A stretch of DNA of 64,000 nt from Bacteroidales bacterium (lineage in GTDB: Bacteria; Bacteroidota; Bacteroidia; Bacteroidales; G3-4614): the NCBI GenBank assembly GCA_015061035.1, contig SUXK01000004.1, positions 1 through 64,000 on the forward strand, read 5' to 3'. The notes beneath the pieces were generated by a model, which had not been told where the DNA came from, did not search any database, and saw only the letters and a program-made list of their open reading frames with translations. This document shows, piece after piece, positions 1 to 64,000 of the stretch (position 1 is the first letter of the stretch; the number at the start of each line of letters is the position of its first letter). A program made the translations under genes and the position numbers.

Positions 1-1
1 G

Positions 2-247
2 CGACTGAACAATATGCACTCCGAATCAAAATCGTTTGTATTTGCCTCACAACACGCCGTAGCAACTATTCTCTACATAATGCACGATGCTGTAGCCAAA
101 TACGAGCGAGGCAAAAAGGCCCGCTTTTAGAATCGACAAGGTGAGTTATTCACAGAGTTCTTCCGCTTGTTGACAAACAACTACAAACAACAGCGCTCTG
201 TGATGTATTATGCCGAACAGATGTGTCTTACACCTCATCACCTATCC
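2..247 (+). pseudogene. AraC-family regulator remnant, 5'-truncated by the window edge
   Basis: Frame from nt 2 reads ...SFVFASQHAVATILYIMHDAVAKYERGKKARF*NRQGELFTEFFRLLTNNYKQQRSVMYYAEQMCLTPHHLS, an AraC-like linker/HTH start. It has an in-frame TAG at 128-130 and homology stops where the opposing AraC gene ends (~250). Confidence 0.7.
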
Positions 248-249
248 CT

Positions 250-1053
250 CTATGTATTCATCTTTTTATACTCTTTTGGGGAGATTCCTGTATAGAGTTT
301 AAAGTATTTTCGGAAGGTGAACTGCTCGGGGAAGTTTAATTCTATGGATACATCTTTTATTGTTGTGTTGTTGTAACGCAACATTTTTTTTGCTTGATTT
401 ATTGTTACAAGTGCTATCCATTGTGAGGGGGTACGTCCTGATGCTTTCTTTATTATTCGGGTAAAATGGTTTGGGGAGAAGTTTAGCGCATCGGCATAGA
501 AACTTACCTCTCTGTGATTTTTATAGTTTTGAAATAGATAGAATACAAATTTTATCATTATACTCCGCTCTTTTTCATTCTTGACTGTTTCAAAATCTTG
601 CTGACGGAGAAATATTCTTGCGTACTCTAATATAGTGGTTTGCTCTAATAGTGCTATTATATTTTGCACTACTGTGTGTTGCTTTGATGATTGACTGAGG
701 GTTAACAACTCCTCTTTGTAACCATCAATCAAACTTTTGCGATATAGTAAATCGGTTTGTTCTTTTGGGGTACAAGTTGAATAAAATTTGTTTTGTTGCA
801 GGAACTCTTGTACTACATCTATGTTTACCTCGGCAATAGGAGCGAGTATATCTATCTCATCTTTGAATATGGTTACGATATTAAAGTCTTCCGACTTATG
901 TTTTACCTTTATCTGTATTAACGGTGATTTTATAATGGCATCTCCCGCTTTTAAACAACATAGTCGGTCATTTACTACCATTTCGCAACTTCCTTGTGTA
1001 CATAGGAAGAGTGCGAAATATATTTCATTATCGGGGCTTTCAAATATATCCAT
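250..1053 (-). CDS. AraC-family transcriptional regulator (N-terminal cupin-like domain plus C-terminal HTH)
   Basis: 267 aa; C-terminus ...NFSPNHFTRIIKKASGRTPSQWIALVTINQAKKMLRYNNTTIKDVSIELNFPEQFTFRKYFKLYTGISPKEYKK is a typical AraC HTH. Confidence 0.9.
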   Translation of the reverse strand: MDIFESPDNEIYFALFLCTQGSCEMVVNDRLCCLKAGDAIIKSPLIQIKVKHKSEDFNIVTIFKDEIDILAPIAEVNIDVVQEFLQQNKFYSTCTPKEQTDLLYRKSLIDGYKEELLTLSQSSKQHTVVQNIIALLEQTTILEYARIFLRQQDFETVKNEKERSIMIKFVFYLFQNYKNHREVSFYADALNFSPNHFTRIIKKASGRTPSQWIALVTINQAKKMLRYNNTTIKDVSIELNFPEQFTFRKYFKLYTGISPKEYKKMNT

Positions 1054-1152
1054 ATAACAAAGATAAATATTTTGACTAAACTAATTACCTATTTTTAGGA
1101 GTAAAATGAGTTTTATGGTGGATTTTGCTCAATTTTTGCTAAGTATTGGCAT

Positions 1153-1182
1153 TTGTTTTATATTTGATAAGGTATATCTTTG
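1153..1182 (+). promoter_or_regulatory. Bacteroidetes-type promoter for the efflux operon
   Basis: TTG (1153-1155), 19-nt spacer, TATCTTTG (1175-1182), matching the TTG/TAnnTTTG consensus. Confidence 0.65.
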
Positions 1183-1209
1183 TGTTATAAATTTCAATGT
1201 AATGAAGTT

Positions 1210-2487
1210 ATGAAGCGTTTTTATCTATTATTTACACTGACTGTTTTTTCATTGTTTGTTTCTGCCCAATCTTTAGAAGAGTGCAGATCTCTTGCTAAGG
1301 AACACTACCCTGAGATAAGTCAGTATGATTTGATTAGCAAAACGGAGGAGTACAATTTATCTAATGCTACAAGGGCTTGGATTCCTCAGGTTATGTTGTC
1401 GGGACAGGCTACTTATCAGTCGGCTACTCCTACTTATCCTGATGCTTTTAAGAAGATTATGCAGAGCAACGGTATGAATATGGTTGGTATTGATAAGGAC
1501 CAATATAAAATTGCTATTGATGTTACTCAAAATATTTGGGATGGTGGTCAATCAAAAGCAAATAGGGCAATTGCAGAAGCTGAGGCTAAGGAGCAACGTA
1601 GCAGGGTTGATGTGTCGTTGTATGATTTGCAATCGAGAGTTGATGATATCTACTTTGGCATTTTACTCCTTGATGAGCGTATAGAACAGACTAATGCTTT
1701 GATTGATATGTTAGAGAGTAACCTAAATAGGATGCGTTCTTACTATAATAATGGCATTGCAATGCTGAGTGATGTTGATGCTATTGAGGCTGAATTGCTT
1801 TCGGCCAAACAGACTCTTACTCAGGTTGAGGCATCGAGAGCAAGTTACCGCCAAATGTTGGAAATCTATATTGGGCAACCTTTGAAGGATAGTATATTGA
1901 AACGCCCCGATATGTGCGAGGTTACTAATCGCACTTCTCTACGCCCTGAACTATCGCTTTTTGATGCTCAACAGAATAAATTCAAGGCTCAAAGCAAGGC
2001 TATTAATTCATCGGTTATGCCTCAATTCAGCGCTTTTGCTCAAGGGTATTATGGTTACCCCGGTATGGATATGTTCAAGAGTATGGTTTCAGATGATTGG
2101 AGTTTAAATGCTATTGTTGGTGTGCGTATGATGTGGAATATTGGAGCATTTTATACTAAGAAGAATAATACAGAGAAACTGAATATTGCTCAAAAGCAAA
2201 TTGATGTTCAACGCAATGTTTTTTTGTTTAATACTCAATTGCAAACTACCCAATATGATGGAGAGATTATTCGCTTAAACAAAGCGATTAAAGATGATGA
2301 CAGAATTGTTGAACTTAGAACGAGAGTGCGTAAGGCTGCGGAATCGCAACTTGAAAATGGGGTTATTGATGCTACTGATTTGCTTCGTAAAATTACTGAT
2401 GAAACTACTGCTATTTTAAATAGAAGCACTCATGAGATTGAACTTTTACAGGCTACATATAAACTTAAAAATACTTTAAACCAATAG
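1210..2487 (+). CDS. TolC-family outer membrane efflux protein
   Basis: MKRFYLLFTLTVFSLFVSAQSLEECRSLAKEHYPEISQY; signal peptide and TolC-like coiled-coil. Start at the internal Met (1210) preferred over ORF start 1180. Confidence 0.88.
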   Translation: MKRFYLLFTLTVFSLFVSAQSLEECRSLAKEHYPEISQYDLISKTEEYNLSNATRAWIPQVMLSGQATYQSATPTYPDAFKKIMQSNGMNMVGIDKDQYKIAIDVTQNIWDGGQSKANRAIAEAEAKEQRSRVDVSLYDLQSRVDDIYFGILLLDERIEQTNALIDMLESNLNRMRSYYNNGIAMLSDVDAIEAELLSAKQTLTQVEASRASYRQMLEIYIGQPLKDSILKRPDMCEVTNRTSLRPELSLFDAQQNKFKAQSKAINSSVMPQFSAFAQGYYGYPGMDMFKSMVSDDWSLNAIVGVRMMWNIGAFYTKKNNTEKLNIAQKQIDVQRNVFLFNTQLQTTQYDGEIIRLNKAIKDDDRIVELRTRVRKAAESQLENGVIDATDLLRKITDETTAILNRSTHEIELLQATYKLKNTLNQ

Positions 2488-2490
2488 GAT

Positions 2491-3375
2491 ATGAAACGAT
2501 TTGTATATATTGCCATAACATTGCTTATGGTTTCTTGTGGAGAAAAGAGTGAGTTTGATGCTCAGGGTACTTTTGAGGCTACTGAGGTTATTGTTTCTTC
2601 AGAGGCTAATGGCAGAATTATTAGTTTTAATATTGAAGAGGGTAATATGGTTGATGCCAATACTATTATTGGAACTATTGATAGTGTTCAACTTTATCTT
2701 CAACGTAAACAACTTGAGGCTCAACAATCGGCTCTTCTTGCTTCTCGCCCCGATATTAAGAAACAGGTTTCTTCATTAAAAGAGGAGATTGCTAAACAGA
2801 AGGTTGAGTTAAAACGCATAGGTAATATGCTACGTGATGGTGCGGCTACTCAAAAGCAGTATGATGATATTGAGGCTCATATTCGTATTTTAGAGGGTAA
2901 ATTGGATGCTACGCTCTCTACTCTCACAAAGAATGCTTCTACTATTGATGATAACTCTGCGGCATTAGAGGCTCAAATCTCGGCTCTTGATGATAGAATT
3001 GAGAAGTGCAAAATTGTTTCTCCTATAAATGGTACTGTTTTGGTTAAGTACGCTGAGGCTGGTGAACTTGCAACAGTTGGCAAACCACTTATGAAGGTTG
3101 CTGACCTTGAGAATATTTATCTTCGTGCATATTTTACTTCAAACCAACTTGCTGATATTAAATTGGGGGAGAGCGTTACTGTTATTGCTGACTTTGGAGA
3201 TGATAATCGTTATGAGTATGATGGCAAAATAACTTGGATCTCGGCTGAGAGTGAATTTACTCCCAAAACTATTCAAACTAAGGAGTCTCGCTCTAATTTA
3301 GTGTATGCAGTAAAGATTGCGGTTAAAAACGACGGTCGTATTAAAATTGGTCTTTCTGGCGAAGTTAAATTATAG
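2491..3375 (+). CDS. HlyD-family periplasmic adaptor (lipoprotein) of an ABC efflux system
   Basis: Lipobox MKRFVYIAITLLMVSCGE; biotinyl-lipoyl-like FEATEVIVSSEANGRIISFNIEEGNMV and KCKIVSPINGTVLVKYAEAGELATVGKPLMKVADL. Confidence 0.9.
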   Translation: MKRFVYIAITLLMVSCGEKSEFDAQGTFEATEVIVSSEANGRIISFNIEEGNMVDANTIIGTIDSVQLYLQRKQLEAQQSALLASRPDIKKQVSSLKEEIAKQKVELKRIGNMLRDGAATQKQYDDIEAHIRILEGKLDATLSTLTKNASTIDDNSAALEAQISALDDRIEKCKIVSPINGTVLVKYAEAGELATVGKPLMKVADLENIYLRAYFTSNQLADIKLGESVTVIADFGDDNRYEYDGKITWISAESEFTPKTIQTKESRSNLVYAVKIAVKNDGRIKIGLSGEVKL

Positions 3376-3376
3376 T

Positions 3377-4276
3377 ATGAATGCAATAGAGGTTGATAAT
3401 CTTAGTAAGAGTTACGGCAAAGTTGATGCCTTAAAAGGGGTGTCATTTGAGGTGCGAAAGGGTGAACTTTTTGGCCTTATAGGACCTGATGGTGCTGGTA
3501 AGACTACTCTGTTCCGTTTACTTACCACATTGCTCAATCCCGATTCGGGAAGTGCAAAGGTGGAGGGTTGCGATATTGTAAAAGATTATCTTTCTATACG
3601 TTCGAGAATTGGTTATATGCCTGGTAGGTTCTCGCTATACAGCGACTTGTCAGTTGAAGAGAATCTAAATTTTTTTGCTGCTATATTTGGTGTTACAATA
3701 GAGGAGTCGTACGATTTGGTTGCTCCTATATATAAACATATCGAACCTTTTAAGAGACGTAAAGCAGGAAAGTTATCGGGAGGTATGAAACAGAAACTTG
3801 CTCTCTCTTGTGCTTTAATTCATCGCCCAAGTGTTTTATTCCTTGACGAACCTACAACGGGAGTGGATGCTGTATCGCGTAGCGAGTTTTGGGATATGCT
3901 TTCGGATTTAAAATTGAAAGGTATTACTATTCTTGTTTCTACTCCTTACATGGATGAGGCAAACCGTTGCGACCGTATTGCTCTTTGTAACGAAGGCTCT
4001 ATTTTAAGCATTGATACACCCGAAAAAATTGTTCAAAGTTTTGATTCAAAACTATATGGTGTTAAAGCAAAAAATATGTTTGCTCTTTTAGAGAGTAGTC
4101 GTAAATTCAGTGGGGTTGTTAATTGCTATCCTTTTGGAGAGTGGCACCATATTGTTATTGATAAGGATTTTGATATAGAAGCATTTAAAAAGGAGAATTG
4201 CCTTATTGAAGGTTTTGAGATTAAGAGTGTTGATGCCTCTATTGAAGATGTATTCATTAAATTGATGAAAAAATGA
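3377..4276 (+). CDS. ABC transporter ATP-binding protein
   Basis: Walker A GPDGAGKTTL, signature LSGGMKQKLA, Walker B VLFLDEPTTGVD; true start likely 3377 after the HlyD stop. Confidence 0.92.
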   Translation: MNAIEVDNLSKSYGKVDALKGVSFEVRKGELFGLIGPDGAGKTTLFRLLTTLLNPDSGSAKVEGCDIVKDYLSIRSRIGYMPGRFSLYSDLSVEENLNFFAAIFGVTIEESYDLVAPIYKHIEPFKRRKAGKLSGGMKQKLALSCALIHRPSVLFLDEPTTGVDAVSRSEFWDMLSDLKLKGITILVSTPYMDEANRCDRIALCNEGSILSIDTPEKIVQSFDSKLYGVKAKNMFALLESSRKFSGVVNCYPFGEWHHIVIDKDFDIEAFKKENCLIEGFEIKSVDASIEDVFIKLMKK

Positions 4277-5013
4277 ACGATATAGTTATTTCTGTTAAAA
4301 ATCTTACTAAACGATTTGGCAACTTTACTGCCGTTGATAACATATCGTTTGATGTGAAGAGAGGAGAAATTTTTGGTTTTCTTGGTGCTAATGGTGCTGG
4401 TAAAACTACCGCTATGCGTATGTTGTGCGGTTTGAGTTATCCCACTTCGGGCAGTGGCTGTGTTGCTGGTTTTGATGTTATGCACGAAGGCGAAATGATT
4501 AAAAGGCATATTGGTTATATGAGCCAACGTTTCTCGCTCTATAACGACCTTACTGTTTGGGAGAATATGCGTCTGTTTGCAGGAATCTATGGAATGACAA
4601 AAAAGGATACTGAAGCGAGAGCGACTGAGTTACTCACGCAACTAAACTTTTTGTCAGAGAGGGATACCCTTGTAGGTTCTCTACCTTTGGGGTGGAAACA
4701 GAAGTTATCGTTTGTTATTGCTACTATTCATTCGCCTGAGGTGGTTTTCTTAGATGAACCTACGGGTGGTGTTGACCCTATTACCAGACGTCAATTTTGG
4801 GAACTTATATATAAGGCAGCCGAAAGTGGTACTACTATTTTTGTTACCACACACTATATGGATGAGGCGGAGTATTGTTCGAGAGTTTCAATTATGGTGG
4901 ATGGCGAGGTACGTGCTTTGGACACCCCTGCACGCCTTAAACAAGAGTATGGTGTTGAGTCGATGGATGAGGTTTTTCGTATTTTGGCTCGCAAAGCAAA
5001 GAGAGGAGAGTAA
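4273..5013 (+). CDS. ABC transporter ATP-binding protein
   Basis: Walker A GANGAGKTTA, Walker B VVFLDEPTGGVDP; overlaps the previous gene by 4 nt. The signature position reads LPLGWKQKLS, which is degenerate. Confidence 0.92.
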   Translation: MNDIVISVKNLTKRFGNFTAVDNISFDVKRGEIFGFLGANGAGKTTAMRMLCGLSYPTSGSGCVAGFDVMHEGEMIKRHIGYMSQRFSLYNDLTVWENMRLFAGIYGMTKKDTEARATELLTQLNFLSERDTLVGSLPLGWKQKLSFVIATIHSPEVVFLDEPTGGVDPITRRQFWELIYKAAESGTTIFVTTHYMDEAEYCSRVSIMVDGEVRALDTPARLKQEYGVESMDEVFRILARKAKRGE

Positions 5014-5017
5014 TTAA

Positions 5018-6112
5018 ATGAAAGGCAATTTTATTTCATTCGTTAAAAAAGAGTCGCTACATATTCTGCGAGATAAGCGTACAATGTTAATTGTTATGCT
5101 AATCCCTGTTGTGCTTATGATTCTTTTTGGTTTTGCAATTTCTACAGAAGTGAACAATATTCGTGTGGCTGTTGTGGCACCTGAACGTACTGACGGAATA
5201 AGAGATGCTGTTGAAAAAATTTCGCAAAATAGTTATTTTACTTTTTGCGGATATATAAATAATGATGACGTTGATAATAAGTTACGTACAAATGAGGTTA
5301 GTGCTGTTATTGTATTTGCATCGGATTATGACAGACGTGTTGCTCTTGCCTCAGAGGGTGTTCCCTCAAAGCCCGTTATTCAGTTGATTGTTGATGCCTC
5401 AAATGTTAATAGTGCTGGTGCGGCTACTGCTTACTTACAGAATATATTATTGGGGAGGGAATCGCAACAATCAATGTTTGAAACACGTATGTTATTTAAC
5501 CCTCAGATGAAGAGTGCCTATAATTTTGTTCCCGGTATTATGGGGCTTATCTTTATTCTTGTTTGTGCAATGATGACCTCTGTTTCAATTGTTCGAGAAA
5601 AGGAGATGGGTTCTATGGAGGTTTTACTTGTTTCTCCCGTTAGACCTGTTAAGATTATTTTTGCCAAGATGATTCCCTATTTTGCTATTTCGTGTATTGT
5701 TCTTATAACAATTCTAATGTTGGCTCATTATCTGTTAGAGGTTCCTATGACGGGGGGTGTTGGGGGTATTCTATCAATTTCGATATTATATTTGATTCTT
5801 TCACTTGCTCTTGGATTATTAGTATCTACTATTGCAAAGACTCAGGTTGTTGCTCTATTGATTTCGGCAATGGTTTTGATGATGCCTATTATGATGCTTT
5901 CAGGACTACTATTCCCTATTGAAAATCTCCCTAAGTTTTTTCAGGTAGTATCGAATATAGTTCCTGCTCGTTGGTATATTGATGCAGTGCGTAAAATGAT
6001 GATTCAAGGTGAATCTATTACCGCAGTTTGGCAAAATTGTGCTATTCTTTTTGGTATGACTGTTGCCCTACTTGATATCTCGTTGAAAAAGTTTAATGAT
6101 AAACTCGAATAG
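5018..6112 (+). CDS. ABC-2 type permease
   Basis: 364 aa; FVKKESLHILRDKRTMLIVMLIPVVLMILFGFAIS and SIVREKEMGSMEVLLVSPVRPVKIIFAKMIPY are ABC-2 permease hallmarks. Confidence 0.92.
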   Translation: MKGNFISFVKKESLHILRDKRTMLIVMLIPVVLMILFGFAISTEVNNIRVAVVAPERTDGIRDAVEKISQNSYFTFCGYINNDDVDNKLRTNEVSAVIVFASDYDRRVALASEGVPSKPVIQLIVDASNVNSAGAATAYLQNILLGRESQQSMFETRMLFNPQMKSAYNFVPGIMGLIFILVCAMMTSVSIVREKEMGSMEVLLVSPVRPVKIIFAKMIPYFAISCIVLITILMLAHYLLEVPMTGGVGGILSISILYLILSLALGLLVSTIAKTQVVALLISAMVLMMPIMMLSGLLFPIENLPKFFQVVSNIVPARWYIDAVRKMMIQGESITAVWQNCAILFGMTVALLDISLKKFNDKLE

Positions 6113-7220
6113 ATTTATGCGTACGTTTATTGTATTACTTCAAAAAGAGTTCTTGCAGATTCGCCGCAACTCGTTTCTGCCAAAATTGATTATTGCATTT
6201 CCTATAATGCTAATGCTAATTATGCCTCTTATTATGACAATGGATGTGCGTAATGTTAATGTTGCTATTGTGGATATGGATTGTTCTTCTGTTTCACGCA
6301 GGATTGCTTCTCATATTGAGGCTTCGGACTATTTTTCTCTGAAACAAACGTCCTCTGAATACCCTCTTGCTTTGAGTGCTTTGGAAGAGGGAGATATTGA
6401 TGTTATTGTTCAGATTCCTAAAGATTTTGAACGTAATATGACGACCTCCTATCAAGAAAGAATTAGCATTACTGCTAATGCTGTTAATGCCACAAAGGGT
6501 AGTATGGGTATGCAATACGTTATTCAGACTATTGCATCATCACTAAAAGAGGTCAAAAGCGAGAATAGTGCGATTGCTACATCAGAATTAATTACTATTG
6601 AGAATAGATATAATCCTACGCTTAATTATAGGCACTATATGATTCCTGCTCTAATGATTATTATATTTATTCTTATTTGCGGATTTCTTCCTGCATTGAG
6701 TATTGTTGGAGAGAAAGAGAGCGGAACTATTGAACAGATTAATGTTACTCCTGTTTCGAGATTTAGTTTTATTCTTTCAAAACTTCTGCCTTACTGGATT
6801 ATAGGTTTGTTTGTGGTTACTATTGCTATGATTATTGCCCGATTGGTTTATGGTCTCGCCCCAATAGGCTCGGTTGGTACAATTTATTTGGGAGCATTGC
6901 TCTTTATATTAACTATATCAGGGTTAAGCCTAACGGTTGCTAATTTTTCAGAGACTATGCAACAGACTATTTTTGTTATGTTCTTTATTATTATGGTTAA
7001 TATGCTTATGAGCGGTTTGCTTACGCCTATTGACTCAATGCCTGAATGGGCTCAGAACTTTACTCTGATATTACCTCCAAGATTCTTTATTGAGATTCTT
7101 CGCTCGGTTTATCTTAAAGGTACAACAATTACAGAGTTATGGAACAACTTTGTGGCACTCGGCTTATTTGCTATTATATTTAACTCTCTTGCTGCTATTA
7201 CTTATAAAAAGCAGAGTTAA
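6096..7220 (+). CDS. ABC-2 type permease
   Basis: FIVLLQKEFLQIRRNSFLPKLIIAFPIMLMLIMPL...SIVGEKESGTIEQINVTPVSRFSFILSKLLPY; start 6096 or 6117. Confidence 0.92.
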   Translation: MINSNRFMRTFIVLLQKEFLQIRRNSFLPKLIIAFPIMLMLIMPLIMTMDVRNVNVAIVDMDCSSVSRRIASHIEASDYFSLKQTSSEYPLALSALEEGDIDVIVQIPKDFERNMTTSYQERISITANAVNATKGSMGMQYVIQTIASSLKEVKSENSAIATSELITIENRYNPTLNYRHYMIPALMIIIFILICGFLPALSIVGEKESGTIEQINVTPVSRFSFILSKLLPYWIIGLFVVTIAMIIARLVYGLAPIGSVGTIYLGALLFILTISGLSLTVANFSETMQQTIFVMFFIIMVNMLMSGLLTPIDSMPEWAQNFTLILPPRFFIEILRSVYLKGTTITELWNNFVALGLFAIIFNSLAAITYKKQS

Positions 7221-7278
7221 GTTAAGGTTAAATAAGGGATAAAATAGAAAGCCCAAAGGTCATAAAGGGGAAAAGGTT

Positions 7279-7308
7279 TTGTTATTTAAAACTTTTTTAA
7301 TAGTTTTG
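7279..7308 (+). promoter_or_regulatory. Bacteroidetes-type promoter in front of the intergenic structured RNA
   Basis: TTG (7279-7281), 19-nt spacer, TAGTTTTG (7301-7308). A second -7-like box, TAAATTTG, lies at 7365-7372. Confidence 0.55.
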
Positions 7309-7399
7309 CATATAGATTATGGTGTTACATAAAATGGATACCACAAACATATTACTAATTAAAATAAATTTGCCTATGAAACATTAGCGTATAGTTAGT

Positions 7400-7602
7400 A
7401 CGCACATTTTAGATATTTTGGAAAAAGCGTTTTAGCATTTATTCTTCTGCTCATAAAGTTTGGCGACTTAAAAGAAAAGATTGAATAATAGTTAAGATGC
7501 TCGTGCTATATTGGTACGGGCTTTTAGTTATTCATCTTTTCGGGTTACGCCAAACACCTATGAGCAGGAATACTAAGAGTTCCGTGCTTTTTTTATGTGC
7601 GT
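7400..7602 (+). ncRNA. Rod-like structured RNA candidate, 6S-like
   Basis: Long nested inverted repeat: acgcacat (7400-7407) with atgtgcgt (7595-7602); tctgctcata..tttggcg (7446-7464) with cgccaaac..tatgagcagga (~7548-7569); aaagattgaataa with ttattcatctttt further in. Confidence 0.5.
7563..7594 (+). terminator. Rho-independent terminator candidate
   Basis: agcaggaa (7563-7570) pairs with ttcc-g-tgct (7580-7588), followed by a T-run. Confidence 0.55.
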
Positions 7603-7682
7603 AATTGAAATTGTAATCGGAACAAGGAGGAAACCGAAAAGCCGATAAGTGAGTAGGAAATATTTATTTTAATTTAAAGATT

Positions 7683-8042
7683 ATGAAAAAGATTATATTG
7701 ATTATTGTAGCTGTATTCACTTTTACAATTACTAAAGCAACATATACCTCAGACTCTGCTACAAATTACACAAATAGCGAAACATATGCAGACGCACCCA
7801 CTTACTGGAGTGGTTGGGCTTCTGATCATATAGCTTGTCCTGATATGGAAATATTCATAAAGGTATACAATTCTCCAAATTCGTGTAATTCTTATTATGC
7901 AGTGGCATCACAAGTAAAAAAGTATAGCCTAAATAGAGTAACTAAACAATACGATATAAATGAGACATTAGTTGTAAAAGAAAGAAATGATGGAGAATAT
8001 TATGTTACCTATAATGGTAAAAATTTATTTTTCAGAATGTAA
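7683..8042 (+). CDS. Small secreted hypothetical protein
   Basis: 119 aa with signal peptide MKKIILIIVAVFTFTITKATY; no family recognised. Confidence 0.6.
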   Translation: MKKIILIIVAVFTFTITKATYTSDSATNYTNSETYADAPTYWSGWASDHIACPDMEIFIKVYNSPNSCNSYYAVASQVKKYSLNRVTKQYDINETLVVKERNDGEYYVTYNGKNLFFRM

Positions 8043-8097
8043 TCATTTTAGGAGGAAAAACAATGTGAATATACAAACGTATGTGAGCAAAATAAAA

Positions 8098-8125
8098 GAG
8101 AAGGAGTATCAAAATACTCCTTCTC
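8098..8125. terminator. Hairpin 1 of three in the convergent intergenic region
   Basis: gagaaggagtat-caaa-atactccttctc, 12-bp perfect stem. Confidence 0.75.
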
Positions 8126-8131
8126 CCTATT

Positions 8132-8171
8132 TTAAAAAGTTTGATAGTTGAGATAAGTTTTGGGATTTGTG
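8132..8171. repeat. Direct repeat copy 1 (40 bp)
   Basis: ttaaaaagtttgatagttgagataagttttgggatttgtg, identical to 8275-8314. Confidence 0.92.
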
Positions 8172-8229
8172 CTTTTTAAAGTTGTTAGTTGTTAGTTTTT
8201 TGTTGTTAGAAACTTATATTATAAAATAA

Positions 8230-8253
8230 GCGGAAATCCAAATGGACTTCCGC
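8230..8253. terminator. Hairpin 2
   Basis: gcggaaatcc-aaat-ggacttccgc, 10-bp stem with one mismatch. Confidence 0.65.
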
Positions 8254-8274
8254 TCTATCTTAAAGGTTTATATC

Positions 8275-8314
8275 TTAAAAAGTTTGATAGTTGAGATAAG
8301 TTTTGGGATTTGTG
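8275..8314. repeat. Direct repeat copy 2 (40 bp)
   Basis: Identical to 8132-8171. Confidence 0.92.
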
Positions 8315-8333
8315 TAGATTTTTTAATATTAAA

Positions 8334-8359
8334 GGCGGAAAACCTATTGATTCTCCGCC
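8334..8359. terminator. Hairpin 3
   Basis: ggcgga...tccgcc stem followed by AT-rich sequence. Confidence 0.55.
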
Positions 8360-8394
8360 TTATATCAAGCTTTATTAGAAAGGTTTAGATACAA

Positions 8395-8462
8395 CTAACT
8401 TGGTGGAGAAAACGACGGGAGCATACTGACGTATGTGACCGAGTTTGATTCCTACAAGTTAG
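8395..8462 (-). other. Structured element in the 3' region of pgk
   Basis: ctaacttg (8395-8402) pairs with caagttag (8455-8462), enclosing catac-tgac-gtatg (8422-8435). Strand assigned from pgk. Confidence 0.45.
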
Positions 8463-8492
8463 GAAGTAGATGAGCCTTTATAATGAAGCGAC

Positions 8493-9743
8493 TTAGCCTT
8501 TGATAGCCTTAATACCAGGCAACACCTTACCCTCAATAGCCTCTAACAAAGCACCACCACCTGTTGATACGTAAGATACTTTGTCTGCTAAACCGAATTT
8601 GTTTACACATGCTACTGAGTCTCCTCCTCCTACAAGTGAGAATGCTCCGTTTTCTGTAGCCTCTACTATTGCATCTGCAATTGCACGTGATCCTGCTGTG
8701 AAGTTATCAAACTCGAATACTCCAGCGGGTCCGTTCCAAAGGATTGTTTTTGCATCTTTAATAGCGTTTGTAAACAATACGCGAGTTTCAGGTCCTGCAT
8801 CAAGACCTTCCCATCCTTCGGGTATTGCTCCAACTGGAACGATTTGTGTGTTTGCATCGTTGCTGAATGAGTCAGCAGCAACACAGTCTGTTCCTAATAC
8901 AAGGTTTACGCCTTTTGCTTTTGCTTTCTCAATGATGTTTAGAGCAAGGTCAAGTTTATCTGTCTCGCAGATTGATAGTCCTACTTCTCCTCCCATTGCT
9001 TTTGCAAATGTGTATGTCATACCACCGCAAAGGATTAGGTTATCAACTTTGTCCATCAAGTTCTCGATGATACCGATTTTTGTTGATACTTTTGATCCTC
9101 CCATAATTGCTGTGAAAGGACGTTTGATATTGTTAAGTACGTTCTCAACAGCGTTTACCTCTTTCTCCATTAGGTAACCTAACATTTTGTTATCTGCATC
9201 AAAATAGTCAGCGATAACTGCTGTTGAAGCGTGTTTACGGTGTGCTGTTCCGAATGCATCGTTTACATAAGCATCGGCATAACTTGCAAGTGTTTTTGAG
9301 AACTCTTTTTGACTTGCTTTCATTGCCTCTTTTGCCTCTGCATATGCTGGATCTTCTTTATCAATTCCTACAGGTTTTCCTTCCTCTTCGGGATAGAAAC
9401 GAAGGTTCTCAAGTAGTAAAACTTCTCCTGGTTTAAGTGCTGCTGCTTGTTCTGCTGCTTTTGCACAATCAGGTGCAAATTGTACTGGTACTCCAAGTTT
9501 CTCTGCTACTACGTCTTTGATTTGTCCAAGAGAGAATTTAGGATTTACTTTTCCTTTGGGTTTTCCCATGTGTGACATGATGATTAATGCACCACCGTCA
9601 GCAAGAATTTTTTTAAGTGTGGGAAGTGCTCCGCGAATACGTGTATCGTCAGTAACTTTTCCATTCTCATCAAGAGGTACATTAAAGTCAACGCGAACGA
9701 TTGCTTTTTTACCTGCAAAATTGTAATTGTCGATTGTTTGCAT
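8493..9743 (-). CDS. pgk: Phosphoglycerate kinase
   Basis: [37 protein letters not shown]-terminal GGGDSVA and STGGGALLE motifs. Confidence 0.98.
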
Positions 9744-9838
9744 AGTTTTTTTATTTTAATTGGTTATTGTTTCTTTTATTATATGAGTGCGAAGTTAATA
9801 AATTTTCGTTAGTTTACATCTATTTTTTTGCTTTTTGT

Positions 9839-10669
9839 TTATACAATACCTCTCTCTTTCAGTATTGCCTCCATCTCTTTTTGTACAGACTCTGCTGCTT
9901 GTGCTGCTGCCTCTGCAAAATCTTCTCCTTTTGAGACATATATTACTCCTCTTGAAGAGTTTACCAATAATCCGCAATCTTCAATCATTCCATATTTGCA
10001 TACGTCTTGAAGACTTCCGCCTTGCGCTCCTACTCCCGGCACTAACAGGAATGATTTAGGTGCAACTTTACGTACATCTGTGAAGCGTTCGCCTTGTGTT
10101 GCTCCTACTACAAACATCATCTCTTCGGGTGTTGCCCATGTTTGTGCTGTACGCATCACTTTTTCAAATAGTTGCTCACCCTCTGTATCGGTTGTCAATT
10201 GAAAATCGTGTGAGCCTTTGTTTGATGTCAATGCCAATAGAATTACCCATTTGCCTTCGTAGCCTAAGAATGGTTTTACGCTGTCCTCGCCCATATAGGG
10301 TGCTACTGTTACTGAATCAATGTTTAGATGCTCAAAGAATGAACGTGCGTACATCTCTGATGTGTTTCCTATATCTCCTCGTTTTGCATCGGCTATTATA
10401 AACATGTCGGGATAGTTTGCCTGAATATATTTAACTGTTTTCTCAAATGCTATCCATCCCTCTACTCCTAAACTTTCGTAGAATGCCAGATTTGGTTTAT
10501 ACGCTACACAATATTGTGCTGTTGCATCGATTATCGCTTTATTGAAAGCAAAGATTGGTTCTTCCTCTGACAACAGGTGTTGAGGTATTTTTTTAATGTC
10601 GGTATCAAGTCCTACGCACAAAAATGAGCGTTTGCGTTTGATGTTCTCAAAAAGTTCTTTTCGTGTCAT
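9839..10669 (-). CDS. pyrF: Orotidine 5'-phosphate decarboxylase
   Basis: [47 protein letters not shown]. Confidence 0.96.
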
Positions 10670-10760
10670 GTTTATTTAGTTGTTAGTTATCAACTCCGTT
10701 GTCCCTTTGGGGTAATTTACAAATATTTGCTTGTTGAATCTGCTCTCGCTTACTCGCAGA

Positions 10761-11870
10761 TTATAGTTCACTCTCTTTTAGTCTCTCTGCATTTTCTGCA
10801 ATCATAAGGTTATCAATACAGTCTTGTATATCGCCATCCATAAATGCTGACAGGTTATATATGGTATAGTTTATACGATGGTCTGTGATACGTCCCTGTG
10901 GATAGTTATAGGTGCGTATTTTTGCTGAACGGTCGCCTGTTGATACCATTGTTTTGCGTTTGTTCGAAATGTCATCGATATATTTTTGATGCTCTTTGTC
11001 ATAGATGAATGTACGAAGTCGTGCCAATGCTCTCTCTTTATTTTTTGGTTGGTCGCGTGTTTCAGTACACTCAATCAATATCTCTTCTGTCTCGCCTGTA
11101 TTGGGATTTTTCCACATATAACGCAAACGGACTCCCGACTCTACTTTATTTACGTTCTGTCCTCCTGCTCCTCCTGAACGGAAGGTATCCCATTTTATCT
11201 CGCCTTCGTTTATTTCAACGTCAAATTGCTCTGCCTCGGGTAACACTGCTACTGATGCAGCCGATGTGTGTACTCGTCCTTGTGTTTCGGTTACTGGTAC
11301 TCGCTGTACTCGATGTACTCCAGATTCGTATTTTAGTGTTCCGTAGACTTTCTCTCCAGATACTGAACAGATAATCTCTTTAAATCCGCCACTTGAACCT
11401 TCGCTTACGCTTGATACTTCAAGACGCCAACCTTTTGTTTCGCAATATTTTGAGTACATGCGGAAGAGGTCTCCTGCAAATATTGCTGCCTCATCTCCTC
11501 CTGTTCCGCCACGAATTTCAAGGATTGCATTCTTGTCATCTTGTGGATCGCCAGGTACGAGAAGGAGTTTTATTTTCTCTTCTATTTGTGGTAATGCCTC
11601 GTTGTTTATATCCAACTCTTCTTTTGCCATTTCGCGCATTTCGGCATCATCCTCACTCTCCAATATCTCCTTTGCCTCTGCAATAGAGTTCAAGCATCCT
11701 TCATACTCTTTTTTGGCCTCTACTATTTTCTCAAGGTCTTTGTACTCTTTGGTGAGTTTTACATATCGTCTTTGATCGGCAATTGTTTCGGGGTCTGTTA
11801 TAAGTGTGGCCACCTCCTCAAAACGGAATTGCAGAGTCTCTAATTTATCAAGTAATGTATTGTTACTCAT
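10761..11870 (-). CDS. prfA: Peptide chain release factor 1
   Basis: GGQ motif in RSGGAGGQNVNKVESGVR; RF1-like overall architecture. Confidence 0.97.
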   Translation of the reverse strand: MSNNTLLDKLETLQFRFEEVATLITDPETIADQRRYVKLTKEYKDLEKIVEAKKEYEGCLNSIAEAKEILESEDDAEMREMAKEELDINNEALPQIEEKIKLLLVPGDPQDDKNAILEIRGGTGGDEAAIFAGDLFRMYSKYCETKGWRLEVSSVSEGSSGGFKEIICSVSGEKVYGTLKYESGVHRVQRVPVTETQGRVHTSAASVAVLPEAEQFDVEINEGEIKWDTFRSGGAGGQNVNKVESGVRLRYMWKNPNTGETEEILIECTETRDQPKNKERALARLRTFIYDKEHQKYIDDISNKRKTMVSTGDRSAKIRTYNYPQGRITDHRINYTIYNLSAFMDGDIQDCIDNLMIAENAERLKESEL

Positions 11871-11903
11871 ATTCTTTTCTTATATATCTTCTATGCTAAA
11901 ATA

Positions 11904-11990
11904 ATACAAACCGAGAGCAGAACTAAATCTATTTAAGTTATGCCGAGGTGCAGCCTATTTTCGCGGTAGTTTATCTACCGCAAAGATAGT
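11904..11990 (-). promoter_or_regulatory. prfA upstream region with a -7-like box and hairpin
   Basis: Minus strand reads TATCTTTGCGGTAGATAAACTACCGC..., a TAnnTTTG box overlapping a cggtag-ataaa-ctaccg hairpin. Confidence 0.4.
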
Positions 11991-12001
11991 TAAAAAAAAG
12001 T

Positions 12002-12034
12002 GAGCAACCAAGTTTTTTATATTCTTGGTTGCTC
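12002..12034 (-). terminator. Rho-independent terminator downstream of the aromatic operon
   Basis: gagcaaccaag (12002-12012) pairs with cttggttgctc (12024-12034), with T-rich flanks on both strands. Confidence 0.85.
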
Positions 12035-12053
12035 TTTTTATTTGTGTCTATTA

Positions 12054-12827
12054 CTACTTCAATTTCCCTCGAATTGCATTCAGGTATTTTATCATTCCCG
12101 ATGTGTCTTTCTCTTCTACCATCTTTTGTAATATTGACAACTGTTTTTGTATATCTTCTAATTGTTGTGGTGTATGTGGATTGAAAAGAATTTCGGTTAA
12201 TAGATAATCATCTTCTGACAGCAATCCTCGTGCTATATTCATATGCTTTTTGAATGTTGTTCCCGGTGCATCTTGATGCTTCATTACACTTGCAAATACT
12301 AATGTTGATGCAAAGGGTATTGATAGCGAGTAGGCTATTGTTTCATCGTGTTCTTGGAATGTGTACTCAAATATATTCAAATGTAATTTGCTATACAAAT
12401 CCTTGAAAAAGACTTTTCCTAAATGGTCACTCTCTGAAATGATTATTGTATTTTGGGTACTTAAATCACTTAGATTGGCAAATGTTGGTCCGAACATTGG
12501 GTGTGTTGAAACAAACGGACGCCCTGCATCTTTATAAAACTCGGGCAAACCTGTTTTTACTGATGCAATATCGGAAATTATACATCTTTCGGGAAGGTAT
12601 GGTATTACCTCTTTATAGGCTTCTATGGTATATTTTACCGTTACTGCATTTATAAGCAACTCTGGTTCAAACTCTTTTATCTCCTCTAATTTTGAAAATC
12701 GTAGGGTATTGAATGTAAATCGTAAGCGTGCAGGATCTTTATCGAACATTGCCACTTCATGCTCAAAACTTAACACATCGGCAAAGAACGATCCCATCTT
12801 GCCTGCCCCCATTATCAATATTTTCAT
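12054..12827 (-). CDS. tyrA: Prephenate dehydrogenase
   Basis: MKILIMGAGKMGSFFADVLS (NAD-binding) and PFVSTHPMFGPTFANLSDLS, in a TyrA/aromatic gene context. Confidence 0.88.
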   Translation of the reverse strand: MKILIMGAGKMGSFFADVLSFEHEVAMFDKDPARLRFTFNTLRFSKLEEIKEFEPELLINAVTVKYTIEAYKEVIPYLPERCIISDIASVKTGLPEFYKDAGRPFVSTHPMFGPTFANLSDLSTQNTIIISESDHLGKVFFKDLYSKLHLNIFEYTFQEHDETIAYSLSIPFASTLVFASVMKHQDAPGTTFKKHMNIARGLLSEDDYLLTEILFNPHTPQQLEDIQKQLSILQKMVEEKDTSGMIKYLNAIRGKLK

Positions 12828-12872
12828 AATATATGAATTTAGGGGACGTGCCTTTGCACGTCCCTACATTTA

Positions 12873-13946
12873 TTATTCTTTACCTTTCAATATCTCAACT
12901 TGTTGACGAACACTCTCCTCGTGTATGGCTTGCATGATTGTCATCATAAAATCGCCTTTCATCTCGGCTGACTCGGCTTGCTCTACGCGTTTTTTCAGTA
13001 TCTCATCGTAACGTGCTGCCTGAAGTACTGTCATTTTATGTTCTTTCTTAAATCTTCCTATCTCGCGAGATACACGCATACGTTTTGCCAAAAGGTCTAT
13101 TAATTCGTTATCCAACACGTCAATTTGTTTACGAAGGTCTCCTAAATCTTCGGTTGTTGTGTGTTGGTCACGTATAATCAAATCATCTAATATCAAATCT
13201 AATGTTCCAGGTGTTATTTGTTGGTTTTTATCGCTCCAAGCATAGTCGGGAGAACAGTGTGACTCTATTATAAGTCCGTCAAATCCCAAGTCCATTGCTT
13301 GTTGTGATAGTGGAGCGATAAAATCACGTTTTCCGCCTATATGGCTGGGATCACTAAATATTGGTAAGTTTGGTAAACGGCGACGCAACTCAATGGGTAT
13401 ATGCCATTGTGGTGAGTTACGATATACTTTTTCATCGTAACTACTAAATCCGCGATGTATTGCTCCTATTTTGCGTAGTCCTGCATTGTATATACGCTGT
13501 ATTCCTCCTATCCAAAGTTCTATGTCAGGGTTTACCGGGTTTTTAATCAATACTGGAATGTCTGCTCCTTTTAGTGCATCGGCAATCTCTTGCATTGCAA
13601 AGGGGTTTGCTGTTGTTCTTGCTCCTATCCACAACAAATCTACTCCGTGTTTTAATGCTTCAAGTACATGATATTGGTTTGCAACCTCTGTTGCTACATA
13701 CATTCCTGTCTCTGCTTTTACCTTTTTAAGCCACAAAAGTCCTTCGCTACCTACTCCTTCAAAACCTCCTGGTTTTGTACGGGGTTTCCATATTCCTGCA
13801 CGGAATATTTTTATTCCTCGCGATGCTAAATCTTTTGCTGTTTCCATTACTTGGTCCTCTGTCTCTGCACTACAAGGTCCTGCTATTACAAGTGGTCGTT
13901 TTGTGTCTAAACCCGGTAGGGTGATTGGTTCAAATTGCATTTCCAT
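12873..13946 (-). CDS. Bifunctional 3-deoxy-7-phosphoheptulonate synthase / chorismate mutase
   Basis: PLVIAGPCSAETEDQVMETAKDLASRGIKIFRAGIWKPRTKPGGFEG (DAHPS) and C-terminal LRKQIDVLDNELIDLLAKRMRVSREIGRFKKEH (chorismate mutase). Confidence 0.95.
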   Translation of the reverse strand: MEMQFEPITLPGLDTKRPLVIAGPCSAETEDQVMETAKDLASRGIKIFRAGIWKPRTKPGGFEGVGSEGLLWLKKVKAETGMYVATEVANQYHVLEALKHGVDLLWIGARTTANPFAMQEIADALKGADIPVLIKNPVNPDIELWIGGIQRIYNAGLRKIGAIHRGFSSYDEKVYRNSPQWHIPIELRRRLPNLPIFSDPSHIGGKRDFIAPLSQQAMDLGFDGLIIESHCSPDYAWSDKNQQITPGTLDLILDDLIIRDQHTTTEDLGDLRKQIDVLDNELIDLLAKRMRVSREIGRFKKEHKMTVLQAARYDEILKKRVEQAESAEMKGDFMMTIMQAIHEESVRQQVEILKGKE

Positions 13947-13976
13947 AGTTGTATATTTTAAATTTTTATACTCTGT

Positions 13977-15140
13977 TTATATTATTGTTTGTATTCTCTC
14001 TTTTGCTTCTTTTAATTTATTTTCTGTTGCACAAAGTGATATGCGTATAAATTTGTCTCCTTCGCTTCCGAATATCATTCCCGGTGTTATGAATACTCTT
14101 GCGTCATATAATATTTTATCGGCTAACTCTGCTCCATCTTTATATTTATCAGGGACTTTTGCCCATAGAAACATTCCTCGTTGTGCAGGGTCAAATTTAC
14201 ATCCTAACATTGTTGCTATCTCTTCGGCTAATACTCTTCGTGGTCGGTATATTGTATTTATCTCTTCGTACCACTCCTTGCCAAGTGATAATGCTTTTGA
14301 TGCGGCTATTTGCATTGAACGGAATGTTCCTGAATCAATATTACTTTTTACCCTCAATACCCAAGCAACAAATTGTGGATTTGATGCCAACATTCCTACT
14401 CGCCAACCTGGCATATTGTGCGATTTACTCATTGAATTGAGTTCGATACATATATCTTTAGCACCTTCTACTGATAAAATACTTAATGGGTTGTCGTTAA
14501 GAATAAAACTATATGGGTTATCGTTTACTATTACTATGCCATGTTTTTTTCCAAATGCAACCAATTGTTCAAATAACTCTTTTGTGGCTACTCTTCCTGT
14601 TGGCATATTGGGATAGTTTACCCACATTAGTTTTACGTTTGATAGGTCGTTTTTCTCTATCTCCTCAAAATCAGGTAACCAATCGTTCTCTTCTTTTAAA
14701 TTGTAGGTTATTATATTTGCCTCTGCCAAACGACTTACCGAACTATATGTTGGGTATCCTGGATTTGGTACTAATACTCCATCTCCTGGATTCAGGAAAG
14801 CCAGCGATATATGTAATATGCCCTCTTTTGAGCCTATTAGGGGTTGTATCTCGGTTTTTGAATCGAGTTCTACACCAAACCATGTTGAATACCATGCTGC
14901 AAATGCCTCGCGTAGTTTTGCTATTCCTACGTATGGTTGGTATCCGTGTGCTGTATCTTGGGCAGCATCGTTTGACAATGTCTCAATAACTTCTTTGTGT
15001 GGTGGACGGTCGGGACTTCCTATTCCTAAACTTATTATATCCAAACCTCGAGCATTCATCTCTGCCACCTCTTTTAACTTCTTAGAAAAGTAGTATTCGC
15101 TTATTGTTCCTACTCTGTTTGCAGGTTTAATCTCTTTCAT
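13977..15140 (-). CDS. Class I/II pyridoxal-phosphate aminotransferase, first gene of the aromatic operon
   Basis: MKEIKPANRVGTISEYYFSKKLKEVAEMNARGLDIISLGIGSPDRPPHKEV; ELNSMSKSHNMPGWRVGM. The Met at 15140 is preferred because ORF start 15221 would place a terminator inside the CDS. Confidence 0.92.
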   Translation of the reverse strand: MKEIKPANRVGTISEYYFSKKLKEVAEMNARGLDIISLGIGSPDRPPHKEVIETLSNDAAQDTAHGYQPYVGIAKLREAFAAWYSTWFGVELDSKTEIQPLIGSKEGILHISLAFLNPGDGVLVPNPGYPTYSSVSRLAEANIITYNLKEENDWLPDFEEIEKNDLSNVKLMWVNYPNMPTGRVATKELFEQLVAFGKKHGIVIVNDNPYSFILNDNPLSILSVEGAKDICIELNSMSKSHNMPGWRVGMLASNPQFVAWVLRVKSNIDSGTFRSMQIAASKALSLGKEWYEEINTIYRPRRVLAEEIATMLGCKFDPAQRGMFLWAKVPDKYKDGAELADKILYDARVFITPGMIFGSEGDKFIRISLCATENKLKEAKERIQTII

Positions 15141-15149
15141 TGCTTTTTT

Positions 15150-15181
15150 AATAAAAAATCCCGCTCTTTTAAAGAACGGGA
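15150..15181 (-). terminator. Attenuator terminator in the leader of the aromatic operon
   Basis: Minus strand TCCCGTTCTT-TAA-AAGAGCGGGA followed by TTTTTTATT, 10 nt before the aminotransferase ATG. Confidence 0.88.
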
Positions 15182-15227
15182 TATTGTATTTGTTTTTATT
15201 TATTTCTTGTATCTTACACACGCAAAA

Positions 15228-15237
15228 CCCCGCTCTT
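15228..15237 (-). promoter_or_regulatory. Antiterminator strand overlapping the leader-peptide stop codon
   Basis: Minus strand AAGAGCGGGG nearly duplicates the terminator 3' arm (AAGAGCGGGA), so it can pair with CCCGTTCTT instead. Confidence 0.75.
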
Positions 15238-15298
15238 ACTTGATGCTAAAGTAAAAGTAATAATAAAAGTATGCGAATGTTGACATTAAATTTTTCAT
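15236..15298 (-). CDS. Phe/Tyr-rich leader peptide MKNLMSTFAYFYYYFYFSIK
   Basis: ATG AAA AAT TTA ATG TCA ACA TTC GCA TAC TTT TAT TAT TAC TTT TAC TTT AGC ATC AAG TAA, verified codon by codon on the minus strand. Below the ORF-track length cutoff. Confidence 0.85.
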   Translation of the reverse strand: MKNLMSTFAYFYYYFYFSIK

Positions 15299-15333
15299 CT
15301 CTTTTTTTATGCGGTTGTGTAATTTACACCTTG

Positions 15334-15363
15334 CAAAGGTATATAGATTTTTTTTCTTTGCAA
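15334..15363 (-). promoter_or_regulatory. Bacteroidetes-type promoter of the aromatic operon leader
   Basis: Minus strand TTG (15363-15361), 19-nt spacer, TACCTTTG (15341-15334). Confidence 0.75.
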
Positions 15364-15399
15364 ATATTTTGATATTTTTTTTCAATTTTTTTTTGCGAA

Positions 15400-16389
15400 C
15401 TATTCAAATCTATAAATGTTATTTCTTGTTCGTTCTTGCTGTTCTCTTAAATCAAGACGTAATTGTTGAATATAATCTGAAAGATATGCAATCTCGGGAT
15501 CATATACGCTCTTCTTGCGTGAATGGAGTGCAAATGATATACGGGCCCACATTAACGACTTATCAAAATTGTGTTTTATCTCTTCGTACATTGCTAAATT
15601 TGCTGATGTTCGTGCTTGAAATTTCTTTGAACGTTTGTTTTCGTAAAGATATTCCCATATAAATGACGCTTCATCGTATTTTCCTTCTCTCCAAAATTTA
15701 TCTGCTTTTCGCATCATTCTGTTGCCCGAAACAAAATAGAGTCGAACAAAATTTTCGCTACTTGGCATAAATTGTGCCGATGCTACTTTTGCTATATTGG
15801 GTACTAATTTATTTATACATTCATACTGTGATGGTAGTGAATTTATAGCCTCTTCTCGTGTATAACCTGCTCCATTAAATACTAATGTATCGACACACGA
15901 ATATAAGACTATGGTATCATAATTAGGTCGAGCGATAGAGAGTTGTATTTCGGTGGGTACAAACAAATCAACAAAGTGCCAATCTTCATCTATTGTTCCT
16001 GAACGATAATAGGGATTTATTGATACCTTATTTAATGCTATAATATTATTCTCCGATGGACTATACTCTTCTATCATATTCTTAGTTATTAATTGTGAAG
16101 AGGGGGAATCAACAATATACTCTTTTACTATGCAGGGAGACTCTGAAGTGTTTAGTCTGTCAGATATTGCAGCATATATATATTGGGCAACTGAGTCTTG
16201 TATATGCAATACTGTTTGATTCTCTTGTACTGATATTTTGCTTACATTATATAATAAGACTATGGGAGTTGTATCTGAAAGTGCAATATTAGGTGCGTTT
16301 TTTATATTATACTCCACAACTTTCATTGATGTACAACTCATCATTGTTAGTATAATTGTCAGAAACAGATATATAGTTCCTTTTTTCAT
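15400..16389 (-). CDS. DUF6340-like lipoprotein
   Basis: MKKGTIYLFLTIILTMMSCTSMKVVEYNIKNAPNI; lipobox and TPR-like C-terminus. Family call from memory. Confidence 0.7.
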   Translation of the reverse strand: MKKGTIYLFLTIILTMMSCTSMKVVEYNIKNAPNIALSDTTPIVLLYNVSKISVQENQTVLHIQDSVAQYIYAAISDRLNTSESPCIVKEYIVDSPSSQLITKNMIEEYSPSENNIIALNKVSINPYYRSGTIDEDWHFVDLFVPTEIQLSIARPNYDTIVLYSCVDTLVFNGAGYTREEAINSLPSQYECINKLVPNIAKVASAQFMPSSENFVRLYFVSGNRMMRKADKFWREGKYDEASFIWEYLYENKRSKKFQARTSANLAMYEEIKHNFDKSLMWARISFALHSRKKSVYDPEIAYLSDYIQQLRLDLREQQERTRNNIYRFE

Positions 16390-16495
16390 ATTCATTACTT
16401 TGTGTTTTATATCCGAAATTTCCGTTTTATATACACAAAAGTAATGAATATTTTTATTTATAGGTTATTTATGGTTGTTAAATTGAGTATAAATT

Positions 16496-17611
16496 TTAAT
16501 ACCTATATGGCGGTGGTGGTGGCATAATGGTATTGGGAGTATAACCCGGACCCCACTCGTTCCAAGGGGTAAGCACCACCCTTAAATTTATATCGCCGTA
16601 AGTATGTAACTCTAATATTGGATTTTGTCTGCAATTAAGATATACTAAAGAAGAACATAATGATACATCGAGTGTGGTTATAGAGTTATTACTGCAATCG
16701 AGGTGTTGCAGCAGTGTTCTGGCGTGTAAATCTAAATCATCAATACTATTGTAAGAGCAATCGATAAACGAAAGATAATCACACTCTTCAATATTTATTT
16801 GTCGTAAATTATTATAGGAGCAATCAAGGTGCGTTAGCAATGGTGAGTTATATATTGAGAAATATGTCATATTGTTATTGCTACAATAGAGTGTTGTCAG
16901 TTTCTTTAAATTCATAGGTGTAAATCGGGTTATATTATTATTGTCGATATTGAGATTTGACAACATGGGAACACCCGATAAATCTATTTGTGTTAGATTG
17001 TTATATCCACAATAGAGATTATACAGAGAGTCGCATCCTGATAAATCTATATTTTGTAGTTTACAACCTTGTATATTTAATGTGTTAAGTGTTTTTGAGG
17101 CAGAGGCTGTGAAGGTTATAAAATCATTATCGCCACAATTTATTATTGAGATTGATGGCAGGAACGATAGATTGAGTTCTTTTAAATGATTTTTATTGCA
17201 TAACAGTCGTTTCAGAGAGATGCAATTCTCTAAATTAAGGGTTTCGATATGATTATTTGAGACGTTTAAACTTTTAAGTTTTGTACACCCCGATATATTT
17301 AACGCAGTTAGTTTATTTCGTGATAAATCAACAGTTTGAAGCATTGTCATATCCGATAAATCCAAGTCGCCAGAGAGGGAATATCCACGCCACATTATTG
17401 ATTTTAGATGTCCGTTGCTCCACTCTATCCCGTGCCAAGAGAGCGGATTATTCAAATCTTTTATTCCTATTGATTGTGCATTGGTTTTGTTTGAACGTGA
17501 TGTTTGAGATAAGAATGTTTTTAACTTTTTTAGTTCGCTCTTATCAATTTGCTGTGCATTTACCGTTAGCGTTGCAAAAATTAGGAGTGTTAGAAATAGA
17601 ACTCTTTTCAT
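16496..17611 (-). CDS. Secreted leucine-rich repeat protein
   Basis: Signal peptide MKRVLFLTLLIFATLTVNAQ plus repeated L..LNCS.N.I..LDLS units. Confidence 0.88.
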   Translation of the reverse strand: MKRVLFLTLLIFATLTVNAQQIDKSELKKLKTFLSQTSRSNKTNAQSIGIKDLNNPLSWHGIEWSNGHLKSIMWRGYSLSGDLDLSDMTMLQTVDLSRNKLTALNISGCTKLKSLNVSNNHIETLNLENCISLKRLLCNKNHLKELNLSFLPSISIINCGDNDFITFTASASKTLNTLNIQGCKLQNIDLSGCDSLYNLYCGYNNLTQIDLSGVPMLSNLNIDNNNITRFTPMNLKKLTTLYCSNNNMTYFSIYNSPLLTHLDCSYNNLRQINIEECDYLSFIDCSYNSIDDLDLHARTLLQHLDCSNNSITTLDVSLCSSLVYLNCRQNPILELHTYGDINLRVVLTPWNEWGPGYTPNTIMPPPPPYRY

Positions 17612-17711
17612 AGGACAAAAAAATAGTATATGCTTAAAACATATACTACTCCTAAAAAGTTCGACACTATATAATATCTGCTGACGTGACGGATCACCTC
17701 CCTACTTGTTG

Positions 17712-18551
17712 TTAACACAACTCTATTGTGGTAGGTGTTATTGTTATTAGTTTTGCTTTATATAATGCTCCTATTGCTTTTTTGTAACTTTTTTTACTGC
17801 AACCAAATATCTCGGCTATCTCTGTTGCCGATGATTTATCTGATAGTGGTATTATTCCTCCCGATGCTTTTAGTTTATCGTATATCTCTGTTGCAAGGGC
17901 ATCCATTGCTTGAACGTCGTACCCTGTTTTTTGCAGAGTTATATCTAACTTCTCATCATTTCGGATATGTTTTACATATCCTTTTAGGGTGTCGCCTTTT
18001 TGTATGGGAACAAATATCTCATTGTCGTATATCATTCCGCTATGCAGGCTGTTTACTATTACCTTCCAGCCTATATCGGTCTTTTGTGTTACAAGCAAAT
18101 CTACCTCTTGATTAAACTCATACTCAACTGGGGTGTTGTCTAAAAACTTATTCAGTTTTGCCGATGCTACAAGTCGTTGGCTCTCAACATCGGCATAGAT
18201 ATATACAATGTATCGGTACCCCTCTTTCATCTCGCTACGTTGTTCGCGGAAAGGTACTAACAGATCTTTTGGTAAACCCCAATCTAAAAATGCTCCTATG
18301 CGGTTTACCGACTTTACTTGCAAATAGGCAAACTCTCCTGCTTGAGCATAGGGTTTTAGGGTGGTTGCTATTATGCGATCTTCGGAATCGAGATAGAGGA
18401 AGACCTCTATTTCATCGCCCACCTTTGTTCCTTTGGGTATATATTTGGTTGGTATAAGAATTTCGCCAAACTCCTCTCCCCCATCAAGGTACATTCCAAA
18501 GTCTAACTCTTTTACTACTTTAAGTGTGTTATATTTTCCTAACTCTACCAT
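17712..18551 (-). CDS. S1-like RNA-binding protein, CvfB/YitL family
   Basis: YNTLKVVKELDFGMYLDGGEEFGEILIPTKYIPKGTKVGDEIEVFLYLDSEDRIIATT and winged-helix-like C-terminus. Confidence 0.87.
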   Translation of the reverse strand: MVELGKYNTLKVVKELDFGMYLDGGEEFGEILIPTKYIPKGTKVGDEIEVFLYLDSEDRIIATTLKPYAQAGEFAYLQVKSVNRIGAFLDWGLPKDLLVPFREQRSEMKEGYRYIVYIYADVESQRLVASAKLNKFLDNTPVEYEFNQEVDLLVTQKTDIGWKVIVNSLHSGMIYDNEIFVPIQKGDTLKGYVKHIRNDEKLDITLQKTGYDVQAMDALATEIYDKLKASGGIIPLSDKSSATEIAEIFGCSKKSYKKAIGALYKAKLITITPTTIELC

Positions 18552-19871
18552 CTATTTTATTGTAAATTTTGCAACTCGTTTTGTTGCTTCGGTTATTTTA
18601 TATTTATTGCTTTGCCTTTCGCCTACCAGCCATAATATCTCTTCACCTGCAACCAACAGCCATATTTGCTCTTTTTGCAAAAGTGAAAATTTATGTGTTG
18701 TAAAATAGTCGCTTAACTTTTGTGTTCCTTTCATTCCAAAGGGCATAAATCTATCTCCCATTCTCCAGTGACGTAGTTTCAATCCTGAAGGTAACTTATC
18801 GGCATCAAAATAGGCACATCCCCTATCACGAGTGAGTGGTGGCAAATCTTCAATGTTTATATATTCCACTCTTAACATCTCCTCAGCAGGATAGGTTATT
18901 ATGAAATTATCTTCTTGCCCCAATGGAGATACTATAAGTTTATTGCGATCTTTTATTATTCTGTGTGTTAATGAGAAAAATCTTTTACCTGACTCTTCTC
19001 CAAATGATGATATTATATCGTTTAGTTGCGATGTAGCAAAACCATACGTTTTTATTATCTCATATAGTATGGTGCGTGGCGCTGTTTGGTGAATGAGTTT
19101 AGGCAAATCAATGTATGCTATATCCTCTCTTATATCAACAACTTCTCCTATTATCTTATTGAGGGCAGAACGATATATTAATTCTGTCTCTCTTAAATGG
19201 GTTGCTGTTGACTCTATTGCCTCGTAAACCGAAGGGTTTATCTCTTTCATCATTGGCAATATACGATTACGTATTTTATTACGCACATATATCACCTCGT
19301 TATTTGTGCTATCGGTTACGTAATTTAATCCACTTTGTTGTATATACTCCTCTACATTGTTACGTGATAATGAGAGTATAGGACGAATAACTGTTCCGTT
19401 TAGTGGTGCTATTCCTGTAAGACCTGATATACCTGTACCTCGAATAAGATTTATCAATACTGTTTCAACAGAGTCATCGCGATGGTGGGCTACGGCTAAA
19501 TATCGGCAACCGAGTGCTATGCGTTGCTTTTCGAACCACTCATATCGCAACTCTCTACACGCCATTTCAACAGATATTTTATTTTCTGCAGCATATTTTA
19601 GCGTATCAAACTGAACCTCAATAAACGGCACTTCCAATTTTGTTGCAATATGCTTTGCAAAATTACGGTCGCGATCTGACTCCTCGCCTCGCAATGCAAA
19701 ATGACAATGTGCTGCAAAACAGCAATAACCCAACTCCTTGAGTATTGAGAGTAGCGCAACAGAATCTGCTCCTCCACTCAGTCCTACCAATATTTTATCA
19801 CCTACAGATAGTGGAATATTGTTAGAGATATACTCTTTTACTTGAGATATTATTTGGAGTTTGGTTGACAT
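18552..19871 (-). CDS. tilS: tRNA(Ile)-lysidine synthase
   Basis: PP-loop ILVGLSGGADSVALLSIL; C-terminal LKLRHWRMGDRFMPFGMKGTQKLSDYF. Confidence 0.95.
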   Translation of the reverse strand: MSTKLQIISQVKEYISNNIPLSVGDKILVGLSGGADSVALLSILKELGYCCFAAHCHFALRGEESDRDRNFAKHIATKLEVPFIEVQFDTLKYAAENKISVEMACRELRYEWFEKQRIALGCRYLAVAHHRDDSVETVLINLIRGTGISGLTGIAPLNGTVIRPILSLSRNNVEEYIQQSGLNYVTDSTNNEVIYVRNKIRNRILPMMKEINPSVYEAIESTATHLRETELIYRSALNKIIGEVVDIREDIAYIDLPKLIHQTAPRTILYEIIKTYGFATSQLNDIISSFGEESGKRFFSLTHRIIKDRNKLIVSPLGQEDNFIITYPAEEMLRVEYINIEDLPPLTRDRGCAYFDADKLPSGLKLRHWRMGDRFMPFGMKGTQKLSDYFTTHKFSLLQKEQIWLLVAGEEILWLVGERQSNKYKITEATKRVAKFTIK

Positions 19872-20006
19872 TTTATCTTTTTACGTGATTTTATGATGCG
19901 AAAATAATATTTTTAACTCTGTTGTGGAAATATTTATGAGAGTTATATTATAAAAAGTCGCTTTAAATTATTAATTTTGCACAGTTTTAAACAAAATGAC
20001 TCTGTA

Positions 20007-21026
20007 ATGATAACTAAAATAGAGAATTTAAAAAAGGAAATTGAGGCGTTAAAGGCTTCGAATGCCGAAGAGGTTGAGGCTTTACGCATTAAATATTTGA
20101 GTAAAAAAGGTGAAGTAACTTCGTTGTTAGCAGAATTTAGAAATGTTCCTGCTGAACAAAAACGTGAAGTTGGTAAACTTATTAACGAACTTAAAGAGTT
20201 TGCTACTGAAAAGATTAATACTCTTAAAGAGGAGGTTTTGAGTAACGTTAAAGAGGATGATACTATTGACCTTACCCGTTCAGCATACGTTTTAAAGAGA
20301 GGTACTCGCCACCCACTCTCTATTGTAAAGAATGAGATTTGCGATATATTCGGTAAACTTGGTTTCTCAATAGCAGAGGGCCCAGAGGTTGAAGATGACT
20401 GGCATGTATTCTCTTCTCTTAACTTTGCAGAAGACCACCCTGCTCGCGATATGCAAGATACTTTCTTTATTACTCGTAACCCAGATGTACTTTTGCGTAC
20501 ACACACTTCATCGGTGCAAACTCGTGTTATGGAGAAGGCTCAACCACCAATCCGTATCATTTGCCCCGGACGTGTATATCGTAACGAGGCTATCTCGGCT
20601 CGTGCACACTGTTTCTTCCACCAAGTTGAGGCTTTGTATGTTGACAAAAATGTTACATTTGCAGACCTTAAACAGGCTCTATTGTTCTTTGCAAAAGAGA
20701 TGTTTGGGCCAGAGACTAAGATTAGACTTCGCCCATCATACTTCCCATTCACAGAGCCTTCGGCAGAGATGGATATTTCTTGTAACCTTTGCGGTGGTAA
20801 AGGTTGTTCGTTCTGTAAAGGGACAGGCTGGGTTGAAATTCTTGGATGTGGAATGGTGGATCCCAACGTTTTGGAGGCTTGTGGTATAGATAGCAAAGAA
20901 TATACTGGTTATGCTTTGGGTATGGGTGTTGAGCGTATCACTAACCTTAAATACCAAGTTAAAGACTTGCGTATGTTCTCTGAAAATGACAAACGTTTCT
21001 TGGAAGAGTTTGAGTCGGCTTTATAA
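20007..21026 (+). CDS. pheS: Phenylalanyl-tRNA synthetase alpha subunit
   Basis: HPLSIVKNEICDIFGKLGFSIAEGPEVEDDWHVFSSLNFAEDHPARDMQDTFF; start at Met 20007. Confidence 0.97.
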   Translation: MITKIENLKKEIEALKASNAEEVEALRIKYLSKKGEVTSLLAEFRNVPAEQKREVGKLINELKEFATEKINTLKEEVLSNVKEDDTIDLTRSAYVLKRGTRHPLSIVKNEICDIFGKLGFSIAEGPEVEDDWHVFSSLNFAEDHPARDMQDTFFITRNPDVLLRTHTSSVQTRVMEKAQPPIRIICPGRVYRNEAISARAHCFFHQVEALYVDKNVTFADLKQALLFFAKEMFGPETKIRLRPSYFPFTEPSAEMDISCNLCGGKGCSFCKGTGWVEILGCGMVDPNVLEACGIDSKEYTGYALGMGVERITNLKYQVKDLRMFSENDKRFLEEFESAL

Positions 21027-21029
21027 CAG

Positions 21030-21659
21030 ATGAAAATTCAGGAGAGATATAACAATATTATAAATTGGTTTAAGATCAATATGCCCATTGCTGAAACGGA
21101 GTTGAATTACGAAACTCCGTTTCAGTTGCTTATTGCTGTTATACTCTCGGCTCAGTGTACCGACAAGAGGGTTAATATGATTACCCCTGCTCTATTTGAG
21201 GCGTACCCTTCGCCCGAAGTTTTGGCAGTTGCCTCGCCCGATGCTGTTTTTGAACTTATACGTAGTGTCTCATACCCAAATAATAAGGCTAAACATCTTG
21301 TTGGTATGGCTAAAAAGTTATTGAGTGATTTTAATGGCGAAGTGCCTTCGGATATTGACAAACTGCAAACATTACCGGGTGTTGGCAGAAAGACGGCTAA
21401 TGTTATTGCTGCTGTTGTTTTCAACAAAGAGGCTATGCCTGTTGATACTCATGTTTTTAGGGTATCAAACAGAATTGGTTTGACAAACAATTCCAAAACT
21501 CCTCTACAAACCGAGAAGACTCTGGTTAAATATATTCCCGGAGAACTGCTCCCGATTGCTCACCATTGGCTGATACTTCATGGCAGATATGTGTGCAAGG
21601 CTCGTAAACCCGATTGTCTGAATTGTGGTATTAAGGAGTGGTGTAAGAGTTTTAAGTAA
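21030..21659 (+). CDS. nth: Endonuclease III
   Basis: HhH motif LQTLPGVGRKTANVI; C-terminal Fe-S cysteines CKARKPDCLNCGIKEWC. Confidence 0.96.
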   Translation: MKIQERYNNIINWFKINMPIAETELNYETPFQLLIAVILSAQCTDKRVNMITPALFEAYPSPEVLAVASPDAVFELIRSVSYPNNKAKHLVGMAKKLLSDFNGEVPSDIDKLQTLPGVGRKTANVIAAVVFNKEAMPVDTHVFRVSNRIGLTNNSKTPLQTEKTLVKYIPGELLPIAHHWLILHGRYVCKARKPDCLNCGIKEWCKSFK

Positions 21660-21817
21660 TTAGTTGTTAGTTTTCGGCATTGCCGTCCTTCGGGTAGTTT
21701 TTAGTTGTTAGATGATTTTTACCTTCAAGGCAACATTCTTTTTGCATTAAACTTTTTATCTTATAATCTAACAACAAACAACTAAGGTGTATAGCATCGT
21801 ACAACTAACAACTATCA

Positions 21818-22300
21818 TCAAAATAGTTCAGTAATCTCTGCCCCTACATAATCGATTAGTTTTTGAGGAGATATTTTAAGTTGTAATCCTCGCACTCCTG
21901 CACTTACATATATATAAGGAAAGTTTGTGGCTGTTGAGTGAAAGAATGTGGGATATGGCTTTTTCATTCCTATTGGACAACAACCTCCACGAATGTAACC
22001 TGTCAAAGGTAATAACTCTTTCATTGCTATCATCTCGGCACTTTTGTTACCAGATACCTTTGCTGCATATTTTAGGTTTACTTCGCAATTACCCGGTATA
22101 ACACAAACAAACAATCCGTTGCGATCACCTCGCAATACAAGAGTTTTGAATACCTGATTAATATCTTCGCCAAGTTGGTCGGCAATATGCTGAGCCCCAA
22201 GGTCGCTCTCATCTACTTCATATGGTATCAACTCATACTCAATTTTTGCTTTGTCTAACAGACGTGCAACATTGGTTTTATTTATCTTTTGAGGTTTCAT
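21818..22300 (-). CDS. ybaK: Cys-tRNA(Pro) deacylase, YbaK family
   Basis: KINKTNVARLLDKAKIEYELIPYEVDESDLGAQHIADQLGEDINQVFKTLVLRGDRNG; GYIRGGCCPIGMKKPYPTFF. Confidence 0.92.
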   Translation of the reverse strand: MKPQKINKTNVARLLDKAKIEYELIPYEVDESDLGAQHIADQLGEDINQVFKTLVLRGDRNGLFVCVIPGNCEVNLKYAAKVSGNKSAEMIAMKELLPLTGYIRGGCCPIGMKKPYPTFFHSTATNFPYIYVSAGVRGLQLKISPQKLIDYVGAEITELF

Positions 22301-22468
22301 TGTTATCTTAATTTGCAAATGCGAAGGTAATAATAAGTTGGTAATTATCCAATTTGTATTGTTTATATAGTTAATATATGTTAAAAATGGGGGGGGTAAT
22401 TTTTCCCTTGCATATTATTAATTTATTTAATATCTTGCAAAAAATTAACCTCAAAAACAAGAGAAGTT

Positions 22469-22780
22469 ATGAGACTAAAAAAAACAATCGCACTAATTGC
22501 ATTAATAGTATTATCTTCTACATTTGCGAGTGCAAATAGTGAACAACCTCGTGGAATAGATTTAGGAGAGAACGCTTTTGGCATACCCGTAAATCAAAGT
22601 ACTTTTGACAGTAAAGAATCTTACACAATTTCATTTTGGGCTAATATAAAAGAGTTTAATGACAATACAGAAATATCTCAATTGATTAATATTAGAGATG
22701 TAACTGATGAGTGGCCAATGAATAGTTGGGGTTGGATGTGGGGAGTTATAAATCAATCGGGTAAAATTATTGTGAAATAA
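22469..22780 (+). CDS. Short secreted protein resembling a truncated LamG/concanavalin-like domain
   Basis: Signal peptide, then GIDLGENAFGIPVNQSTFDSKESYTISFWANIKEFND (LamG start); ends after 103 aa, just before a terminator. Confidence 0.55.
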   Translation: MRLKKTIALIALIVLSSTFASANSEQPRGIDLGENAFGIPVNQSTFDSKESYTISFWANIKEFNDNTEISQLINIRDVTDEWPMNSWGWMWGVINQSGKIIVK

Positions 22781-22789
22781 TTAAATAAT

Positions 22790-22828
22790 AAAGAGGCTAT
22801 CAAACAAGAATGTTGAGATAGCCTCTTT
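22790..22828 (+). terminator. Rho-independent terminator
   Basis: aaagaggctatc (22790-22801) pairs with gatagcctcttt (22817-22828), then T-rich. Confidence 0.85.
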
Positions 22829-22866
22829 TATTGTTTTTATCTTTTTATTTGACTTTTTTTTTACTA

Positions 22867-22897
22867 TTGTTTATTATCTGATTGTTTTGTATCTTTG
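22867..22897 (+). promoter_or_regulatory. thrS promoter
   Basis: TTG (22867-22869), 20-nt spacer, TATCTTTG (22890-22897). Confidence 0.65.
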
Positions 22898-22980
22898 CAG
22901 TTTACAGAGAAGATATTCTTATATAGAAATAAGAACTATTATATAATTGACAATTACTAATTTATTTATAAGATAGTCAG

Positions 22981-24954
22981 ATGATTAAAGTTAAATTACT
23001 TAACGGAAATGCTCAAGAGTTTTGTACTGAGAGCAATGAGGTAAATTTTATCGATGTTTTGAAATCGATTGATCCTCAACTTTTAAATAGTGTTGTTGCC
23101 GTTAAATTAAACGGCGAAATTACCGATTTAAGAACGACTATCACGACGGATTGCGATATTGAACTTGTTACTACCGATAGCAAGGAGGCTCTTCATATTC
23201 TTCGCCACACCACTACTCACATTATGGCTGAGGCGGTTACTCATCTTTTCCCAGAGGCTAAAGTTACAATAGGTCCTGCTACTGAAACAGGTTTCTTCTA
23301 TGACTTTGAGTGTGCTCCTTTCAGCAAAGAGGATTTGGAGAAGATTGAGAAGGAGATGAAGAAGATTATTAAATCGAACCCAAGAATTGAGCGTAAGGTT
23401 GTTTCAAGAAATGAGGCTTACGAACTTATGAAGGCTAAAAACGAGCCATATAAGTTAGAACTTATTGATGCTATCCCAGAGGGAGAGACTATTACTCTAT
23501 ATTCGCAAGATGATTTTGTTGATCTTTGTATGGGCCCTCACTTGTTAAATACTAAAATGATTAAGGGCTTTAAGTTACTTTCAACTTCAACTGCTTATTG
23601 GCGTGGTGATAAGAGCAATGCTTCGTTATCGCGTATATATGGTACTGCGTTCTTTACTAAAGAGGATTGCGATGCTTATCTTGCTCACTTGGAGCATATC
23701 AAAAACATTGACCACAACAAGATTGGTAGAGAGATGGAGTTATTCACAACTGTTGATGTTATTGGTCAAGGTTTGCCTTTGCTTATGCCTAAGGGTGCTA
23801 AGATTGTTCAAACTCTTCAGCGCTGGATTGAGGATTTAGAGGATAACGAATGGGGTTACATCAGAACTAAAACTCCTTTGATGGCAAAGAGCGATTTGTA
23901 TAAGATTTCGGGACACTGGGATCACTACAAAGATGGTATGTTTGTTCTTGGTAACGAGGAGGAGGATAAAGAGGTGTTTGCTCTTCGTCCTATGACTTGT
24001 CCTTTCCAATATTATGTTTACAAAGCAACTCAACACTCATATAGAGATCTTCCTTTACGTTACAGCGAGACCTCTACCCTATTCCGCAATGAGGATTCGG
24101 GTGAGATGCACGGTTTGACTCGCGTTCGCCAATTTACTATAAGCGAGGGACACCTAATTGTTCGCCCCGACCAGATGGTGGAAGAGTTTAAAAACTGTCT
24201 TGCTTTGGCTAAACACGTTATGACTACTCTTGGTCTGCAAGATGATGTTACATACGTTTTGGCTAAATATGATCCAGAAAACACTACTAAATATATTGGT
24301 ACTGCTGAGGTTTGGGAGGAGACTCAAGAGCATATTCGCCAGATGTTACGCGAACTTGAAATTCCTTTTGTTGAAGAGGTTGGTGGTGCTGCATTCTATG
24401 GTCCTAAGGTTGATATAAACGCTAAAAACGTTTATGGCAAAGAGGATACTATGATTACTGTTCAATGGGATGCTCTATTGAGCGAACAATTTGATATGTA
24501 TTACATTGACCAAAACGGAGAGAAAGTTAGACCTTATATTATTCACCGTACAAGTATGGGTTGTTACGAGCGTACTCTTGCTTGGTTGATTGAGAAATAT
24601 GAGGGTAAATTCCCAACATGGTTATCTCCTGAGCAAGTGCGTATATTGCCTATATCTGACAAATATATTGAGTACGCTGACAAGGTTGCAGCAGAACTTA
24701 AACGCAATGGTGTTCTTGTTACTGTTGATGGCAGAGCAGAGAAAATTGGATATAAAATCCGCGATGCTCGTAACAATCGTGTTCCTTATATGTTGGTTAT
24801 TGGTCAACAAGAGGAAGAGAGCAACTCTGTTGCTGTTCGTAGTCGCTTTGCTGGCGATGAGGGTAGCAAACCTCTGGCTCAATTTGTTTCGGAAATCTGT
24901 GAAGAGATCAGAACAAAGGCTATCCGCAAAGAGGTACCTCAAGAGAATAAGTAA
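22981..24954 (+). CDS. thrS: Threonyl-tRNA synthetase
   Basis: TGS and catalytic domains; MAEAVTHLFPEAKVTIGPATETGFFYDFE; ALRPMTCPFQYYVYK. Confidence 0.98.
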   Translation: MIKVKLLNGNAQEFCTESNEVNFIDVLKSIDPQLLNSVVAVKLNGEITDLRTTITTDCDIELVTTDSKEALHILRHTTTHIMAEAVTHLFPEAKVTIGPATETGFFYDFECAPFSKEDLEKIEKEMKKIIKSNPRIERKVVSRNEAYELMKAKNEPYKLELIDAIPEGETITLYSQDDFVDLCMGPHLLNTKMIKGFKLLSTSTAYWRGDKSNASLSRIYGTAFFTKEDCDAYLAHLEHIKNIDHNKIGREMELFTTVDVIGQGLPLLMPKGAKIVQTLQRWIEDLEDNEWGYIRTKTPLMAKSDLYKISGHWDHYKDGMFVLGNEEEDKEVFALRPMTCPFQYYVYKATQHSYRDLPLRYSETSTLFRNEDSGEMHGLTRVRQFTISEGHLIVRPDQMVEEFKNCLALAKHVMTTLGLQDDVTYVLAKYDPENTTKYIGTAEVWEETQEHIRQMLRELEIPFVEEVGGAAFYGPKVDINAKNVYGKEDTMITVQWDALLSEQFDMYYIDQNGEKVRPYIIHRTSMGCYERTLAWLIEKYEGKFPTWLSPEQVRILPISDKYIEYADKVAAELKRNGVLVTVDGRAEKIGYKIRDARNNRVPYMLVIGQQEEESNSVAVRSRFAGDEGSKPLAQFVSEICEEIRTKAIRKEVPQENK

Positions 24955-25049
24955 TAATTATTACTAAATAAATATTTATTTACAAGGCTAAAGGGTATAT
25001 CGTTGATATGCCCTTTGCTGTTTTAACACTCTTTGGAGTTAGTTATATT

Positions 25050-25079
25050 TTGAAATACAGAGGTTTATTTGTACCTTTG
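25050..25079 (+). promoter_or_regulatory. Promoter of the subtilase gene
   Basis: TTG (25050-25052), 19-nt spacer, TACCTTTG (25072-25079). Confidence 0.65.
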
Positions 25080-25128
25080 CCATATCACAGCAAAATGGTT
25101 TGCTGATATTTTTTATAAATTTCAGATT

Positions 25129-27288
25129 ATGAAAAAACTTTTTACTCTTGCATTTTTATTTATTTCCACTATTGTTTTTGCAAATGGATATAACAATAAA
25201 CTTTCGATAAATACATTCAACTTTATAAATGAGATTAACAACGAAAATAGTTCGTTGCTAAAATCTTCGAAAGATAGATGCTCGGAAATTGGGGCTTATA
25301 TTATTGTTGAAGAGGGTTGCAACCCCTACTCTTTGGAAGAGTATGGAGTGAAAGTTAATATGGTTTTGGATTCTATTATATCGGCACGTATTCCTCTTGA
25401 TGTAATAGATGAAATTTCTTCTCTTGACATAGTAAAGAGAATTGATTCTGGTGGCAGACCTAAACCAAAATTAGATAAAGCAAGAGAGGCTGTTAATGTA
25501 GATGATATTATTAATGCTATTGAGTTACCTTCGGCATATACTGGTAAGGGTGTGGTTATTGGCATCATTGACTGTGGTGTTCAATTGAACCATATAAATT
25601 TTTACGACAAAGATGGTAATCTTCGTATTAAACGTTTTTGGAATCAGCCTATTAATACTGGTACTCCTCCTGAAGGTTATAGTTATGGTAGCGAATACAA
25701 GAGTGAAGAGGATATTGAAAATGTTGGTTTTGATGACACATACGAAACTCATGGTTGCCATGTTTTAGGTATTGCTGCAGGTAGTTATAAAGATAATAAC
25801 TTTCATGGTATTGCACCAGAAAGTGATATTGTAGTTGTTAGTTACAACTATAACGATCAAAGTATTGAATGGAACTCTATAAGCGATGGTTTGAAATATA
25901 TTTATGATTACGCCGATAGTGTTAATAAACCATGCGTTGTTAATATAAGTTTAGGTGATGTTTATGGCCCTCATGACGGATGTTCTATTTTAGACCAAGT
26001 TTGTGATGCTCTTCAAGGAGAGGGGAAACTGCTTGTTGGTAGTGCTGGTAACGAAGGAAATAACAGACAACATATTAAAAAGACTTTTACTACAGCACAA
26101 GATAGTTTGAGAACATTCGTTAATTTACTTACTAAATATAATACCTACTATGCTTCTCAATGCGATTTTTATGGAGAACATAATCAAGAGTTTAAGGTTA
26201 AGGTTTGCGTTGTTAAGGCAAGTGATGGTACTGTAGTTAATGAGACAGAGGCTGTATCATCAAGTAATATTGGTGTTCACGAATTCTCTCTTTCAAAGGT
26301 TGATAACGTTGGAGCAAATGCAACTATTCAAATTGGTTGTGAACTTGAACAAGGAAGCAACAGACCGCATATAAACGTTATGGTTCTTGCAAGTTCTGTA
26401 AAAACAGGATATACCATTGGTTTTAAAGTTATTGGTGCAACTGGTACTACAATTCATGGTTGGTGCGATGACTATTATAGCAGATTTACCAATAAATCGA
26501 ATCTTGAGGGTTGGACTCCTGGAGATTTTGAGAGTAACATTGCTGAAATTGGCGGTACGGGTAAACGTATTATAAGTGTTGGTTCGTATGTAACAAGAGC
26601 ATATTCTGTAATGTCTTCTGAGGATGATATATCAAGTTTCTCAAGCAAAGGTCCTACTCTTGACGGAAGAATGAAACCTGACATCACTGCTCCCGGTGAG
26701 TATCTTGTTTCATCAATGTCTAACTCTTCTTACTCGGTTAGCAACAATAGTACAGAAATTCAACGTGGTGATACTGTCATTGTTAATGGTATTAACTACT
26801 ATTGGGGTGCTATAAGAGGAACTTCTATGAGTTCTCCTATGGTTGCTGGTACTCTGGCTTTGTGGTTAGAGGCTAATCCTAATCTTACCCCCGAAGATGT
26901 TAGAGAGATTTTTAGTGAAACTGCAATAAGAGATGAATGGACTGGTAGTCAACCTAACAATACATGGGGATATGGAAAACTTGATGCCTGGGGTGGATTA
27001 AAAAAGGTTTTGGAGTTGAATGGCATTGAGGAGAGTGAAATTATAGATAATGATAAGAGCATAAGAGTTTATGCCAACAACGGATTGTTAAATATTTTAT
27101 TCACTAACAATATAAATAATTGCTCTATCTCTGTTTACGACATTACAGGCAAGATTATAACTAATAAATTTATTGGTAGTGCTAATGCGGGTGATGAGAT
27201 TTGCATTAATAAGATTTCAAATAAAGGTATATATATTATAAAAATTGATGACGACAGTTTTGCTACTGTACAGAAGATTATCTTGTAA
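25129..27288 (+). CDS. Secreted S8 (subtilisin-like) serine protease with T9SS-type C-terminal domain
   Basis: Catalytic blocks VVIGIIDCGVQLNH (Asp), THGCHVLGIAAG (His), GTSMSSPMVAGTLALWLEANP (Ser); C-terminal SISVYDITGKIITNKFIG...KGIYIIKI sorting-domain pattern. Confidence 0.92.
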   Translation: MKKLFTLAFLFISTIVFANGYNNKLSINTFNFINEINNENSSLLKSSKDRCSEIGAYIIVEEGCNPYSLEEYGVKVNMVLDSIISARIPLDVIDEISSLDIVKRIDSGGRPKPKLDKAREAVNVDDIINAIELPSAYTGKGVVIGIIDCGVQLNHINFYDKDGNLRIKRFWNQPINTGTPPEGYSYGSEYKSEEDIENVGFDDTYETHGCHVLGIAAGSYKDNNFHGIAPESDIVVVSYNYNDQSIEWNSISDGLKYIYDYADSVNKPCVVNISLGDVYGPHDGCSILDQVCDALQGEGKLLVGSAGNEGNNRQHIKKTFTTAQDSLRTFVNLLTKYNTYYASQCDFYGEHNQEFKVKVCVVKASDGTVVNETEAVSSSNIGVHEFSLSKVDNVGANATIQIGCELEQGSNRPHINVMVLASSVKTGYTIGFKVIGATGTTIHGWCDDYYSRFTNKSNLEGWTPGDFESNIAEIGGTGKRIISVGSYVTRAYSVMSSEDDISSFSSKGPTLDGRMKPDITAPGEYLVSSMSNSSYSVSNNSTEIQRGDTVIVNGINYYWGAIRGTSMSSPMVAGTLALWLEANPNLTPEDVREIFSETAIRDEWTGSQPNNTWGYGKLDAWGGLKKVLELNGIEESEIIDNDKSIRVYANNGLLNILFTNNINNCSISVYDITGKIITNKFIGSANAGDEICINKISNKGIYIIKIDDDSFATVQKIIL

Positions 27289-27351
27289 AGGATTTCCGTC
27301 TTTACGGACGCCCGCAGTTCTTCCTTTATGAATAATCGTTTACATAAGAAT

Positions 27352-27399
27352 ATATAACATAAAAGAGTGTTGCTGTTGCAACACTCTTTTATGTTATAT
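27352..27399. terminator. Bidirectional terminator between convergent genes, 22-bp perfect stem
   Basis: atataacataaaagagtgttgc (27352-27373), loop tgtt, gcaacactcttttatgttatat (27378-27399). Confidence 0.92.
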
Positions 27400-27450
27400 C
27401 TCCATTCCCTTGTTAATGGGCAAAAAATCTCAAATAACTTTTCACTTTGC

Positions 27451-28392
27451 TTATCTCTCGGCACGCATTGGATTGTTGAGGAAATCCTCATACGAAAGTC
27501 TGATACCGTCTTCAAGTTCCGTACTGTATCTCCATCCAAGAGCGGCGCTCTTCGAAACATCAAGCAGTTTGCGAGGAGTGCCGTTGGGCTTGCTTGTGTC
27601 CCATTTGATTTCACCCTCATATCCTATAACCTTGGCAACCAGTGTTGTCAGGTCCTTGATTGAAACCTCTTTTCCTGTTCCTGCGTTTACGGTCTCGTTG
27701 CCACTGTAATTGTTCATAAGGAACACGCATAGGTTTGCAAGGTCATCAACATACAGGAATTCGCGCATAGGTGTTCCGTCACCCCAGCATGTAACTTCTT
27801 TCAACCCGTTCTCCTTTGCCTCATGGAAACGGCGGATGAGTGCCGGCAACACATGGCTGTGAGTAGGGTGGTAGTTATCGTTGGGTCCGTAAAGATTGGT
27901 CGGCATAACACTGATGAAGTCTGTACCGTATTGGCGGTTCAGATATTCGCAATATTTAAGTCCCGAAATCTTAGCAAGTGCATATGCTTCATTTGTAGGC
28001 TCAAGTTCTGATGTCAACAAGCAGCTCTCCTTCATTGGCTGCGGTGCCAAACGTGGGTATATACATGATGAACCAAGGAACTCCAGTTTCTTGCAACCGT
28101 TGCGCCATGCAGCATTGATTACATTCATCTCAAGCATCATGTTGTCGTACATGAAGTCGGCGAGGGCAGTGTGGTTCGCGATTATTCCACCTACCTTTGC
28201 GGCTGCGAGGAAAACATATTCAGGCTTCTCTGCAGCAAAGAATTGCTCGACCTGATCCTGACGGCACAAATCAAGTTCGCTATGGGTGCGTGTGATTATG
28301 TTTGTATAACCTTGGCGATGCAGCTCGCGTACTATTGCAGAACCTACCATTCCACGGTGTCCTGCAACGTATATCTTAGAATTCTTTTCCAT
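27451..28392 (-). CDS. fcl: GDP-L-fucose synthase
   Basis: [85 protein letters not shown]. Confidence 0.95.
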
Positions 28393-28410
28393 TGTCTGTG
28401 TGTTATGGAT

Positions 28411-29499
28411 TTATTTCACAATACCGCGTTCAAGGAACTCTGCAAGGTTTGTGCGAACCTTCTCTCCAGCCTTCTCTACAGCGACTTTAGCCATATCCGA
28501 GTCTACCATAATCTTTACCAACTGCTCGAAGGTGGTCTTCTGTGGATTCCAACCGAGTTCCTTGCGTGCCTTTGATGGGTCACCCCACAGGTTTACAACG
28601 TCTGTAGGGCGGTAGAAGTCGGGAGATACCTCAACCAGAACCTTACCTGTAGCCTTGTCGATGCCTTTCTCATCAGCGCCTTCGCCAACGAACTCAAGTT
28701 CTATGCCTACATGTTTGAATGCGTAGTAGCAGAACTCGCGTACAGAGTGCTGTTCACCAGTAGCAATCACGAAATCTTCGGGTTTGTCATTCTGCAGCAT
28801 CAGCCACATACATTCAACATAATCCTTTGCATATCCCCAGTCGCGCAGTGACGAGAGATTGCCAAGATAAAGTTTCTCCTGTTTGCCTTGTGCAATACGT
28901 GCTGCAGCCAATGTGATCTTGCGTGTTACGAATGTCTCTCCACGACGCTCGCTCTCATGGTTGAAGAGAATGCCCGAGCAGCAGAACATGTTGTATGCCT
29001 CGCGGTACTCCTTTACAATCCAGTGTCCGTAAAGTTTGGCAACTGCATAAGGGCTGTATGGGTGAAATGGAGTCTTTTCGTTCTGTGGAACCTTCTCCAC
29101 TTTTCCATAAAGTTCCGATGTTGATGCCTGGTATATGTGGCATGTTTCGGCAAGACCGCAAAGACGTACAGCCTCAAGCACTCTCAATACTCCTGTCGCA
29201 TCGATATTGGCAGTGAACTCAGGAGAGTCGAAACTTACCTGAACGTGGCTCTGTGCTGCAAGGTTGTATATCTCATCGGGGCGCACTTTGCTGATGACCT
29301 GTACAATGCTCATCGAGTCGCCGAGATCGGCATAATGCAAGTGGAATTGCGGATGTCCTTCAAGGTGTGCTATTCGTTCGCGGTAGTCAACAGATGATCG
29401 TCTTATCGTGCCATGTACGTCGTATCCTTTTTCTATCAGAAGTTCCGACAGGAATGAACCGTCCTGTCCAGTAATACCTGTAATCAGTGCTTTCTTCAT
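28411..29499 (-). CDS. gmd: GDP-mannose 4,6-dehydratase
   Basis: [58 protein letters not shown]. Confidence 0.97.
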
Positions 29500-29617
29500 A
29501 ATTGTTTTATTTTGAATGTTTTGAATCTTGCTACAAAGTTACAAATTTTTTATTGACTATCTGCATCAACCGATGATATTTCTATTTTTATATCTTCTTG
29601 CATCTTTATAGTAATTA

Positions 29618-32600
29618 CTAATTAACTTCGGGAATTACTTTTATTTTACTACTTGAGTTTGTCCCCTCTTGTATTACCTGAATTTGTACTGGAACACACT
29701 CTCGAAGTGCCTCTACGTGTGATATTATTCCTACATGACGTCCCGCTTTTATGTGAAGCGTTCTGAGAGTATCTATAACGTTTTGGAGTGCATCACCACT
29801 TAGTGTTCCAAATCCTTCATCTATAAAGAGTGTATCAACTGATAAGGTTGTGCCTATATCACTAAGTGCTAATGCCAACGAAAGAGAGACAAGAAAACTC
29901 TCACCTCCTGAGATTGTACTTGCTGCTCGAGAAAGATAACCTTGATAGGCATCCTGAAGCATTATTACAAATGTTCCTGGTTCTACTTTTAATAGATAAC
30001 GATCTGTTAATGACCTCATATAATTGTTTGCTGAGTGTACTAAATTGGATAGGATGTAACTCTGGGCTATTTGTCGGAATTTGTTTCCTGTTGCATCGCC
30101 CAAGAGGGTATCTATTTTACTCCAGTTTTCGTACTCAATGCGTTTACTCTCTTTTTCGTCAAGGAGTTTTTTTAGTGCTTTATTTTGTTCATCATTGTTC
30201 TTGAGTTCTTGTGCGATTGTTGCTTTCATCTCAACTATTTTAACAGACTCTTTCTCTTGCTCCTCCATTCGTTGAGATATTAACTCTAATGTATCATCTT
30301 CGGTCAAAGAGGGTTGTTTTGCTGAATGTATATCTATTTGCTGTTTTAACATCTTATATTGAGCCTCAATTGCTACAAAGTTTTCTCGAACCTGTTTTAT
30401 TCTGTCAGTCTCTGCTTTTATATTATCAGATGTATATGTATTTAGTTCTATTAGCCTCTCTTTTGTTATAGATGGATGTGAAGATAGATATTTTTCAAGT
30501 TCTTCAGAACTCTCTTTTATCATACCTTCTGCTATTTTTAAATTGCCAAGTGTTGTTGTTATACTTGTCTCTAATGTTCTTGCTCTATCGTTTAAATCTT
30601 CTATTTTTACTATATCTGTGGGGTTGTATTTTTGTAATAAAGGGATTAATTCTTGAATCTTTGTTAGTGTAGTTTTTACATTATCACATAGATTCTCCAA
30701 TTTATTACCTTGTAATTGAAGACTCTCTCGCTCATTTTGGTTTGCACTATATTTGTTATACTCTGAATTTAATTTTACGACAAACTCTTGTGGTTGCAAA
30801 CTCCAATCTATACCCCATTTAATTAGAGGCAGATACTCTTGAACTTTTGCCTTGTCTTCTTCTACCTCGCCTCTTTTTGTTTTTACTATTCCCTCCTCTT
30901 TCTCTATTGCTGTATTTTCATGGGCTATGCTATGTTCTGTTTCTGAAACTTTATTGTTAAGTTTATCTACATTATCACGCATAGTGTTGAGGGTTATTTG
31001 TAATATCTGTACCTCTTTCTCCTTTGCCTCTCCAATAGATATTTTTGTTTCTAAATCTATTTTTTTTGTATTGTTTGTTTCTTGTAAATTATTTAGTGCA
31101 GATAGGGTTGTATCGTTTAGTGTTTCTACTCCACAATCTTTGCATCCGTTTATTACTTTTTGTGTTGCCTCTTCAACAGATTTGTCGGCTTCTAATAGTT
31201 GCTTATCTCTGTTATATGTTTCAATTGCAGATTTAATCTCTGCATCAATTTTTAATTTTACTTCTCGCAATTGGTTATAATTATTCTCAGCCTCTTCATA
31301 CGCAATTATGAAATCATCAACCAATGCTGACAAGGCATCCTCATGTGGTATCTCCGACACTATCTTTTGTTGACATAAGGGACATGTATCCCCTATGGTT
31401 AGTTTTGAACGTAGCGTTTTTGTAAACTTATCAACAGTATCTTTCTGTTTGTCTAACGTTGCTTTTCGCTCTTTCATTATTAAATCTGCTTCTCGAAGTG
31501 GAGTATCTATATCTGCTGATTGTTTCTTCTTTTCCTGTATTGAGAATTCTTGAGCAGCAATACTTTTTTTTATAGTTTCAATACGTTTTTTTTCTTGCTC
31601 TAAGTTCTCAATTCTCTCTTTTGCTATTGCTATTTTATTCAGCAAATCGCATACTTGTGCGTGTGTTGCACGAAGTTGCGAAAGATTTATATCTTCAAGT
31701 TCTTTTTTTGCAGTGTTTAACTCATCAGTTTTCAGAGCATACTCTTTTTTAGCCGCCTCAACTTTACGTATTGCCTCTTGATGAAGGGGTAATAAATTAT
31801 TTGTAAGTGATTGGCGATTATTTTCAATAAGTCTGCTTTTAATCTCTATTATCTCATAATCATTTGCGATATTTAGCAATAGGGTTTTTATTGTTTGTGC
31901 ATTTTCGTATATGGCTTTATTTTCTTGCTCTTCTTCAAAATAGGTATCTATTTTTTCAATAGAAGATTTAATTGCTACGAGTTGGGTTAATTCATACTTA
32001 TAACCACCTGATAATTTCTGGTACTCTTCTGTTAAGGCTTTAAGTTTCTCTTCTTGTATTTGTTGCATTGTTTTACCTTTGGTAATCTCTGCAAGACATT
32101 CTCGTGCATCAATTGTCTCTTGCCACTCATGAACAAGTTTTTCTTTTTGCTTAAACTGAGTATCCTCAAGTGATTGTTTTGCTTGTTGAAGAGATTCGCA
32201 ACTGCTCTTCTCTTCCTCTTTTAGATTTATATCTGTTTTAAGCCACTCAAGTTTTACTGATTCCTTTTCGGTTGACTTTTTTATAATTTTATACTCTTCT
32301 TCAAGAGTGTTTAACATATCTTTTTTTACAGTTATTTCTTCTTCTGTTAGTATATGAATATTATCTACTTGTTTGTTTATTGTGTTATACTCATCTCTCT
32401 TCTCTGATGTTATAATATATATCTGCTTTCCTATTTGAGAATATATATCTACTCCTGTTATCTTCTCTAATATTTCGGCTTTTTCGTTATTATTACTATT
32501 TAAGAATCGCGTAAATTCGCCTTGTGCAAGTAGGGTTGTTCTACAAAATTGATTAAAATCCAATCCTATTGCAGACTTTATCTCATCTTGAATCTCTGCA

Positions 32601-33031
32601 TCTTTTGTTAATGTAATACCTCTTGTGATATTTTTTAATATCCAACTTTTGGATTGTAGTTTACCTGATACTTTGTTATTTGCTCTACGAACTCCCCATG
32701 TTGCCTCATAACTAATCTCATTCTTTCCAATAAAAGTCAAAGTTACATACGCCTCTGCCTCATTTCTTCTTAGTAGTTGTCGGGGGTCTTTAAGTGTTAA
32801 GAAATCGCTCTTTCCTGCATCCTCTACCTTTCCGCCCATTTTACAATTTGTTAATCGAGGTGTATCGGCATATAAAGCAAGACATATTGCATCAAGGATT
32901 GTTGATTTTCCTGAGCCTGTTTTTCCTGTTATTAGAAATATATCACTGTCGGCTAATGGTTGCGACTCAAAATCGATAACTGCATCTTCGACCGATGCTA
33001 TATTGTGGATTGTTAGTTTTTGTATTTTCAT
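29618..33031 (-). CDS. sbcC: Exonuclease subunit SbcC (SMC-like ATPase)
   Basis: Walker A LITGKTGSGKSTILDAICLALY; zinc hook TCPLCQQK; C-terminal TISGGESFLVSLSLALALSD and TLFIDEGFGTL. Confidence 0.95.
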   Translation of the reverse strand: MKIQKLTIHNIASVEDAVIDFESQPLADSDIFLITGKTGSGKSTILDAICLALYADTPRLTNCKMGGKVEDAGKSDFLTLKDPRQLLRRNEAEAYVTLTFIGKNEISYEATWGVRRANNKVSGKLQSKSWILKNITRGITLTKDAEIQDEIKSAIGLDFNQFCRTTLLAQGEFTRFLNSNNNEKAEILEKITGVDIYSQIGKQIYIITSEKRDEYNTINKQVDNIHILTEEEITVKKDMLNTLEEEYKIIKKSTEKESVKLEWLKTDINLKEEEKSSCESLQQAKQSLEDTQFKQKEKLVHEWQETIDARECLAEITKGKTMQQIQEEKLKALTEEYQKLSGGYKYELTQLVAIKSSIEKIDTYFEEEQENKAIYENAQTIKTLLLNIANDYEIIEIKSRLIENNRQSLTNNLLPLHQEAIRKVEAAKKEYALKTDELNTAKKELEDINLSQLRATHAQVCDLLNKIAIAKERIENLEQEKKRIETIKKSIAAQEFSIQEKKKQSADIDTPLREADLIMKERKATLDKQKDTVDKFTKTLRSKLTIGDTCPLCQQKIVSEIPHEDALSALVDDFIIAYEEAENNYNQLREVKLKIDAEIKSAIETYNRDKQLLEADKSVEEATQKVINGCKDCGVETLNDTTLSALNNLQETNNTKKIDLETKISIGEAKEKEVQILQITLNTMRDNVDKLNNKVSETEHSIAHENTAIEKEEGIVKTKRGEVEEDKAKVQEYLPLIKWGIDWSLQPQEFVVKLNSEYNKYSANQNERESLQLQGNKLENLCDNVKTTLTKIQELIPLLQKYNPTDIVKIEDLNDRARTLETSITTTLGNLKIAEGMIKESSEELEKYLSSHPSITKERLIELNTYTSDNIKAETDRIKQVRENFVAIEAQYKMLKQQIDIHSAKQPSLTEDDTLELISQRMEEQEKESVKIVEMKATIAQELKNNDEQNKALKKLLDEKESKRIEYENWSKIDTLLGDATGNKFRQIAQSYILSNLVHSANNYMRSLTDRYLLKVEPGTFVIMLQDAYQGYLSRAASTISGGESFLVSLSLALALSDIGTTLSVDTLFIDEGFGTLSGDALQNVIDTLRTLHIKAGRHVGIISHVEALRECVPVQIQVIQEGTNSSSKIKVIPEVN

Positions 33032-33045
33032 AACTCTGACTCTTT

Positions 33046-34212
33046 TTACTCATTTCGTAACTCTTCATTTAATCTACCTAATGCCTCTTGAAATAGAGTC
33101 TGCATTGTTTCATCAAAGATTATTCCTTTGTCTTTGGCATATTGACGTGCAATATCAATTGGTGCTTCGGACTTTAGTTCCTGAATAGTCATTACCTTTG
33201 TTTCTACTCCTCCTGAATTTTTAAGTTTTGCATTTATATAACAAAATCTACACTCTTTATCTTTTGTTAATGCAACTGCTTCGGCATTTGCGTTAGGTGA
33301 TAAAAAGTTTTCTATCTCTACATTTAGTCGAATGTAGGCTGGTATATCAGCAGGGTAATTGCTTAGTAATGTTTTTACATCAGCCCATGTTGCTACTCCT
33401 TCTGTGGGGAGTGTTACCAAAGGTCGTGGATTGGTTATCTCTATTTGGGTTGTTACAGGTACTGCACCATGTTTTTCAATATCTACCATTGTTACTGTAT
33501 GTGGGTAGGCTTCATCGAAACTTACTGCAAGTGGCGAGCCAGAGTACCTTACATTATGCTTGCCTGTATGGACATATTGTTGATGGTGTATATGACCAAG
33601 TGCCAAGTAGTCATAACCTAAACCGAGTTCTTCTATATCAAGGGTGTCGATACCTCCTACTGAGAATTCGGTTGCATTGCTGTGTCCCATATAATCGCAT
33701 CCCTTTACTGTTGTGTGTGCGGTTAATACGACTGGAAGAGATTCTCTGTTTTGTGAGTTTACTTCATCTAACAGGTTTTGAAAAAATCCTTCGGGTATAT
33801 TACGTGTGTTTGCATAGGGTACTGCCAAAACATATCCTTTATCTCCTATTTTTATAATATGATCAAATATGTTCTCTTTATTGAGTGTTCCTATTGTGTG
33901 TACTTTCATTGAACGCCATGGGGTACGGAAAATTTCGTGCTTTGTGGCACTATCGTGATTTCCTGCTGTTACAATTATATGCATCTGGGGATTGGCATCG
34001 TGCAGTTGTACTAAAAAATCGGTAAACATAGTTTGCACTGCCGATGATGGTTGTGAGGTGTGATATACATCTCCACATAGCAAAAACAGGTCGGGCTTTT
34101 GCTCAGATACTATACTTATCATCTGACTCATCATACTCTGTTGCTCCTCTACCCTATCGTAGTTGTAGAGTGTGTGCCCTAAATGCCAATCGCTTGTATG
34201 CAATAATTTCAT
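33046..34212 (-). CDS. sbcD: Exonuclease subunit SbcD
   Basis: MKLLHTSDWHLGHTLYNYDRVEEQQ; DLFLLCGDVYHTSQPS; TAGNHDSATK. Confidence 0.95.
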   Translation of the reverse strand: MKLLHTSDWHLGHTLYNYDRVEEQQSMMSQMISIVSEQKPDLFLLCGDVYHTSQPSSAVQTMFTDFLVQLHDANPQMHIIVTAGNHDSATKHEIFRTPWRSMKVHTIGTLNKENIFDHIIKIGDKGYVLAVPYANTRNIPEGFFQNLLDEVNSQNRESLPVVLTAHTTVKGCDYMGHSNATEFSVGGIDTLDIEELGLGYDYLALGHIHHQQYVHTGKHNVRYSGSPLAVSFDEAYPHTVTMVDIEKHGAVPVTTQIEITNPRPLVTLPTEGVATWADVKTLLSNYPADIPAYIRLNVEIENFLSPNANAEAVALTKDKECRFCYINAKLKNSGGVETKVMTIQELKSEAPIDIARQYAKDKGIIFDETMQTLFQEALGRLNEELRNE

Positions 34213-34386
34213 TATAGATTTTATTTGATTGTAGTAATAATTAGAATGTATAAAATTACGGAATTCTTTTAATGGTAACAACTATTATTAATTAAAAGTT
34301 ATAAACATTTGTTTTGGGTTTCTATTGTTATATTCCCTACCCCTTATGAAATGATTCATGTGAGATGAAAGTTTATAATATATAAA

Positions 34387-34420
34387 TAGAGAAAAGGCAC
34401 CTAATGGTGCCTTTTCTCTA
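34387..34420. terminator. Bidirectional terminator, 15-bp perfect stem
   Basis: tagagaaaaggcacc-taat-ggtgccttttctcta. Confidence 0.88.
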
Positions 34421-34449
34421 TTTTGTCAATTATATTTTTCATAGATTGA

Positions 34450-34671
34450 TTAATACTCCTCTTCGTTGAAGAAGAAATCTTCTTTTGTAGGATAGTCGGG
34501 CCAAATGTCTTCGATACATTCATATACCTCGCCTTCATCCTCTATCTCTTGAAGATTTTCAATTACCTCTAATGGCGCTCCTGAACGGTAAGCATAATCG
34601 ATTAATTCATCTTTTGATGCTGGCCATGGTGCATCCTCTAATTTTGAAGCCAATTCTAATGTCCAATACAT
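34450..34671 (-). CDS. DUF2795-like small protein
   Basis: 73 aa; MYWTLELASKLEDAPWPASKDELIDYAYRSGAPLEVIENLQEIEDEGEVYECIEDIWPDYPTKEDF. Confidence 0.8.
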   Translation of the reverse strand: MYWTLELASKLEDAPWPASKDELIDYAYRSGAPLEVIENLQEIEDEGEVYECIEDIWPDYPTKEDFFFNEEEY

Positions 34672-34789
34672 ATTCTATCTAACTTTTAATAATTTAACGT
34701 TTATATTACTTGCTATTAGAGTTTTGATTTTAAAATAATTTAACACTCATTTTTGCAAATCGACCACGAAAATATAAAATATTTTCTAT

Positions 34790-35335
34790 TTAACAATGAT
34801 TATCCCAAAATATTTCTTCTTTATTTTCAATTATATTACAATAGCGAGAAAGAACAAAGAAATAATCAGATAAACGATTTATAAATTTAAGTACATTATC
34901 AGATACGTTATCTTCTGATTTTAAAGCACATATACATCTTTCTGCTCTACGTGCAACGGAGCGACATATATTGGCTTTTGTTGCTGATGGTACTCCTTGT
35001 GGTAGTATAAATTTATTATGTTTTGGGAGTTGAGCATCTATCTCATCTATTCGTTTTTCAATAACTGCTATTTGCTCTTCTCCTATTTGTGGCATTTTAT
35101 TTATATACTCCTCCTCACTTGCTAATATTGAGCCTATATTAAACAACCAGTTTTGTATTTTGTTTAATAATTCAATATCGGGGGGAGTTTGCATTACTGT
35201 TAATAAATCTCCTATAAAACAATTTAATTCATCTATTGTTCCGTAGGCTTCTATTTTTGTGCAGTGCTTACACACTCGTGTTCCTCCTACTAATGAGGTT
35301 GTGCCTGTGTCGCCTCCTTTTGTATATATCTTCAT
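34790..35335 (-). CDS. PduO-type cob(I)alamin adenosyltransferase
   Basis: MKIYTKGGDTGTTSLVGGTRVCK..RIEAYGTIDELN-like block; ICRSVARRAERC; INRLSDYFFVLSRY. Confidence 0.93.
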   Translation of the reverse strand: MKIYTKGGDTGTTSLVGGTRVCKHCTKIEAYGTIDELNCFIGDLLTVMQTPPDIELLNKIQNWLFNIGSILASEEEYINKMPQIGEEQIAVIEKRIDEIDAQLPKHNKFILPQGVPSATKANICRSVARRAERCICALKSEDNVSDNVLKFINRLSDYFFVLSRYCNIIENKEEIFWDNHC

Positions 35336-35340
35336 ACTCT

Positions 35341-36018
35341 TTAAAATCCTATTTTAAATGTTTGTTTATTTAATTTTGGCGATGCTACTAATATTGCATA
35401 GTCATATATATCAATTGTTACCTTTATTGTTTTGTTTGAGGCAAACTCCTCAAAATTAGTGTATGAGTGTTTTGTTGATCTTATCCCTGTCACTATTATT
35501 ACTGATGTTTCCTTTATTTTTGAAGATAGGTGATTGTATATTTGCTTGTATCCCTCTTCGGTTTGTTTATGTATATATATTAAATCGGATAATGGATTTG
35601 TTGTGTAATAGACAGGGATTTCTGTATTGTAATCACTCTCTTCAACTCTTGTTATTTGTACATCGGGATTAGCCAAAAGAAATATTGTATCTACTAATCC
35701 GCAATCACTTCCACACTCTAATACGTGTTGTGGTTTTACTCGGTTTAATATTCGGTATAGGAGTTTGTAATATTTTAATGTTTGTGGCTTGGGTACGACT
35801 CCTTTTTTTGATTGTATTTTTAATTGTTTATATTGCTCCTCTATTTTATCGTAAGCATAGTATCTTGCTTTCTCCTCTATTACTCGTATTATAAAGTTAA
35901 ATACATAGGGTGAGTGTACACCATGTCCTTTACGGTGTATTATGTTGCGAACGCCTTTACTATATTGTCGCTTTATTCTTTTGAATATACTCCTTTTCTC
36001 TTTGCTTGTTTTTTGCAT
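35341..36018 (-). CDS. Conserved hypothetical, SAM-methyltransferase-like
   Basis: HRKGHGVHSPYVFNFIIRVIEEKARYYAYDKIE; VLECGSDCGLVDTIFLLANPDVQITRVEES resembles a Rossmann SAM-binding region. Confidence 0.6.
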   Translation of the reverse strand: MQKTSKEKRSIFKRIKRQYSKGVRNIIHRKGHGVHSPYVFNFIIRVIEEKARYYAYDKIEEQYKQLKIQSKKGVVPKPQTLKYYKLLYRILNRVKPQHVLECGSDCGLVDTIFLLANPDVQITRVEESDYNTEIPVYYTTNPLSDLIYIHKQTEEGYKQIYNHLSSKIKETSVIIVTGIRSTKHSYTNFEEFASNKTIKVTIDIYDYAILVASPKLNKQTFKIGF

Positions 36019-36271
36019 AAAAAAGATTAGATGTAAATCTTTATTTACGTTATAAATACAAAGGTAACTAATGGTTTTGGTTTTTACTTGTTTTAATAAA
36101 ATTTTTTACTTGTTGTTTATAAAAAAAGGTCAGTTCTCTCGAACTAACCTTTCAAACTTGAAATATATCAAAAACAAGAAAGAGGATAACTTTTATACCT
36201 ATATAACAATCTTGTTTCTGTTTTGTTTTAAGCAAATGTTATTTTTATAAAAACTTTCTTTTTTAAATTAT

Positions 36272-36313
36272 AACAAGAGCGAGGAGAGTGATACCACTCT
36301 CCTCGCTCTTGTT
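36272..36313 (-). terminator. Terminator of the beta-galactosidase gene, 19-bp perfect stem
   Basis: aacaagagcgaggagagtg-atac-cactctcctcgctcttgtt. Confidence 0.88.
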
Positions 36314-36329
36314 ATTGGGGGTTATTATT

Positions 36330-41120
<4,791 letters not shown>

Positions 41121-41284
41121 TTATATTTTAGTTGTTTGTATTTTACAAAATTTGTTATCACCTAATATAATTATACATTGATTATGTTATATTATTTGCA
41201 AATATATAACATATTTCTTGACAAATAAAATTTTAGATCTTTTATAGTGCTGATTTTTAATAAGTCTTTAAACAGACTCTTTAT

Positions 41285-42022
41285 TTATTTACGCTGACGC
41301 AATACTTCATATATCATTACTCCTGCCGCAACTGATACATTTAATGAGGCTATTTTTCCATATTGAGGTAGCGATACTGTTGTATCTGTAAGTGATAGTA
41401 TCTCTGTTGAGATGCCTTTGTCTTCGGCTCCCATTACCAATGCCAATGGTGTTGTCATATCGGCATCGGTGTAATTGATATTCGATTTTTCAGAGGCTCC
41501 CATTATTTGCAAACCACAATCTTTTAGATACTTAACACAATTATACAACGATTGTACCCGACAGACTGGTATATTCATTAATGCTCCTGCCGATGTTTTT
41601 ACGGCATCTGCTGTTACCGATACACTTCCCTTTGAGGGTATTATTATTGCATCTACTCCTGCACACTCGGCTGTTCGAGCAATTGCTCCAAAATTGCGAA
41701 CATCGGTTAGATGATCAAGTACTATGATAAATGGTACTTTTCCTTGCTCATATAGTGATGCTACTATCTCTTCGATAGGTTGATAATTTATTGGTGAGAT
41801 AAACGCTATTACTCCTTGATGATTTTTTCGTGTGATTGAATTTAACTTCTCTTGTGGTACACGTTGTACTACAATGTTACTTCCTCGCAACATTTCAAAG
41901 AGTTCTCCTGCCAACTCTCCAGAGAGATCTTTACGAATTAATATCTTATCTACCTCTTTTCCTGCTGATATTGCTTCTGCTACGGCACGGATGCCAAATA
42001 TCATATCACTGCTCTTTATCAT
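41285..42022 (-). CDS. rlmB: 23S rRNA (guanosine(2251)-2'-O)-methyltransferase RlmB (SpoU/TrmH family)
   Basis: DMIFGIRAVAEAISAGKEVDKI; VLDHLTDVRNFGAIARTAECAGVDAII; LVMGAEDKGIS; ASLNVSVAAGVMIYE. Confidence 0.93.
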   Translation of the reverse strand: MIKSSDMIFGIRAVAEAISAGKEVDKILIRKDLSGELAGELFEMLRGSNIVVQRVPQEKLNSITRKNHQGVIAFISPINYQPIEEIVASLYEQGKVPFIIVLDHLTDVRNFGAIARTAECAGVDAIIIPSKGSVSVTADAVKTSAGALMNIPVCRVQSLYNCVKYLKDCGLQIMGASEKSNINYTDADMTTPLALVMGAEDKGISTEILSLTDTTVSLPQYGKIASLNVSVAAGVMIYEVLRQRK

Positions 42023-42026
42023 CTAT

Positions 42027-43682
42027 CTATTTATTTGTGTTTAATAATTGTGTTGCCAAACTCATTGCTGCTGGAGTTATATCTCCATCACTCATCATTC
42101 GTGCAACCTCCGCTACTCGCTCCTCTTGATTGAGTTTCTTTACTACTGCAATGGTTCGTTCATCAGTATCTTGTTTTTGTATATTGTAATGACACTCTCC
42201 TTTTGCTGCAACTTGAGGGAGATGGGTGATTACTATTATTTGTCGTTCAGATGACATTTCGGACATTATTCTTCCTACTTTTCCTGCTGTCTCGCCAGAT
42301 ATTCCTGAATCTACCTCATCAAATAGCATTACGGGCATTGCTCGGTTTGTTGCTATCATTGCTTTTACGCATAGCATCAAACGCGATATTTCTCCTCCAG
42401 ATGCACTCTTTGATAGTGGCGAGAGTGGCATATTTTTATTTGCTGAAAAAGTGAATATTGCTCTCTCTGTTCCGTTCTCGGTAAACTCCTCTGTTGGCTC
42501 CCACTCTACTTTGAAATTCAGATTTGGCAGAGATAGTGGACGTGCCATATCAATTAATGCTCTGGCAAAAGAGTCGCCGCCTTTATGTCGTGCTGCTGTT
42601 AGGTTGTTTGCTGCTGCGACAAGGTCAATTTTTAGTTTTGTTATGTCGTTCTCTAACTTCTCTATTGCTGTATCTGCTCCATCTATTGTTTGAAGCCTCT
42701 CTTCCATCTCTTTTTTATATTGTAATAGAGATGACACATTAGGTTGTGAATAGCGTTTTTGTAGAGTGTATATTAATGATAGTCGCTCCTCTACCTCTAC
42801 TAATCGTTGTGGGTCACACTCTATCTCATCAAGTCGGGAAGTGACCTCAGAGGCTATATCTTTTGCTTCTATATATAGCGCCTCTAATCTGTCTAATAGG
42901 TCGCCAGTTTTTACCTTTTTATTTATTGTCCTTATTTCGGACAAAATGCTTGAGAGTTTAGAATTAACGCCATCCTCCTCGTCAAACAGGAGGGATGTTT
43001 TATAAAACCCCTCTTTTATCTCTTCGGCATGTGACAGGTAATTTTGTTCCTCCTCAAGTTCCTCCTCTTCGTTATCTTTTATTGCAGCCTCGCTGAGTTG
43101 ATTTACTACAAATTTTATATACTCCTCTTCTTGTTTTGCTTGTTGTTGAAGTGAAATGAGTTGCTTTAAAGCGTTCTGTTTTTGATTATACTCGTTATAG
43201 AGTTCTTTATATTGGTTTAACTGCTCTGTATTATCGGAATATATATCTACTGCATCTAATTGAAACGTGTTGTCTGCCAACAATAGGTTTTGGTGTTGCG
43301 AATGTATCTCTATTATATGTTTTGATAACTCTTTGAGTAGTGATACAGACACTGGTGTATCGTTTATGAATGCTCTTGATTTGCCACTCTCGGAAACTTC
43401 TCTACGGATTATTGTTTCTTCTTCGTAATCAATATCATTTTCTTCAAATATATATTGAAGGGATAATTTAGATATTTCAAATACTCCTTCGATTATGCTT
43501 TTTGTGGCTCCCGGAGATATACTCTTTGAATCGGGTTTTGCTCCTGCCAACAATCCTAAGGCTCCTACAAGTATTGACTTTCCCGCTCCTGTCTCGCCTG
43601 TTATTACTGATAATCCTTTACCAAATTCTATGGTCAAGGAGTCAATTAATATGTAGTTTTTTATAGTTAGTCGTTTAAGCAT
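42027..43682 (-). CDS. recN: DNA repair protein RecN
   Basis: MLKRLTIKNYILIDSLTIEFGKGLSVITGETGAGKSILVGALGLLAG; LFDEVDSGISGETAGKVG. Confidence 0.96.
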   Translation of the reverse strand: MLKRLTIKNYILIDSLTIEFGKGLSVITGETGAGKSILVGALGLLAGAKPDSKSISPGATKSIIEGVFEISKLSLQYIFEENDIDYEEETIIRREVSESGKSRAFINDTPVSVSLLKELSKHIIEIHSQHQNLLLADNTFQLDAVDIYSDNTEQLNQYKELYNEYNQKQNALKQLISLQQQAKQEEEYIKFVVNQLSEAAIKDNEEEELEEEQNYLSHAEEIKEGFYKTSLLFDEEDGVNSKLSSILSEIRTINKKVKTGDLLDRLEALYIEAKDIASEVTSRLDEIECDPQRLVEVEERLSLIYTLQKRYSQPNVSSLLQYKKEMEERLQTIDGADTAIEKLENDITKLKIDLVAAANNLTAARHKGGDSFARALIDMARPLSLPNLNFKVEWEPTEEFTENGTERAIFTFSANKNMPLSPLSKSASGGEISRLMLCVKAMIATNRAMPVMLFDEVDSGISGETAGKVGRIMSEMSSERQIIVITHLPQVAAKGECHYNIQKQDTDERTIAVVKKLNQEERVAEVARMMSDGDITPAAMSLATQLLNTNK

Positions 43683-43684
43683 AT

Positions 43685-44593
43685 TTACCTATTCTCTTTT
43701 CCTTTGCGTAATTGTGATAGACGTTGTTCCTCTGTGGGATATAGATTTGAGAGTATTTTATATACCTCTTCACGTTCTGTTTGGGGGGCTTCGGAATAGA
43801 GACTTACTAATTCATCTAATTTTGAGTCTCGGAATATTGACAACAAAACAGACATTGAGTTATCCTCATATATCTTTTTTAGTTGGTTTTTTATTGTTTC
43901 TGTTACTACTTTGCGTCCCTTATCTACTGATACAGACATTTCATCAAATCCTTTTAGATGATATAGATATAAGAGTTCCCTGAATGGTGCTGTTCGCTCT
44001 TCGGTAAATCCTGCCAAGATTGCTGCTCGGTTACGATTACTTCCAAATGCTTCCCAACCTGCCTCTTGCGAACCTTGCCCCATCATTACAAATTTTTCTG
44101 CTTGACGAAAAAAGAGTTCGCCTCCATTGGGTGAGAAAGTGTCAAAGTCTATTCCTAAAATCAAATAGGCATAAAAGTTGAGAATACATGTGAGGTTATT
44201 CTCAAACATACTCTCGTTATATATGAGTGGTTCGTACTCTTGGTATGTGAAACTGCACTCTGTATCTTTAAAATTTAATGTTGTAGTTGTATAATTACTA
44301 TTATAGACTGGACGGCTTGCCTGTATTTGTATGTCGCAATTATAACGGGTATCCTCTACTGAGTTTACTGTTACATATATTGTGCAGTCAATACGCTCAT
44401 TTACTGCTATTTGTGCGTTACTCCATTTTCTATCGTTCATATATTCGGTTATAGATTGTTCCAATGTTTGAAACAAATCTGTATCGGCACTCTCTATTTT
44501 GTTTGAATTGACTGTTACTTTACAATTCAATTCTTGCGCATAGAGGGTAGTTGCTAATAGGGCAAAAAATATGAACGATATTATTTTACGCAT
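43685..44593 (-). CDS. DUF4835-family exported protein
   Basis: Signal peptide then QELNCKVTVNSNKIESADTDLFQTLEQSITEYMNDRKWSNAQ; between coaBC and recN. Confidence 0.85.
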   Translation of the reverse strand: MRKIISFIFFALLATTLYAQELNCKVTVNSNKIESADTDLFQTLEQSITEYMNDRKWSNAQIAVNERIDCTIYVTVNSVEDTRYNCDIQIQASRPVYNSNYTTTTLNFKDTECSFTYQEYEPLIYNESMFENNLTCILNFYAYLILGIDFDTFSPNGGELFFRQAEKFVMMGQGSQEAGWEAFGSNRNRAAILAGFTEERTAPFRELLYLYHLKGFDEMSVSVDKGRKVVTETIKNQLKKIYEDNSMSVLLSIFRDSKLDELVSLYSEAPQTEREEVYKILSNLYPTEEQRLSQLRKGKENR

Positions 44594-44596
44594 TGG

Positions 44597-45790
44597 CTAT
44601 TTTAATAGTTTGTATGTGTATTCAACTATATCTTTTGCTACCTCCTCTTTTGATTTTAAGGGATAACTCTCTTTTTCTCCCGATTTGCCGATTATTGTTA
44701 TCTTATTGGTATCGTATCCAAAGCATGCTCCTTTGTCGGCAAGGGAGTTTAATACTATATAGTCTAAGTTTTTCTTCTTAAGTTTTGATTGTGCATTTGC
44801 CTCTTCATCGTTTGTTTCGAGTGCAAATCCTGCTAATATTTGAGTCTCTTTTTTTAATTTGCCTAACGTTGCAGCAATATCGGGATTTGGCACCAACTCT
44901 ATGGTTAAATCTCCTGTTCGCTTTATTTTTGTTGAACTATACTCTTTGGGGGCATAGTCGGCTACCGCTGCACACATTATCGCAATATCTGCATCAACAA
45001 ACTCCTCTTGAGATACCTTGCTCATCTCTTTTGCCGACACAACATCTATTCGTTTTATATTTGAACTGCACGAGATATTTACTGGTCCTGATATTAATGT
45101 TACTTCTGCTCCTTGAGAGGCAAACTCTTGGGCTATGGCATATCCCATTTTACCTGTTGAGTTATTTCCGATGTAGCGAACAGGATCAATTTTTTCGTAT
45201 GTTGGGCCTGCTGTTATCATAACTTTCTTGCCAGCAAACTTTTGTTCTTTGGTGAAAAAATTCTCAAGGCAGGCTATTATGTTTTCGGGTTCTTCCATAC
45301 GACCTTTGCCTTCAAGTCCACTGGCTAAGAATCCTGATGCTGGCTCTATTATGTAGTTACCATATGACTGCAATGTTTTTAGATTATTTTGTGTTGATGG
45401 ATGTTTATACATATCTAAATCCATTGCTGGTGCAACAAATACGGGTGCTTTTGCCGACAGATATGTTGTTATTAACATATTGTCTGCTACCCCTGTTGCC
45501 ATTTTTGCTATGGTTGATGCTGTTGCTGGTGCAATTATCATTGCATCGGCCCATAGTCCTAAATCTACATGACTATGCCACTCTCCTGTATTTGCAGTAA
45601 AAAACTCTGAAACTACGGGTTTACCTGTTAATGCAGAAAGAGTTACTGGTGTTATAAACTCTTTGCCAGATGGTGTGATTACAATCTGTACCTCCGCTCC
45701 CTTTTTTATTAACAATCGGGTTAGGTATGCTGCTTTGTAGGCTGCTATACTTCCTGTAATTCCTAAAATTATATGTTTCCCTTTTAACAT
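44597..45790 (-). CDS. coaBC: Bifunctional phosphopantothenoylcysteine decarboxylase / phosphopantothenate-cysteine ligase
   Basis: KHIILGITGSIAAYKAAYLTRLL; APAMDLDMYKHPSTQNN; VMITAGPTYEKIDPVRYIGNNSTGKMGYAIA. Confidence 0.96.
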   Translation of the reverse strand: MLKGKHIILGITGSIAAYKAAYLTRLLIKKGAEVQIVITPSGKEFITPVTLSALTGKPVVSEFFTANTGEWHSHVDLGLWADAMIIAPATASTIAKMATGVADNMLITTYLSAKAPVFVAPAMDLDMYKHPSTQNNLKTLQSYGNYIIEPASGFLASGLEGKGRMEEPENIIACLENFFTKEQKFAGKKVMITAGPTYEKIDPVRYIGNNSTGKMGYAIAQEFASQGAEVTLISGPVNISCSSNIKRIDVVSAKEMSKVSQEEFVDADIAIMCAAVADYAPKEYSSTKIKRTGDLTIELVPNPDIAATLGKLKKETQILAGFALETNDEEANAQSKLKKKNLDYIVLNSLADKGACFGYDTNKITIIGKSGEKESYPLKSKEEVAKDIVEYTYKLLK

Positions 45791-45791
45791 T

Positions 45792-46568
45792 TTAACCTCT
45801 CTTTTTTAATTGATACTCTGCATACAATTTGGTTAATACTTTTTTTGTGTTAAGAGAGAACTCTCCCTTTTGCATCCAATCGTAAAACCCTAAATCTGTT
45901 GCAAATACATCAAATACAAATTTACCTTTGTGCTTTCCGAAGTTAAATATTGCTCTGCCTTTGTCATCTACAATTATTCTTCCTGCCAAATCGAGATTAT
46001 TGTTGTATGTTGTAAACTCTGATAATGCCGCCATATCATTTGGCAAGTCTGAGTATCTGTCTAATTGCGATTTTAACACCTCATATGTTGCTCGGGCGTC
46101 GGCCTCGGCTGAGTGTGCATTATCGAGTTCTTTATCGCAATAGAACTTATAGGCAGCAGTTAATGTACGTTGTTCCATTTTGTGAAATATTGTTTGCACA
46201 TCTATCTGCTTGCGTTTTGATATATCAAAATCAACTCCTGCTCTTAACATCTCTTCTACCAAAAGTGGTACATCAAACCGACTTGAATTGTACCCTGCCA
46301 AATCGCAACCTTTTATCTCTGCCGCCAAGGTTTTTGCTATCTCCTTAAAGGTTGGGCAATCGGCTACATCAGCATCTGTTATTCCGTGTATAGCAGTGCT
46401 TTGTGGTGGGATTGGCATTTCTGGATTTATTCTTCGGGTTTTACTCTCCTCTTTACCATTTGGCCAGACTTTTAAATAACTTATCTCAATTATTCGGTCT
46501 GTTGCTATGTTAAGACCCGTTGTCTCTAAATCGAAAAATACTATTGGATTCTTGATATTAAGTTCCAT
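45792..46568 (-). CDS. DnaQ-like 3'-5' exonuclease
   Basis: IVFFDLETTGLNIATDRIIEISYLKVWPNG; HSAEADARATYEVL (DEDDh family). Confidence 0.9.
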   Translation of the reverse strand: MELNIKNPIVFFDLETTGLNIATDRIIEISYLKVWPNGKEESKTRRINPEMPIPPQSTAIHGITDADVADCPTFKEIAKTLAAEIKGCDLAGYNSSRFDVPLLVEEMLRAGVDFDISKRKQIDVQTIFHKMEQRTLTAAYKFYCDKELDNAHSAEADARATYEVLKSQLDRYSDLPNDMAALSEFTTYNNNLDLAGRIIVDDKGRAIFNFGKHKGKFVFDVFATDLGFYDWMQKGEFSLNTKKVLTKLYAEYQLKKRG

Positions 46569-46589
46569 TGCGTTCTACGAACCTACTAT

Positions 46590-47717
46590 TTAAAAGTCGT
46601 TTAACATTATAGGCATCAACAATACCAACATATCTTCGTTCTCATCATTTTGCATTGGCACAATAACTCCTGCTCTTGAAGGATCAGATAGTTGTATTGA
46701 AACCTCTTGTGATGACATATTGTTCAATATCTCTATTAGATAGTTGGCACTAAATCCAATATTCATTGTATCTCCTGTATAACTACATGCTACACTCTCT
46801 TCGGCAGATGTTGCAAAAGAGGTATTTTTCGCTGATACTATAAGTTTATCGGGAGATAATTGTAATTTAACTAAACTGCTTGCCTGATCAGAGAATATTG
46901 CTGTACGGCGTAATGATGTTGTAAATATAGAACGGTCTATTATCAATTGACTTGGATTATTTTGAGGTATCACCGATGCGTATTTTGGATAATTTCCCTC
47001 TATCAAACGACAGTTCAAAATAAAGTTTTCAAGATTGAAACATGCGTTTTTTTCATCAAATGTTATTGTTACATCGCCACTCTCTTTTGCTAATATGTTT
47101 TTTAACAATGCTGCTGGTTTACGTGGTAATATGAACGAAGTTTGAAGCCCTGTTTGTACTGACATATTTTTAAAACATGCTAATTTTTGACTATCTGATG
47201 CTACAAACACTACATATTCTGGGTGAACATCAAAATAGATACCGCTCATTACTGGACGTAAATCATTATCGGCAAGTGCAAATGCTGTATTATTGATTCC
47301 TTTTAGCAATGCACTTGAATCCATTGATATTGTTTTTGCTATCTCGCTTAGTTGCGCTCTTTGTGGATATTCACTTCCGTTTATTCCTACAAAGTTGAAT
47401 TTACCATTTTGAAAATATAGCAATATATCCAATGTCTCATCATTGATTTCAAATGCCAATGGTTGATCGGGCAATTCTTTTAATGAATCTAACAGCATTT
47501 TTGCCGATACTGCAAATAATCCGCTTCCCTCAGACTCTTGAACCTCAATTGATGTGGTCATTGTTGTCTCTTGGTCAGAGGCTGTTACTGTTAATTTATC
47601 TCCTGACAAATTAAACAAAAAGTTCTCTAATATAGAGATTGTGTTTTTTGAACTGATTACTCTTCCAACTGTTTGCAAATGAAACAATAGTGAAGAACTT
47701 GATACTACAAATTTCAT
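46590..47717 (-). CDS. dnaN: DNA polymerase III subunit beta
   Basis: MKFVVSSSSLLFHLQTVGRVISSKNTISILENFLFNLSGDKLTVTASDQETTM; C-terminal VLLMPIMLNDF. Confidence 0.97.
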   Translation of the reverse strand: MKFVVSSSSLLFHLQTVGRVISSKNTISILENFLFNLSGDKLTVTASDQETTMTTSIEVQESEGSGLFAVSAKMLLDSLKELPDQPLAFEINDETLDILLYFQNGKFNFVGINGSEYPQRAQLSEIAKTISMDSSALLKGINNTAFALADNDLRPVMSGIYFDVHPEYVVFVASDSQKLACFKNMSVQTGLQTSFILPRKPAALLKNILAKESGDVTITFDEKNACFNLENFILNCRLIEGNYPKYASVIPQNNPSQLIIDRSIFTTSLRRTAIFSDQASSLVKLQLSPDKLIVSAKNTSFATSAEESVACSYTGDTMNIGFSANYLIEILNNMSSQEVSIQLSDPSRAGVIVPMQNDENEDMLVLLMPIMLNDF

Positions 47718-47911
47718 AATTCTTATTTTTTATTTATTTTACTTATATTCAACCAATTGCCTTTTTGCTAAAACATAAGGCATACAAAAGCAAATATAAT
47801 GTTTTTTTGACAAATATCTACTTTTAAAAATAAAAAATTGAGAGAATTGTTGATAACTTTAATTATTGTTGTTGTACGCCAACTTTTGAAGGAGAACAGA
47901 TATTTGTTACT

Positions 47912-49351
47912 CTATGCTTTTAGTCTCTTAGAAAGCACAATATACGAGAAGAGTATTGCTATTACAGAGAGAATTGAGGGTATAACATAGTTTGAGATCT
48001 CAAAATTCACTACTAATGCTTGTGTGTACACTAAAACAAATGCAACCAAAGAGACTGTATAGAATGTTTTTTCCGGGACAAAACAATATCGCTTTTTACA
48101 TATTATCCACATATAGGTTGTGTATATTGCAAAGTTAATGGTATAAGCGATTCCTAAGCCCTCGATACCTAACACAAGATAGAGCAATATACTGATTATC
48201 AATGTTGTTATATCAGATATTAGCTCTGTTATTAAAAAGAGTTTTCCCTCGCCCTTCGCTAATAGTATAAAACCTAACGACCATGATATTGCTTTAAATA
48301 GTACTCCCGGTATTGCCCATCCCACATAAGTTGATACTACCACAAATTGTGGAGAATACAGGAGTTCTATTATCCAATCTTGAAATAATAGAAATAATGC
48401 TATAATTGGGAGTAACATTAATATGGAACTCTCCATTTGACGTGACACCTGAAGCGAAACTTGACTATTATCGCTTTGTACCTTTGACAATCGAGGATAA
48501 TACTCTGTTGACATTGCTACAAATACCATCCCTACATATCGAGTTACAAGGGTAAATCCGGCTTGATAATATCCAACTTCGGCCATTGTTGAATAGTTAT
48601 TCATCCATGCTATAAGAATATAATTCAAAAGTGTAGTCATAAACCCACTAATGGTCATATATATTCCTAACTTTAACATAGGGCTACCCTCTTTAAAGGC
48701 TGTTTTTACAGAGAGTTTTTCTGTTTCAATTTTCTCTTTCCGAGATGCTATGTAATTAAACAAGAATGCAAAAAAGGATGTTAGCAATAATGATGGTACT
48801 ACTCCTTCTATTCTGAAAAGATAATACAGGGGTATGGAGAAAATCAATGATACTACACTTGCTGCTACTGTTGATTTGGCAAAGGTTTTGAGTTTTTCAC
48901 TTCCTTGCAATATCGCTTGCTCACCTGATGATAGAGCATTAAATAATAGCGCTGCCGAAAGAATAACAAAACTCCATAGATTTTTATCTGTACCAAATGT
49001 TATCTTGCTTAGAAGTGGGGCCGCCCCAATAAATACCATAGCACCCAAAAGTCCTAATACAAGAGAGAGTTTGCGGACTACTCCTGCTATTTTTTTTAAT
49101 TTTTCTGGAGTGGTATTATATGCCGATGATATATCTCTTACTGAACTTTGACGCAAACCTAAATTGGTCATTGATGATACCATCTCTATTGCACTATTAA
49201 ATAACCCTATCAGTCCCACGCCTTCGGCTCCAAGTAGTATTGCTATTACTTTATTTCGGATTAATGAACATAGCATATTTATCACCTGCACTCCTCCAAA
49301 AAGGGAGGTTGCGTTAACTATTCTTCTATATATGCTACTCTTTTCGGACAT
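47912..49351 (-). CDS. Polysaccharide flippase (Wzx / O-antigen translocase-like)
   Basis: ~12 TM segments; RRIVNATSLFGGVQVINMLCSLIRNKVIAILLGAEGVGLIGLFNSAIEMVSSMTNLGL. Confidence 0.87.
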   Translation of the reverse strand: MSEKSSIYRRIVNATSLFGGVQVINMLCSLIRNKVIAILLGAEGVGLIGLFNSAIEMVSSMTNLGLRQSSVRDISSAYNTTPEKLKKIAGVVRKLSLVLGLLGAMVFIGAAPLLSKITFGTDKNLWSFVILSAALLFNALSSGEQAILQGSEKLKTFAKSTVAASVVSLIFSIPLYYLFRIEGVVPSLLLTSFFAFLFNYIASRKEKIETEKLSVKTAFKEGSPMLKLGIYMTISGFMTTLLNYILIAWMNNYSTMAEVGYYQAGFTLVTRYVGMVFVAMSTEYYPRLSKVQSDNSQVSLQVSRQMESSILMLLPIIALFLLFQDWIIELLYSPQFVVVSTYVGWAIPGVLFKAISWSLGFILLAKGEGKLFLITELISDITTLIISILLYLVLGIEGLGIAYTINFAIYTTYMWIICKKRYCFVPEKTFYTVSLVAFVLVYTQALVVNFEISNYVIPSILSVIAILFSYIVLSKRLKA

Positions 49352-49358
49352 GGGTACT

Positions 49359-50300
49359 TTAGAGTGTTATTTTATACGAATTGTATATTGTTGCTGTTGC
49401 TCCAAACCCCTCTTTTTGAGATAGTAATCCATTATTAAGAATCTCTCCATTTGATTCGGTTGATATTCCGAAATCAAAATATCTATAATCTTTATAACGC
49501 TCTTTTATAAGATTTAAGAAGAGTAAATCTAATGCCGACAAATCTCTTCCTTTCTGCGATGAGGCTATATATTGTGAGTGAATACACATTGGCGTTTCAT
49601 ATATTACTACTCCTGCTAATAACTCATTGGATTGTGTAGCGGTGTATAGTCGGATATTTTCAGGAAAGCGATCACGTAGCATCTCTATCTCTTTTAACGT
49701 ATGAACCGGCGACACTGAGTGACGTTGTTGTAAATTTTGTGTTAACATTTCCCAAAAGGGAGCAAAGTTAAACTCCTCCTTTATCTTAACATTATTTGTT
49801 AATGCTTTTTTTACACCTCTGGTTCTTAACGAATTAAAACAGATATCTTGTGTAAGATCTATGGTTGATGATATTCCACACGAATAGAGTTCCGCTTTAT
49901 ATCTGTACAAAGCATATAGATCTTCTTCAGATGGTTTTGTATGATATATGTGAGGTACGGGTTTATAGATTATCGCTTTTATTCCATTAGCACGATAATA
50001 TCCTATCATCTTCTCAAAAATTTCAAGCACCACTGCCCCTTTACAACGTGATGTCATTATAACTCCACCATATGTTAATCCTTGATGAGAATAGATTACC
50101 CCTTCTTTTTGATTGGCAGGTAATAGTGCTACAATCTCTCCCCCCAATTCAAACATTAGGGAGTGATCGCTAAATCTGTCTGAGTGATAATCAAGATAGT
50201 TTCGCTTAAACAAAAATGTTCCATTACGCGATTCTTCCACTACTCTATCCCACTCTGATGCAAATGAGGAGTTGTATCGTTTACATATTATGGTATTCAT
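49359..50300 (-). CDS. GNAT/FemAB-like acyltransferase
   Basis: FKRNYLDYHSDRFSDHSLMF...NELLAGVVIYETPMCIHSQYIASSQKGRDLSALDLLFLNLIKERYKDYRYFDFGISTE. Confidence 0.75.
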   Translation of the reverse strand: MNTIICKRYNSSFASEWDRVVEESRNGTFLFKRNYLDYHSDRFSDHSLMFELGGEIVALLPANQKEGVIYSHQGLTYGGVIMTSRCKGAVVLEIFEKMIGYYRANGIKAIIYKPVPHIYHTKPSEEDLYALYRYKAELYSCGISSTIDLTQDICFNSLRTRGVKKALTNNVKIKEEFNFAPFWEMLTQNLQQRHSVSPVHTLKEIEMLRDRFPENIRLYTATQSNELLAGVVIYETPMCIHSQYIASSQKGRDLSALDLLFLNLIKERYKDYRYFDFGISTESNGEILNNGLLSQKEGFGATATIYNSYKITL

Positions 50301-50306
50301 ATCCGT

Positions 50307-51539
50307 TTAATCTCCTAACCACGTTTCGGGATTCAATTTGTTTGTCTCTTTCCATATCTGAAAGTGCAATAGTGTTGCATTGTCATCTTCAGGATCGGAA
50401 TATATCTTTCCTATTGCTTGGCGTGTTTTTACCTTATCGCCAGTTTTTACATATACCTCTTTTAGGTTTGAATAGATGGTCAGGTAGTTTCCATGTCGTA
50501 CAATAACACAACTATTGTATCCCGGCATCACAAATATACGTGTTACTTCTCCATCAAATACACTTCGGGCCGACGTTCCGGGCGTTGTTTTTATTACTAT
50601 TCCACTATTGTTTACTTGAACATATTTTAGTTCTGAGTGTTGTTGTGTTCCATAATGACCAACAATCTTATATTTACCAGATAATGGCATTGGCAATTTA
50701 CCCTTGTTTTGCTCAAAATTGGCAGCCAATTTCTGTTCATCTTTTGTCATCTTATAACCGCTATATGCACCGCTTGTTGATGAAGATGATGAAGATGATG
50801 AAGATGAGCGTCTTGCCTCCTCTGCTATTAATTGCTCTATTTTGCGATTTAACTCTGCTGCTTGTTTTTTCTGTTTCTCTAACTCTTTACGCAGAGCCTT
50901 TTCGTTTTTCTTGGCTTTATTTACTATCTGTTTTTGTTTCTGCTCCTGAGTTTTAAGTTTGTTTGCCTCATTTGTTCGTTGCGATACTATTTTATTTTTT
51001 TCATCACGCAATGCTCGTAACTCTTCTCGCTTTTTCTCCAACTGTTGTTGATGTTCGGTAATCTCTAATGCCTGTGTTTTTCGCCAAGCAGAGAACTCTT
51101 TTAAATATCTTGCTCTTCGCATTGCTTGTTTAAACGAGTTTGCAGAGAAAAGAAATATGAATATATCCTGTCCTGAGTTTTTTCGATATAGACTCTGCAT
51201 TGACTTGGCATAGTCTTCCTTCTTTGCCTTTATCTCTTTTTCTGCAAGTTCTATTTCACGAGTTAAAGCATTCTCCTCTCTACGCAACCTGCTTATTTCG
51301 TTATTGAGTTTATTTATTACTCTATTCTGCGTCTTTATCTCGGCAGATATTTCATTTAAGGCTGACAGTGATTTTTTTGCTTCGCGTTGCGCCGCCTTTA
51401 GTTTCTTATTTGTATTTGCTACTTGTCTATCTGCCTGACTCTTTTGTTCTTTAAGAGTTTTTACATTTGTTGATGCAGCACTCACAGTTGGTGTTGCTAT
51501 TACAAATGCTAACAGAAAGATTATTACCCTGAATATCAT
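50307..51539 (-). CDS. Murein hydrolase activator, EnvC-like (coiled coil plus M23 domain)
   Basis: N-terminal coiled coil; C-terminal VKTGDKVKTRQAIGKIYSDPEDDNATLLHFQIWKETNKLNPETWL. Confidence 0.9.
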   Translation of the reverse strand: MIFRVIIFLLAFVIATPTVSAASTNVKTLKEQKSQADRQVANTNKKLKAAQREAKKSLSALNEISAEIKTQNRVINKLNNEISRLRREENALTREIELAEKEIKAKKEDYAKSMQSLYRKNSGQDIFIFLFSANSFKQAMRRARYLKEFSAWRKTQALEITEHQQQLEKKREELRALRDEKNKIVSQRTNEANKLKTQEQKQKQIVNKAKKNEKALRKELEKQKKQAAELNRKIEQLIAEEARRSSSSSSSSSSTSGAYSGYKMTKDEQKLAANFEQNKGKLPMPLSGKYKIVGHYGTQQHSELKYVQVNNSGIVIKTTPGTSARSVFDGEVTRIFVMPGYNSCVIVRHGNYLTIYSNLKEVYVKTGDKVKTRQAIGKIYSDPEDDNATLLHFQIWKETNKLNPETWLGD

Positions 51540-51540
51540 A

Positions 51541-52362
51541 TTAAAAATAGTTCCCTAATAGTTGACTTAATGAGACTCGTTTATAACGTGATGAGATTTT
51601 TGTATCTTTTACTACTCTTTTATTCCACTCTACCGACATACCACTTATTGTTGCCGATATGGACATTCCTAATTGTGGAATATTTGACCATACTTTAATT
51701 TGCGATGGGCGTAACTTTGCTTGAGCATCGGGTTTGTGAGAGGTATATTGAAATTCTACTATTGGTTTTGCATTATACTCAATGGTTGTTGATTGCAATA
51801 CTCCCTCCAAATTGTTTGAGAATATAATTGATGCCGACTTATCTAATACACTTTGCATTTGAACTGTTTCTGGAGTTCTATTCCATTCAAATTTTTTATA
51901 TTTATTTTTTGTTAGCGTATCGGCAACAAGAAATGGAACTCCCAATATTATTTTTTGTAACTCTTTTATACCTACTCCTTGTGGAAGATATTTTTTTACT
52001 GAAGCAAGGGGTTCTTCTGCTACCTGTGAATTTATTTTGTCAATTACATATATTGAGTCTTGAGTCATTGTTATCCTAAATACCTCTATTCCTAATAGTG
52101 GTGTTAAAGATATTTGAATATACTCTCCGTTTATCATCTTTATTTGAGCCTTTGAACTCAATTTGTCGATAGCAACATTACATTTTGTTGTTGCTGTTGA
52201 AAATTGTGGTTGCTGCTCTATTATCTTCTCAAATATTAACAATTCACTTTTCTTAGTCTCTTGTTCTGGTATTGATATTTCATCTGTTGTTCGACACGAA
52301 GATACTAAAAAAACTATAAGCAGTAGCAGTATATATATGTGTTTATATCTAATTTTCATCAC
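51541..52362 (-). CDS. DUF4292-like lipoprotein
   Basis: Lipobox LIVFLVSSCRTTDE; sits between an EnvC-like gene and a TPR gene as in Bacteroidales. Confidence 0.8.
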   Translation of the reverse strand: MMKIRYKHIYILLLLIVFLVSSCRTTDEISIPEQETKKSELLIFEKIIEQQPQFSTATTKCNVAIDKLSSKAQIKMINGEYIQISLTPLLGIEVFRITMTQDSIYVIDKINSQVAEEPLASVKKYLPQGVGIKELQKIILGVPFLVADTLTKNKYKKFEWNRTPETVQMQSVLDKSASIIFSNNLEGVLQSTTIEYNAKPIVEFQYTSHKPDAQAKLRPSQIKVWSNIPQLGMSISATISGMSVEWNKRVVKDTKISSRYKRVSLSQLLGNYF

Positions 52363-54122
52363 TCTTTGATATAAGATTTCTGTTCTATTTTCTGTTTTAG
52401 AATCTCTTTATCATTACCTAAGGCTTTATTCATTTTTAATGCCTCTTGCCATTGCACAAGCGCATCTTCAACTTTTCCTTGATGATATAATATATCGCCA
52501 TAATGTTCTACAACCTCAGGATTATTTCGTCCTCCTTTATCCATTGCTTTTTTTATATATAACTCAGCAAAGAGATATTTTTCTTGTTTGAAGTATATCC
52601 ATGCGTATGTATCGAGATATGTTGGATCATCGGGTTTTTCTTTAATGGTTCTGGCACTCATATTCTCTGCCAATGAGAGATCTCCTCCTGTTTGTGCTAA
52701 ATAGTAGGCATAATTATTGAGTGTCATTGTATTGTCTGGATTATACTCTAACGACAATTTATAGTATTTCTCTGGTAACTCTTTCTCCTCTTCATTAAAA
52801 TATATATCTGCTATTGTAGAGTATATTTGCGAAAGAAACAGAGGTGAACTGTATTTTTGTGCCGCAAAGTTTAACTCCGATATAGCCTTTTCGACTTGTT
52901 GAGTTGAATAGTAGTATGCTGAAGATTCTAATACAAATGTTGAATCGGCATACTCCGATGCATTCTCTACTGCAATATTCATTGCTTCATAGTTTTTAGA
53001 AAATGCTAACATTCTTATCAACTGTCGATGAATATCCATATCTGATGGCGAAATATAGAGTGCCGAATGACACTGCTCTATTGCTTCAGAATATCTTTGT
53101 TGTATCTGCAACACCTCAGCATAGAGCATCTTTATAAATGTTTCGCGAGGATTCTCCTCTATCAAATATTTAAATAGTGAATCGGTATTTTTTAAATCGG
53201 TTTGTAGTTCTTCGTATGATGAATTGAGTTTTTCATTATTACCTAAAATAACTGATATATATTCTCGCAATATCTCTTTTTTTGCACTATATACTATATC
53301 AGGACAACTCAACACCTGAGACATTGATATTTTTGCACTATCATTGTTATTCTGAGCCTTGTAATACTCTAAATCATATAGTGATATTTCACAACCTGCT
53401 CCTGCATCTTTTGCTTTGTTGATATAGTTTTTTGCTTGTGTAAGACTATCTATTTGGATATAGAGTTGCGACAGAGATAATAGATAGGTTATATTGGTGG
53501 AATCGTTTTTTAACAGACGCTTAAATTCAGAGGCGGCTTTGTCGTATTGTTTTAAATAGAGATATACATCTGCTCTTGCAAATGCAGCATACTCCGTGTT
53601 GTCAGTCAATCGCTCAACCTTATTGTAACACTCTATGGCTTTTTCAATATCTGCTTGTTCTAAATAGAGATTTGCCATCATTGTATAGAGGCTCTCATCA
53701 TTGGGATAGTTTCGGATTAATCTTTCATATATCTCCGTAGCCATTTCGTAATCCCCATTTTTTTGTGCATTATCGGCCGCTACTATGTTATAGTAATAGT
53801 TTGTGGTGTCAGAATATGCTGCCAATAATATATTATCGTAATATTTATCGGGCATATTCATCTTGTAATAATATGATGAGAGTTTAAATCTTGCGTCCTG
53901 ATTCAAGTTGTCATCTTTTATGGCCGCTTTCAACATTTCAAATGCGGCAACAAGAGAGTCTGGGTTATGAGTCTGCTCAAGACGTTGTGCCTCTAACAAA
54001 AGATATGTTATCTTATCGTTGTTTTGCTCTCTGTTATCAGCAAAAAGGGTTACTATTGATGTTATTTGAAATAGTAACACCAATAGAAATATCTTTTTTG
54101 CTAATTTAATTTTATAGAGCAT
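52359..54122 (-). CDS. Tetratricopeptide repeat protein
   Basis: Multiple TPR units, e.g. GDYEMATEIYERLIRNYPNDESLYTMMANLYLEQADIEKAIECYNKVERL. Confidence 0.9.
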   Translation of the reverse strand: MLYKIKLAKKIFLLVLLFQITSIVTLFADNREQNNDKITYLLLEAQRLEQTHNPDSLVAAFEMLKAAIKDDNLNQDARFKLSSYYYKMNMPDKYYDNILLAAYSDTTNYYYNIVAADNAQKNGDYEMATEIYERLIRNYPNDESLYTMMANLYLEQADIEKAIECYNKVERLTDNTEYAAFARADVYLYLKQYDKAASEFKRLLKNDSTNITYLLSLSQLYIQIDSLTQAKNYINKAKDAGAGCEISLYDLEYYKAQNNNDSAKISMSQVLSCPDIVYSAKKEILREYISVILGNNEKLNSSYEELQTDLKNTDSLFKYLIEENPRETFIKMLYAEVLQIQQRYSEAIEQCHSALYISPSDMDIHRQLIRMLAFSKNYEAMNIAVENASEYADSTFVLESSAYYYSTQQVEKAISELNFAAQKYSSPLFLSQIYSTIADIYFNEEEKELPEKYYKLSLEYNPDNTMTLNNYAYYLAQTGGDLSLAENMSARTIKEKPDDPTYLDTYAWIYFKQEKYLFAELYIKKAMDKGGRNNPEVVEHYGDILYHQGKVEDALVQWQEALKMNKALGNDKEILKQKIEQKSYIKE

Positions 54123-54123
54123 C

Positions 54124-54561
54124 TTATTTTACTCCTGTATGACCAAAGCCTCCTGCTCCTCTTTCACTATCTTCAAGTGTTTCTGTCTCTTCCCACTCAA
54201 TTCGAGTATAAGGTTTTATTACCATTTGACAGATGCGCTCGCCATCTTCTACAATAAAGTCTTCTTGCGAAAGATTTATTAATATAACTCCTACCTCTCC
54301 TCTATAATCAGCATCAATTGTTCCTGGAGTATTTAAAAGTGTTATTCCTTTTTTTATTGCTAATCCACTACGTGGGCGTAATTGAGCCTCATACCCTTCA
54401 GGTAACTCAATATATAAACCCGTGGGAATTATTTTACGCTCCATTGGTTTTAATATTACCGACTCCGAGAGATTTGCTCTTACATCCATTCCTGCTGCAT
54501 GCAATGTTCCGTATTCGGGAAGTGCATGTTTTCCTTTATTTATAACTTTTACCTTTACCAT
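54124..54561 (-). CDS. dut: dUTP diphosphatase
   Basis: [51 protein letters not shown]. Confidence 0.97.
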
Positions 54562-54700
54562 TTTGTTTAATTTGTTTATGGTGCGAAGATAATAAATATG
54601 TGCGAGTATAACAACATATCGGAATTTAAATTCAGTTGTTAGTTTTTTAATTGTCAGTTATCTGCAATTAGTATTATTAGTTCAATAAAACTAATAAACA

Positions 54701-54732
54701 ACAAAAGTTGTAACAATCGTTACAACTTTTGT
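54701..54732. terminator. Terminator hairpin, 14-bp stem
   Basis: acaaaagttgtaac-aatc-gttacaacttttgt. Confidence 0.8.
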
Positions 54733-54767
54733 TTGTATTGGATGTTAATATGTATTAACTCAACAGA

Positions 54768-56384
54768 TTATAAAATAACCTTTTGTGAGTTATTGTCGGT
54801 TACAACTATATAAACACCTTTTGGAAGGTTTAACTTAACCGAGCCATTGACAACAACATTCTTTATAACTTGTCCTGAGAGGTTTACGATACGAAGTGTT
54901 CCATAATATTTATTTACTTCAATACCATCACCTACCATAATCTTAATTTCTGCTTTTGAAATTCCAACATCTTCAATACCAGAAAGGTCTGTCTCCACTA
55001 TATTTGCGAACTCACTCCAACCTCCAGTTGTTTCGTATGTTGATTTTGCTCCTTTAGGAACATATAGGGTACAGTTTGTTTTATCAACTCCCAAAAATTC
55101 ATAACTGCCTACCTCAAAGAGTTTTTCCGCAGGGATTAATGATGTTATACTTGTTAGACCTTCACAATATAAAAATGCGAACACTCCAATACTTGTTACA
55201 CTTTGAGGAATGGTTACACTGGTTAATTTAGTACATCCTGTGAATGCAAACATCCCTATACTTGTTACGTTACAAGGAATTACAGAATTATTACAAGTAG
55301 CGATCAAAGTATTTGTAGCCGTCTCTATTATTGCATTACAATCTTCTCGACTATCGTAATAACTATTTTCGGGAGCAACTGTTATTGTTGCTAAAACTTT
55401 ACAACCTTCAAATAAGGTAGAGCCTATACTTGTTACACTACTGGGTATTTCAATACTTGTTAGAGTTTCGCACCATGAGAATGCCGATGCTCCTATAGTT
55501 GTTACTCTATTGGGAATAGTAACACTTGATAGTTTGTAACAATATGAAAATGCAGACCGACCTATAGTTATAACACTATTCGGGATGGTTACACTGGTCA
55601 GTTTATAACATTCTTCAAATGCATTATCACCTATTATTGTAACACCCTCAGGTATTTCAATTGTTTTTAAATCACAATAATAGAATGCACTATTCCCAAT
55701 ACGGGAAACATTCTTACCAATATTTACAATAGCAAGATCCGAACAATTATTGAAAGTACCATCTTCAACAGCAGTAAGACCTGTGCCTATTGTTACACTT
55801 TTTAATTTTAAACACATAGCAAATACATATCCACCCATACTTGTAACACTATTGGGTATGGTTATGCTTGTTAAATTTTGACAACTATAAAATGCTTGAA
55901 AGCCTATAGTTGTTACACCATTACCAATAACAGCACTTGTTAGACCTGTGCAGCCAGAAAATGCATTATCTCCTATAGTTGTTACACTATTTGGTATTTC
56001 AATACTTGTTAAACTTGTGCAATTAGAAAATGCATAACGTCCTATATAAGAGACACTATTGGGTATTTCAACACTTGTTAGACTTGTGCAATTAGAAAAT
56101 GCATCTTCTCCTATACTTGTTACACTATTAGGTATTTCAATGGTTGCAAGTCCAGTACAATCTGAAAATGCTCCATATCCTATATCTGTAACAATATAAG
56201 CAATATCTTCATAAATGACTGTTTCAGGAATTATAATATTTCCTGCACAATCACTTCCCGAAACCTCTACTGCTATGTCGCCAATGATACGATAATATAT
56301 ACCATCAACCTCAAAATCACTTGCATTAAGTATTGGGCTACATAGTAACAATAAATAGATAAACATGTGTTTTAGTCTTTTCAT
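54768..56384 (-). CDS. BspA-type (TpLRR) secreted leucine-rich repeat protein with T9SS-like tail
   Basis: ~23-aa repeats such as LTSVTIPNSVTSIGVFAFLYCEG; C-terminal LRIVNLSGQVIKNVVVNGSVKLNLPKGVYIVVTDNNSQKVIL. Confidence 0.92.
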   Translation of the reverse strand: MKRLKHMFIYLLLLCSPILNASDFEVDGIYYRIIGDIAVEVSGSDCAGNIIIPETVIYEDIAYIVTDIGYGAFSDCTGLATIEIPNSVTSIGEDAFSNCTSLTSVEIPNSVSYIGRYAFSNCTSLTSIEIPNSVTTIGDNAFSGCTGLTSAVIGNGVTTIGFQAFYSCQNLTSITIPNSVTSMGGYVFAMCLKLKSVTIGTGLTAVEDGTFNNCSDLAIVNIGKNVSRIGNSAFYYCDLKTIEIPEGVTIIGDNAFEECYKLTSVTIPNSVITIGRSAFSYCYKLSSVTIPNRVTTIGASAFSWCETLTSIEIPSSVTSIGSTLFEGCKVLATITVAPENSYYDSREDCNAIIETATNTLIATCNNSVIPCNVTSIGMFAFTGCTKLTSVTIPQSVTSIGVFAFLYCEGLTSITSLIPAEKLFEVGSYEFLGVDKTNCTLYVPKGAKSTYETTGGWSEFANIVETDLSGIEDVGISKAEIKIMVGDGIEVNKYYGTLRIVNLSGQVIKNVVVNGSVKLNLPKGVYIVVTDNNSQKVIL

Positions 56385-56448
56385 ATCTTTTCTTTTATTT
56401 AAATTGCCTTTCGTCCCCCAAAAGACTTAAACAATAAGAATAAAAAAA

Positions 56449-56744
56449 GCGTGGGAACCATACTGTTACTCGTCCCACGACATGAGGCCTTCGCATTGCC
56501 CATCAATGTTGAACGAGCAACGCAGAAGCCCACGCAGATATGCAATGGAGTATATATACATTATACTCCTATATTTACACACCAACAGGCATCTACAATT
56601 GCTTCATCCTTGACATTGATTTTAGAAGTTGCGAAGTTCCATGTCGTCAAGATTGAGCGTAAGTAAACGCTTTTTATTTTATGTCTGCACCCTACCCACA
56701 CAACCCATATAGGGCTTCTGCAAGCGATATGCTTTGCAAAGATA
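56449..56744 (-). ncRNA. Structured 5' leader / ncRNA candidate upstream of the BspA-type gene
   Basis: Several inverted repeats with alternative partners, a minus-strand TATCTTTG box at 56744-56737, and a terminator-like T-run at ~56447-56441. Confidence 0.5.
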
Positions 56745-56901
56745 CGAAAAAAAATCAAATCTATTGCCATTATATACACATCTTTGTCTGTTCTCCGTAA
56801 ACTTAAATGTAACAAAAAGGTATTTTTTTAACTATTATTATAACTTTTTGTTAGTACAAATCTAAAAAAATCATCTTTTGTCAAAAAAAATCGTAAAAAA
56901 G

Positions 56902-56933
56902 TTGCAAAATTCCGTTTTAGTATATTACCTTTG
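56902..56933 (+). promoter_or_regulatory. gdhA promoter
   Basis: TTG (56902-56904), 21-nt spacer, TACCTTTG (56926-56933). Confidence 0.65.
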
Positions 56934-57037
56934 CAAGGTCTTGATAAAGACCTATTGGGTTACAAACAAAACTATACCCAAATAGGTTATACGAGATAAG
57001 AGTTTTGAATTAATAACAATTTTAAATTTATAAAAAA

Positions 57038-58372
57038 ATGGAAGTTAAGAAAGTTTTAAGCGATTTGAAAAGACGCTTTCCCAACGAGCCTGAATATCAT
57101 CAAGCAGTTGAAGAGGTTTTAATGACAATTGAAGAGGAATACAACAAACATCCTGAGTTTGATAAATATAATTTAATTGAAAGACTTTGTATTCCCGATA
57201 GAGTGTTTACTTTTAGAGTTACTTGGGTTGATGACAAAGGTCAAGTTCAAACTAATATGGGTTATCGTATCCAACACAATAACGCTATTGGACCCTACAA
57301 AGGTGGTATCCGTTTCCACTCTTCTGTAAACCTTTCTATTTTAAAATTCCTTGCTTTTGAGCAAACATTCAAAAACTCTCTTACAACTCTACCTATGGGT
57401 GGTGGCAAAGGAGGTTCAGACTTCAGCCCTCGCGGTAAATCTGATATGGAGGTTATGCGTTTCTGCCAAGCATTCGTTACTGAGTTGTGGCGTCATATAG
57501 GTCCTCAAACTGACGTTCCTGCTGGAGATATTGGTGTTGGTGGTCGTGAAGTTGGTTACATGTATGGAATGTACAAAAAAATGGCCCTTGAAAACACAGG
57601 TACTTTCACAGGTAAAGGTATTGAGTTTGGTGGATCATTGGTTCGCCCCGAAGCAACAGGTTATGGTAACGTATATTTCTTACTTGAGATGCTAAAGACT
57701 AAAGGCATTGATATTAAAGATAAAGTTGTTGCTGTATCAGGATCGGGTAACGTTGCTCAATATACAGTTAAAAAACTTATCAGCCTTGGTGCTAAGGTTA
57801 TTACAATGTCTGATAGCAATGGTTATATTTACGACCCAGATGGTATAGATGAAGAGAAACTTGCATTTATTTTCAACCTAAAAAATGTTCAACGCGGACG
57901 CATTAGAGAGTATGCTGAGAAATATGGTTGCAAATATGTTGAAGGCGCTCGTCCTTGGAATGAGAAATGCGATATTGCAATGCCAAGTGCAACTCAAAAC
58001 GAGATTGACGGAGATGATGCTCGCGCACTTCTTGCTAACGGATGTTTTGCTGTTTCAGAGGGTGCAAATATGCCTTCTACTCCCGATGCTATTGCAGAGT
58101 TCTTGAATGCCAAGATTCTTTACGCTCCTGGTAAAGCGGCTAATGCTGGTGGTGTTTCAGTTAGTGGTTTGGAGATGACTCAAAACTCAATTAAACTAAG
58201 TTGGAGCAGAGAAGAGGTTGATGCAAAACTTCAATCAATTATGAAAGATATTCACTCTCAATGTACTCTTTACGGAAAACAAGAGGATGGATACATTAAC
58301 TATGTTAAGGGTGCTAACGTTGCAGGATTCATGAAAGTTGCTAAAGCAATGATGGCTCAAGGTATTTTGTAA
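57038..58372 (+). CDS. gdhA: NADP-type glutamate dehydrogenase
   Basis: MGYRIQHNNAIGPYKGGIRFHSSVNLSILKFLAFEQTFKNSLTTLPMGGGKGGSDFSPRGKSDMEVMRFCQAF. Confidence 0.98.
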   Translation: MEVKKVLSDLKRRFPNEPEYHQAVEEVLMTIEEEYNKHPEFDKYNLIERLCIPDRVFTFRVTWVDDKGQVQTNMGYRIQHNNAIGPYKGGIRFHSSVNLSILKFLAFEQTFKNSLTTLPMGGGKGGSDFSPRGKSDMEVMRFCQAFVTELWRHIGPQTDVPAGDIGVGGREVGYMYGMYKKMALENTGTFTGKGIEFGGSLVRPEATGYGNVYFLLEMLKTKGIDIKDKVVAVSGSGNVAQYTVKKLISLGAKVITMSDSNGYIYDPDGIDEEKLAFIFNLKNVQRGRIREYAEKYGCKYVEGARPWNEKCDIAMPSATQNEIDGDDARALLANGCFAVSEGANMPSTPDAIAEFLNAKILYAPGKAANAGGVSVSGLEMTQNSIKLSWSREEVDAKLQSIMKDIHSQCTLYGKQEDGYINYVKGANVAGFMKVAKAMMAQGIL

Positions 58373-58395
58373 TTAACGTAGATAATACTCTATAT

Positions 58396-58429
58396 AAAAG
58401 TTCCAAAGTCGAAAGATTCTGGAACTTTT
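58396..58429 (+). terminator. gdhA terminator
   Basis: aaaagttcc (58396-58404) pairs with ggaactttt (58421-58429), followed by a T-run. Confidence 0.85.
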
Positions 58430-58849
58430 TTTTTGCAACAAGAATAACTAATTACCCTATATTAGAAATCTTAAAATGAGACTTTATCTATAAAAATGTG
58501 GTGCAGCCTCACGGACACACCACATCAAAATCATGAAAAAACATTACAAAATCCATTAATTGAGCACAATTAATGGACTCAGTACTTTGTTTTCTCAAAA
58601 TATTAAGGGATAGGTTGCTTTAGAGTATAATATTTATCAAAAAAAATGAAAGATTATCTCTAAATATAATTAACAAAAACGATAATGATATAAATCTGTA
58701 TTATCGGTTAAACTTCTATATATTCCCTCTTTTTGGTTACTGATGCAATATTAAATATTTTTTTTAATATTAACACCATATTGAATATATATTTTTACTT
58801 TTTGGTCAATTTTTTTTATTTTATTTACGATATAGTCAAAAAACATTTG

Positions 58850-59080
58850 CTCTCGCTGTGAAAAATATTAAAGTAAACTTCTTATTTCTCGCTCGCTTTT
58901 TTATTCTATATTTGAGGGAAACCTCCAATATACTTTCGCTCCCTGTGAAATATTCAAGTAAACTTGATATTATTTCGCTCGTTTATTTATTGTATATTTG
59001 AGGTAAACCTCCAATATACTTTCGCTCGCTGTGAAATATTCAAGTAAACTTGATATTATTTCGCTCGCTTAATCGTATAT
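58850..59080 (+). repeat. ~86-87 bp imperfect tandem repeat, almost three copies, abutting ruvC
   Basis: cgctGTGAAAtattcaagtaaactt...tatatttgaggtaaacctccaatatact; GTG anchors at 58858, 58945 and 59031. Confidence 0.88.
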
Positions 59081-59100
59081 TTGTACTTTAATAGTAAAGA

Positions 59101-59664
59101 ATGGCAGATAATAATTTGAAAATATTAGGCATAGACCCGGGCACTAATGTTATGGGATATGGCATTATTGAGTGTAATGGCAAAGAACCTTCGTTAATTG
59201 TAATGGGAACTCTTAAACTTAACAAGTTTGAAAACCATTACGTAAGGCTTAACAGAATATATGAACGTGTATCGGGGCTGATTTCGCAATACTCTCCCAA
59301 TGAATTGGCTATTGAGGCTCCTTTTTTTGGCAAGAATGTACAATCGATGCTAAAACTTGGCAGGGCTCAGGGTGTTGCTATGGCGGCTGCTATTCATCAC
59401 GAATTACCTATTACAGAGTATGCCCCCCTAAAAATCAAAATGGCTGTTACGGGTAATGGTGCTGCATCGAAAGAGCAAGTGGCTGATATGCTTAAACGGA
59501 TTTTACATATACCCGAAGAGAAGATGGCTCCCCAACTTGATGCTACGGATGCTGTTGCTGCTGCTTTATGCCACTTTTACCAAATGAAATCGCCAATTAC
59601 AGAAAAGGGGTGCAAAAGTTGGAAAGAGTTTATTTCTAAAAATCCCAACAAAATTGTTAAATAG
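59101..59664 (+). CDS. ruvC: Holliday junction resolvase RuvC
   Basis: ILGIDPGTNVMGYGII; LAIEAPFFGKNVQSMLKLGRAQGVAMAAA; QLDATDAVAAALCHF. Confidence 0.97.
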   Translation: MADNNLKILGIDPGTNVMGYGIIECNGKEPSLIVMGTLKLNKFENHYVRLNRIYERVSGLISQYSPNELAIEAPFFGKNVQSMLKLGRAQGVAMAAAIHHELPITEYAPLKIKMAVTGNGAASKEQVADMLKRILHIPEEKMAPQLDATDAVAAALCHFYQMKSPITEKGCKSWKEFISKNPNKIVK

Positions 59665-59675
59665 TATATATTTCT

Positions 59676-62600
59676 ATGATGACATATAATCTGAAAGAAC
59701 TTCTAAACAGTCGTATTCTTATTCTGGATGGTGCTATGGGTACTGAAATCCAGAAGTTGAATTTAAATGAGGATGATTTTAGGGGTGATTTATTTAAAAA
59801 TTATAATAAAGAACTAAAAGGGAATAACGATATTTTAGTTCTTACTCAACCTGATATTATAAAAAATATTCATCGTGCATATCTTGAAGCAGGTGCTGAT
59901 ATTATTGAGACTAATAGTTTTAATGCTACCTCGGTTTCGATGAGTGATTATGGTTTGGAAGGTTATGTATCGGAGATTAACAGATGTGCTGTAAGAATTG
60001 CAAAAGAGGTTGCAAGTGAGTTTTCTACAAAAGATAAGCCTCGCTTTGTTGCTGGTAGTGTTGGCCCAACAAATAAAAGTTGTTCAATCTCTCCCGATGT
60101 TAGCAACCCTGCCATAAGGTCTATTACTTACGATGAACTTTTTGACGCATATTGCAAACAGATTGAGGTGCTTGTTGATGAGGGTGTAGACATTATTCTT
60201 TTAGAAACTGTTTTTGACACTCTTAACCTAAAGTGTGCTATTGATGCTGTAACTCATCTTTTTAAGAAGAAAGATATTGAACTTCCTTTGATGATTTCAG
60301 TTACTATTGCTGACAATGCTGGTCGTACTCTTTCTGGACAGACTCTTGAGGCTTTTGTTGCGTCTATATCTCATGCTCCTATTACAACAGTTGGAATTAA
60401 CTGTTCTTTTGGAGCAAAGGATATTTTACCTTTTTTACGAAGATTATCAGAGATTGCTCCTTTTGCAATATCGGTTCATCCTAATGCTGGTTTACCTAAC
60501 AGATTTGGTGAATACGACCAAACTCCCCAATTAATGGCAAACGATATGAAGCCATATATTGAGGAACAACTCGTGAACATTGTAGGGGGTTGTTGTGGAA
60601 CTACTCCTGAACATATTAAACGTATTGCTGAAATTGCTAAAAATAGTAAACCTCACTCCTACGCTAAGAGAGAGAGTAAACTTGTTCTGGCTGGACTTGA
60701 ACCTTTGGCTGTATGCAAAGAGAATAACTTTGTAAATATTGGCGAGAGGTGTAATGTTGCTGGTTCCAGAAAGTTTTTGAGGTTGATTAATGAGAAGAGT
60801 TACAGCGAAGCACTCTCTATTGCTCTTAAACAGGTTAATGATGGCGCCCAAATTATTGATATTAATATGGACGATGGCATGTTAAATGCCAAAGAGGAGA
60901 TGACAACCTTCCTCAGACTTCTTGCCGCTGAACCTGAAATTTGCAGAGTTCCATTTATGATTGACTCTTCGGATTGGGAAGTTATTGAGGCTGGACTAAA
61001 AAACGTTCAGGGCAAAGCAGTTGTAAACTCAATAAGCCTTAAAGAGGGAGAAGATATATTCATAGAGAGGGCTAAACGCATTAGAGATATGGGTGCGGCT
61101 GTTGTGGTTATGGCTTTTGATGAAGAGGGTCAAGCCGATACTTTTAATCGTAAAATTGCTGTTTGCAAAAGAGCATACGATATATTGACAACAGAGTGCA
61201 ACTTTGCAGCAGAGGATATTATTTTTGATCCCAATATTTTGGCTGTTGCAACAGGTATTGATGAACATAAGAATTATGCAAAGGATTTTATTGAGGCTAC
61301 TCGCTGGATAAAATCAAATCTACCTCACGCAAAAGTCAGTGGTGGCGTGAGTAACCTTTCATTCTCGTTCAGAGGAAACAACTACATTAGGGAGGTTATG
61401 CACTCGGTGTTCCTATATCATGCCATCAATGCTGGCATGGATATGGCTATCCTTAACCCTGCAACGAGTGTAAACTATAACGATATTCCAGAGAACATTT
61501 TAGAGGCTGTTGAGGATGTTATTCTTAACAGAAGAGATGATGCAACTGAGCGTTTGATTGAGATTGCAGAGAGCGTTAAAGAGGTTAAGATTACAAGTAG
61601 TGCCTCACCAACTATACAAAATAAAAACCTAACTGTTGCAGAGAGATTAAGCAACGCCCTTGTTAGGGGCAATAGCGACAATCTGGAGAGTGATATTAAT
61701 GAGGCTTTAACTCAATATGGCTCGGCTGTTGCAATTATTGAAGGACCTCTTATGGATGGTATGAATAAAGTTGGTTCTCTGTTTGGCGAAGGTAAGATGT
61801 TTTTACCTCAAGTGGTTAAGAGTGCCAGAACAATGAAGTGTGCTGTTGAAATTCTTCAACCTTATATTAAAAGCGAAAATAGTTCATCGCAAAAGAGTGC
61901 CGGAAAGATTGTTTTGGCAACTGTCAAAGGTGATGTTCACGATATTGGGAAAAATATTGTTTCGGTTGTTTTAGGTTGCAACAATTATGAGGTTATTGAT
62001 CTTGGTGTTATGGTAACAGCCGAGACTATTATTGATAAAGCGATTGAGGTTGGTGCTGATATTATTGGTGTTAGCGGCCTTATCACTCCTTCGCTTAACG
62101 AGATGTGCAATATCGCAAGAGAACTTGAAAATAGAGGGTTGGATATTCCTCTGTTAATTGGTGGAGCAACAACATCGGAATTGCATACTGCTGTTAAAAT
62201 TGCTCCTCTTTATAGTGGTGTTGTTGTGTATGTTAAGGATGCTTCGCAAGACCCCATTATTGCTGCAAAACTGACTAATAACAGGATTAGAGATAGTTAT
62301 ATTAATGAGATTAAAGAGCGACAACACTTTTTGAGAGAAAGTACAAAATGTGATGACACTGTTTCTTTGTCTGTTGCCGAAGGATTAAGAGATATAAGTT
62401 GCTGCAACGGATATACTCCTACTACTCCTAAGGTATTGAACAAAGAGATTAATTTATCTTTTGAAATAAGTGAACTTATTGATTTTATTAATTGGGGACA
62501 ACTTTTTAATGTTTGGAAACTGAGTGGTAAATTTGCTTCAGTTGCATACCTTAATGGTTGCGACCACTGCAAAGCATCGTGGCTTGCATCTTTAGCCGTA

Positions 62601-63353
62601 GAAGAGAGGAAAGAGGCTTCTGAGGCAATGCAACTACACAAGGAGTGTTTAAGAGTAATAAAAGAGGTTTGTGACAAACTTAATCCTAAGATTAAAGCAT
62701 CTGTATCGTTCTTCAAAGCAAATTCAAAAGATAATAGCATTATTATCAAGAGTGATAATGATATTATAATTCCAACCCTACGCCAACAAAAGAAGAGAGA
62801 TAATAATGAGGGTGGATACCTTGCTCTTTCTGATTTTATTTTACCCGAAGAGAGTGATAAGGTTGATTATATTGCAACTTTTGCTGTTACTGCTGGAAGA
62901 GATATTCAATCATATATAGAGTATCTGAAGAGTAACGGAGATGATTACAAATCGGTACTTCTGCAATCTATTGCAGACCGCTTAGCAGAGGCTGCCGCTG
63001 CATATACCCACTACCTTGTAAGAACCGATATGTGGAGTTATTCAAACGAAGAAAAGAACGTAGCCGATATAATTAAGGGTAATTGCTGTGGTATTAGACC
63101 TGCAATAGGATACCCTTCCCTACCCGACCAATCACTTATGTTTGAAATGAAAAATTTTATTGATTTTGACAAATTGGGTATTGAGGTTACTGAGAATGGT
63201 GCTATGTATCCAAGTGCTTCGGTATGTGGTTTTATGATTGCCAACCCTAATGCAAGATATTTTACCTTGACTATTGATGAAAATCAACGTAATGTATATT
63301 GTCAAAAGAGAGGTATAGCATTGGATGATGCTAAAAAATGGATTGCCGTATAG
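59676..63353 (+). CDS. metH: Cobalamin-dependent methionine synthase, full length
   Basis: ILILDGAMGTEIQKL; NIGERCNVAGSRKFLRL; B12-binding KGDVHDIGKNIVSVVLGCNNYEVIDLG; C-terminal activation domain. Confidence 0.98.
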   Translation: MMTYNLKELLNSRILILDGAMGTEIQKLNLNEDDFRGDLFKNYNKELKGNNDILVLTQPDIIKNIHRAYLEAGADIIETNSFNATSVSMSDYGLEGYVSEINRCAVRIAKEVASEFSTKDKPRFVAGSVGPTNKSCSISPDVSNPAIRSITYDELFDAYCKQIEVLVDEGVDIILLETVFDTLNLKCAIDAVTHLFKKKDIELPLMISVTIADNAGRTLSGQTLEAFVASISHAPITTVGINCSFGAKDILPFLRRLSEIAPFAISVHPNAGLPNRFGEYDQTPQLMANDMKPYIEEQLVNIVGGCCGTTPEHIKRIAEIAKNSKPHSYAKRESKLVLAGLEPLAVCKENNFVNIGERCNVAGSRKFLRLINEKSYSEALSIALKQVNDGAQIIDINMDDGMLNAKEEMTTFLRLLAAEPEICRVPFMIDSSDWEVIEAGLKNVQGKAVVNSISLKEGEDIFIERAKRIRDMGAAVVVMAFDEEGQADTFNRKIAVCKRAYDILTTECNFAAEDIIFDPNILAVATGIDEHKNYAKDFIEATRWIKSNLPHAKVSGGVSNLSFSFRGNNYIREVMHSVFLYHAINAGMDMAILNPATSVNYNDIPENILEAVEDVILNRRDDATERLIEIAESVKEVKITSSASPTIQNKNLTVAERLSNALVRGNSDNLESDINEALTQYGSAVAIIEGPLMDGMNKVGSLFGEGKMFLPQVVKSARTMKCAVEILQPYIKSENSSSQKSAGKIVLATVKGDVHDIGKNIVSVVLGCNNYEVIDLGVMVTAETIIDKAIEVGADIIGVSGLITPSLNEMCNIARELENRGLDIPLLIGGATTSELHTAVKIAPLYSGVVVYVKDASQDPIIAAKLTNNRIRDSYINEIKERQHFLRESTKCDDTVSLSVAEGLRDISCCNGYTPTTPKVLNKEINLSFEISELIDFINWGQLFNVWKLSGKFASVAYLNGCDHCKASWLASLAVEERKEASEAMQLHKECLRVIKEVCDKLNPKIKASVSFFKANSKDNSIIIKSDNDIIIPTLRQQKKRDNNEGGYLALSDFILPEESDKVDYIATFAVTAGRDIQSYIEYLKSNGDDYKSVLLQSIADRLAEAAAAYTHYLVRTDMWSYSNEEKNVADIIKGNCCGIRPAIGYPSLPDQSLMFEMKNFIDFDKLGIEVTENGAMYPSASVCGFMIANPNARYFTLTIDENQRNVYCQKRGIALDDAKKWIAV

Positions 63354-63447
63354 GTATTATATTAAGAGTTTATTTAAAAATATTTAATTTCTATTATTTT
63401 TAGCGACAATATATTATTTTTGTGTGTCAAAAAAATTAATTATAAAT

Positions 63448-64000
63448 ATGAAAAAGATGAGAGTTGCCGTTGTTGGATATGGCAATATAGGTAAATTTAC
63501 TATCGATGCCATTGAGGCTTCGTGCGATATGGAAGTTGCAGGAATTGTTAGACGTAATGTTTGTGATATTCCTGAAGAGATAAAAAAATATAAAGTAGTT
63601 AGTAACATTAAAGAGATTGAAAAGGTAGATGTTGCTATTCTTGCCACACCAACCCGTAAGGTTGAGGAGTACGCAAAAGAGATATTGGCAATGGGTATTA
63701 ACACTGCCGATAGTTTTGATATTCACTCTGGGATTACCTCACTAAGAGCAAACCTCGATAAGGTTGCAAAAGAGAGTGGTGCTGTGGCTATAATATCGGC
63801 TGGATGGGATCCAGGTAGCGACTCTGTTGTACGTACTCTAATGGAGGCTGCTGCTCCTAAAGGTATTACTTACACTAACTTTGGACCAGGTATGAGTATG
63901 GGGCACACAGTTGCTGTTAAAGCAATAGAGGGTGTTAAGGCCGCTCTTTCAATGACAATTCCCGTTGGTACTGGTATTCACAGAAGAATGGTGTATATTG
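63448..64000 (+). CDS. ddh: meso-Diaminopimelate dehydrogenase, 3' truncated by the window
   Basis: MKKMRVAVVGYGNIGKFTIDAIEASCDMEVAGIVRRN...STATPTRKVEEY-like block...AGWDPGSDSVVRTLMEAAAPKGITYTNFGPGMSMGHTVAVKAIEGV (own translation; absent from the ORF track). Confidence 0.88.
   Translation, partial: MKKMRVAVVGYGNIGKFTIDAIEASCDMEVAGIVRRNVCDIPEEIKKYKVVSNIKEIEKVDVAILATPTRKVEEYAKEILAMGINTADSFDIHSGITSLRANLDKVAKESGAVAIISAGWDPGSDSVVRTLMEAAAPKGITYTNFGPGMSMGHTVAVKAIEGVKAALSMTIPVGTGIHRRMVYI

Follow-up and report, generated by a model that had tools for sequence, protein, structure and literature searches.

The aromatic amino acid operon on the minus strand of the window, by which we mean the whole 64,000-nucleotide stretch of DNA that was analysed, appears to be preceded by a transcription attenuator in which a ribosome reads out the levels of charged tRNA-Phe and tRNA-Tyr, a reading to which we give a probability of about 0.92. 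All its elements, the mutual exclusivity of its two main hairpins and its conservation in relatives can be read directly from the sequence. The features of the leader region and of the operon behind it are as follows.

15361–15364, minus strand: promoter −33 element TTTG, separated by an N19 spacer from TACCTTTG (from sequence)
15334–15341, minus strand: promoter −7 element TACCTTTG, of the Bacteroidota TAnnTTTG type (from sequence)
15236–15298, minus strand: leader ORF MKNLMSTFAYFYYYFYFSIK*, 20 codons, with stop codon TAA at 15238–15236; an F/Y-rich leader is kept in relatives
15248–15277, minus strand: control codons F-A-Y-F-Y-Y-Y-F-Y-F, 9 of 10 aromatic
15249–15257, minus strand: strand 1, CUUUUACUU, within the final aromatic codons; pairs with strand 2 (−6.6 kcal/mol), a pairing also present in the MFE and centroid folds
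15233–15241, minus strand: strand 2, AAGUAAGAG, including the stop codon along with the 5′ half of the antiterminator arm; forms the 1:2 protector/pause hairpin
15227–15237, minus strand: antiterminator arm AAGAGCGGGGU (the 2 of 2:3), with 11 of 11 pairs to 15182–15172 and covariation
15220–15222, minus strand: candidate RNA polymerase pause, position −1 being C15222 or T15220 (G−10, Y−1, G+1), 11–13 nt past the 1:2 hairpin; putative function
15172–15182, minus strand: terminator 5′ arm (strand 3), ATCCCGTTCTT (from sequence, covariation and pairing energy)
15153–15168, minus strand: terminator 3′ arm (strand 4), AAGAGCGGGAT, at 15168–15158, with the T-run at 15158–15153 (from sequence, fold and covariation)
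13977–15140, minus strand: class I/II aminotransferase (PF00155), which heads the operon
12873–13946, minus strand: DAHP synthase/chorismate mutase (PF00793 and PF01817)
12054–12827, minus strand: prephenate dehydrogenase (PF02153)

Most of this layout had been described in the first-pass annotation of the same DNA. The Bacteroidota-type promoter (TTTG-N19-TACCTTTG), the 20-codon leader ORF with its nine aromatic codons in a run of ten, the stop-overlapping AAGAGCGGGG and the strong U-tailed terminator ahead of the aminotransferase are all present on the minus strand, essentially where they had been placed, and Pfam agreed with the three downstream genes that had been named. The gap between terminator and aminotransferase, given there as 10 nt, measures 12 nt from the T-run to the ATG at 15140. 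The promoter type is shared: of 152 elements from relatives, 115 have TAnnTTTG at most 110 nt 5′ of the leader ATG, compared with 10 expected. The leader RNA folds at −37.9 kcal/mol (z = −3.7), a value that none of 200 shuffled sequences equalled, and the terminator is an 11-bp hairpin with a TAA loop followed by six T. Its position supports attenuation, since there are few other reasons for a terminator to stand directly between a promoter and a biosynthetic gene. No other short ORF with more than six F/Y per ten codons was found on either strand of the 64-kb window. The single-sequence fold also offered a long-range pairing of UUACACA in the 5′ UTR with UGUGUAA, which we did not use because sequences of the genus do not keep it (UUACAAA in locus L003).

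The core of the switch is a segment, AAGAGCGGGGT (15237–15227, minus strand), that overlaps the leader stop codon. It had been proposed to mimic the terminator 3′ arm and so to act as an antiterminator arm, and the pairing bears this out: all 11 of its nucleotides pair with the terminator 5′ arm, giving a long hairpin of −13.2 kcal/mol beside the −15.1 kcal/mol of the terminator. The antiterminator and the terminator are mutually exclusive because both use this same 5′ arm. Elements collected from relatives numbered 169 after removal of duplicates and 65 after stricter thinning, and 38 thinned elements were aligned. In these 38 elements the antiterminator helix (columns 44–53 with 114–123) was paired in 82.6% of cells, compared with 36–51% when it was slid, and double-sided changes occurred at nine of its ten pairs; neither the paired fraction nor the covariation score was matched in any of 500 shuffles. 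The terminator helix was paired in 93.1% of cells of the same alignment, again with 0 of 500 shuffles reaching this level. Moreover, in a register-free test the arm scored 20.1 with its own terminator and 14.3 with that of another element, the standard deviation of the permuted means being 0.28.

A third hairpin completes the design. The 1:2 hairpin, in which CUUUUACUU pairs with AAGUAAGAG, is present in the fold of the leader RNA of the window and is kept in all seven members of the genus. Across 152 elements its stability was −5.48, compared with −4.28 when synonymous codons were substituted and −3.91 when the order of the aromatic codons was shuffled (Wilcoxon p ∼1e-21, a statistic that ignores relatedness among the elements). 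When strand 2 was swapped among the 65 thinned elements, the native combinations had −4.88 compared with −3.35 ± 0.20, and 0 of 200 permutations were as low. In the fixed register of the alignment, covariation of the 1:2 helix was not above that of shuffles, and its loop length is variable; the hairpin is nonetheless well supported by the register-free energy tests. Since it is conserved, the full classical 1:2 / 2:3 / 3:4 design replaces the 'minimal two-state design' of the first-pass annotation, whose interpretation as a Phe/Tyr leader-peptide transcription attenuator with an antiterminator arm stands. The parts by which an attenuator is recognized are thus found together: an aromatic-rich short ORF, an intrinsic terminator before the first gene, a covarying antiterminator that excludes the terminator, and a 1:2 protector/pause hairpin.

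The spacing of these parts is informative. Among relatives, the antiterminator arm starts a median of 11 nt (IQR 10–13) past the last aromatic codon, and the distance between arm and stop codon splits into two groups, with the stop directly 5′ of the arm or at it in 53 elements (the type to which the window's element belongs) and the arm inside the ORF in 99. About that ∼11-nt distance would stay free of the footprint of a ribosome whose A site holds the last aromatic codon. This constancy, taken with the footprint, suggests that selection acts to keep the arm immediately beyond a ribosome that has stalled in the run, and not at a given distance to the stop codon. Downstream of the hairpin, we looked at the G−10/Y−1/G+1 pattern, which is the known pause consensus of E. 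coli RNA polymerase. With this E. coli consensus, the pattern was found 3′ of the G-run of the arm in 71% of elements compared with 34% ± 3.6 after shuffling, and the signal was seen too in elements where that stretch is non-coding. An RNA polymerase pause 11–13 nt past the 1:2 hairpin is hence likely, and it would resemble the pauses of the trp and his leaders.

These elements suggest the following course of events. Transcription would start ∼30 nt 5′ of the leader ORF, and the 1:2 hairpin would form from the final aromatic codons and the stop-codon region, whereupon polymerase would probably pause 11–13 nt further on and so let the ribosome catch up. When Phe- or Tyr-tRNA is scarce, the ribosome would stall in the aromatic run and break 1:2; the antiterminator arm, which begins just past the footprint of the stalled ribosome, could then pair with the 5′ arm of the terminator (2:3), and the operon would be read. 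When both amino acids are ample, the ribosome would reach the stop codon and cover the arm, so that 3:4 may form and transcription end before the aminotransferase. In this scheme, pausing, the geometry of the footprint and a response to Phe and Tyr are predictions from the sequence.

The first-pass annotation had pointed to relatives as the place to look for the aromatic run and the alternative stems, and both are conserved there, which speaks strongly in favour of attenuation. The element is present in 7 of 7 sampled genomes of the same genus that have an ortholog of the aminotransferase, the window's own genome being counted among the seven. In the order, 97 of 296 sampled genomes have this ortholog. 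We assembled a set of 177 Bacteroidales loci from most of the upstream regions of these 97 genomes together with 80 named GTDB loci, two sets that overlap somewhat, and searched each for a leader in which ten codons include 5 or more F/Y and for a U-tailed hairpin behind it. Both were found in 154 of the 177; among the remaining loci, several are cut at contig ends or have the leader with a terminator missed by the U-run rule (e.g. L012 and L128). The attenuator lies 5′ of pheA where pheA heads the operon and otherwise 5′ of the aminotransferase, and it is present in Bacteroides fragilis, B. xylanisolvens and Phocaeicola vulgatus. A covariance model (R1) was built from the relatives, with the window sequence as one of 38 training rows. 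Its single credible match in the own genome was the window element (E 8e-12, the window sequence being among the training rows); we rejected its other matches there, which proved to be an ordinary terminator and a tRNA that has a terminator. The model matched 82 of 399 genomes of the phylum, and the best 30 of the matches, which were inspected, were nearly all F/Y leaders 5′ of pheA or DAHPS genes. A direct scan upstream of pheA was positive in 20 of 24 sampled genomes of the same class outside the order, and two more of the 24 have the element before DAHPS, which makes 22, compared with 2 of 41 loci outside the class. Thus the element is a trait of the class and is rare elsewhere.

The identity of the control codons follows the product of the genes. 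Phe and Tyr codons occur together in 150 of 152 elements, where 89% of the run residues are F or Y, and this combination fits an operon that makes both amino acids. One match of the model (L216) lies instead 5′ of a phenylalanine 4-monooxygenase (PF00351; NCBIfam NF008877) and its leader, MKNLNNTYYYYPILTRRIGQ, has Tyr only; in a second genome of that genus the run of the leader, MNFTTAIYYYYPILSLRVES, is without Phe, and in a third genome, from a different genus, the leader 5′ of phenylalanine 4-monooxygenase is Tyr-rich. With F and Y before shared genes and Tyr only before the Phe→Tyr hydroxylase, the codons therefore follow the amino acid that is supplied. The loci in question (L216/L317 at 1487–1700, L319 and L320) carry Tyr-only (YYYY) or Tyr-rich leaders and terminators 5′ of a phenylalanine 4-monooxygenase of ∼245 aa, and the three genomes belong to one family of the same class; we regard theirs as a Tyr-specific relative of the attenuator. 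Before the large (∼590 aa) hydroxylases in the same family of genomes, no F/Y leader was found in nine quickly inspected.

Could the ribosome be held in the leader by something other than uncharged tRNA? An F/Y-rich nascent peptide might stall it on a ligand, either free Phe or Tyr or an inhibitor, as arrest peptides do. Such a leader would be short and sit at the same control position, and either route of stalling would throw the same RNA switch. The peptides, however, are conserved in nothing beyond their F/Y richness, as the order and length of the run and the flanking residues vary freely, and nucleotide conservation tracks the pairing, not the peptide; two leaders, moreover, are Tyr-only where the gene product yields Tyr. 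We therefore hold an arrest peptide to be improbable. Still less probable is a sensor of general translation slowdown, for example by antibiotics, that is indifferent to particular amino acids: given the pairing, any ribosome stalled in the run would antiterminate, but the extreme aromatic enrichment described above is restricted to aromatic genes, and codon identity changes with the product.

A reading that dispenses with the ribosome is that the hairpin is the ordinary terminator of a small RNA gene and the ORF an accident. A terminated leader would indeed resemble a small RNA in RNA-seq, and promoter and terminator are close together. Against this, the aromatic ORF is conserved throughout the class, the alternative pairing is conserved with double changes, and the element holds a fixed position before genes of the same pathway, so that we give this reading as little credence as the slowdown sensor. 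Ribosome-mediated attenuation on charged tRNA-Phe and tRNA-Tyr accounts best for these observations.

The kind of mechanism is well known. The attenuators of Gammaproteobacteria (trp, pheA and his; RF01859 Phe_leader and RF00506 Thr_leader in Rfam) likewise have control codons in a short leader ORF, exclusive 1:2, 2:3 and 3:4 hairpins with strand 1 in the control codons, and a U-tailed terminator before biosynthetic genes, and the E. coli pheA leader also senses Phe. Unlike them, the Bacteroidia element combines Phe and Tyr codons, has a Bacteroidota promoter and places its antiterminator arm overlapping or near the stop codon; nor is there a sequence relation, since the scores were 26.7 bits (RF01859, gathering cut-off 55) and 30.6 bits against cut-offs of 55, and we rejected these weak Thr_leader and Phe_leader scores as membership because they fall far below the cut-off. 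Rfam 15, with its T-box and riboswitch families included, gave no gathering-level match in the window or in five relatives. The nearest known kin in the phylum is the Bacteroid-trp RNA motif (RF01692) described by Weinberg 2010 (PMC2864571), which shares the logic of position and differs in its Trp codons and its sequence; its matches, on inspection, show a WWW leader peptide and a U-tailed terminator before a trpB-like gene. RF01692 (gathering cut-off 49 bits) matched neither the window element nor the rest of its genome. Its matches at L303–L307 have a conserved WWW/WW leader peptide 5′ of a trpB-like gene, and Bacteroid-trp is therefore itself probably a leader-peptide attenuator.

Earlier statements on the phylum are brief. 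A transcriptome study of F. psychrophilum devotes one general sentence to strong indications that amino-acid operons are preceded by leader-peptide attenuation (PMC9723704); the mechanism put forward there, on the basis of transcriptome and structure data, is of the same type, and the main text names neither amino acids nor elements, nor was a comparative analysis seen in it. A transcript map of B. thetaiotaomicron mentions sORFs reminiscent of leader peptides (PMC7366714), and Naville and Gautheret 2010 wrote that, to their knowledge, leader-peptide systems had not been demonstrated beyond Proteobacteria and Actinobacteria until they presented a case in Firmicutes (PMC2965389). The literature searched, which covers a minority of the subscription journals, yielded no account of such a Phe/Tyr attenuator from Bacteroidota. 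Within the reach of these searches, the class-wide Phe/Tyr element, which is absent from Rfam 15, is new.

We think it fairly probable, with less assurance than for the window element itself, that Bacteroidia have a widespread aromatic attenuation of their own, in which the end codons also serve as strand 1 of a pause hairpin, a pause would follow 11–13 nt later, the arm keeps a set distance of ∼11 nt to the last control codon and not to the stop, about one locus in ten is tandem, and the mix of codons is matched to the product (Phe and Tyr for pheA and DAHPS, Tyr for phenylalanine hydroxylase). The element indicates that ribosome-mediated attenuation, mentioned so far only in passing for Bacteroidia, is a regular device of this whole class, which is dominant in the gut and in the environment, and it gives an exact model missing from Rfam. 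Because attenuation needs a ribosome close behind RNA polymerase, the element also provides a ready test of transcription–translation coupling and pausing in Bacteroidota, and its naturally occurring Phe-and-Tyr, Tyr-only and tandem forms could be used to probe codon specificity and serial gating.

A few observations concern the neighbourhood. Prephenate dehydratase, which lies 5′ of the aminotransferase in many relatives, stands alone elsewhere in the own genome (G000:C2:4933–5469), and no attenuator was found in the stretch upstream of it (L108). The gene 5′ of the attenuator in the window (15400–16395, minus strand) encodes a DUF6340 protein (PF19867). Viral contigs scanned with the aminotransferase gave no match. 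Two F/Y attenuators stand in series at 15 of 147 Bacteroidales loci, or ∼10% (L020, L023, L034, L037, L045, L047, L067, L068, L076, L077, L081, L083–L085 and L094); the first terminator is usually 10–30 nt from the second leader ATG, and some of the leaders also contain Trp.

Follow-up and report, generated by a model that had tools for sequence, protein, structure and literature searches.

The 64,000-nucleotide stretch of DNA analysed here (the window) carries on its minus strand, at about 56731-56442, a single member of a conserved RNA family that was recognised by DNA search and with a covariance model. The position of this RNA, its fold and the competing pairings of its 3' end suggest that it is probably a cis-acting regulatory leader belonging to a new RNA class, which would terminate transcription conditionally ahead of the gene that follows. 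Bacteroidales are a dominant order of gut bacteria and, to our knowledge, few regulatory RNA classes have been described for them.

A conserved leader RNA and its distribution

The initial annotation had proposed that the minus strand gives rise to a structured leader in which stems exclude one another and whose 3' end resembles a terminator, and both folding energy and covariation support this well. At −108.6 kcal/mol, the 297-nt minus-strand stretch folds far more stably than its shuffled versions, which average −76.5 (z = −7.0, 0 of 200 shuffles). All strings quoted in that annotation, including TATCTTTG, TCCCACGC, CGACATG/CATGTCG, GCGTGGG and GTGGGA, occur on the minus strand where it had placed them, as do GGAGTATA (56569-56562) and TATACTCC (56554-56547). 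Table 1 collects the features of the locus; for the leader itself, the 5' end is inferred from the promoter box and the 3' end is placed at the U-run.

The suggestion that TATCTTTG is a promoter box gains support from the family as a whole, as the motif TAnnTTTG stands at the 5' end of the RNA in 164 of 206 copies, compared with 17 expected from shuffles. Between RNA and gene it occurs in 5 of 166 gaps, with 5.0 expected, a count that speaks for this promoter type only. At the other end, the frequency of T across copies is 0.67-0.95 over about 8 nt and comes near background by about 15 nt, with poor U-runs in some copies, for example L207 and L121. The pairing of the 5' strand GCAGAAGCCC with GGGCTTCTGC has an equivalent in L034, formed by GCAGAAACC with GGTTTCTGC, and alignment column pair 23-201, which belongs to it, is 91% paired. 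A scan of the window for tRNA and tmRNA found none. A perfect inverted repeat, GGTCTTGATAAAGACC, occupies window positions 56933-56950, in the divergent intergenic region that leads up to the glutamate dehydrogenase gene.

Table 1. Features of the leader RNA locus, with paired strands given 5' strand first.
Feature	Position	Strand	Evidence or remark
Structured leader RNA, ~290 nt	56442..56731	minus	z = −7.0; 207-copy alignment; covariation
Promoter −7 box TATCTTTG (Bacteroidota type TAnnTTTG)	56737..56744	minus	immediately upstream of the RNA
5' strand GCAGAAGCCC, 10-nt complement of GGGCTTCTGC	56712..56721 (complement 56531-56522)	minus	one subgroup of copies
Helix P6, GCGTTTAC with GTAGATGC	56670-56663 with 56596-56589	minus	94% paired; double-sided change at 5/8 pairs
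Helix P7, CTTG with CAAG	56651-56648 with 56612-56609	minus	80.5% paired; double-sided change at 4/4 pairs
Hairpin P8	56639-56637 with 56627-56625	minus	91% paired; double-sided change at 3/3 pairs
Long-range helix R1, CGACATG with CATGTCG	56646-56640 with 56484-56478	minus	92% paired; double-sided change at 7/7 pairs
Loop pseudoknot R2, CTTCGCA with TGCGAAG	56636-56630 with 56495-56489	minus	99.9% paired (103 copies)
Pseudoknot R3, ATCAATGT with ACATTGAT	56620-56613 with 56509-56502	minus	73% paired (imperfect alignment)
Helix P5, GCGTGGG with CCCACGC	56535-56529 with 56455-56449	minus	99% paired (103 homologs); double-sided change at 3/7 pairs
Helix P4, GTTGCTCGTTC with GGACGAGTAAC	56521-56511 with 56475-56465	minus	96.6% paired over 10 aligned pairs, 4 with double-sided change
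Alternative T, local terminator hairpin, GTGGGA with TCCCAC	56478-56473 with 56456-56451	minus	84.6% paired
Alternative AU, A-rich AAAAGCGT with ACGCTTTT	56674-56667 with 56452-56445	minus	94.8% paired
U-run after the terminator strand	56442..56448	minus	T at most positions
Hairpin L (CTTT...AAAG)	56408..56424	minus	hairpin z = −3.84
Controlled gene (candidate), 538-aa exported BspA-type leucine-rich-repeat protein (LRR_5)	54768..56384	minus	Pfam LRR_5 E = 1.1e-103
Glutamate dehydrogenase gene	57038-58372	plus	preceded by the divergent intergenic region with GGTCTTGATAAAGACC

A DNA search turned up several relatives per genome, both within the genome and genus of the window and in further families of the same order. 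Twenty-two copies were aligned to build a covariance model for the 3' core, which detected the RNA in 55 of 393 sampled Bacteroidales genomes and 30 of 206 genera, with up to nine copies per genome. Because copies whose 3' core is well conserved are found preferentially by this model, the counts are lower bounds; most of the sampled genomes gave no copy. In total we collected 212 distinct copies, so the recurrence across Bacteroidales that the initial annotation had looked to is present, with diverse genes downstream. A sample of the phylum contained no matches outside Bacteroidales, the window's own order, and a pattern scan of GTDB representatives returned at least 118 stretches, nearly all of which, among the matches listed, carry the labels of Bacteroidales groups. 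The matches listed include loci in cultured bacteria, namely Bacteroides caecigallinarum ET12, B. bouchesdurhonensis and Xylanibacter rarus 109. Three further copies (L090, L110 and L124) sit on MAG contigs whose labels read Firmicutes, Clostridia or Lachnospiraceae; these labels are probably binning errors, with Bacteroidales contigs in mixed bins, transfer being another conceivable reading. Collections of phage, plasmid and viral sequences held almost no copies (three viral contigs, zero plasmids and one unverified faecal phage contig), and a phage or plasmid origin was rejected on these grounds.

A pseudoknotted fold and the rival partners of the terminator strand

All column pairs of the 207-copy alignment were scored with no structure assumed, and the top signals were contiguous helices, which were recounted independently on 103 copies using the alignment tool's own alignment. 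In these copies the fold comprises 55 pairs with 91.3% of cells paired, and double-sided compensations number 873 cells compared with 301±19 after shuffling (0 of 500 shuffles) and at most 250 with slid partners; the shuffle controls leave in the relatedness among copies, and the controls with slid partners or with swaps inside one genome are better. A lack of homologs with compensatory changes had been named beforehand as the result that would speak against the element, and the opposite was decisively found. This covariation supports a triple-pseudoknot fold in which two hairpin-like domains interlock, an upstream one made of P6-P8 (56670-56589) and a downstream one made of P5 and P4 (56535-56449). 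The upstream domain gives three strands, and their complements in R1-R3 come from the loop inside P4.

Among all helices, R1 has the strongest covariation. The upstream strand of R2, CTTCGCA, is the loop of P8; the first pair of this helix is C-G in 57 and U-A in 45 of the 103 copies, and the helix switches between the types CTTCGCA/TGCGAAG and TCTCGCA/TGCGAGA with pairing kept. In R3 the sequence swaps almost freely among copies, with many double-sided changes at all 8 pairs. The proposed pairings GACATG/CATGTC and GCGTGGG/CCCACGC correspond to R1 and P5, and GTGGGA/TCCCAC to the alternative T, while the three-helix pseudoknot, the helix GTTGCTCGTTC/GGACGAGTAAC and the hairpin after the terminator that pairs with the terminator strand had been missed. 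A long hairpin, ggcttctgcgttgc/gcaatgcgaaggcc, was also part of the original proposal; it is 87% paired but does not covary (4 double-sided cells compared with 3.4), and we rejected it from the main fold. Its 3' strand covaries instead with the upstream loop CTTCGCA in R2, a pairing absent from the earlier proposal. As its strands are nearly invariant, the long hairpin is possible as a local state of the isolated 3' part, which folds as ggcttctgcgttgc/gcaatgcgaaggcc together with the terminator T. The further pairing GGAGTATA/TATACTCC is not conserved and falls in a region variable in length and sequence.

The terminator strand TCCCACGC (56456-56449) immediately precedes a run of seven T residues, and the hairpin T is directly followed by this U-run, as in an intrinsic terminator. 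Taken alone the terminator hairpin is unremarkable (z = −1.45). Across 103 homologs T has 41 double-sided cells against 12.2 after shuffling, a weaker covariation than that of P5, and where the terminator strand departs from the consensus the local T partner is fully complementary in 74 copies, compared with about 50 when partners are random. T and P5 are unable to coexist, and the P4 fold also excludes T because P4 occupies the GGA that T requires. The original idea of mutually exclusive stems was therefore right, since T, incompatible with P5, covaries in its own right. A third partner is the A-rich 5' strand: AU has 23 double-sided cells compared with 9.1 after shuffling, is also supported by the swap test, and sequesters both the terminator strand and the U-run. 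The terminator strand thus covaries with its partners in P5, T and AU and pairs in a copy-specific way with hairpin L, all of these pairings being mutually exclusive. Some covariation is also seen for GCAAC/GTTGC (columns 128-134 with 205-211; window 56603-56597 with 56522-56516), which competes with P4 and, along with AU and T, hints at further intermediate states of the leader.

Hairpin L lies in the 5' UTR, between U-run and start codon, and is also present in L031, L032, L252 and other copies. Its loop GGGGAC (56418-56413) is complementary to GTTCCC of the terminator strand (56458-56453). At least six Watson-Crick pairs are formed by a copy's own combination of loop and terminator strand in 64 of 147 cases, against 20.6 for swapped combinations (maximum 28) and 10.4 for shuffled ones, and the paired stretch ends a median of 24.5 nt before the ATG. 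Within the same genome the loop matches its own terminator strand in 48% of cases and that of a paralog in 9%, which makes the pairing copy-specific beyond what lineage composition would give. The three copies in the window's genome have three different sequences (GUUCCC/GGGGAC, GCTCCC/GGGAGC and CAACTC/GAGTTG), and the flanks of the loop form a stem of at least 5 bp in 34 cases, where shuffled flanks would give 11.7. It is unusual for such a partner to be synthesised only after read-through. Both AU and L form only once the polymerase has passed, and so are themselves unable to prevent termination at the U-run.

Downstream genes and a model of conditional termination

The gene behind the RNA in the window is on the same strand, with its start codon 57 nt past the U-run. 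With genes called by simple ORF rules, 197 of 204 copies are followed by an ORF of the same orientation and 7 by one of the opposite orientation, mostly a small antisense ORF, and the median gap is 67 nt (interquartile range 52-78); the orientation of the upstream gene is mixed (115 to 74). Judging from this arrangement and from the chance-level count of TAnnTTTG in the gap, expression of the downstream gene most likely relies on transcription through the RNA.

The association with a BspA-type gene, put forward in the initial annotation, exists in the window and does not extend to the family, in which BspA-type repeats account for 13 of 141 first downstream genes; a BspA-specific element was rejected for this reason. 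The other first genes encode outer-membrane barrels, LytTR regulators, radical-SAM peptide substrates, FHA and kinase proteins, lipoproteins, and restriction- or defence-type methyltransferases and helicases. A crude test of hydrophobicity suggests export or a membrane location for 93 of 183 first downstream ORFs, compared with 41 of 168 nearest upstream ORFs. A type III methyltransferase, an HKD/Snf2 helicase and a protein with an AbiH-like start, the last assigned by eye only, lie directly behind the RNA in L070, L047 and L083. The set of downstream genes thus seems to include some of defence type; they are a minority, and a dedicated defence-system RNA was rejected accordingly. A radical-SAM-like gene lies downstream in 10 of 93 testable loci (L075, L103, L089, L094, L110, L102, L141, L161, L168 and L148), in some of which small Cys-rich peptide genes follow right after the RNA, as in RiPP-like clusters.

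Transcription probably starts at the TATCTTTG promoter and would have to cross the entire RNA to reach the gene. In this model the P6-P8 domain would use R1-R3 to capture the loop region inside the downstream domain, helping P4 and P5 to form, and RNA polymerase would then read through. If the pseudoknot is absent, the 3' part would fold alone into the long hairpin and terminator T followed by the U-run, and transcription would stop. On the long transcript, either the A-rich 5' strand (AU) or the L loop, just ahead of the start codon, could then capture the terminator strand. Since these two act only after read-through, they may fix the leader in its read-through state or also influence translation. 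We infer termination and its conditionality, the assignment of the pseudoknotted fold as the "on" state, and control by a signal, which could be a small molecule, an ion, a protein or an RNA. That one genome can carry multiple copies ahead of unrelated genes is what a shared signal would lead one to expect. The model is weakened by the length of about 290 nt, large for a riboswitch, by the diversity of the genes, which suggests no ligand, by the poor U-runs of some copies, by the modest covariation of T relative to P5 and by the absence of the RNA from most sampled genomes.

Other explanations have to account for the same observations. A stand-alone structured ncRNA, with its own promoter and a constitutive terminator, could act in trans or bound to protein, the genes being reached by leaky read-through or from an unrecognised promoter. 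Such an RNA would be expected to have its own promoter box and terminator-like end, and its size, its conserved loops resembling those of large ncRNAs and its conservation in many genera would all fit; but the one-sided association with genes (197 to 7) and the narrow gap would then be hard to understand, the copy-specific pairing with L in the 5' UTR ties the RNA to the following mRNA, and up to nine divergent copies per genome are unusual for a trans-acting RNA. We consider it unlikely, and a cis-acting leader is favoured because of position and the lack of a TAnnTTTG box downstream of the RNA. A post-transcriptional switch would make the U-run a structural strand that pairs with the A-run, rather than mainly a terminator, and L would control translation or mRNA stability; in a variant, the terminated leader would be a self-specific antisense RNA on the L loop of its own mRNA. 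The support for AU, the copy-specific pairing of L, within a hairpin and close to the ATG, and the want of a good U-run in some copies agree with such a switch, which nevertheless appears rather unlikely given a conserved U-rich tract with the profile of an intrinsic terminator and a short, covarying terminator hairpin directly before it.

A cassette in which promoter and RNA spread together by recombination, retained as the driver of acquired genes, would explain why many copies precede unrelated accessory genes (BspA proteins, peptide clusters, restriction or defence genes) and why a copy with 85% identity precedes another BspA-type gene at a different locus in a related species. Paralogous copies, though, have usually diverged and do not look like products of recent duplication, the copies L031 and L050 are orthologs that share both flanking genes, phage, plasmid and viral collections are nearly free of the RNA, and the extensive compensatory evolution indicates that the RNA itself is functional, which together leave mobility as a very improbable explanation. 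Chance complementarity around an ordinary terminator, which the small terminator hairpin alone might have suggested, is already refuted by homologs in 55 genomes with hundreds of compensatory changes and has next to no claim on our belief. The cis-acting leader with conditional termination is the reading that we prefer. A fuller version of it can be offered only tentatively, and may well prove wrong: a switch class specific to Bacteroidales, in which a signal stabilises the three-helix pseudoknot and thereby blocks the terminator, the copy-specific loop then captures the terminator strand, locking the "on" state or tuning translation, and genes for surface proteins, peptide clusters and defence form a regulon under one signal. 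If true, a shared signal would govern host- and competitor-facing functions, represented by adhesin-like BspA proteins, clusters for peptide natural products, lipoproteins and defence genes. With the fold and its compensatory pairs in hand, specific mutants are directly testable.

Relation to known regulatory RNAs

Searches of the window against Rfam 15 at the gathering and a relaxed threshold returned only chance matches, and 20 further members gave no match over the RNA; neither the window nor these members had a gathering-threshold match to any family, including 6S, Bacteroidales-1, T-box and the large ornate RNAs. A literature search found no description of the leader family, with HMP2_1881 as a possible overlap. 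This 108-nt Bacteroidetes candidate lies near radical SAM genes and is reported to be expressed in faecal metatranscriptomes (Fremin and Bhatt 2021, PMC8040213). The conserved 3' core of the leader is similarly about 100 nt long and has radical-SAM-like genes downstream at some loci, so that HMP2_1881, compared here by length and gene neighbourhood, could be a fragment of the leader RNA. If the two are the same RNA, the earlier description covers only a fragment, without the upstream domain, the pseudoknots or the cis logic.

The leader resembles GOLLD, ROOL and OLE (PMC12286853) in being a large, pseudoknotted and strongly conserved bacterial RNA, and differs from them in being smaller and chromosomal, with several copies per genome. 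It is also fixed just upstream of same-strand genes and has no Rfam match to these RNAs. With attenuators controlled by protein or RNA, the leader shares a terminator and competing stems that are mutually exclusive and lie before a gene. Attenuator leaders of this kind are as a rule shorter and found with a single type of gene, and the copies of the leader RNA, unlike them, have no dedicated partner protein gene seen alongside.

The initial annotation had left riboswitch, attenuator and stable ncRNA side by side, and by sequence alone the RNA could be a ligand-binding riboswitch, a protein-controlled attenuator or an ncRNA. The RNA does have the attributes of a riboswitch in its 5' leader position, its covarying tertiary fold and an expression platform with mutually exclusive pairings. 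Like transcription-termination riboswitches, it is a conserved, complex fold whose terminator strand has an alternative pairing, and one RNA family stands before many different genes per genome. Unlike known riboswitches, it is about 290 nt long, has three pseudoknot helices, no known ligand and no Rfam family, and carries an extra copy-specific loop after the terminator; we know of no described riboswitch in which the terminator strand pairs in this copy-specific manner with a loop beyond the terminator. Taken together, these likenesses and differences suggest that the leader most likely represents a new riboswitch- or attenuator-like class.
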